A stretch of DNA of 37,713 bases from Anaerolineae bacterium (GTDB taxonomy: Bacteria; Chloroflexota; Anaerolineae; Aggregatilineales; JAFGMM01), in assembly GCA_016927535.1 (NCBI GenBank), contig JAFGMM010000231.1:1-37713 (forward strand), written 5' to 3'. This document shows positions 1 to 37,713 of the stretch, in pieces. Numbering within the stretch: position 1 is the stretch's first letter; the number at the start of each line of letters is the position of its first letter. The notes below the pieces were generated by a model. That model was not told the DNA's origin and did not search any database. It saw only the letters and a program-made list of their open reading frames with translations. A program made the translations under genes and the position numbers.

Positions 1-282
1 CAAGGGGCGAGGGGAGTCAGACTCGTGCTAGCCCATATACCACAAAAAACAGCGAGTCTGTGCGCCGGTAAGCCCCGCGCCCCTCGTAGGAGAGGGGTTT
101 GGGGAGAGGGGGAACAGGTGCACAAACGGTCAAAATTCTTAAGTTGATGTGCATGGGCGTCCCACCGGGACGCCCCTACCGGTGGGAATGGCTCGTAGGG
201 GCGAGCCGCCGGCTCGCCCGGAAACCCCACGAATTCCTGGAGAACTAACCGACTTTTTTGATCTCTGACTAGACCAGGCTCG
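1..282. repeat. Repeat-rich non-coding stretch with several hairpins
   Basis: No credible gene is seen here. The stretch holds at least four hairpin-forming segments. CAGACTCG (18-25) pairs with CGAGTCTG (53-60). A C/G-run block at about 73-114 matches, in reverse complement, the block at 20251-20299. GGGCGTCCC-ACC-GGGACGCCC lies at 155-175, and GGGCGAGCC-GCC-GGCTCGCCC at 199-219. The last two are compact 9-bp stems with 3-nt loops, typical of dispersed REP-like palindromes. The stretch lies downstream of the LysM gene stop, so some hairpins could also act as terminators, but no strong T-run follows a stem. Confidence 0.6.
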
Positions 283-1041
283 TCAGGGAATCACGATCTG
301 CTGCCCGACGCTCAGACGGTCCGGGTTGGCCTTTACTTCTGGGTTTACATCCATGATCGCCTGCATCGACACCCCGAAGCGATTCGCAATCGAAAAGAGC
401 GTATCGCCGGCCTTGACGACGTAAATCGTCCCGCTGCCGGGCACAGCGCCGCTGCTGGTCGGCGCCGGCGCTTGGCCGCCTGCCCCACAGTTCGGACGGC
501 GCAGCACCGTACCGGCTGCGACCGAGTCGGGATTGGTGATGCCGTTCAGCTTGGCGATGGCATCGACGGTCGTGTCCCATGCCAGCGACAGCCGGAACAG
601 GTTTTCTCCGCGCTGCAAGACGTGCGTACAATCGTCGTTGACGGGCAGGGCGGTCGGCGCCGGGCGGTCGGCGCCGCCGACGTTGGTCGGCGTGGGGGGG
701 AGCGTCGGCGCGTCGGGATCGACGGTCGGCGCGTTGGGATCGACGGTCGAAGCCGGGGACTGCGTAGGCACGGCGACGCCGGTTGCGGCCATCGTCGCCG
801 CGATGGCGGTCGTTGTCTGTGCGATGGGCGGCAGGGTTGCCTGCGCCGACCCCGGATCGGGCGCCTGCGACGTGGCCGTCGCCGGGAGCGGCACGGCGGT
901 GCTGCCTGGGTCAATTTCACCGCCGATTGTGGATTGCAGCGGCTCGGCGGCAGGCTGGAAGCACCCGGTCGCCAGCGTCATCACGAGTCCCAGCGAGCAC
1001 AGCAGTCCCCAGATATACTTTGTGTGTGTGTTACCGTTCAT
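283..1041 (-). CDS. LysM-domain lipoprotein
   Basis: Predicted surface lipoprotein of 252 residues that probably binds cell-wall glycan. The start is the second of two adjacent ATGs: AGGAGG lies 7 nt upstream of it (4 nt from the first), so the longer ORF beginning MWIRDEGG is not used. The N-terminus has basic residues, a hydrophobic stretch and a lipobox (LATGC), followed by a long Pro/Thr/Ala-rich linker that should be extracytoplasmic and flexible. Two LysM-like motifs follow: a divergent one (HVLQRGENLFRLS...) and a canonical one at the extreme C-terminus (YVVKAGDTLFSIANRFGVS). LysM domains bind N-acetylglucosamine-containing polymers; that role is inferred from the family. No catalytic domain is present, so it is either a binding or anchoring protein. 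It lies downstream of the glycine-repeat membrane protein on the same strand, separated by a strong hairpin. Confidence 0.85.
   Translation of the reverse strand: MNGNTHTKYIWGLLCSLGLVMTLATGCFQPAAEPLQSTIGGEIDPGSTAVPLPATATSQAPDPGSAQATLPPIAQTTTAIAATMAATGVAVPTQSPASTVDPNAPTVDPDAPTLPPTPTNVGGADRPAPTALPVNDDCTHVLQRGENLFRLSLAWDTTVDAIAKLNGITNPDSVAAGTVLRRPNCGAGGQAPAPTSSGAVPGSGTIYVVKAGDTLFSIANRFGVSMQAIMDVNPEVKANPDRLSVGQQIVIP
704..745 (-). repeat. Two-copy 21-bp tandem repeat in the LysM protein linker
   Basis: Two adjacent 21-bp units (704-724 and 725-745) differ at one base. They encode TVDPNAP and TVDPDAP in the Pro/Thr-rich linker. This is a small in-frame minisatellite that lengthens the linker by seven residues per unit. 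Confidence 0.8.
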
Positions 1042-1173
1042 CATTTTGCCTCCTGACCCACCCTCATCACGAATCCACACAAACCCTCAAGATGCGCGTG
1101 GTCACTCTTGGATATAACTTGCACGTATGGGGGGCCGGATACAAGAGGTACTTCAGCTATGAGGATACATGAC

Positions 1174-1200
1174 TCCCCGCAAGTTGGCAACTTGCGGGGA
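1174..1200. terminator. Hairpin between the glycine-repeat gene and the LysM gene
   Basis: TCCCCGCAAGTTG and its exact reverse complement flank a single G, giving a 13-bp perfect stem. It lies 23 nt past the stop of the glycine-repeat gene on the minus strand. No T-run follows on either strand, so it may be a factor-independent terminator without a U-tract, or a REP-like palindrome. Confidence 0.5.
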
Positions 1201-1223
1201 ATCGGGGAGTGAGGTTGACATCC

Positions 1224-1682
1224 CTAGTTTGCAGTGAAGTTGACATCCTGCGACGAGGGGATTTCGTGCGCCGACCGCTTCGGTTTGAGCACCAGGAACG
1301 CGCCGACGCCGATAAGCGCCAGGGGCCACAGTCTCAAGACGGTGCGGAAGACAGAGCCGATCCCCTGCGCGACGCGGTTGGCGAAGTCGCCCGCATCGCG
1401 GCCAAACTCGCCGGCGGTCCTGCCGAGGTCCCGGCCAAGCTCGCTCATGCGACCGCCCAGATCGCGCCCCATCTCGCCGGTCCGCCGGCCGATATCGTGC
1501 CCGAACTCGCCGACGCCGCGCCCGATTTCGCCGAAGGTGCGGCCCATATCGCGCCCCAGGTCCGGGAGCCGGTAGGCAACTGCGCCGCTGTTGACCAGCA
1601 GCCCGACCACGCCGGCGAAGATCAGCAGCAGGGCCAGGCCGATTTGTAATGACTTACGACTGCTGCGCTTTTTCGTAGCCAT
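1224..1682 (-). CDS. Small membrane protein with glycine hendecad repeat
   Basis: Unrecognised protein of 152 residues. The start at MATKKRSSRK is supported by AAGGAG six bases upstream; the ORF-track extension of 27 residues is unlikely. After a basic N-terminus comes a hydrophobic segment (about 11-37), then a repetitive region (41-99), then a second hydrophobic segment (about 111-133) and a short polar tail. In the repeat, a small residue (nearly always Gly) falls every 3-4 residues in a mostly 4-3-4 spacing, which is an 11-residue period: RTFGEIGRGVG, a heptad EFGHDIG, RRTGEMGRDLG, GRMSELGRDLG, RTAGEFGRDAG. Hydrophobic and Arg/Glu/Asp positions alternate around the Gly face. This could form an amphipathic, tightly packing helix or a flexible tether between two membrane segments. 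Function is unknown. The C-terminal hydrophobic segment (LWPLALIGVGAFLVLKPK) resembles the ends of small DUF5668-like or LiaI-like membrane modules, but this is only an impression. Confidence 0.7.
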   Translation of the reverse strand: MATKKRSSRKSLQIGLALLLIFAGVVGLLVNSGAVAYRLPDLGRDMGRTFGEIGRGVGEFGHDIGRRTGEMGRDLGGRMSELGRDLGRTAGEFGRDAGDFANRVAQGIGSVFRTVLRLWPLALIGVGAFLVLKPKRSAHEIPSSQDVNFTAN

Positions 1683-1775
1683 GCGATGCTCCTTAGACAA
1701 AAACCTTAGTTCAGATCGTCTAAACCTCATATACGCAGGCAGCCGCGTAAGGGTTGCGCCCACGCGCCGTTTTCG

Positions 1776-2588
1776 TCACACGCCGCTGTATGCGCTGAAG
1801 CCGCCGTCAATCGGCACCACGACGCCCGTGACGAACCGCGACGCATCGGAGATCAGCCAGATCACCGTACCTACCAGGTCCTCCGGCGCGCCGTAGCGCG
1901 CCATCGGCGTATGGTCGATGATCTGCTGGCCGCGCGGCGTCATCGCGCCGGTTTCGCGGTCGGTGAGCAGGTAGCGGTTCTGCTCGGTGAGGAAGAAGCC
2001 CGGCGCAATCGCGTTGACGCGAATGTTGGGGCTGTATTCCTGGGCAAAATGCACCGCGAGCCACTGCGTCAGGTTGTTGATCGCCATCTTCGCCGCGCCG
2101 TAAGCCACCACGCGCGTCAGCGGGCGGATGGCGGTCATCGACGAGGTGTTCAGAATCACACCCTCGCCCTGCTCGGCCATGATCTCGCCGAACACCTGCG
2201 AAGCCAGCACCGTGCCTAGAAAGTTCAGGTTAAACACCCAGTTCAGCGCTTCCGGCGGGATATCGAAAAAAGAACGCTCGCCCGGCGTGGTGGTCGCGTC
2301 GGCCCGGTTGCCGCCCGCGCCGTTAATCAGCACGTCCACCTTGCCGAACGCCTTAATCACCTCGTCGGCGGCGTCTTCAATCGACTCCCGGTCGAGCACG
2401 TTGCAGGCCACCCCGACCGCCTCGCCGCCGGCTTCTTTCAACTCCTCGGCGAGCGCGTTCGCGCCTTCCTCGTTCAGGTCCAGGATGGCGACTTTTGCGC
2501 CGGCTGCGACCAGGCCCTTCGAGATGGTGGTATACAGCACGCCCGCGCCGCCCGTAATGGCGACGACCTTGCCCGTCAAATCAAACAT
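1776..2588 (-). CDS. SDR-family oxidoreductase, probable D-mannonate/fructuronate oxidoreductase
   Basis: Short-chain dehydrogenase of 270 residues, probably interconverting D-fructuronate and D-mannonate with NAD(P)H in the cytoplasm. The start at MFDLTGKVVAITGG lies 2 nt past the uxaC stop, with a GGGGGA ribosome site inside the uxaC end; the upstream ORF extension lies within uxaC. Visible SDR features are the N-terminal nucleotide-binding loop (TGGAGVLY, 12-19), the acidic residue ending strand 2 (ILDLNE), NGAGG (89-93), the catalytic Ser at 149/150, Tyr163 and Lys167 (YGAAK), and the C-terminal IDGGFSAYSGV. The long segment after NGAGG (GGNRADATTTPGERSFFDI) and the ending are typical of the SDR enzymes annotated as UxuB-like. 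The loop lacks the last canonical glycine (Tyr19). Coupling to uxaC supports the uronate role; substrate remains inferred. Confidence 0.85.
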   Translation of the reverse strand: MFDLTGKVVAITGGAGVLYTTISKGLVAAGAKVAILDLNEEGANALAEELKEAGGEAVGVACNVLDRESIEDAADEVIKAFGKVDVLINGAGGNRADATTTPGERSFFDIPPEALNWVFNLNFLGTVLASQVFGEIMAEQGEGVILNTSSMTAIRPLTRVVAYGAAKMAINNLTQWLAVHFAQEYSPNIRVNAIAPGFFLTEQNRYLLTDRETGAMTPRGQQIIDHTPMARYGAPEDLVGTVIWLISDASRFVTGVVVPIDGGFSAYSGV

Positions 2589-2590
2589 GT

Positions 2591-4003
<1,413 letters not shown>

Positions 4004-4075
4004 AGGGTTTTCTCCTTTTCACAATCCATCACCACTTAACGATACCGGGAGAAGCCATCCAAATCAACCGGGCCG

Positions 4076-4084
4076 TGTTATAAT
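4076..4084 (+). promoter_or_regulatory. Candidate extended -10 promoter for the hydrolase-transaldolase group
   Basis: TGTTATAAT is an exact extended -10 box (TGnTATAAT) in the 225-bp gap between divergent uxaC and the hydrolase gene. No good -35 is visible, which extended -10 promoters tolerate. It would leave a leader of about 138 nt before the ATG at 4229. This is a motif match only. Confidence 0.4.
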
Positions 4085-4228
4085 AACGCCGCCTGGCGTG
4101 TTGCACCGGTTAACTAATTGTGACCGGGACACGAACTAAACCGGCCTGCCGTTATCGCCCCCCCTTTGAGGATATGTTTCATGGTTCCGAGATACCGGTA
4201 CTGTATTTGTAGAAATGGAGACAACATT

Positions 4229-5233
4229 ATGAACAAGAAACCCTTCACTTCAATCGTTATGGGAATAGCCGGCGGGCTGGCAGCCTGGATGCTCGGCGTG
4301 TGGCTGTGGGCGATGTGGTACCTGGGCCGGCGCGATGTACACCGGACGCTTGCCGAGCCGCAAAACCAAGCGCCCAAAGGTCGCGCCGTGCTGGAGGAGA
4401 AAGAGACCGAGATCTACACCGTCACTCACCTCATCGAGGACGGCATCGAGCGCGTCACCTACACGCCCAAGCGTCGCCGCTTTGAGACGCCGATTTTCTT
4501 CCAGCATGGCATGTGGCATGGCGCGTGGTGCTGGCAGCACTGGCAGGCGCTCTTCGCCGGGTGGGGCTGGGAGAGCCACGCCATCAGCCTGCCGGGGCAC
4601 ACCGGCTCGCCATCGCAGCGCCCGATGCAGCTTACCACGCTCGACTATTATCTCGCCTTCATCAAAACCGAGATCGAACGGCTGCCGCGCAAGCCGGTGC
4701 TGGTTGGGCACAGCATGGGCGGCGCGCTGACCCAGTGGTACCTTAGACACGTGGACGATGACCTGCCGGCCGTGGTGCTGGTGGCGCCGTGGGTTTCGCA
4801 CCGGACGCTAGAAGACGGCCTGCCGCGCTTTCTTAAACTGGACCCGCTCGGCGTCTTCCTGATGTTCTTCACCTTGAGTGCTACCCAGTTCATGCGCACG
4901 CCTTATCATGCTGCGAAGAAGCTCACCACCGGGGGCGCGCTCTACACGCCGGAGGAACTGCATGCCCGGCTTGGCCCGGAGTCGGGGTTGGTGATGTTGC
5001 AGCATAACCCGCCGTTCTGGGCGCCGGCGGAGGAAGTCCGGGCGCCGATGCTCTGGCTGGCGGCGGAGAAAGACACCCTGATCGGCGAACCGGCGGCGCG
5101 CCAGTCGGCGGCGCACTACAAAGCGGATTACGTCGTGGTGCCGGACGCCGGGCACAATCTGATGATGGAGCACAACTACCGTGCGACGGCGGAACAGGTG
5201 CGCGACTGGCTCGCCGCCCAGGGCGTAGAATGA
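4229..5233 (+). CDS. Membrane-anchored alpha/beta-hydrolase
   Basis: Alpha/beta-hydrolase of 334 residues. The start at MNKKPFTSIV is chosen because GGAG lies 8 nt upstream; the ORF-track start 21 codons earlier lacks one. Residues about 6-32 form a hydrophobic signal-anchor, so the enzyme is probably membrane-tethered. The nucleophile elbow is GHSMGG (160-165, Ser162). The likely acid is Asp282 (AAEKDTLIG) and the likely base is His309 (PDAGHNLMM). The early FQHGMWHGAWCW supplies the oxyanion-hole HG motif. These establish the fold and triad, but the substrate (ester, lipid, lactone or other) cannot be read from sequence. It is divergent from uxaC and followed 35 nt later by the transaldolase-like gene on the same strand. 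Confidence 0.85.
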   Translation: MNKKPFTSIVMGIAGGLAAWMLGVWLWAMWYLGRRDVHRTLAEPQNQAPKGRAVLEEKETEIYTVTHLIEDGIERVTYTPKRRRFETPIFFQHGMWHGAWCWQHWQALFAGWGWESHAISLPGHTGSPSQRPMQLTTLDYYLAFIKTEIERLPRKPVLVGHSMGGALTQWYLRHVDDDLPAVVLVAPWVSHRTLEDGLPRFLKLDPLGVFLMFFTLSATQFMRTPYHAAKKLTTGGALYTPEELHARLGPESGLVMLQHNPPFWAPAEEVRAPMLWLAAEKDTLIGEPAARQSAAHYKADYVVVPDAGHNLMMEHNYRATAEQVRDWLAAQGVE

Positions 5234-5268
5234 CCCGGCTTGCGTAGTCGTAACGTGGAGAAGGTTTT

Positions 5269-5934
5269 ATGCAATTCTTCTTGGATAGCGCCAGTGTGGA
5301 CGAGATCACACACGCGCTCGACATGTGGGCCATCGACGGCGTGACCACCGACCCGCGTCTTATCCAGGCCGGCGGCAAACCTTTCCTGGCGGTCGTGGAG
5401 GAAATCGGCGCGCTGTTGGCAGGTACGCAGAAGACCGTCTCGGTGGCGGTGAACCCGCACTTCGACCGTTGGGAGGAGATGGCGCAGGAAGGGCACAAGC
5501 TCTTTGCGCTTTGCCCGGACAACCTCGTGATAAAAGTCCCCGCCACCGAAGCCGGCTTCAAAGCGTGCGCGGTGCTTACCGAGCGCGGCGTCCGGGTCAA
5601 CGTGGCGGCGTGCTTCTCGGCAATGCAGGCGCTCCAGGCGATGCGGATGGGCGCATACTACGTCTCGCCTTGCATTGGTGAGAAGGAAGCCAACGCCGAG
5701 GAAACTGCTCACTTTGTCAAGGAAGTCGTCGCCATCCGCGATAATTACGACTTCGACACCGAGATCATCGTCACGGCGGTGCGCAGCGCACGCCAGATCG
5801 TCGAAGCGGCGCTGGTCGGCGCGGATATCGTGACCGCCGGGTTCGGTGTGTATCAAGATGGCTTCGATCACCCGTACACACACGCCGGCTTGGACAAGTT
5901 CCAGCAGTTCTGGGATCAGACGCAGCACGAGTAG
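5269..5934 (+). CDS. Transaldolase / fructose-6-phosphate aldolase family protein
   Basis: Small (221-residue) TIM-barrel aldolase of the TalC/FSA subfamily, whose members either transfer dihydroxyacetone units or cleave fructose 6-phosphate through a lysine Schiff base. The Schiff-base lysine is Lys89 (LVIKVPAT). The N-terminal MQFFLDSASVDEI and the C-terminal ADIVTAGFGVY are family-typical, and GGAGAAGG upstream fixes the start. Two features diverge from the usual pattern. GVTTDP (24-29) has Asp28 where the family normally has Asn (TTNP). The phosphate/loop region reads SPCIGEKEANAEE, without the common GRxDD-like sequence. The enzyme may therefore use another substrate. It lies between the hydrolase and a methyltransferase; the neighbourhood does not reveal a pathway. 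Confidence 0.85.
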   Translation: MQFFLDSASVDEITHALDMWAIDGVTTDPRLIQAGGKPFLAVVEEIGALLAGTQKTVSVAVNPHFDRWEEMAQEGHKLFALCPDNLVIKVPATEAGFKACAVLTERGVRVNVAACFSAMQALQAMRMGAYYVSPCIGEKEANAEETAHFVKEVVAIRDNYDFDTEIIVTAVRSARQIVEAALVGADIVTAGFGVYQDGFDHPYTHAGLDKFQQFWDQTQHE

Positions 5935-5953
5935 CCGGACTCGCTTGGAACCA

Positions 5954-6775
5954 ATGGAAGACACCAACATCGAAAATATCAAAAATATCGAAGCAAACGT
6001 CGCGCGCTTCAGCGCGAACGCACACGCTTATAATCGCCGTCGCCCGCAGCCGCCTGCCGTCCTGGTCGATATCTTGACTCAACTTGCGGGGGTCGAGACG
6101 CCCGCGCTGGTCGTGGACCTGGGCGCGGGCACCGGCCTGGCGACGCGCATTTGGGCAGGGCGCGCGCAGCAGGTGATCGGCATCGAGCCAAACGACGCCA
6201 TGCGCCGCGAAGCCGAAAGCCTCACCGGCGCGCCCAACATCGAATACCGGCGCGGCTTCGGGCACGATACCGGCCTGCCCGACGCCGGCGCCGATATCGT
6301 CACCGTCTCGCAAGCGCTGCACTGGATGCCCCCGGAGGCGACCTTCGCCGAGGTCGGGCGCATTCTCCGGCCCGGCGGCGTCTTCGCAGCGATTGACAAC
6401 GACTGGCCGCCGACGATTCACTGGGAGGTCGAGCGCGCCTATTGCGCCTGTACCCGGCGGATGCGGCAAATCATGAAAGTGCATGGCCTGGAGTTCAAGA
6501 CCAGGGGTGAAGACAAAGCCGGGCATTTGAGCCGGATCGAGGCGAGCGGCCAGTTTCGCTACGTCAAAGAGATTCTGGTACATAAGGTTGAGACCGGCGG
6601 CGTCGAACGGTTGGTAGGGCTGGTGATGCAAAGCCAGGCGGCGGGATTGATCGAGCGCCGGGTCACCGAAGACGAGATGGGTCTTACGGAACTGCGGGCG
6701 GTGGCGGCGCGCGTCATGGGCGATGGGGTGGTGCCCTGGCACTTCAGCTACCGGGTCCGGCTTGGCGTGAAGTAA
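5954..6775 (+). CDS. Class I SAM-dependent methyltransferase
   Basis: Methyltransferase of 273 residues of the Methyltransf_11 type. The start at MEDTNIENIK is preferred because the ORF-track extension overlaps the end of the transaldolase gene; the ribosome site is weak (GGA). Motif I is DLGAGTG (55-61), with an acidic strand-2 end at Glu78 (IGIEPN). A post-motif region ADIVTVSQALHWM (113-125) and the GRILRPGGVF segment complete the Rossmann core. The HWM after motif II is common in TAM/UbiE-like small-molecule methyltransferases, where it helps shape the substrate site. The acceptor is unknown. The gene starts 19 nt after the transaldolase stop and is followed by a perfect palindrome that separates it from a convergent gene. 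Confidence 0.85.
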   Translation: MEDTNIENIKNIEANVARFSANAHAYNRRRPQPPAVLVDILTQLAGVETPALVVDLGAGTGLATRIWAGRAQQVIGIEPNDAMRREAESLTGAPNIEYRRGFGHDTGLPDAGADIVTVSQALHWMPPEATFAEVGRILRPGGVFAAIDNDWPPTIHWEVERAYCACTRRMRQIMKVHGLEFKTRGEDKAGHLSRIEASGQFRYVKEILVHKVETGGVERLVGLVMQSQAAGLIERRVTEDEMGLTELRAVAARVMGDGVVPWHFSYRVRLGVK

Positions 6776-6776
6776 A

Positions 6777-6806
6777 GCTCCCCACCGCGCCGGCGCGGTG
6801 GGGAGC
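6777..6806. terminator. Perfect 30-bp palindrome between convergent genes
   Basis: A 15-base arm (GCTCCCCACCGCGCC) is followed immediately by its exact reverse complement. It lies 1 nt past the methyltransferase stop and 16 nt before the end of the convergent secreted-repeat gene. The position suggests a bidirectional terminator, although no T-run is present on either strand. Confidence 0.65.
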
Positions 6807-6822
6807 CGTGCTCGCGCCTTTG

Positions 6823-9369
6823 TTACGGAACAATCGCCCACGCCGAACCGTCGCCGCTTTCCACGTAGCGGATGGTGCGCCCGTCCGGCGTCGTAAAGTA
6901 CAGTACGTACTGCTCCGGCGTGTTGTTGGCGACTACGCCGCGCTGCATCTGTATGGTATAGCCCTGCTCTGGCGCGGTCGCCCAGCCGGCGGCGTCACGC
7001 ACGCCGGCGTTCTGTGTCCACAGCCAGCCGAACCCGCGCGCCGGGAGCATCAGGCCGTCGGGCGGCGTCTCGTCCCAGGTGATCGCGCTCGTGCCGTCCC
7101 AGGTATCGACGAAGCGCGCGCCGGTCCCGCCGTTCAGCAGCATATAGATGCTGTTCGTCGCGCCGTACCACACCATAGCGCCGTACTCGAAGGTCTGGTA
7201 AGCGGCTTCGGCGCTCGCCGCCGGTTCGACCACGCAGTCCGCGCCCTGGCCGAAGAAGAACTGGTTATCGCAGCTCAGCGTAATCTCCAGGGAATCGGTG
7301 ATCTGGTGCGGCCAGTCGGGCGACGCGAAGACCTGGAGGTAGAAGGTGCCGGTCGCGCCGCCGCCGATGTACGCCGGCATGGTCATGGTGAAGGAGCCGG
7401 ACGGCGGCAGGTCGTTCTCCATGATGTCGGAGGCGTGGTTGTGGGTCAGGGCGGCGCGCAGCATGACATGATGCGCGTTGCGGGTCTCCCACGTAAAGGT
7501 AATCGTCTCGCCCGCGCCCACCGTGTCTTTATCGGCAGAAAAAGACACGACTTCGACCTCGCCGGATGTCTCGTCCGGCAGGCGCAGGTGGTAATAGGTT
7601 TCGGTCTGGGTAAAAGTATACTCGCGCACCCAGCCCGTTATCGTGCGCTGCGTGCCCCGGACTTTCCACATGCGTACATGCACCAGGGAATGGGTCGGCG
7701 TCGGGTAGTAGAAACAGCGCGGCCCCTCGATGATCTCGACCTCCTCGCCCAAAAAGCCATCGTGAGGTGTGGCGCCATATGGGTCTTCGTGCGCGGCCAG
7801 GCCGGTATCGGCGCGGGCGAGCGCGCCCACGGCAAGACCCTGATCCGCCGCGAAAGGCGCTTCGTAGCAGGCAGCGCCGGATACTTCGACCACATCCGCC
7901 GGGTCAGCGTCGCCGGGCGTGCCCGAATCATCGACGACCGGGAGGGTGATCTCGGCCAGGGTGATCGTCGTGTGCGTGGTGATGTCCACCAGGCGCAGTT
8001 GGAACGTGACCGATTGTACGTCCGGGCCGGGATAGACCGGGTTCATCACGCCCACGCCCTCCGACGCCACCCAGGGGTTGCTGCGCGGCAGTTCCACGTT
8101 GACGACCTGACCACCCGGCAGGCGCTGCTCAAAAACCAGGTTGCTGCCGTCGGGCCGGTTCAGCACCGACCAGGACACCGGCACCCGCCCGGCGGCGGTG
8201 CCGAAGTTGCCGGTATGCAGCCCCATGACGCCGGCCGTAAAGCGGGCGATGCGCGGCGGGTCGCCGGTGTTACTGATGGGCAAACTCAGGGACGCCCGGC
8301 TGTACTCGTGCCCGGTCGTCAGGTCGATGAGGCGCACTTGCAGGCGAATCTGATCGGCGCTGCCGCCGGGCAGCCGGGGCGCGGCGATGCCCGCGCCCAC
8401 CGACGACACGAGGACAAAATTGCGCGGCAGTTCGACATTGACGACCGTACCATTGCTTAAGACCTGCTCAAAGACCAGGTTGCTGCCGTCGGGCCGGTTC
8501 ACCGCCTCCCACGTCAGCGGGATGCGCGCGCTGCCGTCGGCAAGCTCGCTCAGGCGCACACTGGTAGCGCCGGTGCGGAAGGAAGCGATAGCGGCGGACG
8601 GTTCGTCTCCGACGATGTTCAGGTAGGTATAGCGCGTGTCGTAGACGACGCCGGTCACCAGATCGACCATCCTGATTTGCAGCTTGACCTGGGGCGCGTC
8701 CGAGGCGTTGGGCAGGACCGGTCGCACCGCGCCATCGCCCGACGGGTTTACCCAGGGATTGGCGCGCGGGAACTCGATGTTTACCGCCGTGCCGTCGGGG
8801 TGCACCTGCTCGAAGACCAGCGTCGCGGTGTTGGGCCGGTTGAGCGATTCCCAGGTAACCGGGATGCGCGCCGTCTGAGCTTGCAGCGCGACGCGGCTCA
8901 CCTGCGCGACGCCGGCGGTGAAGCGGGTGATGCGCGGCGCGCTGCCGGTTCCCGGCCCGATGGGGATAACGAGCGACCGCTCGTCGTAGACTTCATTGGT
9001 CGTGAGGTCGAACAGGCGCACCCGGAGCACAATCTCGGCGGCGTCGGCGCCCGGCAGCACCGGCGCAGCGATGCCATCGCCGGACGAAGCGACCCACGGG
9101 TTGTCGCGCGGCAGTTCCACGTTGACGGCGCTGCCGTCGGGGAGCATTTGTTCAAAGACCAGGTTGGCGCCGGGCGTCCGGTTGGCCGTGCGCCAGGAGA
9201 CGGGCACGCGCGCCGTGCCGTTTTCCAGCGCGTCCCGGTCTACACGGTCTGTCGTGGTCGTAAACGAAATAAACGTTGGGGCGCCTTGTGCGGCGGATGC
9301 GGCCCCGGCTCCAAGCGCAAAAAGGCAGCTCGCCAACACTATCCCTAACCCTAACATCTTCCGTCTCAT
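6823..9369 (-). CDS. Secreted multi-repeat protein with SH3-like and C-terminal beta domains
   Basis: Extracellular protein of 848 residues; family not named. The start at MRRKMLGLG has GGAGG six nt upstream, and the longer ORF-track start is rejected. A Sec signal peptide ends near GAASA (about residue 27). Four tandem repeats of about 114 residues follow (about 33-137, 146-253, 260-365, 372-478). Each carries NRPxxxxLVFEQ, VNVELPR and NPWV-like motifs, and the FEQ blocks start at 72, 186, 300 and 413. Each repeat looks all-beta, Ig-like. About 500-600 resembles an SH3b-like segment (GEEVEIIEGPRCFYYP...ITGWVREYTF). About 603-698 is an Ig-like domain (FSADKDTVGAGETITFTWETRN). The C-terminus (about 720-848) has FEYGAMVWYGATNSIYML and a Trp-rich tail, a module I have seen in other Chloroflexi secreted proteins. 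No enzyme motif is visible; a surface or adhesion role is inference. Confidence 0.8.
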   Translation of the reverse strand: MRRKMLGLGIVLASCLFALGAGAASAAQGAPTFISFTTTTDRVDRDALENGTARVPVSWRTANRTPGANLVFEQMLPDGSAVNVELPRDNPWVASSGDGIAAPVLPGADAAEIVLRVRLFDLTTNEVYDERSLVIPIGPGTGSAPRITRFTAGVAQVSRVALQAQTARIPVTWESLNRPNTATLVFEQVHPDGTAVNIEFPRANPWVNPSGDGAVRPVLPNASDAPQVKLQIRMVDLVTGVVYDTRYTYLNIVGDEPSAAIASFRTGATSVRLSELADGSARIPLTWEAVNRPDGSNLVFEQVLSNGTVVNVELPRNFVLVSSVGAGIAAPRLPGGSADQIRLQVRLIDLTTGHEYSRASLSLPISNTGDPPRIARFTAGVMGLHTGNFGTAAGRVPVSWSVLNRPDGSNLVFEQRLPGGQVVNVELPRSNPWVASEGVGVMNPVYPGPDVQSVTFQLRLVDITTHTTITLAEITLPVVDDSGTPGDADPADVVEVSGAACYEAPFAADQGLAVGALARADTGLAAHEDPYGATPHDGFLGEEVEIIEGPRCFYYPTPTHSLVHVRMWKVRGTQRTITGWVREYTFTQTETYYHLRLPDETSGEVEVVSFSADKDTVGAGETITFTWETRNAHHVMLRAALTHNHASDIMENDLPPSGSFTMTMPAYIGGGATGTFYLQVFASPDWPHQITDSLEITLSCDNQFFFGQGADCVVEPAASAEAAYQTFEYGAMVWYGATNSIYMLLNGGTGARFVDTWDGTSAITWDETPPDGLMLPARGFGWLWTQNAGVRDAAGWATAPEQGYTIQMQRGVVANNTPEQYVLYFTTPDGRTIRYVESGDGSAWAIVP

Positions 9370-9555
9370 CGTGTCCTCCGTTAGCTTTGATAGTTGACGA
9401 TTGGGCACATTTATTGTATTAAGAAATAGCTGCGCTGCCTTGACGGTCATCGGGGCGCGCAGGGATATCGTAAAGTGATCGTTGGATATGAGTACAGTGC
9501 TGCGACGCCGAACATCGGAATTTCGTTAAAAAAACCCGGGCAGCGCGCGGCGGGC

Positions 9556-9584
9556 TTGATACGACCGGACAAGTATGGTAGTAT
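9556..9584 (+). promoter_or_regulatory. Promoter of the hrcA-grpE-dnaK operon
   Basis: TTGATA (9556-9561), a 17-nt spacer and TAGTAT (9579-9584) fit a housekeeping sigma-70/A promoter. Transcription would begin near 9591, placing the CIRCE operator just downstream of the start site, where HrcA binding blocks initiation. Confidence 0.7.
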
Positions 9585-9599
9585 CGAGAAAGAGAAGGG

Positions 9600-9626
9600 T
9601 TAGCACTCTAAAGGGTAGAGTGCTAA
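9600..9626 (+). promoter_or_regulatory. CIRCE operator (HrcA-binding site)
   Basis: TTAGCACTC, a 9-nt spacer, then GAGTGCTAA is an exact match to the CIRCE consensus, with both arms perfect. It lies just before hrcA. This indicates negative autoregulation of the heat-shock operon by HrcA, as in Bacillus and many other bacteria. The 9370-9638 interval holds no gene. Confidence 0.97.
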
Positions 9627-9638
9627 ATTTTTTAGCGA

Positions 9639-10727
9639 ATGGGATGGCCGACTGCTATGTTACACGCAGGGACATACAATTTTCCCGAACTGACCAAGCG
9701 GCAAGAACAAATCTTGGGCTTAATTGTGCGCGAATACATCAATTCGGCCATACCGGTAAGTTCCAAGCAGTTGGTGGAAAACTACAACCTGGGCGTTAGC
9801 TCTGCCACGGTGCGTAACGAGATGGCCTGCCTGGAAGAACTGGAGTATATCCGCGCGCCGCACACTTCGGCGGGGCGCGCGCCGACCGAAAACGGCTACC
9901 GCTACTTCGTGCAGCGGCTCCTGGGCAACACCGAGCTTTCGTCGAGCGAGCGGCGCATGATCCGCCACCAATTCCACCAGGCCCGTCTGGATATCGACCA
10001 GTGGATGCGCCTCTCGGCGGCGATCCTGGCGCGCACCACGCAGAGCGCCTCGCTGGTGACGCCGCCGCACGCGCGCAGCAACCACTTCAAACACCTGGAA
10101 TTGATCTCGACCAAAGGGCGGTTGGTGCTGATGGTGCTGGTGCTGCACAGCGGCGAGGTGCGCCAGGAGATGCTGGCGCTGGCCGAGCCGGTCTCGCAGG
10201 AGACGCTGAGCCAGTGCGCCGCGCGCATCAACGACGCCTGCGCGAACCTTACCGTCGCGCAGATCGAGCAGCAGCGCCGGCGCATGCCCTTGCTGGAGCA
10301 GGAAGTTACCCAACTGGTGATCGATATCATGGCGCGCTCCGATACGCACCCCGCCCACCAGGTTTACTCCCACGGGCTGAGCGAAGTCCTGGACGACTTC
10401 GAGGAAAGCGCCGGTGCGCAGCAAGCCCTGCGTGTGATCGAGGAACGCCCCTTCCTGGACCTGATCCTCCGTGAGGTGCTGGGGCCGGGCGTGGGTGCCG
10501 TGCAGGTCATCATCGGCGGCGAGGGGCGCTGGGAGGACTTGAGCCATTGCAGCATGGTGCTCTCGCGCTACGGCATCACCGGCGAAGCGACCGGCGTGAT
10601 GGGCGTGCTTGGCCCTATCCATATGCACTACGGGCGCGCGATCTCGGCGGTGCGCTATGTTGCGAGCCTGATGAATGATCTGCTCGTCGATGTGTACGGC
10701 GAGCCATCCGACGACGAACCGGCATAG
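9639..10727 (+). CDS. hrcA: Heat-inducible transcription repressor HrcA
   Basis: HrcA of 362 residues, near the family's usual 340-350. It binds CIRCE as a dimer and represses chaperone genes until heat shock titrates GroE or otherwise inactivates it. The N-terminal winged helix is clear (LTKRQEQILGLIVREYINS, then VSSATVRNEMACLEELEYI and HTSAGRAPTENGYRYFV). The C-terminal part carries the GAF-like dimer/ligand region, including VQVIIGGEG and the closing GPIHMHYGRAISAVRYVASLM. The start is uncertain. The ATG at 9639 lacks a ribosome site, whereas the ATG at 9657 has GGGATGG nine nt upstream and would remove six residues. A perfect CIRCE lies 12 nt upstream of the first ATG, and grpE follows after 18 nt. 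Confidence 0.95.
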   Translation: MGWPTAMLHAGTYNFPELTKRQEQILGLIVREYINSAIPVSSKQLVENYNLGVSSATVRNEMACLEELEYIRAPHTSAGRAPTENGYRYFVQRLLGNTELSSSERRMIRHQFHQARLDIDQWMRLSAAILARTTQSASLVTPPHARSNHFKHLELISTKGRLVLMVLVLHSGEVRQEMLALAEPVSQETLSQCAARINDACANLTVAQIEQQRRRMPLLEQEVTQLVIDIMARSDTHPAHQVYSHGLSEVLDDFEESAGAQQALRVIEERPFLDLILREVLGPGVGAVQVIIGGEGRWEDLSHCSMVLSRYGITGEATGVMGVLGPIHMHYGRAISAVRYVASLMNDLLVDVYGEPSDDEPA

Positions 10728-10745
10728 CATAGAGAAAGCGGCGTA

Positions 10746-11324
10746 ATGGACATGGACATGAACATGAATATGGACGAAGAAAAAATAACCAACCTCGAAG
10801 AACCCGAAGCGGGTCACGTCGAGGCCGGCGAAGCCGCGCCAGAGACGGCAGCCGAGACCGAACCGGTCACGCTCCGCAAGCAGCTTGAAGAACTCCAGGC
10901 GAAGGCCGAGGAATATCTGCAAGGCTTGCAGCGCGAGCGCGCCGAGTTCATCAACTACAAGCGCCGCGTGGAGCGCGAGCGCGCCGAGCAGCGTTTGCAA
11001 GCCAAGCGCGAGGTCGTCACGGACCTGCTGCCGGTGCTCGATGACTTCGCGCGGGCAATGGACAGCGTGCCCGATGAGGCGCCGGCGAGCGATTGGGTCA
11101 AGGGCGTCGAGATGATCCAACGCAAGCTGTACAGCATCCTTGACGGGCTGGGCATCGTTGAGATTGAAGCGCTGGGACGGCCCTTCGACCCGAACCTTCA
11201 TGAGGCCATCGGCCAGGAGGCGAGCGACGAGTACGAGCCGGACCACGTGATGGAAGTGTTACAAAAAGGTTACCGGTACGGCGATAAGGTCATCCGGCCG
11301 GCGCTGGTCCGGGTAGCGCGCTAG
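10746..11324 (+). CDS. grpE: Nucleotide exchange factor GrpE
   Basis: GrpE of 192 residues, which releases ADP from DnaK. It begins with a low-complexity [12 protein letters not shown] stretch followed by an acidic disordered tail, then the long dimerising helix ([37 protein letters not shown]) and the beta-rich wing domain. The wing carries [16 protein letters not shown] and [24 protein letters not shown], both diagnostic of GrpE. Several in-frame Met codons make the exact start ambiguous, and the ribosome site is weak. It sits between hrcA and dnaK in the CIRCE-controlled operon. Confidence 0.95.
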
Positions 11325-11388
11325 GCCGGCAACTTATACCGGCGCCTATACGTATGAAATAATTGGTAAAGAAGCAGGAGACAATCAC

Positions 11389-13302
11389 ATGGGAAAAATT
11401 ATCGGCATCGATCTGGGTACGACTAACTCAGTATGCGCCGTCATCGAGGGCGGCGAACCGGTCGTCATCCCTTCGGCAGAAGGAAGCAACCTGTTCCCTT
11501 CGGTGGTCGCGCTCAACCCGAAGAGCGGGGAGCGGCTGGTGGGTCAGGTCGCGCGGCGGCAGGCCATCGTCAACCCCGAAAACACCGTCTTCTCGATCAA
11601 GCGCTTTATGGGGCGCAAGTTCAAAGACGCCGAAGTGCAGCGCGCCTTGAAGCTCGTCCCCTACAAGGTGACGGCGGCCCCTAACGGCGATGTGCGCGTT
11701 CACATGGGCGACAAAGAATACTCCCCGCCCGAAATCTCGGCGATGATCCTCCAGAAGATCAAAACCGACGCCGAAGCCTACCTGGGCGAAACGGTCACGC
11801 AGGCCGTCATCACCGTGCCGGCCTACTTCAACGACAGCCAGCGCCAGGCCACCAAAGACGCCGGCAAAATCGCCGGCCTGGAGGTGCTGCGCATCATCAA
11901 TGAGCCGACCGCTTCGTCGCTGGCTTACGGCCTGGGCGAGAGCAAAGACGAGACCATCGCCGTGTACGACCTGGGCGGCGGCACCTTCGATATCTCGATC
12001 CTGGACGTGGGCGAGGGCGTGTTCGAGGTGCGCTCGACCAACGGCGATACGTTCTTGGGCGGCGACGACTTCGACCAGAAGATCATCGACTGGATCGCCG
12101 ACGAATTCAAGAAAGACCAGGGCATCGACCTGCGCAACGACCGCCAGGCCCTCCAACGCCTGAAGGAGGCGGCGGAGCGCGCCAAGATCGAGCTATCGAC
12201 CACCATGCAGACCGAGATCAACCTACCTTTCGTCACTGCCGACGCCTCCGGTCCCAAGCACCTGAACATGACGCTCACCCGCGCCAAGCTGGAGCAGCTC
12301 ACCGAAGACCTGGTTGCGCGCTCCATCGGCCCGTGCGAGCAGGCGCTCAAGGACGCCGGCCTGACCGTCAAAGACATCGACGAGGTGGTGTTGGTGGGCG
12401 GCATGACCCGCATGCCGGCCGTCCAGGCGGCGGTTAAGAAGCTCTTCGAAAAGGAGCCGCACAAGGGCGTCAACCCTGACGAAGTAGTCGGCGTCGGCGC
12501 GGCGGTCCAGGGCGGCGTGTTGGGCGGCGAAGTAAAGGACATCCTCCTGCTCGACGTGACGCCGCTTACCCTCAGCGTCGAGACGCTGGGCGGCGTGGCC
12601 TCGCCTTTGATCGAACGCAATACCACGATCCCGGTAAACAAGAGCCAGATTTTCTCCACCGCCGCCGACGGCCAGACCCAGGTCGAGATTCACGTGGTCC
12701 AGGGCGAGCGCCCGATGGCCGCGCAAAACAAATCGCTGGGCCGCTTCATCCTGGACGGCATCCCGCCGGCGCAGCGCGGCGTCCCGCAGATCGAGGTTAC
12801 TTTCGATATCGACGCCGACGGCATCCTGAACGTCAGCGCGAAGGACAAGGCCACCGGGCGCGTGCAGCGCATCACCATCACCGCGTCCAGCGGCCTGAGC
12901 GATAAAGAAGTTGATCGCATGGTGAAGGAAGCCGAGCAGCACGCCGCCGAGGACTCGAAAAAGCGTCAGGAGGTGGAGGTCCGCAACGCCGCCGACTCTG
13001 CCGTCTACAGCACCGAGAAGTTCATCCGCGAATACGGCGACCGGCTGCCCGAAGCGGCGAAGAACCGGGCCGAAGCCAAAGCCGAAGCGGTGCGCAAAGC
13101 GCTTGAAGGCGGCGATATCGAGGCCGCGCGCCGCGCCACCGAAGAACTCCAGCGCGAACTGCAAGAGCTGGGTGGGCAGATGTACGAAGCGCCGGCCGGC
13201 GCGGGTCCTGGCCCAGGCGCGGCCTATGGCGCCGGTCCCACCGACGGCGACACTGCCCCCGGCGGCGAGGACGTGGTGGACGGCGAGTTCACCGAAGCGT
13301 AA
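11389..13302 (+). CDS. dnaK: Molecular chaperone DnaK (Hsp70)
   Basis: Complete Hsp70 of 637 residues, the usual length. It binds exposed hydrophobic peptides in an ATP-dependent cycle driven by DnaJ and GrpE. The ATPase domain starts with [14 protein letters not shown] and includes [46 protein letters not shown] and [14 protein letters not shown]. The substrate domain includes [17 protein letters not shown] and [14 protein letters not shown] helical lid follows, then a Gly/Ala/Pro-rich tail ending [10 protein letters not shown], a variant of the EEVxDAEF ending seen in bacterial DnaK. AGGAG lies 8 nt before the ATG. It is third in the CIRCE operon. A hairpin and a repeat element separate it from dnaJ. 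Confidence 0.98.
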
Positions 13303-13327
13303 AAATTTTAGGTATCGGCGCGGCAGA

Positions 13328-13359
13328 TTCGTCGGGGTGGGCAAGCCTGCCCCGACGAA
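13328..13359 (+). terminator. Hairpin downstream of dnaK
   Basis: TTCGTCGGGG and CCCCGACGAA form a perfect 10-bp stem with a 12-nt loop, 26 nt past the dnaK stop. It is followed by AAAACGTGTAA rather than a T-run. It may attenuate read-through into dnaJ, or be one copy of a dispersed hairpin family (compare 26574-26605). Confidence 0.55.
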
Positions 13360-13436
13360 AACGTGTAAAATGATACCGGAGCACGCAGATGAAACGTAGT
13401 GCAAAACCGGTGTAGATGCTTTGAATAAGGGATACG

Positions 13437-13575
13437 GTTGGCGAACTTGCTCCCCCTCACCCCTGGCCCCTCTCCCACGCTGGGGAGAGGGGAAAAACGC
13501 GCGTGGTTCGGCATGATTCTGGCTCCCTTTCTCCCCTTGTGGGAGAAAGGGTTGGGGATAGAGGGGTTCGCCAAC
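13437..13575. repeat. MITE-like/compound palindromic repeat with 10-bp terminal inverted repeats
   Basis: This occupies most of the 302-bp gap between dnaK and dnaJ, which has no gene. It is a 139-bp unit bounded by exact inverted repeats, GTTGGCGAAC (13437-13446) and GTTCGCCAAC (13566-13575). Inside are two stem-loop modules: one at about 13453-13495 (arms CCCTCTCCC and GGGGAGAGGG) and one at about 13525-13566 (CTCCCCTTGTGGGAG core). The first module recurs at 37668-37713 and the second at about 20315-20359. No transposase gene and no target duplication were seen. Confidence 0.7.
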
Positions 13576-13604
13576 AACATCAATAAGGTTCAGGTGGGCA
13601 GGGT

Positions 13605-14753
13605 ATGGCAGCACAAAAGCGCGATTACTACGAAATCTTGGGCGTCGGGCGCGGCGCGACGAAAGAAGAGCTAAAAAAAGCGTTCCACCGGCTGGCGCGC
13701 CAGTACCACCCCGACGTGAGCCAGGAGCCGGACGCCGAGGCGCGGTTTAAAGAGATCAACGAAGCGTACAGCGTGCTCAACGACCCCGACAAGCGCGCCC
13801 GCTATGACCGCTTTGGGCATCGCGGCATCGGCGTAGACCCCGGCGGCTTCGGCGGTATGTCGGGCTTCCCGGACTTCGAGGAAATCTTCGCCGATTTCTT
13901 CGGCGGCTTCACCAACGTGCGCGACACGAGCCGCCGTCGGCGTGGCCGGGACCTGCACCTTGACCTGACCATCGACTTCGAGGAAAGCGTCTTCGGCGCC
14001 GAAAAAGAAGTCGAGATCAACCGGTTGGAGCACTGCCCGGTTTGCAGCGGCAGTGGCGCCGAGCCGGGCACTTCGGCGCGCCGGTGCGCCGAGTGCAACG
14101 GCACCGGCCAGGTGCGCCAGGTGCGCCAATCGCTTTTCGGCTCGATGCTCTATACTACGCAGTGCCCGCGCTGCCAGGGGCGCGGCGAAGTCGTCGATAC
14201 GCCGTGCAAACATTGCAACGGGTCGGGCAAGGCGCAGGTGCGGCGCACGATCAAAGTCAAGGTGCCGCCGGGCATCGACGATGGGATGCAGATCCGGCTC
14301 AGCAACCAGGGCGAACCGGGCGACTCCGGCATGGCAAACGGTGACCTGAACGTAAACGTGCACGTGCGGCCCCACCAGTTTTTCCGCCGCCGCCACGACG
14401 ATATCATCGTCGAGATTTCGATCAATATCGCGCAGGCCGCCCTGGGCGATAAGATCATGGTGCCGACGGTCGATGGCGATATGGAGCTGAGCATCCCCAA
14501 CGGTACCCAAGCCGGCAAAGTTTTTCGGCTGCGCGGCAAAGGCGTCCCGCACCTGCGCCGTGACGGGAGCACCTCCGGTCGCGGCGACCAATTGGTCGTC
14601 GTGCAGGTGGCCGTCCCCACCCGGCTCACCGCCGAACAACGCGAACTGTTCGAACGGCTGGCTGCGACGATGGGCAGCGAGGTCATCACCCAGAAGAACG
14701 AGAACAAAGGGTTCTTCGAGCGGGTTTGGGATTGGCTGAGCGGCGAGCAGTGA
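13605..14753 (+). CDS. dnaJ: Chaperone protein DnaJ (Hsp40)
   Basis: Full-length type I DnaJ of 382 residues. It stimulates DnaK ATP hydrolysis and delivers substrates. The J domain (about 7-70) has the HPD motif at 35-37. A short Gly/Phe region follows (about 72-102). The zinc-binding region has four CxxCxGxG motifs: CPVCSGSG (144-151), CAECNGTG, CPRCQGRG and CKHCNGSG. The C-terminal substrate-binding domains include KVPPGIDDGMQIRL and LRGKGVPHLR. All residues needed for function are present. The gene follows dnaK by 302 bp, a gap filled by a hairpin and a repeat element, so it may be transcribed partly independently. It converges with the GNAT gene, with only 13 nt between stops. Confidence 0.97.
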   Translation: MAAQKRDYYEILGVGRGATKEELKKAFHRLARQYHPDVSQEPDAEARFKEINEAYSVLNDPDKRARYDRFGHRGIGVDPGGFGGMSGFPDFEEIFADFFGGFTNVRDTSRRRRGRDLHLDLTIDFEESVFGAEKEVEINRLEHCPVCSGSGAEPGTSARRCAECNGTGQVRQVRQSLFGSMLYTTQCPRCQGRGEVVDTPCKHCNGSGKAQVRRTIKVKVPPGIDDGMQIRLSNQGEPGDSGMANGDLNVNVHVRPHQFFRRRHDDIIVEISINIAQAALGDKIMVPTVDGDMELSIPNGTQAGKVFRLRGKGVPHLRRDGSTSGRGDQLVVVQVAVPTRLTAEQRELFERLAATMGSEVITQKNENKGFFERVWDWLSGEQ

Positions 14754-14766
14754 GCCGGGCCGCCCG

Positions 14767-15303
14767 TCAGCGGCTCAGCGTCAGCCACTTCTCCATAATC
14801 CAGCACGCCTCTTCCACGTAATGTATCTTCCCGGTGTGGTCTTCAAACTGCCAACGCCCCGGATCGTCGTCGATGATATCATAGCCCAGGCGCTTGTACA
14901 GGCGCATTGCGCCGGTGTTCGTCTTGCCCACCGCAATTGTCGCCCGTGCAAAGCCCTGCTCCACCAAGTTGTGCTCCGCCGCCTCCACCAGCGCCGTACC
15001 CAACCCCCGGCGGCGGAATGGCTCCATCACCCGCAGCGCATACAGGTAGCCGTGCGGCGCTCTGTGCCGGATGCCCAGCCCGCTCGCCAGGTTGACGAAG
15101 ATTTGCCCGACCGGGAAGTCGCCCACATCGGCGACCCACATGATCTGTCGCCCCATCATGAAGTCGCGGTAGGTTTCCTGAAACAACTTGCGATAGCACG
15201 TATACGCGCCGAACCACTCCAGCTTGAGCAGGTCATCCTCGGTCGCCGGCCGGATCGTCACGGGCACCTGCAACCAGATCACCTGTTTGTCGATGACGAC
15301 CAC
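14767..15303 (-). CDS. GNAT-family N-acetyltransferase
   Basis: Acetyltransferase of 178 residues with a GTG start. The ORF-track version of 272 residues is too long, because its first 94 codons lie antiphase inside the upstream gene. The GTG at 15303 has GAGGAGGGG just upstream, overlaps the end of the upstream DHH/CCA gene by 25 nt, and suggests translational coupling. The acetyl-CoA-binding motif A is RRRGLGTALVEAAE (about 97-110), preceded by YLYALRVMEPF and followed by NTGAMRLYKRLGYDII, all classic for GNAT. The acceptor is unknown; family members modify protein N-termini, lysines or small amines. Its partner gene acts on tRNA ends, which does not itself identify a substrate. Confidence 0.88.
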   Translation of the reverse strand: MVVIDKQVIWLQVPVTIRPATEDDLLKLEWFGAYTCYRKLFQETYRDFMMGRQIMWVADVGDFPVGQIFVNLASGLGIRHRAPHGYLYALRVMEPFRRRGLGTALVEAAEHNLVEQGFARATIAVGKTNTGAMRLYKRLGYDIIDDDPGRWQFEDHTGKIHYVEEACWIMEKWLTLSR

Positions 15304-17966
15304 ACCCCCTCCTCGGCTTGTTCCTCTGTTGTTGTCTTCTCTTCTCCGCACTCCCACGCGCGCCCGTCGATCAGCTTTCCCAGCAGCGCGCGCTCCCCGG
15401 CAGCGTCGCTCACCTCGCCGTCGAGCCACGCATCGCGCAGCCGGCCCAGCAGCCACCTGAAGCATGGCCCCGGCTCCAGGCCCAGCGCTTTGAGGTCCTC
15501 GCCGGTCGTCACCGGGCGCACCTCCCGCAGCCGCGCCGCATACGCCGCGATTGGTTCGCGCGCCGCCTCGCCCGCCGCCGCCCACAGCGCGGCCAATCCC
15601 TCATCGCCCAGCGGCGCCAGCCAGCGGGCCAGTTCGCTGGGGCGTTGGTGGGTCTCGAGCGCGGGCATGTACTGCACATAGACGCGCCGCGCCTCCACCA
15701 CGCCCTCCACCGTGCGCCGCTTGACGCGCAGCCGCCGGCACACGGCGCGCTGGTCGGCCTCGGCGAGCCGCAAAGTCATCAGCATAAAGTACGGCAACTC
15801 CCACCAATTCGCGCCGCGCGCCGGGTCGGCGAGCGCCGGCCAGGCCGGCCGCATCCGCGCCGCGCGCAGCGCAGCCATCGCCGCGCACAGCCAGTCATCC
15901 ATGCCCAGCGCCGGGTGGATCTGCGCCAGCACGCCCAATTCGTCCAGCCGGGCCAACGCCATCTCCGGGCGCGCCTCGGCCAGGATCGCTTCGAGTTCGT
16001 GGCGGATGCGCGCGCCGCTCACCCGGTCCAGCATCGGCAGCGCCGAACCGATTAGTTCCAGCGTGCGCGGCTCAATCGTAAAGCCGAGCCGCTGTTCCAG
16101 GCGCGCCGCGCGCAGCATGCGCGTCGGGTCATCGACGAAGCTCAGGCTGTGCAGCGCCCGGATGACCTTGTTTTGCAGGTCGCGCTCGCCGCCCCAGAAA
16201 TCCAGCAGTTGGCCCAGCGGCGGCGGCGCCAGCCGCAGCGCCAGCGTATTGATCGTAAAGTCGCGGCGGTGCAGGTCCAGCTTGATCGAGCTGTGGTGCA
16301 CGGTCGGCAGGGCGGTCGGGTGCTCGTAGAACTCATCGCGCGCCGTCGCAAAGTCGATCACTTTGGGGACGCCCGGCCTGCCGCCGTACTCCCCCCCTGT
16401 CAACTGCCACTTCGCCGTCCCGAAACGCTCATGGCTCACGTAATGGCCGCCGAAGCGCGCGCACAAGCGCTGCACCAGCTTGATCGCGCCGCCTTCCACC
16501 ACGAAGTCGATATCGTTCTTGCCGGGCACGCCGAGCAGCAGGTCGCGCACGAACCCGCCTACTACGTAAAGCCCCATGTTCAGCCCCGCCGCCGCCGTGC
16601 TCACGGCGCGCACCATCGCCATCGCGTCGGGTGTCAGCGCCCCCTCCAGCAGCGCCGCCATCTCGGCCCGCCGGGCGGTCGAAACGCCGCTCCACTGGTT
16701 GATCAAATCGGTGCGCGTCACCACGCCCAGCAAGTCGCCGTCGCCGTTGATGACCGGCACCTGCCCCCAGCCCGACTCGATCATCACCCGGCGCAGCCGC
16801 CCGACCGTATCGCCCGGATGCACGGTGACCGCGCCGCTTTTCATCAACTCGCGCACCGGCGTATCGCCCAGGCCGTGGTCGATGGCGCGGTCTACCGCGT
16901 GCCGGGTCACCAGGCCCACCAACTGGCTGCCGCGCAGCACCGGGTAGCCCTCGTGACCGGTGCGCCGCATCCGCTGCTCCACCGCTTCGGCGGTCTCGTC
17001 CGCATCAACCGTCAGCACGCCGTAGGACATCAAATCGCCTACGGTGGCGCGCGGCTGCACCGCCGCCGCGAGCGCCCGGATCAACTGGGCGCGCGCCTCC
17101 GCCATCGTGCGGTCGCGCACCAACGCCGCCGCCGCGCGCCGGTGGCCGCCCCCGCCGAACTGCTCGGCGACCTGCGACACGTCCACCTCGTCGGTGGTGC
17201 TGCGCGCCACCAACTGCAAGCGGTCTGGGTTCTTCAACTCCACCAGCATAAACAGCCCCGCCGGCTCCAGCATGTCGCGCAGCCGGTGCGCGACCGTCGA
17301 AAGCTCCTCTACCATCTCCGGCGCGGCGGCGGTTGCGACGACGACCGGGTGCCCTTCCACGTCGAGAGTTTCGGCGTTTTCGAGCAGCCGGTCGAACAGC
17401 TTATGCTGGTCGTCGCTCATCGGCATCGCCATAAACCGGCGCACCACGTCCAAATCGGCGCCCTGTTCCATCAGCCACGCCGCGCAGTGCGCGTCGCGCG
17501 GCGTGGTGGTGCCGTAGGTCAGCGCGCCGGTATCCTCGTACAGCCCAAGCAGCATGAGCGTCGCCTCGACCGGCGAGAGCGCGACGCCGCGCGCCCGCAA
17601 CTGCTCGCCCAGCAGCGTCACGTTTGCGCCGACCGGGTCGCCGGTAAAGCGCCAGTAATCCGGCATATCGTCGCGCGCCGGCCCGTGATGGTCGATAAAC
17701 GTAATCGGCGTCGTGGGGCGCATGCCGCGCACCGTGCGGACGCTCTGGGTATCGACGATGGTCACGTGCTCGACGCGCCGGCGCCGGAGGTCGCCCGGCT
17801 CGACAAAAGGGAAGCGGTCACCGTACAGGGCCAGGAACTCACGCACGTTCCGGTTAAGGCGCAGCGAGAGCACCGGGATGGATTCCGGATCGAGAATGTG
17901 CGCCGCAAGCTGCGAGGCCACGGCGTCGCAGTCGGCGTTTTCGTGCGTGAGGATCAATTTAACCAA
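15279..17966 (-). CDS. DHH-CBS-tRNA nucleotidyltransferase (CCA/A-adding) fusion
   Basis: Multidomain protein of 895 residues beginning with TTG (GGAGG nine nt upstream; no nearby ATG). Residues about 1-300 are a DHH phosphoesterase: HENADCDA (8-15), VDTQ (71-74), DHH (92-94), the GLYEDTG block and the DHHA1 signature GGGGHRRAAA. Two CBS domains follow (about 308-365 and 372-428), which usually bind adenosine nucleotides. About 465-895 is a class II nucleotidyltransferase of the PolyA-polymerase/CCA type: YVVGGFVRDLLLG, NDIDFVVEG (Asp485/Asp487 as metal ligands), RRDFTINTLA and DDPTRMLRAARL. The same architecture occurs in large A-adding enzymes such as that of Aquifex. It should add all or part of the 3' CCA to tRNA. 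Whether it adds CCA or only A depends on whether a separate CC-adding enzyme exists elsewhere. Coupled to the GNAT gene. Confidence 0.9.
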   Translation of the reverse strand: MVKLILTHENADCDAVASQLAAHILDPESIPVLSLRLNRNVREFLALYGDRFPFVEPGDLRRRRVEHVTIVDTQSVRTVRGMRPTTPITFIDHHGPARDDMPDYWRFTGDPVGANVTLLGEQLRARGVALSPVEATLMLLGLYEDTGALTYGTTTPRDAHCAAWLMEQGADLDVVRRFMAMPMSDDQHKLFDRLLENAETLDVEGHPVVVATAAAPEMVEELSTVAHRLRDMLEPAGLFMLVELKNPDRLQLVARSTTDEVDVSQVAEQFGGGGHRRAAAALVRDRTMAEARAQLIRALAAAVQPRATVGDLMSYGVLTVDADETAEAVEQRMRRTGHEGYPVLRGSQLVGLVTRHAVDRAIDHGLGDTPVRELMKSGAVTVHPGDTVGRLRRVMIESGWGQVPVINGDGDLLGVVTRTDLINQWSGVSTARRAEMAALLEGALTPDAMAMVRAVSTAAAGLNMGLYVVGGFVRDLLLGVPGKNDIDFVVEGGAIKLVQRLCARFGGHYVSHERFGTAKWQLTGGEYGGRPGVPKVIDFATARDEFYEHPTALPTVHHSSIKLDLHRRDFTINTLALRLAPPPLGQLLDFWGGERDLQNKVIRALHSLSFVDDPTRMLRAARLEQRLGFTIEPRTLELIGSALPMLDRVSGARIRHELEAILAEARPEMALARLDELGVLAQIHPALGMDDWLCAAMAALRAARMRPAWPALADPARGANWWELPYFMLMTLRLAEADQRAVCRRLRVKRRTVEGVVEARRVYVQYMPALETHQRPSELARWLAPLGDEGLAALWAAAGEAAREPIAAYAARLREVRPVTTGEDLKALGLEPGPCFRWLLGRLRDAWLDGEVSDAAGERALLGKLIDGRAWECGEEKTTTEEQAEEGVWSSSTNR

Positions 17967-17994
17967 AATGCCTTTGCCTCCAGTCTATATCCTA

Positions 17995-20900
17995 TTACGG
18001 CGCATCGCTTGCCCAAATCGTGAGCGTCTGGCCGCGCGCCGCCAGCGCCGGGTCGAGAATGGGCAGCGGGCGGCCGGTGAAGTGATCGTACACCAGCAGT
18101 TCGAGCCGGGCGCGCTGACCTTCGGCTGCCTGGTCCGGAGCGACCAGCGTGTGCCGGTCGGTGACTGTGCTGCCCCACGTCCACTTGAGCGTAGGGATCG
18201 CGCCGGTCGCCGGGACGTGATCGCTCTGCGCGCGCCATGCCCATTCGCTTTCTATTAAGTCTACTTTAACTACGTCATCTTCTGCCAGTGGGTACGCCGC
18301 GCGGAAGCGCAGCGCCGTCTCGATGCGCGCGCCCGGCGTTAAAGCCGGCGGCGCATCGACCTGTACGCCGGTCAGCACGACGCCGCTCCCCAGCGGTACG
18401 TAGCGGTCGCCGGGCTGCGGGCCGGGCAGATCAACGCTGTAGCCCACCGCCAGGCCGAACGGCCCCATCACACGTTGGAGGCAGAGGCAGTCGGCGGCCT
18501 GGAGCGCCAGCCGCACCCGGTCGATACCGGGCGGCAGGTCGTGCGCGGTGCTGAAGTAGTCGCCGGGGTGGGCGCGGAAGCGCTGCTCGTCCAGCGCCAC
18601 ATCGCCCCGGCTCAGCGTGATATCGTAATCGGCCCAGCCCGCCGCGCCCCGGTAAGACCAGTGCAGGTACAGGCGCGCGCGCCCCGGCAGCGACAAATCA
18701 TAATCGTAGCCGGTCAGCGTCAGGCCGTCCTCGAAACGGTCGTGGCGCGGGTGCTCCGTGACCACGGGCAGCGCCGCTCGCGGCGATGCGCCGCCGTCGT
18801 AGCGCGCAATGCGCACGCGCGCGCCGCCTTCGGCTGTGAGCAGCGGCGTGATGCCGTCGATCCCCTGCGTGTACAACCCGGCCCACAGCTCGACGCCGGC
18901 CGGCAGCCGGTCGAGCGTGTAGCGCGCCAGGAGGATATCGCCGGGCCGCGCCTGCGCCGCCGCGAGCCGTACATCGTCCTGGCGCACCACCTGCCCCGCG
19001 CCGTCGACGGCGTGAATGAAGCTCGTCACATCTTGCCCAGGCGTCACATCGACCCGCCACGCCAGCGTCACCGTAACCGGCGCGTAGCCGCCCGGCGCGT
19101 CGATGCGCGGCCCGCCGGCCAGTCTCACGCCGCCCGCAAAGTCAACGGCCAGCGGCGGCAGTTCCGGCGGGATATCGCGGCGCGGCGCGCGGCGCACCAC
19201 CCAGCCCGGCCCGCCGACCTGCGGCTCGAAGACGCAGCCGCTCGCCGCGTAGGCGTCGGGGTAGTAGCTCTGCACCACGACCGGACGGCCCGCCGCCAGG
19301 TACTCGCCGGCCCGGCGCGCCCACGTCGCCGCGAGCGGCTCCGCGCCGGCGGGGTAAACGTACACGACTGCTACATCCGGGCGGCGCGCCTCGATCTCTT
19401 GCAGATACCACAGCGCCGTGCTCCAGTGCCAGTTGGCGAGCAGCACAGCGTCCGGCGGCGCGGCGTCGAGCAGGCTCTCGGCGAAGCGGCGCGTGTGGGC
19501 GTCGCCGGCGCGGTAGACCATGCCGGGGAGGTTCGCGGCGGCGGTCAATGCGCCGCCCAGTAAAACCAGCGCGGTCAGAATATTCACCACGGAGACACAG
19601 AGGACACGGAGAGAAGAAGACGGAGAGGAATGTATAGAAAACTCTGCGCCCTCTGTGTCTCTGTGGTGAAAATCTTCTTTCCTCCCCCACGTCCCGACCA
19701 GCCACCCCACGCCCGCCGCCAGGCACACGTAGGCCGGGATCATGTACTCGACGGTCTGCGGCGCGCGGTAGGTGGCCGCGACGAAAGTATGCAGCGCAAA
19801 CGCGCCGCCCAGCGCGAACAGCAGCCCGCGCGCCCGCCACAGCATCAACAGCGCCGCCAACAGCGCCGCCGCCAAGACCAGCCCGTGCCACTGGAACGCC
19901 AGCACCTCGCCGAGCGTGCGCAGCCGGGCGAGCAGTTCGTCCGGCGCGCGCACGTAGAACAGGTCGCCGGCGAAGCCGCGCGCCAGCACGTGCTGCCAGA
20001 AGCCCGCCCAGGTGCGCAGGTCCGCGCCGATTCGGTCAACCGCCGGGCCGAGCGCCGCCGCGCGCAGCGGCAGGTAGAGCCACGGGAGAAATCCCAGCGC
20101 GAAGGCGATGCCCGGCTTGAGCCAGCGGCGCGGCGCGCGCAGCAGCGACCGGTCGGCGGCGAGCAGCGCCAGTACGAATATCCCGGCGACGAAGACAATC
20201 GAGGCGTGGTGCGTAATGCCAAGCCCCAGACAGAGCGCGAAGCGGGTGAGTTTCCCCTCTCCCCTAAATCCCCTCTCCCACAAGGGGAGAGGGGACTTTC
20301 GGAGCGCGCTCCGGCCCCCTTTCCCCCCTTGTGGGGGGAAGGGCTGGGGATAGGGGGGGGGATAGGGGGTGTTTAGAGAAGCGGCAGCCGCCCGCCGGTA
20401 GGCCAGCAGCGCATCCAACAGCAGCGCGACGAAAAGCGCGGTCATCGGGCGGACGCCGGCCTGTGCGGCGGTGGTCCAAAAGCTGGTCGCTGCGCCAAGC
20501 ACGAGCGCGGCGGCAAGCCCGGCCTGCGGCGAATGCGTCTCGCGGCGGACGGCGCGGCACACCACGGCGAGCGCCAGCGCGGCGCTCAGCGCCGAGAACA
20601 GATTCGCGCGGTGCGCCGGCGCGCCCGGCAAGAACTGCCCGAACAGCCAACCGAGAGCAGTATAGAGCGGGTAGCCGGGCGGGTGCGCGATGCCCAGCCC
20701 GGCCAGCGTGAGTTGAAATTCGCCCTCGTCGGCGGGCAGCAGGCCGGGCGCGCCGGTCGCGGTGTAGACGGCGAACGCGGCCAGCACGACCAACACCTCC
20801 CAGCCCATGCCGTCCGGGAGGCGCGCCGCCGCCAGCCACGCCGCCAGCGCCAGCACGCCCGTGACGCCGGCGGCTGCCGGGTCGGCGCCGGGATACAGGA

Positions 20901-21135
20901 TGTAGATCACCAGCGGCAGCGCCGGCCATACGGCACCGGTCAGGCACGCGAGCGCAAATCCGCCGGCCATGCCCGCCGCCAGCGCCAAGACGAAAAGCGG
21001 GACGATACCGGCGCCCGGCCCGGCAAACTCCGGCAGCACCCGGCTGAGATAAAGGCCGCATAGCAGTCCGGCGGCCAGGCGGCGTACATTGGGGTCGGCG
21101 GCGAGCCGCCGGACCGGTGTCATAGGCTTATCCAT
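17995..21135 (-). CDS. DUF2723-family polytopic membrane protein, GT-C-like
   Basis: Membrane protein of 1046 residues from the ATG at 21135 (MDKPMTPVRR; the next Met five codons on is possible). The ORF track starts 20 codons earlier without a ribosome site. The N-terminal half has many hydrophobic helices and the DUF2723 signature ADEGEFQLTLAGLGIAHPPGYPLYTALG (about 135-162), whose acidic pair in the first outer loop resembles the catalytic site of lipid-phosphosugar GT-C glycosyltransferases. The C-terminal half (about residue 560 on) is a soluble, beta-rich, probably extracytoplasmic region. Two low-complexity segments interrupt membrane loops: about 254-295 (PYPPPYPQPF...PLPLWERGF) and a second (HHRDTEGAEF...LRVLCVSVV). 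Both are encoded by dispersed repeats inserted in frame. Donor and acceptor are unknown. The gene starts 28 nt upstream of the CCA gene on the same strand. Confidence 0.85.
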   Translation of the reverse strand: MDKPMTPVRRLAADPNVRRLAAGLLCGLYLSRVLPEFAGPGAGIVPLFVLALAAGMAGGFALACLTGAVWPALPLVIYILYPGADPAAAGVTGVLALAAWLAAARLPDGMGWEVLVVLAAFAVYTATGAPGLLPADEGEFQLTLAGLGIAHPPGYPLYTALGWLFGQFLPGAPAHRANLFSALSAALALAVVCRAVRRETHSPQAGLAAALVLGAATSFWTTAAQAGVRPMTALFVALLLDALLAYRRAAAASLNTPYPPPYPQPFPPQGGKGGRSALRKSPLPLWERGFRGEGKLTRFALCLGLGITHHASIVFVAGIFVLALLAADRSLLRAPRRWLKPGIAFALGFLPWLYLPLRAAALGPAVDRIGADLRTWAGFWQHVLARGFAGDLFYVRAPDELLARLRTLGEVLAFQWHGLVLAAALLAALLMLWRARGLLFALGGAFALHTFVAATYRAPQTVEYMIPAYVCLAAGVGWLVGTWGRKEDFHHRDTEGAEFSIHSSPSSSLRVLCVSVVNILTALVLLGGALTAAANLPGMVYRAGDAHTRRFAESLLDAAPPDAVLLANWHWSTALWYLQEIEARRPDVAVVYVYPAGAEPLAATWARRAGEYLAAGRPVVVQSYYPDAYAASGCVFEPQVGGPGWVVRRAPRRDIPPELPPLAVDFAGGVRLAGGPRIDAPGGYAPVTVTLAWRVDVTPGQDVTSFIHAVDGAGQVVRQDDVRLAAAQARPGDILLARYTLDRLPAGVELWAGLYTQGIDGITPLLTAEGGARVRIARYDGGASPRAALPVVTEHPRHDRFEDGLTLTGYDYDLSLPGRARLYLHWSYRGAAGWADYDITLSRGDVALDEQRFRAHPGDYFSTAHDLPPGIDRVRLALQAADCLCLQRVMGPFGLAVGYSVDLPGPQPGDRYVPLGSGVVLTGVQVDAPPALTPGARIETALRFRAAYPLAEDDVVKVDLIESEWAWRAQSDHVPATGAIPTLKWTWGSTVTDRHTLVAPDQAAEGQRARLELLVYDHFTGRPLPILDPALAARGQTLTIWASDAP
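19583..19670. repeat. 88-bp inverted-repeat element inserted in frame in the DUF2723 gene
   Basis: Ends are TTCACCAC...GTGGTGAA, with an extended imperfect inverted repeat (GAGACACAGAGG against its complement, about 27 bp in total). This is the 'caccacrgagacacagag' dispersed element that occurs intergenically in many bacterial genomes. Here it lies inside coding sequence and is translated as HHRDTEGAEF...SLRVLCVSVV without breaking the frame. Confidence 0.8.
20251..20375. repeat. Compound palindromic repeat inserted in frame in the DUF2723 gene
   Basis: Two C/G-run stem-loops separated by a short GGAGCGCGCTCC palindrome. The first (about 20251-20299) matches about 73-114 in reverse complement. 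The second (about 20315-20359, CCCTTGTGGGG core) matches the second module of the dnaK-dnaJ element. Paired stem bases change together between copies. It encodes PYPPPYPQPF...SPLPLWERGFRGEGK and keeps the reading frame. Confidence 0.8.
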
Positions 21136-21278
21136 GCGCCCTATTGAACCGTAAAGTCGGCCAGTAAGCCAGAACTCATATCGAGACGAGCGCACGAGCG
21201 CCGAGTTTCTGGATTGGCGTATAGACGTATAATGGAGGTTGTGCTAAGCGACAATTTTGGGATGTAGGAGTTATGGTG

Positions 21279-21812
21279 ATGTTGAAATCTACAGCGAGGT
21301 TGTTGGGGTTGCGGGTGTTGATCGTGCTGCCGGCGCTGCTTGCCGCTTGCGGGACGCCGGCCGCAGGGCCTACGTCGTATCCGACCGTGACGCCGCGCGC
21401 GGTCCCATCCGGCCCGATGAAGCTGGTCGCGGGATGCGAACTCGCCGACCTGGACGACTGGAGCGAGCGCGCGGCTTACCTGGCGGAGGCGTTCGGCGGC
21501 GTGATGCTGCAAGCCATCGACACGCCGCGCACGGAACTAGAGCCGCTGTTGAGCCAGATGGATGCATACAAGCGCAGCATCAACGATTTGATCGTGCCGG
21601 CAGACTGTGCAAAAGAAACTCACGAACTGCTGAGCGCGCTGGCAGCGGAAGTAACCGGCGCGTTCGAGGCGGCGCGCGCCGATCCCGCCGCCGATGTGCA
21701 GTCTGTTGTCACGCGCGCCCAGGCTACCTTGCAGTTGATTCGGGCCCGCATCGCCGACCTGACCACGCAAATGCAGGCGACCTATGATGCCGCCGACGCC
21801 GGGTTGCAGTAG
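21279..21812 (+). CDS. Small lipoprotein of unknown function
   Basis: Unrecognised lipoprotein of 177 residues. The start at MLKSTARLLG is chosen because AGGAG lies 8 nt upstream; the in-frame ATG two codons earlier is only 2 nt from it. A hydrophobic signal ends in the lipobox LLAAC, followed by a short Pro/Thr/Ser linker. The rest (about 45-177) is mostly helical, with heptad-like runs (LSALAAEVTGAFEAARADP, TRAQATLQLIRARIADLTTQM) and two cysteines (GCELADLDD and PADCAKE) that could form a disulfide. No enzyme motif is seen. It is divergent from the DUF2723 gene and lies upstream of, but apparently not in, the rpmH operon, whose own promoter follows. Confidence 0.75.
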   Translation: MLKSTARLLGLRVLIVLPALLAACGTPAAGPTSYPTVTPRAVPSGPMKLVAGCELADLDDWSERAAYLAEAFGGVMLQAIDTPRTELEPLLSQMDAYKRSINDLIVPADCAKETHELLSALAAEVTGAFEAARADPAADVQSVVTRAQATLQLIRARIADLTTQMQATYDAADAGLQ

Positions 21813-21866
21813 CCGAAGAGCCGATGAAGACAAGGCTTGTCATATGTCCCGTAATTATAAACGAAT

Positions 21867-21895
21867 TTGACCCACCTCCACCCATGAGATATACT
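21867..21895 (+). promoter_or_regulatory. Strong promoter of the rpmH operon
   Basis: TTGACC (21867-21872), a 17-nt spacer and TATACT (21890-21895) are close to the sigma-70/A consensus, with a start site expected near 21902. It would drive rpmH, rnpA, yidD and the genes behind them. Confidence 0.8.
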
Positions 21896-21927
21896 CACCG
21901 ATTGTAAAAAATATGGTCAGCAATTAC

Positions 21928-21945
21928 CCCGTCAATCTTGACGGG
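21928..21945 (+). promoter_or_regulatory. Leader hairpin upstream of rpmH
   Basis: CCCGTCAA and TTGACGGG form an 8-base inverted repeat in the predicted rpmH leader, 20 nt before the ATG and followed by TTATTTT. It resembles a small intrinsic terminator or attenuator placed between promoter and gene. It could limit transcription or act on translation; only the structure is seen. Confidence 0.5.
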
Positions 21946-21965
21946 TTATTTTGAGGTTTGCAACT

Positions 21966-22139
21966 ATGCCTAAGCGCACTTATCAACCCAAAAAGCGCCG
22001 GCGCGCCCGTGTACACGGGTTCCGCCAGCGCATGTCAACCCGGAACGGTCGGACCGTGCTTCGCCGCCGCCGCGCTAAGGGCCGCTATGCCCTGACCGTG
22101 GCGCCCAAGCACGCCAAGAAAGTGAACTGGAAGTCCTAA
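21966..22139 (+). CDS. rpmH: 50S ribosomal protein L34
   Basis: L34 of 57 residues, a basic protein of the large ribosomal subunit. The start at [10 protein letters not shown] fits the conserved L34 N-terminus and has GAGG about 9 nt upstream; the ORF-track extension (MRFAT) is not used. Conserved blocks are [38 protein letters not shown] and LTV. A C-terminal extension ([12 protein letters not shown]) goes beyond the common 44-47 residues. It opens the classic rpmH-rnpA cluster and is preceded by a strong promoter and a leader hairpin. No dnaA or DnaA-box cluster is visible upstream. Confidence 0.97.
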
Positions 22140-22149
22140 GCCCCAGGCT

Positions 22150-22536
22150 ATGCAGAGGCGCTTACGGTTGCGCCGCATGTCGGATTTCGCCCGGCTGCGC
22201 GAATGCGGACGGACGCAGCGGCATCCGCTTATCATTCTCAGCTATGCCGAGAACAACTTGGAGCACAACCGTTATGGGTTTATCGCAGGCCGCCGGCTGG
22301 GGAAGGCGGTAAAGCGCAATCGCGCCCGCCGCTTGATGCGTGAAGCCGTGCGCTGCTGCCATCCCAACCTCCATCCCGGCTATGACATCGTGCTCATTGC
22401 CCGGACGGCGATTGTCGGTCAGCCCTTTGAGGCTGTGGATGCGGCGGTGACCAACCTGCTGGCGCGTGCGCAACTGTTTACGACCGCGCCGGTCCCCGGC
22501 GGCGCCGCCGGGGACCGGGCTTCTGACTCTTACTAA
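22150..22536 (+). CDS. rnpA: Ribonuclease P protein component
   Basis: RnpA of 128 residues, the protein cofactor of the RNase P ribozyme that removes tRNA 5' leaders. The signature [28 protein letters not shown] (41-68) holds the conserved RNR motif that contacts the RNA subunit and pre-tRNA. The N-terminus ([17 protein letters not shown]) matches the family's substrate-leader binding region. A Gly/Ala/Pro tail follows the conserved core. It begins 10 nt after the rpmH stop and its stop precedes yidD by 14 nt. Confidence 0.96.
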
Positions 22537-22550
22537 GGATGGGATATGCG

Positions 22551-22808
22551 ATGCGAACCATCGCGCTGGCCCTGATCCGGCTCTACAGAAAGTTTGTTTC
22601 GCCGGCCCTGCCGCCGGCCTGCCGGTTTACCCCGACCTGCTCGATGTATACTTACGAGGCCATCGAGCGCTACGGCTTTTTGCGTGGAAGCTGGATGGGG
22701 GCCAAGCGCATCGCGCGCTGCAATCCCTGGAACCCCGGCGGCTATGACCCGGTGCCCGACCTAGATCACCGGCGCCGCCATACACACGAAGTAAAGGAGC
22801 GACCTTGA
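22551..22808 (+). CDS. yidD: Membrane protein insertion efficiency factor YidD
   Basis: YidD of 85 residues, a small membrane-associated protein that helps YidC/Sec insert inner-membrane proteins. The core is diagnostic: [35 protein letters not shown], with the two conserved cysteines, and [15 protein letters not shown]. The ATG at 22551 (MRTIALALI) is preferred over the ATG at 22539 because GGGA lies 6 nt upstream and the N-terminus then matches the family. The gene overlaps the next gene by 4 nt (TTGA), so translation is probably coupled. Confidence 0.95.
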
Positions 22809-24784
22809 CGACTTATCAATCGCCGCGCTCGATGGCAATCGGCGCCATCCTGGTTCTGGCGCTGCTGCTCACCGGCTGCGGAACCGGCACGGTCACCGCG
22901 GGCTGGGCCGGCATCACCGTCGAAGGCAGTAATTTCTATCTGGCCTACCGCGACCGCGTCCTTGCGTTCGCCGGGGGCGACACGCCCGTCACTTTTGGTG
23001 ATGCCGACGCCGCCGACCCGACCTGGTCGCAGGACGGCACAAAGCGCGCTTACACCCTCGAAGCAGACGGCTATTACCAGCTCTTTGTGCAGGCCGCCGA
23101 CGGCGACCCGGTCCAGGTCACCGATAACCCCGCCGACCACCGCACGCCGGCCTTCGCGCCCGGCGGCGATCAACTCGTCTACGAGGCCGGCGGCGACCTC
23201 TACATCTTTGACCTGAGCCGGCTGGACGACGAAACCTACGTCCCCTTCCAACTCACCGACACCGCCGCCGTCGAAACCGGCCCCGATTGGTCGCCGGATG
23301 GGACGCGGATCGTCTACGTCTCCGACGCCGAAGACAGCTTTGACCTGTACACCATCGCGCCCGACGGCTCCGCCGCGCAGCGCCTCACCCGCACTACCAC
23401 CGACGAGGCGCAGCCCGCCTGGTCGCCGGATGGCAACCTGATCGCTTACGTCTCCGATCTCGACGGCAACAACGATATTTACATCGTGGACGGCGAAGGC
23501 AAGAACCGCTTCCAGGTCACCGAGGACCCGGCTGATGATGTTTCGCCCTCGTGGTCGGCGAAGGACGGCGCGTACATCCTTTTTGCTTCGAACCGCGCCG
23601 GCGGCTACGATCTCTATACCGTCGTGCCGCGCCCCGGCGCCATCCCGGCCGCCTTCACCGAGTCCGAGATCGACGAACTGAATCCCCAGTGGCAGCCCGG
23701 CGACGAGGGCAAAGCGCAGGGATGGGTGCTCTACCAGGCCACCGACGAGACCGGCGTCTCCCAGATTTACCGCACCCGCGAGCGGCAGACCACCTCCTTT
23801 ACCCAACCTGCCTGGCAGTTCCCGGCTCAGACCCAGAACGCGCAGCAGCAGCAATACTACGCGCCGCCCACCATCGCCGGCGACCGGCTGTATATCGGCG
23901 GCTACGACCGGCTGGTGCACGCCGTCGATATCACCACCGGCGAGCCGATTTTGCTGGACGAGACCGACGACCAGGGCAACCGCAAGCCGTGGGTCACCGA
24001 GCAGTTGCCCGATATCGTGGCGGACAGCGTGACGGTCGGCGAGGGCCTAATCTATGTACCGGTGGCGAACCGTAACGTCATGGCTTTCCGGGCCGAAAAG
24101 CCCGAACTGGTGTGGACGTTCGAGACCGGGCACGGCGTTTGGGCCAAGCCGATGCTGCTGAACGGTGTGCTCTACGTCACCTCACTCGATCACCACGTCT
24201 ACGCCGTTGATGCCGAAACCGGCGCGGAAATCTGGCAGACGCAAGACCTCAGCGGCGCGGTGCCCGGACGCGCCACGCTCGACGCCGGGCGCGGTTTGAT
24301 CTACGTCGGTACGCTCAATTCGCAGGTCTACGCCGTCGATATGGCAGACGGCAGCGTCGCGCGGGTCTTTGACGCCGACGATTGGGTTTGGAGCAGCCCC
24401 ATCCTCTACGACAACACGCTCTACTTTGGCGATATGGCCGGCTGGCTGTACGCGCTATCCGCCGACGACTGGGGCAACGTGCTTTGGAAAGTGCGCGTCA
24501 CCGAACAGGGCGGCATCCGGTCTTCGCCGCTGGTGATGGAAGACGTAATCTACGTCGCGGCAAGCGACGGCTACCTGCGCGCCCGCAAGCGGGCCGACGG
24601 CAGCAACCTCTGGCGCGCGCCCTCCAGCGAGGTGCAGGGTCAACAGTTGCTCAGCCAGCCGGTTTATCTAAGCGGCGTGGTGCTGGTCAGCCCGATGAAC
24701 GCGCAGAATTCGCTCGTCGCCTACGACGCCGAAACCGGCAGCCCGGCGTGGAGCTATAACCCCAACCCGGAGCAACAGCAATAG
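22805..24784 (+). CDS. Lipoprotein with TolB-like (PD40) and BamB-like (PQQ) beta-propeller repeats
   Basis: Lipoprotein of 659 residues with a TTG start, supported by AAGGAG five nt upstream; its TTGA overlaps the yidD stop. The signal ends in the lipobox LLTGC (Cys25). Residues about 60-290 are PD40 repeats of the TolB type ([63 protein letters not shown]). Residues about 350-655 are PQQ-like repeats of the BamB type ([77 protein letters not shown]). A Gln-rich hinge ([11 protein letters not shown]) joins them. It would sit outside the cytoplasmic membrane as two propellers for protein contacts. Position between yidD and yidC suggests help in membrane-protein folding; that is inference. Confidence 0.88.
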
Positions 24785-24808
24785 TGAGCGTTACGAAGAG
24801 AGGAAATC

Positions 24809-25636
24809 GTGCCAAATCTCGGTGATTTTATCCTTAACCCATTCGTCACCGTCCTGGTGATTTTGTATAAAGTTTTGGGGTTTCTCCCTCAGATCATACC
24901 CGGCCAAACCGTGGTGCTTTCCATCGTCCTGTTCACCATACTCATTCGCCTGCTCACCCACCCGCTCACCTTGCAGCAGCAGCGCTCGACCAAAGCCATG
25001 CAGGAACTCGCGCCCGAAATCGAAAAGCTCAAGAAGAAATACGCCAACGACCGCGAAAAGTTCTCGCAAGCGCAGATGGAGCTTTACAAACAGGCCGGCA
25101 TCAACCCGTTAGGCGGCTGCCTGCCCCTGTTGATCCAGTTCCCCATCATCATCGGGCTGTACTCTGCCATCATTACCACGCTGGGCGGCACCCCCATCCA
25201 ACTGCTGCAACTGCATGACCGTATCCTGCTTCCCGGCCTGGCAAGCCAGATTCCGCTGGAAAACCAATTCCTGTGGCTCAACCTGGCCCAGCCCGATCCC
25301 ACCCCGATCTTGGCCGTGCTGGTCGTCGTCACTGCCTTCTTCCAGCAAAAACTGCTCATGCCGGCGGGCGCCGACGGTGCGGCGGCGGGCATGAGCCAGT
25401 CTATGCTTTACATCATGCCGTTGATGTACGGCTGGATCGCGTTCAGCCTGGCGGCAGGGTTGAGCATTTACTTCATCACCAGCAGCGTCATCGGTATCGC
25501 GCAGTATTCTGCAATGGGGAAAGCGAACTGGGGCAGCCTCCTTTCTTTTGGCAGAGCAAAATCATCCTCGGCAGATCAGCCCGGCGGTGACGAGCAGCCG
25601 GGCAAGCGGAACAAAAGACAACAAAAGAAAACTTAA
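24809..25636 (+). CDS. yidC: Membrane protein insertase YidC
   Basis: YidC/Oxa1 insertase of 275 residues with a GTG start and GAGG five nt upstream. It inserts and folds membrane proteins alone or with SecYEG. It is the short form lacking the large periplasmic domain of proteobacterial YidC, as in Gram-positive bacteria, and has no obvious lipobox. The conserved hydrophilic-groove arginine is Arg47 (LFTILIRLLTHPLT). The cytoplasmic helical hairpin (QELAPEIEKLKKKYANDREKFSQAQMELYKQAGINPLGGCLPLL) is typical, as are the later helices (MLYIMPLMYGWIAFSLAAGLSIYFITSS). A basic tail (NKRQQKKT) may contact the ribosome. It follows the propeller lipoprotein by 24 nt and precedes khpB. Confidence 0.96.
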   Translation: MPNLGDFILNPFVTVLVILYKVLGFLPQIIPGQTVVLSIVLFTILIRLLTHPLTLQQQRSTKAMQELAPEIEKLKKKYANDREKFSQAQMELYKQAGINPLGGCLPLLIQFPIIIGLYSAIITTLGGTPIQLLQLHDRILLPGLASQIPLENQFLWLNLAQPDPTPILAVLVVVTAFFQQKLLMPAGADGAAAGMSQSMLYIMPLMYGWIAFSLAAGLSIYFITSSVIGIAQYSAMGKANWGSLLSFGRAKSSSADQPGGDEQPGKRNKRQQKKT

Positions 25637-25660
25637 ACCCACACGCCCGGAGAGGATACC

Positions 25661-26557
25661 ATGAGCGAATTAAAGTCCATTGAAGTAACCGGTAATGACG
25701 TAAACGCCGCGATTGCGCGCGGCCTCAGCCAATTGAATCTCCCTCGTGAAGCCGTCATCGTCGATGTCATTGATTCGGGCAGCCGGGGCATCTTGGGCAT
25801 CGGCTCGCGCCCGGCCCGCGTCCGCATCCTGGTCCGCGAGGCAGAGGAACCGGAAGACGAACCCGAACCCGCCGTCGTCACCGCTGTCCCGCCCTCACCC
25901 CCGCCTCCGGCCCCGGCCAAAGAAGCGCCCGCGCCCGCCCCGGTCGAAGCAGTCAAAACAGAAAAGCCCGCGCCGCCGCCCCGGCCCGAACCGGCGTCGG
26001 TCGCTGTGCCTGTAGCTTTCGAAGCATACGACGAAGACGAGGACGAAGACGAGGAATACCGGCCCGCAGCCGTCCTCGACTACGACAACGAAGAAGATGC
26101 CAAAGCCGGCACAGCGGCGCTCGAAGAACTGCTGGAGAAAATGCAAATCGCGGCAAAGGTCCACGTCTACCGCGCCGATCCGGTCGCCGACGAGGATATC
26201 GCGCCCTGGGTGCTCGAAATTCGCGGGCGCGACCTGGGCATTCTCATCGGGCGCCGGGGCGAGACGCTCTCCGCCATCCAGTATATCACCCGCCTCATCG
26301 CCAGCCGTGATCTACAGCGCCGCGTAAACGTCATCATCGACGTAGAGGGCTACAAGGTGCGCCGCGCCGAACAACTCCGCAAGCTCGCCCTCCGCATGGC
26401 CGACCAGGCCGTGCGCACCGAACGCACCATGAAGCTCGAACCGATGCCGCCCTACGAACGCCGGATTGTTCATATTGCGCTGCGCGGGCGCGCCGACGTG
26501 ACCACCCAGTCGGTCGGCGAGGGCGACCGCCGCCGCGTGACCATTATCCCGGCATGA
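25661..26557 (+). CDS. khpB: RNA-binding protein KhpB (Jag/EloR)
   Basis: Jag-family protein of 298 residues. Residues about 5-55 are the Jag-N domain (SIEVTGNDVNAAIARGLSQLN, GSRGILGIGSRPARV). A long Pro/Ala/Glu-rich linker (about 65-145) with an Asp/Glu run (EAYDEDEDEDEEY) follows. Residues about 150-225 are a KH domain with the GxxG-type loop IGRRGETLSAIQYI, and about 226-298 an R3H domain (PPYERRIVHIALRGRADVTTQSVGEGDRRRV). It binds RNA and, in Gram-positives, influences cell elongation. GGAGAGG lies upstream of the ATG. It ends the rpmH-rnpA-yidD-yidC run; mnmE, the common next gene, is absent. Confidence 0.94.
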   Translation: MSELKSIEVTGNDVNAAIARGLSQLNLPREAVIVDVIDSGSRGILGIGSRPARVRILVREAEEPEDEPEPAVVTAVPPSPPPPAPAKEAPAPAPVEAVKTEKPAPPPRPEPASVAVPVAFEAYDEDEDEDEEYRPAAVLDYDNEEDAKAGTAALEELLEKMQIAAKVHVYRADPVADEDIAPWVLEIRGRDLGILIGRRGETLSAIQYITRLIASRDLQRRVNVIIDVEGYKVRRAEQLRKLALRMADQAVRTERTMKLEPMPPYERRIVHIALRGRADVTTQSVGEGDRRRVTIIPA

Positions 26558-26573
26558 CCTTATCCATCCTGTC

Positions 26574-26605
26574 GGCAGGAGCAAGTCGGGGGGCTTGCTC
26601 CTGCC
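26574..26605 (+). terminator. Hairpin downstream of khpB
   Basis: GGCAGGAGCAAG and CTTGCTCCTGCC form a perfect 12-bp stem with an 8-nt loop, 16 nt past the khpB stop. It is followed by CACGCAAAACATGTAA, similar to the sequence after the dnaK hairpin. It probably ends the rpmH operon, or is a dispersed hairpin repeat. Confidence 0.6.
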
Positions 26606-26632
26606 CCACGCAAAACATGTAACGTAACGCCC

Positions 26633-27529
26633 ATGAAACGACCAATTGATTATTTGCTCGCCGGTCACATCACCCAGGATCTCACGCCCGACGGTCCCAA
26701 GCTGGGCGGCACCGCTGCCTATTCCGCGCGCACGGCGCGGGCGTTCGGCCTGCGGGTAGGGCTGGTCACCAGCGCGCGCGCCGGCGAGCCGCTGCTGCAA
26801 AGCCCGGAATTGGCAGGCATCCAGGTCATCAACCGGCCCGCGCCGCAGACGACCACCTTCACCAACCTTTACGGCCCTGCGGGGCGGCGGCAAATTCTCG
26901 GCGCGCGCGCCGCCCGGCTCACCCTGGACGACATCCCCGCCGCGTGGCGCAGCACGTCCATCGTCCACCTGGGGCCGGTCGATGCCGAGACCGATCCCGC
27001 GCTGGCCGGGCAGTTTCCCGGCGCGTTTGTCGGGCTGACGCCGCAGGGCTGGCTGCGCGGCTGGGAGGCCGACGGCACGGTGTACCGCACGGCGTGGCCG
27101 GAAGCTGCGACTACGCTGCCGCTGGCGACTGCGGTCGTGCTCAGCCCGGAAGACCTGCAAAAAGACCCCCGACAAATCGCCGAGTATATCCGCATTACAC
27201 CGCTGCTCGTCATCACACACGAGCGCTACGGCGCTGACGTGTACGTGCAGGGCGAACCGTTGGCCCACATGTCCACTCGCTCGGTCGTGGAGGTTGACCC
27301 AACCGGCGCGGGCGATATCTTCGCGGCGACGTTCTTCGCGTGGCTCTGGCGTCATCCCGGCGAGATTCTCGACGCGGTGCGGCTGGCGAACTACATCGCC
27401 ACCACCTCGGTCACACGCGCCGGCCTGGCGAGCGCGCCCGCGCCGGATGAGATCGGGGAAGCGCTGGCGGCGCTGGACCTGCCGGCGCTTGTAGACTCAA
27501 CCGCTACTCCGCCGCCGCCGCGTCCTTGA
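26633..27529 (+). CDS. PfkB-family carbohydrate kinase
   Basis: Ribokinase/PfkB-fold sugar kinase of 298 residues. The N-terminal GGTAAYSARTARAFGLRVGLVTS matches the first PfkB signature, and DPTGAGDIFAATFFAWL (222 on) the second, with Asp228 as the likely catalytic base. The ligand is unknown: the substrate end differs from ribokinase, fructokinase and 2-keto-3-deoxygluconate kinase patterns I can recall, though such a kinase would fit the uxaC pathway 23 kb away. The C-terminus overlaps the convergent TIGR03663 gene by 26 nt. No good ribosome site is visible before the ATG, and it is 27 nt beyond the khpB hairpin. Confidence 0.85.
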   Translation: MKRPIDYLLAGHITQDLTPDGPKLGGTAAYSARTARAFGLRVGLVTSARAGEPLLQSPELAGIQVINRPAPQTTTFTNLYGPAGRRQILGARAARLTLDDIPAAWRSTSIVHLGPVDAETDPALAGQFPGAFVGLTPQGWLRGWEADGTVYRTAWPEAATTLPLATAVVLSPEDLQKDPRQIAEYIRITPLLVITHERYGADVYVQGEPLAHMSTRSVVEVDPTGAGDIFAATFFAWLWRHPGEILDAVRLANYIATTSVTRAGLASAPAPDEIGEALAALDLPALVDSTATPPPPRP

Positions 27530-29405
27530 CGATGCCGTACACGTCGGTGCGCAGCCACACCACGTACCGCTCCGCCGGCTGCGGCCTGGCGAGCGCTTCG
27601 CGCTGCAATACCCACAAAAGCAGGCCCTCCGGCCCCACCGTGGCGGGGTCCCAGGTGCGCCGGGTGACCATCGGCATCCCCACGTAATCGTCGCCGAGCA
27701 CAGGCGTCTCGTCCGCGTCGCCGCCGCTGGCGTCGGGCAGCATCACCACCGGCGCATTGACATGCGCCGACGGCGCGTCGATGAACACGAGCGATTTGAT
27801 CGCGCGCAGCGCCCATGCTTCCGCGCCGTCCGGCGGGATCTGCGCCATCACCGGCGCGGTGACCGGCGAGCCTTCGGCGCGCATCGACCCTTCGCCCACC
27901 ACCTCGGCGAGCAGGCGCAGCTGCGGCGTGGGGCGCTCGCGGTACCAAAGCTCGCGCGGCTCGTCCGCGTGGTAAAAGCCCAGCGCGGCGCCTCCACTGA
28001 GCGTATACAGACCCAAGACCAACACCAGCCCTTGCAGCATCCCGCGCGCCGCCGCCCGGCTGCCCCAGGACGCGCCGGCGATGAAGAAGAGAATCACCAG
28101 CATCAACACGACCATCCCGGCGAACAGGAAGCGCGAGATCAGCACGAGCGAATCTTCGCCGCCGGACAGCGCAATCGCGCGGCCCACCAACATCAGGTTG
28201 AGGTACGCCGCCGCGCTCAGCGCCATGATGCCCGCCACATAGCCCCATTTGGCCCAACCGGGCATCTGAGGGGATACCTCCCACGCGCCGTCCGTCTCAT
28301 CTTCTCCGCCTTCGCTTTCGTCTTCATCGTCGCCGGCGCTGTAGAAAATGCGCGGCGCGACCGCCCGCACCGCGAGGCACGCCATCGGCAGCACGGCGAG
28401 CAGCCCGTGGGCCGGGCGCGCGCCGGGGTAAAAGATGAGCAAAAACAGCCCGGTCAGCGCCCAGCCGGCCAGGAAGCGCGCGGTCGGGTCGCCGGCGCGG
28501 AGCGCGCTCACCAGGCCCCACGCGCCGAAAATCCAGACCAGCGGCTCGTAGAGCAGGAAGGTCAGGAACGGCAGCGCGAATCCCTGGCCGGCGGGGCGCG
28601 CAATGATCCCCTCGACGAAGCCGCCCAACACCGACCCGACCGCGCCCAACCCCGCCGGGTAGAGCAGAAAGACCGTCGCGACCACGACCACCGCCACCGC
28701 CGCCGCGACCAGGGTTTCTTTCCACGGGAAGGCGCGCAGCGTCTCACCGATTGCGGCGCTGTTGCCCGTCCATGCCAGGAGCAGCAGCCCGCCCGCCATC
28801 GCCAACCCCATCAGCGGGCCGCCCGGCTCGACCAACAGCAGCATCGCTGCGACGACCACGCCCAGCGCTACCCGCCACGCCGTCCCCGCGCCCGGCGCAA
28901 AGGCGCGCCCGAACAGCCACACCGCCAGCATCGCCAGGCACGCGGTGAGCGTCGCGCCGTCGGTGTTGCGCGCCGCCGCAATCGCCGCCGGCGAGAGCGT
29001 CAGCAGCAGGCTGAACCCCAGCGCGTTGAGCACGCCGATTTGCCGGCGCCACAAGATCGGCAGCAGCGCCAGCGCCACGCCGGCCAGCGCCACCGGCAGC
29101 CGCGCGGTCAGGTCGTCCGCACCCAGCAAGCCGAACGTGAGCGCCTGTCCGGCGAACAGCGCCGGACTCGCGGGGGGCAGCGCCGGCCCGGCCACGCCGG
29201 AATCGACGGCGCGCAGCGCGGCCAGCGCGTGGTAGCTCTCGGCGTCGCTGAGCGGCGTCGCGCCCAGGTCCAGCAGGCGCAGCAGCGCCGCGCCCACCGC
29301 GATAACGATGTACGCGACCGTCTCGCCAGTGATGGCGAAGCCCGGCGCGCGCGCGGCGGGTGGGGTTACTTCTTCAGCGGGTGTCGATTCAAGCACAGTG
29401 CTCAT
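27504..29405 (-). CDS. TIGR03663-family membrane protein (Agl23-like), GT-C fold
   Basis: Polytopic membrane protein of 633 residues. It begins with a short Pro/Ala/Glu tail, then a helix and the outer-loop motif LSDAESYHALAALRAV (52-67), which places an acidic pair where GT-C glycosyltransferases have their catalytic residues. About ten more hydrophobic helices follow, then an acidic cytoplasmic-type loop (GDDEDESEGGEDETDG) and a C-terminal soluble part (about 500-633). The family is known to co-occur with TIGR03662/DUF2298 proteins and often to be encoded next to them, as here. NCBI names the family flippase activity-associated protein Agl23. The ATG has GGGAG seven nt upstream, and the gene follows the DUF2298 gene by 1 nt. 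Substrate unknown. Confidence 0.85.
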   Translation of the reverse strand: MSTVLESTPAEEVTPPAARAPGFAITGETVAYIVIAVGAALLRLLDLGATPLSDAESYHALAALRAVDSGVAGPALPPASPALFAGQALTFGLLGADDLTARLPVALAGVALALLPILWRRQIGVLNALGFSLLLTLSPAAIAAARNTDGATLTACLAMLAVWLFGRAFAPGAGTAWRVALGVVVAAMLLLVEPGGPLMGLAMAGGLLLLAWTGNSAAIGETLRAFPWKETLVAAAVAVVVVATVFLLYPAGLGAVGSVLGGFVEGIIARPAGQGFALPFLTFLLYEPLVWIFGAWGLVSALRAGDPTARFLAGWALTGLFLLIFYPGARPAHGLLAVLPMACLAVRAVAPRIFYSAGDDEDESEGGEDETDGAWEVSPQMPGWAKWGYVAGIMALSAAAYLNLMLVGRAIALSGGEDSLVLISRFLFAGMVVLMLVILFFIAGASWGSRAAARGMLQGLVLVLGLYTLSGGAALGFYHADEPRELWYRERPTPQLRLLAEVVGEGSMRAEGSPVTAPVMAQIPPDGAEAWALRAIKSLVFIDAPSAHVNAPVVMLPDASGGDADETPVLGDDYVGMPMVTRRTWDPATVGPEGLLLWVLQREALARPQPAERYVVWLRTDVYGIVKDAAAAE

Positions 29406-29406
29406 C

Positions 29407-32400
29407 CTACTTCTCCCGGTGGGTCAAATAGACGACCGAGTCGCCGTGCCGGCAGATGGCGTCGAGGGTTTCGAACTTTGCCAGGCCGCCGCTGTCGCCG
29501 AAGTCCTGGCGCTCCAACGTGCCGACGAAGATATAGTCGATTTCGTAGCGGTCGATGATGTCCTGGATGTCTTCGAGGCGAGGGGCCTTGTAAAACCGGT
29601 CCATATCCGACTCGCGCGAGCCGGCCACCTCACCGAAGGTCGCGCCGCGCCACTGGCCCTCGTGGTTGCGCCAGCCCATTACGGTCGGGATGCCGCTGAG
29701 CGTGGCGACGCGCGTGTATTGGCTGTACGCCTTGTAGCTGACCGCCTCGGCGACTACGGCGTCGTCGCCCTTCTCGTATGCGCTCAGGCACGCGATGGCT
29801 GCCTCGTCGTCGGGCAGGCGGAACATCGTCTCGGTGCCGTCGAGCCGGGGCCGGTCAATGTGCAGCACGATCTCGCCGGTCGTGGGGTCGAGTTCCTCGT
29901 GGTAGATCGACCGGAAGTAATCGGTGTCGGCCAGGACGCCGGCGATAGGCGCGATCAACCCGGCGGCGAGGCCGATCATCAAATATAGGCTGAACACGTT
30001 TTGGATGACGACCGGCCCCCACGCGACCCGCCCCCGGCGCTCGGTGTAGGCCAGCGCCGCCGCCATCGCCGCCTCGACGGCGGCGTAGAAGATGACCACG
30101 CCGAGCGCAGCCAGCAGCGCGCGGGCCAGCTCGCCCGACGCCAGGATCGCCAGCCCGAGGCACGCCATCGCCAGGCGCAGCGCCCACCGCCCCACTGTGA
30201 GCCAGCGCGGCAGCGTCGTCCCGGTCTCGGCGACCCACTCGCCCAGGATGCTGTAAGCCGCATACGCGCCCGCGATGGCCCACATCGCCCACGCCTGGTA
30301 ATAAAACTTAAAGATCGTGTTCATGCGCGTGCCGAAATTGTCCGTCACGTAGATATAGTCGGGCAGCAGCGTCAGCGCCGCGCCCGCGCCGATCAGCAGC
30401 AGCGCAAAGCCCGACTCGGCGCTGAACGTGGCCGAGGGCAGCGCACGCCCCGGCGCCGTGCTCGCCTGCCAGATCCCCTGCACCAGCACATACACCAGCG
30501 CGCCCGCGCATAAGCCCGACAGCAGACCGGTCGCCAGCGCCGGCATACCGGCCTGGGCCGCGCCGAACAGCAGAGTCAGGGTCAGCGAGCCGGCCAGACC
30601 GAGCGCCAGCAGAACGCCGGCCCAGCCCGGCGCGGCGGGCGGCTTCGCCATCTGCGCGTCGTCGCTTGCTTCTGCGGAGTCGATTGGGGTGCGCCGCCCG
30701 AACAGCCGCGCGATGACTACCACGATGAACGCGCCCAGCACAATCGACGTGAGCGCGTACATGGGGTCGAGGCGGCGGCCCAGCACGGCCAGGAGCGCCG
30801 ACCCTGCATCGCCCACCTGCGCCGCCATGCCCCCGGCGAAGCGCTGCACCTCCGGGTCGACCAGCGCCACGAGGCCCAGCATCACCATCGCCACCACCAG
30901 CCCGGCCAGCACCGCCGCCGTCAGCGTGACGGCAAGCCGCCAGTTCAGATGGCCGTACCCGCGCCGCCGCTCGACGATCAAGAAGAATACAATGATGAGC
31001 AGGAACGGGCCGAACATCACGAAGAACTGCTGGAAGCGCGTCGGGAACATGGGGTTCGGCAGCAGGCCGCTCGCCTGCGAGCGGAACCCGACCAGGAACG
31101 GCAGGTAGAACAGCAGCGCCAACCCGCCGGTCACCGCGCCGAACAGCGCAGCGTACACCCAGTCGAACCACTTGAGCCGCCCCTGATACATGATCAGGCG
31201 GCGCAGCACCTCCGCGCCCACCATGAAGACCATGTACAGCGGCCCGTCGAGCAGGTTGAGGAAGATCAACCCGCCCAGGAACAGCGCGTAGAAAATGATC
31301 TGGTAGCGGTCCAGCCCGGCGCGGCTGCGCACCAGGTTAAGCGCCAGGCCGATTGCCATCAAGCTGAAGGGCAGCGACAGCACGTGTGGGTGCAGGTCGC
31401 TGAGGAGGAAGCTGAACAGCGGGTACTCGTCGATGACCTCGTTGGCGGTCACGCCGAGAAAGTCCACATCGTGCACTACCCGCGACGACTGCCACCACCA
31501 CACCCAGCCGGCCTGCGCATTCCACTGCACATGCGGCACCACCTGCGCGGGCAGGCCGGTATTGTAGCGGCGGACATCCAACCAGGTAAAGAAATCGTCC
31601 GGCGGGATGCGCTGCGTCCAGACCAGATGCGTCAGGCCGCCCAGGTTGCCGACGACCAGCACGAACAGCGGTCCCAGCAAGGCGAGGAGGAGCGCAGCGG
31701 TTTGAAGAGCAGCGGGACGCCCGCGCTCGGCCTCCGCGCTGCGCCGCCCGTGCACCAGGTTGAACACCAGCCCGTAGGACACGACGCCGGTCAGGCCGAA
31801 GAACAGCGCACTGGACAGGTTGAACGCGACGCCGCTCACCACGCCGGAGAGACCGGCCAGCGCTGCGATCATCACGTAGCCGAAGTAATAGTAGCTGATG
31901 GCATAGCCGGACATCCACGGGTCGTTAGGCGGGAAGGTTGCGCTGCGGCGGATGGCATTGATGAACGCCATCTCCATCGGCTTCTCGGTGCCGGCGATGT
32001 TTGGGTCGTAGGCGCGCACCACCGCCCACACGAAGAACATCACCGCGAAGACCAGCTCGCCCGCCAGCACGACGCGCCAATTGGCGCGCAGCCACGCGCC
32101 GATGCTCGCGTCCGGGTCGTCGCGGCTGCGCATCCCAAAGTACGCGATTATGCTGACTATCAACACCAGCGCCCAGGCGAAAGCCGCGCCGCTCGCGTCG
32201 TTGCGCAGCAGGCCCAGGCTCCCCAGGAACCACAGCGCGAACGCACTGAGGAAAATCCCGGCGGGCCGCGCCAATGTGACGCCCCGGTCGGGCAGGCGGC
32301 GCAATAAGCGGAACAGCAGCGGCCACGCCGCAAGCCCGACGAGCGTCACGAGCAGCCACCAGCTTGCAATCTGGTGACCGGAGCGATACAGCCAGAGGCG

Positions 32401-32421
32401 GAAGATTTCGAGTTCGGTCAC
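29407..32421 (-). CDS. DUF2298 (Chlor_Arch_YYY) membrane protein
   Basis: Membrane protein of 1004 residues with a GTG start, 3 nt after the stop of the upstream gene. It shows the motif naming the family: EKPMEMAFINAIRRSATFPPNDPWMSG followed by SYYYFGY (about 146-182). Many helices follow, and the C-terminus has YTRVATLSGIPTVMGWRNHEGQWR and IDRYEIDYIFVGTLER, shared with the paralogue upstream. TIGR03662 describes this domain in Chloroflexi and archaea. Its fold resembles large GT-C glycosyltransferases, so a lipid-linked sugar reaction is plausible but unproven. It is the middle gene of a three-gene set between the fusion protein and TIGR03663. Confidence 0.9.
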   Translation of the reverse strand: MTELEIFRLWLYRSGHQIASWWLLVTLVGLAAWPLLFRLLRRLPDRGVTLARPAGIFLSAFALWFLGSLGLLRNDASGAAFAWALVLIVSIIAYFGMRSRDDPDASIGAWLRANWRVVLAGELVFAVMFFVWAVVRAYDPNIAGTEKPMEMAFINAIRRSATFPPNDPWMSGYAISYYYFGYVMIAALAGLSGVVSGVAFNLSSALFFGLTGVVSYGLVFNLVHGRRSAEAERGRPAALQTAALLLALLGPLFVLVVGNLGGLTHLVWTQRIPPDDFFTWLDVRRYNTGLPAQVVPHVQWNAQAGWVWWWQSSRVVHDVDFLGVTANEVIDEYPLFSFLLSDLHPHVLSLPFSLMAIGLALNLVRSRAGLDRYQIIFYALFLGGLIFLNLLDGPLYMVFMVGAEVLRRLIMYQGRLKWFDWVYAALFGAVTGGLALLFYLPFLVGFRSQASGLLPNPMFPTRFQQFFVMFGPFLLIIVFFLIVERRRGYGHLNWRLAVTLTAAVLAGLVVAMVMLGLVALVDPEVQRFAGGMAAQVGDAGSALLAVLGRRLDPMYALTSIVLGAFIVVVIARLFGRRTPIDSAEASDDAQMAKPPAAPGWAGVLLALGLAGSLTLTLLFGAAQAGMPALATGLLSGLCAGALVYVLVQGIWQASTAPGRALPSATFSAESGFALLLIGAGAALTLLPDYIYVTDNFGTRMNTIFKFYYQAWAMWAIAGAYAAYSILGEWVAETGTTLPRWLTVGRWALRLAMACLGLAILASGELARALLAALGVVIFYAAVEAAMAAALAYTERRGRVAWGPVVIQNVFSLYLMIGLAAGLIAPIAGVLADTDYFRSIYHEELDPTTGEIVLHIDRPRLDGTETMFRLPDDEAAIACLSAYEKGDDAVVAEAVSYKAYSQYTRVATLSGIPTVMGWRNHEGQWRGATFGEVAGSRESDMDRFYKAPRLEDIQDIIDRYEIDYIFVGTLERQDFGDSGGLAKFETLDAICRHGDSVVYLTHREK

Positions 32422-32424
32422 GCG

Positions 32425-35400
32425 CTACCCCCCCACCGCATAAATCACCGTATTGCCCGATTCGCTCGCGTACACCCGCGCCAACAGATTCGCCTCCGCC
32501 ATCGCCTGGAACTTCGCCAGGCCCGCCGGGTCATACGTGGCGCGCTCGGTCTCGCCGATCACGATGTACGAGACATCGTAGCGGTGCAGCATCAGCCAGA
32601 CCTGATTGATATCGGTCGAATTGTACATGGTGCCCACATCGGTCGCGCGGTCCCATATCCAGCTTTGCGGCACAATCGAGCGCTGCTGGCGCTGGTGGTG
32701 GTTCCAGCCGAGCACGGTGGGCATGCCGGTATAGATCGAAACGCGCGCGCCCCAGTGGTACTCGCCCAGGTGCGCTTCTAAAATCACCGGCGTGCCCTGG
32801 ATGTTGTCCTGCATCCAGCGGATCGCGTCGTAATCCTCGCGCAGCGAGAAGTACTGGCCGTTCTCGCCGTGCACCGTGTACTGCATATACGCCATGCCGT
32901 CGAGCGTCTTGGGCGCGTCGTGCGAGAAGCGGTCGGTGAACTTGCCGCGCGTCGCGGTGATCGGGAACAGCGCGCCCACGGTCACCAGGAGCGCGAGGAG
33001 CAGCGTCCACACGAAGCGCGGCGCAGCGTGCCAGCGGTCGCTGGCGCGGAGCAGCCACGTCACCGCCGTGCCGCCCGCCACGCTGAACAGCAGCCACACC
33101 TGGATGTAGAACTTAAAGATCGTGTTCTGCCGCCCGATATCGCCCACCAACACCAGGAACTCGACGCCGATAGTAATTGCCAGCGCCAGCGCCATCGCTG
33201 CCAGCACCATCTGCTTCTCGCGGCCCTGGCCCGAACGGAAGAACAGCAGCACCGCCCACAGCAGCAGCGGCACCGACGCCAGCAGGGATTGGTAGTGGTG
33301 GCGGTAGTAAGCGCCGGTGTCCGGGTCGATGCCGCGATCCGGCGTCTCGATGCCGGCGAACGCCAGGAAAATCGCCACCAACAGCGCCCCGGCGACCAAC
33401 CCGATAACCGCCATGACGAGCCAGAACTTGCCGCGCAGCGCGCCGACCTTCGTCCGCGCCAACCACACGCCCGTCTCCCAGACCAGCAGACTGGCGACCA
33501 GGAACAAGAAAATACCGTGCATGTCCAGGTAGGCCCACAGCGGGGTCACGTCGCCGCTCTGGTAGAACTGCACCGAACTGTAGGCCGTATCAAACCACTC
33601 GTCGAACGGCAGCGCCGCCAGCATCATCATCCCGAAGAAGGCCAACACCTCGCCGGTCCACCGCACCGCGAAGCGCTTGACCGGCGCTTCCAGCCGCGCG
33701 AAGCTCAGCGCCGCCAGCAGCACCGCGCCGGCCAGGGCATACGTGATCCACGTAACCGGGTTGTTCGACACCAGCGTGAGCGCCGCCATACCCAGCACGT
33801 ACAGCCCCGGCAGCCCGATCAGCCCCGCATGCCACCAGCGCGCGCCCAGCCACGCCCACAGCGAGCACCGGATATCGCGCAGGAAGCGCAGCAGGTTAGC
33901 GAACGATAGGACCAGCACCGCCGCCAGGATGTAAGTGATCCAGTCCCAATGGTTGGTTGGGTTGAGCAGGCCCACCATCAGCGCGCCGAGCGCCAGCGCC
34001 AAGCCGTTGAAGAACCAGCCGCGCTTCTGTTCGGCGCCCTGGATTTGATCCACCGCCCAGGCCATCACCAGCAGCGTCATCGGCATGGCGATCATGTGCG
34101 CGTGCAGGTCGGCATACAGAAACGTGAAGTATGGGAATTCGTTAATCGCGTTGCCGTGGAAGGACTCCAGCACGCGGCTCGGCTGCCAATACCAATGATG
34201 CGGCGCGACCATCAGCGGCGCGCCGCTGAGCACCCGGTTTATGCCCTCCGTGATCTGCGCGAACGCGGGCGACGGTTGGGTGTAGACATCCCAGCCGCCG
34301 GTCTTCGCCAGGCCGCCCGCGAGCACGCGCGGCGTATCGAGATTGCCCAACACCACCGCCAGGATCAGCGCCGCCGCGCCGGCCGCCCACGGGCTGGTGT
34401 GCCGGCTCACCCAGCGATTCATGCCATCTTTCGGGACGCGCGCCCGCAGCCCTGCCGCCAGGTTGAACGCCACCGAAAACGCGCCGATGCCGGTCAGAGC
34501 ATAGAGCATGGGGATAATCAGGTTGTAAGCGACGGCAGGCGTCACGCCCAGCAGCAGCACCGGCGCGCCCACGATCACGTAGCCGAAGTAGTAGTAGTTG
34601 ATGTACCCGCCGGCAAACCACGGGTCGAGCGGCGGGAAGGTGGTGCTGCGCAGCACCGCATTGAAATACGCAAAGTCCATCGGCTTCTCGCCGCCGGTGA
34701 TGTTATGCCACAGGTCGGGGTTGTTCATGCGGATGTATACCCAGAACAGGTACAGGCCGAAGGTAATCAACTCGAAGACCAGCAGCCACCGCCAGCGCGT
34801 GCGCACATACGCGGTGATCGCTTGGTGGCGGTAGACCAGCAGCGCCATGCTGAACAGCGCCAGCGCCACAAACGCCAGCGTCACGCCGGCCTGGTTCCAC
34901 AGCGGCAGGCCCAGACCGGTCAGCGCCCACGGCAGCCACCCGATGACGACCAATCCCAGCACTTTCGCCAGCGGGTAGGCTTTATCGGCCAGGGCGGGCA
35001 GCGCCGCGAACAACACCGGCCACGCCGCCCATCCCAGCACCAGCACCAGCGCCCACCAGGCGAGCACCGCGAAAAGATCGCTCGTGCTTAAGGGACCCTC
35101 CGCGTCGAAGCGCTCGGACCAGGTGCCGCCGGCGGTCTGCTGCTGCCACATCTGCTCCGGCAGTTGCAGCAGCGTCGGCGACTTAGAAGCGGCGTCGGCG
35201 CGCGGGCGCCCGTTGGCAGCGACCTCGTCCAGGTTAATCGATTCGAGGATGGCGCGCGCCCGCGCCGGGTCGTAGTTCTCGGCCCGGCGGAAGACCAGCA
35301 CAATCGGATGGTCGTAGACGTGGAAAGCTTCCTCGGCGAAGCGGTCGTAAAGCTCGATGGGGCCGACGCCGGGGAAGGAGTAGAACGCCCGCACCAGCTC

Positions 35401-37590
35401 GTAGCCCAGTTCGCCGGAGAAAAGCGCCTGGTAATAGCGGATGCTCATCGGCCAGCGCAGCGGGTTGCGCGCGAGCGAATCGTAGAAGCGGTTGCTGCTG
35501 ATGGTGATGTAATCGGCGCGGTCGAGGTTGTAGAGCATCAGTTCGCGCTTGAATTCCACGTCTTCGTAGGCCATATGCATGCGCAGACTTTGGTAGTAGC
35601 CCATGCCGAAGCCGTCCCAGCTATCGACCTTGTGCGGCACCGGGTCGTCCCACGGCCCCTCGTCGGCGATGACCGCGCCCGCCGTGGTGATGGGCTGCCC
35701 CCCCAGGGCTTGCACAACCAGGTAGTAATATCCGCCCGCCTCAAGCTGCACCGGCTCCTCTAGCGCGATCTCGACCGCATCGCCCAGCGGATACGCCGGC
35801 GCGCCGAAATCCGCCGTAATCTGGCCCGCGCCGAGTACCTCCGTGCCCGCCGGGTCGTTGGCGATGCTCACGCGGAAGGTCTCCGCGCCGGGGTCGCGCA
35901 GCGGGTCGCCCAGGTGCGGGACGATCACGCTCGTCACCACGCCGCCGGTGGGCGCAGTGAAGCCCACCGGGTAAGGCTGCGTGTTGTCGAAGCGGCTGGC
36001 GCTGGCGACAAACTCCGCGTCGGTGTCGATCACCTCGTCGTCGCCGGTCTGCCATGGGCTGTTCGGGAAGGCCAGGCTCACCAGCTTGCGCGCGCCGTCC
36101 GCGCCTTCGATGTAGAAGCCCACGTCGCCCGGCACGTTGTCACGGAACCACTCGGAGGCCGCCACGCGCGTAAAGGTGCGCCGGTAGATGCCGGTGAAGC
36201 CATAAGCATAAAGCGCAGTGTAGCCAAGCGTGAGCGCCAGCAGCGCCGCCGCGCCCGCTACCGCAACCCTCCGCGTCGAGGACCTCTGTAGGAGCAAGGC
36301 GACGCCTTGCCCTTGCCCAAGCCGGCGCGCCGCCTTCAGCATCTCCAGCAGAATCCACGCGGCAAGGACGCACAACAGCGGGTAGAGGATGACGTAGTAG
36401 CGCATGCTCATCACCCACTGCCGGCCCTGCCAGCCGAAGTAGATGAGAATCCACGCCGCCGGGAGCAGCGGGCGCGTCCAGCCGGGCCGGCCCCGGATCA
36501 CCCGCCACACGCCCCACGCCCAGCCGAGCCATGCCATCACGCCCAACGGGACGCCCAGCCCCCACACGACGATGTTCTCCAGCGCAAAGAGGTACGGCGT
36601 GCGGCTGGCCCACTGGTGGTTAGGCGGGAAGTCTGCCTGCCCCGATACCTGCGCCGCCACGGTCTGCATCTGGTTCATCCAGCTTGGGTTGATCGAGACA
36701 TTGTAGAGGTTCGGGCCGGCGAAGGCGTAGGGCATCGCCACGCGGAACACCACGACCGATATCACGCCTGCCAACACCAGCAGCCCGAAGCCGCGCACCA
36801 GGATGCGCTGGCGCTCGCCCGGCGCAATCCCCACCTCCAGGACCGGCAGCACGCGCACCAGCGCCGCCAATACCAGCACCCCCGCAAGCGGCACGACGTT
36901 CACCCGCGACGCCACCGCCGCGCCGAACAGCACACCGAAGCCGGCGTAGTCGTACCACCGGTCGCCGTCCAGGACGCGGACGGCAAACCACATCGTCGCC
37001 GTCACGGTCAGCGTGGTGAAGGCGTCTACGGTGAAGAAGTGCGAAAGCTGAATCGGGAGCACCGCGCCGGCGTAGAACATCGCCGCCAGCAGCCCGGCCC
37101 ACTTATTGAACAACTGCCGTCCGATCAAGAAGGTGAACAGAATCGTTATCAGGTCCGCCGCCGCCGAGACGCTGCGCCCGATCAGGTGCACGCCGCTGTA
37201 ACCGATGTGCACCGGGTCGCCGGTAAGCGCCGCGACGATAGACGCCGCGCCCTTGACGATGAACAGCGGCAAGGTGCCGTAGACGTAGAAGCCAAAGCCG
37301 ACGTTGTTTGGGTTGAGCTGCGAGCGGTCGGTATCGAAGTAGCCGGGGGTTTCCGGGTCGGTCGAGAACAGGGTCGCTGTGCCGAGCGCCGACGCGACCT
37401 GCGTCAGAAAGCGCTCGTCCGGGTGCAGGTGCGTGTACTCGTCCCAGTTCTGCCCGACGAAGCGGAGATAGGCCGCCGCGAGCAGGGTCAGCGCCAGCAG
37501 CGCCGCGATGAGCAGATTCTCGCGGGTCAGGTGTGCGGCGCGCCGCGCCGCTCCAATCGGTCCGGTGGGTGTGTTTTGAGCGTCAGTCAT
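32425..37590 (-). CDS. Giant fusion: GT-C glycosyltransferase-like N-terminus plus DUF2298 C-terminus
   Basis: Protein of 1721 residues, by far the longest here. Residues about 25-480 are a PMT/ArnT-like membrane region with the outer-loop acidic motif HPDERF (56-61) and FFTVDAFTTL, both typical of GT-C enzymes. About 480-830 is largely soluble and probably extracytoplasmic, with an Ig-like part (FRVSIANDPAGTEVLGAG). From about 850 a second membrane region begins with the DUF2298 motif GGEKPMDFAYFNAVLRSTTFPPLDPW and NYYYFGY (about 994-1000), ending IYTGMPTVLGWNHHQRQQR and a short soluble tail. The C-terminal half is thus paralogous to the next gene. A dispersed hairpin is translated in frame at about 424-435 (LGQGQGVALLLQRSS). 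The ATG has a weak GGAT site. First gene of the cluster. Confidence 0.88.
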   Translation of the reverse strand: MTDAQNTPTGPIGAARRAAHLTRENLLIAALLALTLLAAAYLRFVGQNWDEYTHLHPDERFLTQVASALGTATLFSTDPETPGYFDTDRSQLNPNNVGFGFYVYGTLPLFIVKGAASIVAALTGDPVHIGYSGVHLIGRSVSAAADLITILFTFLIGRQLFNKWAGLLAAMFYAGAVLPIQLSHFFTVDAFTTLTVTATMWFAVRVLDGDRWYDYAGFGVLFGAAVASRVNVVPLAGVLVLAALVRVLPVLEVGIAPGERQRILVRGFGLLVLAGVISVVVFRVAMPYAFAGPNLYNVSINPSWMNQMQTVAAQVSGQADFPPNHQWASRTPYLFALENIVVWGLGVPLGVMAWLGWAWGVWRVIRGRPGWTRPLLPAAWILIYFGWQGRQWVMSMRYYVILYPLLCVLAAWILLEMLKAARRLGQGQGVALLLQRSSTRRVAVAGAAALLALTLGYTALYAYGFTGIYRRTFTRVAASEWFRDNVPGDVGFYIEGADGARKLVSLAFPNSPWQTGDDEVIDTDAEFVASASRFDNTQPYPVGFTAPTGGVVTSVIVPHLGDPLRDPGAETFRVSIANDPAGTEVLGAGQITADFGAPAYPLGDAVEIALEEPVQLEAGGYYYLVVQALGGQPITTAGAVIADEGPWDDPVPHKVDSWDGFGMGYYQSLRMHMAYEDVEFKRELMLYNLDRADYITISSNRFYDSLARNPLRWPMSIRYYQALFSGELGYELVRAFYSFPGVGPIELYDRFAEEAFHVYDHPIVLVFRRAENYDPARARAILESINLDEVAANGRPRADAASKSPTLLQLPEQMWQQQTAGGTWSERFDAEGPLSTSDLFAVLAWWALVLVLGWAAWPVLFAALPALADKAYPLAKVLGLVVIGWLPWALTGLGLPLWNQAGVTLAFVALALFSMALLVYRHQAITAYVRTRWRWLLVFELITFGLYLFWVYIRMNNPDLWHNITGGEKPMDFAYFNAVLRSTTFPPLDPWFAGGYINYYYFGYVIVGAPVLLLGVTPAVAYNLIIPMLYALTGIGAFSVAFNLAAGLRARVPKDGMNRWVSRHTSPWAAGAAALILAVVLGNLDTPRVLAGGLAKTGGWDVYTQPSPAFAQITEGINRVLSGAPLMVAPHHWYWQPSRVLESFHGNAINEFPYFTFLYADLHAHMIAMPMTLLVMAWAVDQIQGAEQKRGWFFNGLALALGALMVGLLNPTNHWDWITYILAAVLVLSFANLLRFLRDIRCSLWAWLGARWWHAGLIGLPGLYVLGMAALTLVSNNPVTWITYALAGAVLLAALSFARLEAPVKRFAVRWTGEVLAFFGMMMLAALPFDEWFDTAYSSVQFYQSGDVTPLWAYLDMHGIFLFLVASLLVWETGVWLARTKVGALRGKFWLVMAVIGLVAGALLVAIFLAFAGIETPDRGIDPDTGAYYRHHYQSLLASVPLLLWAVLLFFRSGQGREKQMVLAAMALALAITIGVEFLVLVGDIGRQNTIFKFYIQVWLLFSVAGGTAVTWLLRASDRWHAAPRFVWTLLLALLVTVGALFPITATRGKFTDRFSHDAPKTLDGMAYMQYTVHGENGQYFSLREDYDAIRWMQDNIQGTPVILEAHLGEYHWGARVSIYTGMPTVLGWNHHQRQQRSIVPQSWIWDRATDVGTMYNSTDINQVWLMLHRYDVSYIVIGETERATYDPAGLAKFQAMAEANLLARVYASESGNTVIYAVGG
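36288..36319. repeat. REP-like hairpin inside the 1721-residue gene
   Basis: GCAAGGCG-A-CGCCTTGC (36294-36310) is a perfect 8-bp stem around one base, preceded by GTAGGA. It resembles the hairpins at 199-219 and 26574-26605 (GTAGGRGC..., GGAGCAAG). It encodes GQGQGVALLLQ, in a loop between two predicted transmembrane helices, without breaking the frame. Confidence 0.6.
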
Positions 37591-37667
37591 AGGCGATCCA
37601 GGTTTTTAACCGCGAATAATGCAAATAAGTGTGTTGGTCAAGACGATGATTGACAATGCCAATTCTT

Positions 37668-37713
37668 CCCCTCACCCCCTGGCCCCCTCGCCCACGCCGG
37701 GGCGAGGGGGAAA
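37668..37713. repeat. Copy of the C/G-run stem-loop repeat at the window end
   Basis: CCCCTCACCCCCTGGCCCCC begins a copy of the first module of the dnaK-dnaJ element (13453-13495). The stem differs by paired changes (CTCTCCC/GGGGAGAG there, CTCGCCC/GGGGCGAG here). The window ends at or near its end. The 37591-37667 stretch upstream of the fusion gene shows nothing else clear. Confidence 0.75.

Follow-up and report, generated by a model that had tools for sequence, protein, structure and literature searches.

A probable IS1182-family miniature element inserted between dnaK and dnaJ in an Anaerolineae bacterium

Results

The DNA analysed here (the window) is a stretch of 37,713 nucleotides, contig C386 of a draft genome (G000) made up of 425 contigs and 89% complete. 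It carries dnaK and dnaJ separated by a gap of 302 bp (Table 1). Within this gap, GTTGGCGAAC at 13437-13446 and GTTCGCCAAC at 13566-13575 enclose two GC-rich palindromes. A first-pass annotation of the sequence had described these as the exact 10-bp terminal inverted repeats (TIRs) of a MITE-like element lodged between the two genes. The 10-bp repeats are indeed present, but the inverted repeat continues for 6 bp outward on each side (GATACG-GTTGGCGAAC and GTTCGCCAAC-AACATC), so that the borders lie at 13431-13581. The TIRs are 15 bp long, not 10: in comparison with other copies from the same genome, both ends have the consensus GATGCTGTTGGCGAA, after which comes C, A or T. Thus, this copy is a non-coding element of 151 bp, too short for a transposase gene, with 15-bp TIRs and a flanking AATAAGG duplication. 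The dnaJ start codon lies 23 bp beyond its right end. No match was obtained with Rfam at gathering thresholds across the whole window, and the ten of 46 results listed in a literature search with the TIR sequence contained nothing relevant. A separate hairpin that follows dnaK was considered as a dispersed repeat and rejected, as it is single-copy within the ~385 kb of the genome examined.

Table 1 Features of the dnaK-dnaJ region of the window
Feature	Position	Strand	Basis
dnaK, 637 aa, HSP70	11389..13302	+	PF00012, E 5.7e-261
Hairpin after dnaK, 14-bp stem, no T tract, outside the MITE	13328..13359	+	
Left target-site duplication copy, AATAAGG	13424..13430	.	Identical 7-mer on either flank
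Left TIR, GATACGGTTGGCGAA (family consensus GATGCTGTTGGCGAA)	13431..13445	+	Common to dozens of genome copies
Entire MITE, 151 bp, type A (TIRs and palindrome cassette)	13431..13581	.	Sister copies over the full length in the genome, identity up to 96%
Interior cassette, two inverted palindromes, CCCCTCTCCCAC..GGGGAGAGGGG and CCCTTTCTCCC..GGGAGAAAGGG	13453..13566	+	Occurs also without these TIRs
Right TIR (GATGTTGTTGGCGAA on the minus strand)	13567..13581	-	
Right target-site duplication copy, AATAAGG	13582..13588	.	Identical 7-mer on either flank
dnaJ, 382 aa	13605..14753	+	DnaJ, DnaJ_C and DnaJ_CXXCXGXG domains

Other copies with the same ends were sought in the genome and found. A 139-bp query returned at least 48 matches (40 of 288 candidates scored), some of them covering the full length with 96% identity, and a search with the 15-bp TIR allowing up to 2 mismatches gave 79+82 matches against 17+11 for the reversed control, i.e. 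about 130 ends above background, all among the matches listed. Together, these results indicate that the repeat is not due to chance. From the loci fetched, 28 TIR pairs could be assembled. Of these, 14 belong to type A, which measures 148-158 bp and has the interior of the window copy, and 13 to type B, which measures 100-118 bp and has GTAGGGGC...GCCCCTAC palindromes inside; one pair is of another kind. The most similar type A pairs among them are 94-97% identical. Besides the 27 type A and type B pairs, many further TIR ends sit at contig breaks and numerous contigs terminate inside copies of the element, as expected when a repeat has many copies and the draft is fragmented.

Target duplications flank most of the copies that could be scored. 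When the left and right flanks of the same copy were compared, 20 of 26 scorable copies reached a duplication score of at least 5, a score attained by 0.6% of randomly re-paired flanks. The well-scored duplications are 5-7 bp long, mainly 6 or 7 bp, and comprise AATAAGG, CTTGAC, ATTGAT, ATATAC, TCTTACC, ATGAATT, GTTAAT, ATTGAC, ATTATC, TCGTGA, ACCCTGT, ATGACAT, GCTTGT, ATTAGG and ATTCCA. At one locus (L003:1495-1773), a type A and a type B MITE are adjacent and the single ATTGAT between them serves as target duplication of both; apparently, one MITE used the duplication made by the other as its insertion site. Several type B MITEs are broken within their GTAGGGGC palindrome at contig ends (L100, L103, L105, L107, L116, L117 and L119), and the interrupting sequence begins ATATGCATCAACTTAAG or ATGCACATCAACTTAAG. 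It looks like a further element, itself present in multiple copies, that inserts into these palindromes.

We then compared the dnaK-dnaJ gap with that of relatives. Removal of 158 bp (the element and one copy of the duplication) leaves 144 bp, and the predicted gap before insertion, without the 151 bp, would read ...TTTGAATAAGGTTCAGG.... The nearest relative, of the same family (G001), has a gap of ~130 bp without the element; the interval is thus not conserved, and G001 offers a family-level counterpart of the empty site that the first-pass annotation had proposed to look for. The closest DnaJ matches among the genomes searched reach ~57% or less. With its sister copies sharing the same ends, its target duplication and its absence from the gap of the nearest relative, the MITE-like insertion first proposed is borne out. 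Across 77 adjacent dnaK-dnaJ pairs, among them that of the window, gap lengths run from 0 to 395 bp. An assembly artefact, in which contigs were mis-joined at a collapsed repeat between the two genes, is hardly credible: the draft is fragmented and several contigs end inside these repeats, but neither the matching AATAAGG flanks nor an adjacency of dnaK and dnaJ as in the relatives would be expected at a mis-join.

Other repeats occupy the same gap elsewhere. Three other dnaK-dnaJ gaps hold a repeat of the CCCCTCTCCC type, exact or nearly so, and several hold GTAGGGGC. Since other relatives of the order have unrelated repeats there, this gap seems to be permissive and to accept repeats. We also observed that the window contains, at 19580-19673, an inverted repeat (ATATTCACCACGGAGACACAGAGGACACGGAG / CTCTGCGCCCTCTGTGTCTCTGTGGTGAAAAT, 84% complementary, 30 bp apart), and that another genome (L230 in G017) has a similar repeat between its dnaK and dnaJ.

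The first-pass annotation had further suggested that the element splits the chaperone operon and could add a terminator, a promoter or an mRNA-stability signal. A scan of positions 13250-13660 for promoters and terminators yielded no sigma-70-like promoter and no T-tailed terminator. In the relatives, a hairpin followed by at least 4 T was present in 11 of 57 gaps of at least 60 bp, against 0.1 in shuffled sequences, and TANAAT was present 12-75 bp upstream of dnaJ at 33 of 111 loci, against 8.9 expected. In this group, a separate promoter for dnaJ is probably common. Since the scan found neither signal in the window gap and relatives of the order often already have a terminator and a probable dnaJ promoter between the genes, neither the splitting of an operon nor the addition of a terminator or promoter is supported; an effect on mRNA stability may still apply.

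We next turned to the origin of the TIRs. A TIR scan across 298 genomes of the class identified longer elements. In one genome (G020), an ORF of 544 aa (P0003) abuts the TIR at a contig end; its product matches NF033551 (transpos_IS1182) with 306.5 bits against a cut-off of 270 and contains the Pfam domains PF13751 (DDE_Tnp_1_6) and PF05598 (DUF772). In a second genome (G052), an element of 1710 bp (L191:1404-3113) has an exact 15-bp TIR at both ends and the target duplication TGTCGCA, and its coding region matches P0003 over most of the length of this query. In a third (G053), an IS1182-type element of 1751 bp (L180:1464-3214) shows 1-2 mismatches in its TIRs, and the transposase frame is broken. 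A perfect inverted repeat of 14 bp (TTCTTCCGCACTTT/AAAGTGCGGAAGAA) directly abuts the TIRs of this element and there is no target duplication, in contrast to the loop-duplicated copies of G000 described below. Thus, complete IS1182-family transposons of order-level relatives carry the same TIR as the window element, which identifies the latter as an IS1182-type MITE. In its own genome, neither protein search nor NF033551 detected an IS1182 transposase; with an assembly of 89% completeness that is interrupted at these repeats, a missing match does not show that the gene is absent. The assignment is based on the ends, the duplications and the transposases of relatives, and not on a resident partner.

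The interior of the element has a distribution of its own. The first-pass annotation had listed relatives of it at 20251-20375 and 37668-37713. These are real, but consist of the interior cassette only: one copy without these TIRs at 20254-20358, and a half copy at 37668-37713 that ends at the contig end. A further partial copy of the right-hand palindrome, 63% in register, was noticed at 65-113. Parts of the cassette are present in many relatives of the order. The paired stem changes reported between copies hold for the right hairpin, where the pairing is C-G in 42 cases, T-A in 10 and other in 2 (a tally that counts both strands), and for the left stem of the copy at 37668, where T-A becomes G-C; they do not hold for the left stem in general, which frequently has an uncompensated T.C mismatch.

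The same cassette also occurs in other frames in this genome. In a second frame it lies between GGGTGCACGAAYGAC ends (L014:1477-1652; the L015 match spans 1501-1622 with ~30 bp on either side), with a 9-bp duplication, AGCGGGCGA, on both sides of L014 and a similar, shorter flank match at L015. In a third context (L017, L018, L019 and L030), the ends are CTAGTRCA or resemble CTAGTRCAGCGCGGCGGAARTA, and no clear duplication is seen. Taken by itself, the interior has the organisation of a REPIN, i.e. two inverted REPs forming a hairpin. The payload between the TIRs is a REP/REPIN-like palindrome pair that also occurs alone.

Could the whole element then be a REP/REPIN moved by a RAYT (HUH tyrosine) transposase, the GTTGGCGAAC ends being incidental? 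The inverted palindrome pair of the interior, and the pairs devoid of TIRs in many relatives of the order and in the genome itself, would suit such an origin. However, TIR-bearing copies have target duplications of 5-7 bp, as is usual for DDE transposition but not for IS200/RAYT; two distinct interiors, those of types A and B, are found between the same TIRs; and Y1_Tnp matches in the genome are weak (one just over the cut-off, one below). We therefore consider a RAYT origin highly unlikely.

Finally, we analysed the insertion sites. The palindrome pattern CTCKCCAYNNNRTGGMGAG occurs at 263 sites in G000 against 0 for the reversed control, among the matches listed. This family of hairpins is REPIN-like, with a variable 3-nt loop, and is among the most frequent repeats seen in the genome; its members (e.g. 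L010:1874-1947 and L101:233-323) are often paired ~55 bp apart within an outer ACCTCACCCC...GGGGTGAGGT palindrome. In the fetched loci, 26 of 74 distinct TIR ends abut a CTCKCCAYNNNRTGGMGAG hairpin when read by eye; a one-mismatch rule gives 30 ends, four of which look spurious. Under uniform insertion, simple arithmetic predicts far fewer than one such site. In the fully assembled hairpin-site copies, the duplicated 7-mer has the form A-Y-NNN-R-T and corresponds to the loop plus two stem pairs (e.g. ACCCTGT, ATGACAT). One hairpin-site copy (L109) has inverted, not direct, 7-mers. Outward flanks at 120-320 nt are nearly all unique (a 13-mer was common to 1 of 231 pairs), which argues against the copying of one nested unit.

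Sites outside CTCKCCAYNNNRTGGMGAG hairpins, the window's included, showed no palindrome excess, their stems not exceeding the control mean. At the window copy itself, the site TGAA-TAAGG-TTCA has only a 4-bp stem, which 11% of re-paired controls attain, and so does not stand out from these controls. The case for a stem-loop target, as reported for some IS1182-family members, is strong for many other copies, namely those in REP-hairpin loops.

The RNA fold of the element was predicted as well. Two palindromes exist, as first described, but the best fold is not a pair of stem-loops: the TIRs close a single long hairpin, at -81 kcal/mol for the element, against about -55 kcal/mol for the two halves folded separately. 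With flanks, the predicted fold reaches -91.9 kcal/mol (z -3.6). A long structure of this TIR-closed kind is usually the best fold of the MITE.

Discussion

On the evidence of its ends, flanks and relatives, the feature between dnaK and dnaJ is very probably a non-autonomous IS1182-family MITE that inserted ~20 bp upstream of the dnaJ start and duplicated AATAAGG. An IS1182-type transposase recognising the 15-bp end GATGCTGTTGGCGAA would have moved it in trans, a step that we infer since no such gene was found in the incomplete assembly. What is added to the first-pass annotation is the family assignment and the exact borders: for a dispersed repeat of a little-studied bacterial genome, both the exact ends and a named family of transposons are now given, and one of its insertions lies just ahead of a core chaperone gene.

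What might the insertion do there? With no promoter or terminator found in the gap, we assume that transcription crosses the element, which may be transcribed with dnaK, dnaJ or both. If so, a very stable hairpin of ~150 nt would follow the stop of dnaK and precede the dnaJ ribosome-binding site, and may be a substrate of RNase III or slow exonucleases; such processing would loosely uncouple dnaK and dnaJ mRNA. By analogy, it is plausible that this dnaJ-leader hairpin is processed in the manner of the Neisseria Correia elements. At least partial uncoupling of the two genes probably predates the element and, with no recognisable promoter or terminator in it, a near-neutral insertion into a permissive gap is quite possible and fits the data equally well. 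Any effect on dnaJ is probably modest.

A stronger version goes beyond the first-pass annotation, in which the element could set the DnaK:DnaJ ratio: the element would have been selected as a regulatory device, whether terminator, promoter or thermosensor, that tunes this ratio. This version draws its support from position (23 bp before dnaJ) and from the stability of the predicted hairpin, together with the Correia precedent (PMC10969869). It is unlikely, given that no promoter or terminator match was obtained, that the same gap holds unrelated repeats in other relatives of the order and that terminator-like signals after dnaK and TANAAT motifs before dnaJ are found among the relatives.

Perhaps more interesting than the locus itself are two by-products: the insertions in REP-hairpin loops and the cassette common to different MITEs. 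We put forward, tentatively and with slightly more doubt than belief, a joint proposal. Firstly, IS1182-type insertion may have two outcomes, an ordinary one with a 6-bp duplication and one in the loop of a REP hairpin (CTCKCCAYNNNRTGGMGAG) with the 7-nt loop region duplicated. Secondly, one cassette may ride in at least two MITE types with differing ends and duplication lengths, so that transposons would act as interchangeable carriers of REP pairs. On this proposal, the common cassette would show REP pairs carried by unrelated MITEs, and the loop-duplicating insertions would form a natural data set on stem-loop recognition by IS1182-type transposases.

Several known systems resemble parts of what is described here. 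In Neisseria, the Correia elements (CREE/Nemis) are MITEs (PMC2649163), and their cleavage by RNase III alters mRNA (reviewed in PMC10969869). They share with the window element a gene-adjacent position, TIRs and a long hairpin if transcribed; they differ in that a promoter was not found here and in sequence, which is unrelated. The MITEs paired with ISMac2 in Methanosarcina acetivorans, of 160 and 169 bp and of the IS1182 family, have repeat sizes (inverted and direct) of 25-26 and 0-4 bp (PMC3852290). Like them, the elements described here are short and non-coding, have TIRs that match an IS1182 transposon and exist in several to tens of copies; unlike them, they have 15-bp TIRs, duplications of mainly 6-7 bp, an interior palindrome cassette common to other elements, and as host a bacterium whose DnaJ matches place it near Chloroflexota/Anaerolineae. 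As in the REPINs and GTAG-tagged REPs described in PMC3116915 and PMC3733652, the interior consists of two inverted palindromes, type B interiors having GTAG-GGGC...GCCC-CTAC pairs, whereas here DDE-type TIRs and target duplications enclose the palindromes and a clear RAYT was not found. A parallel to the hairpin sites is IS1272 of Staphylococcus, a member of the same transposase family that also targets stem-loops. In the work of Wan et al., the stem-loop is replaced with no target duplication, and loop duplication is drawn as an alternative pathway (PMC5678879). Here, in contrast, many copies lie in the loop of a hairpin and the 7-nt loop region has been duplicated, corresponding to the hypothetical pathway c of those authors, while other copies occupy ordinary sites with 6-bp duplications.
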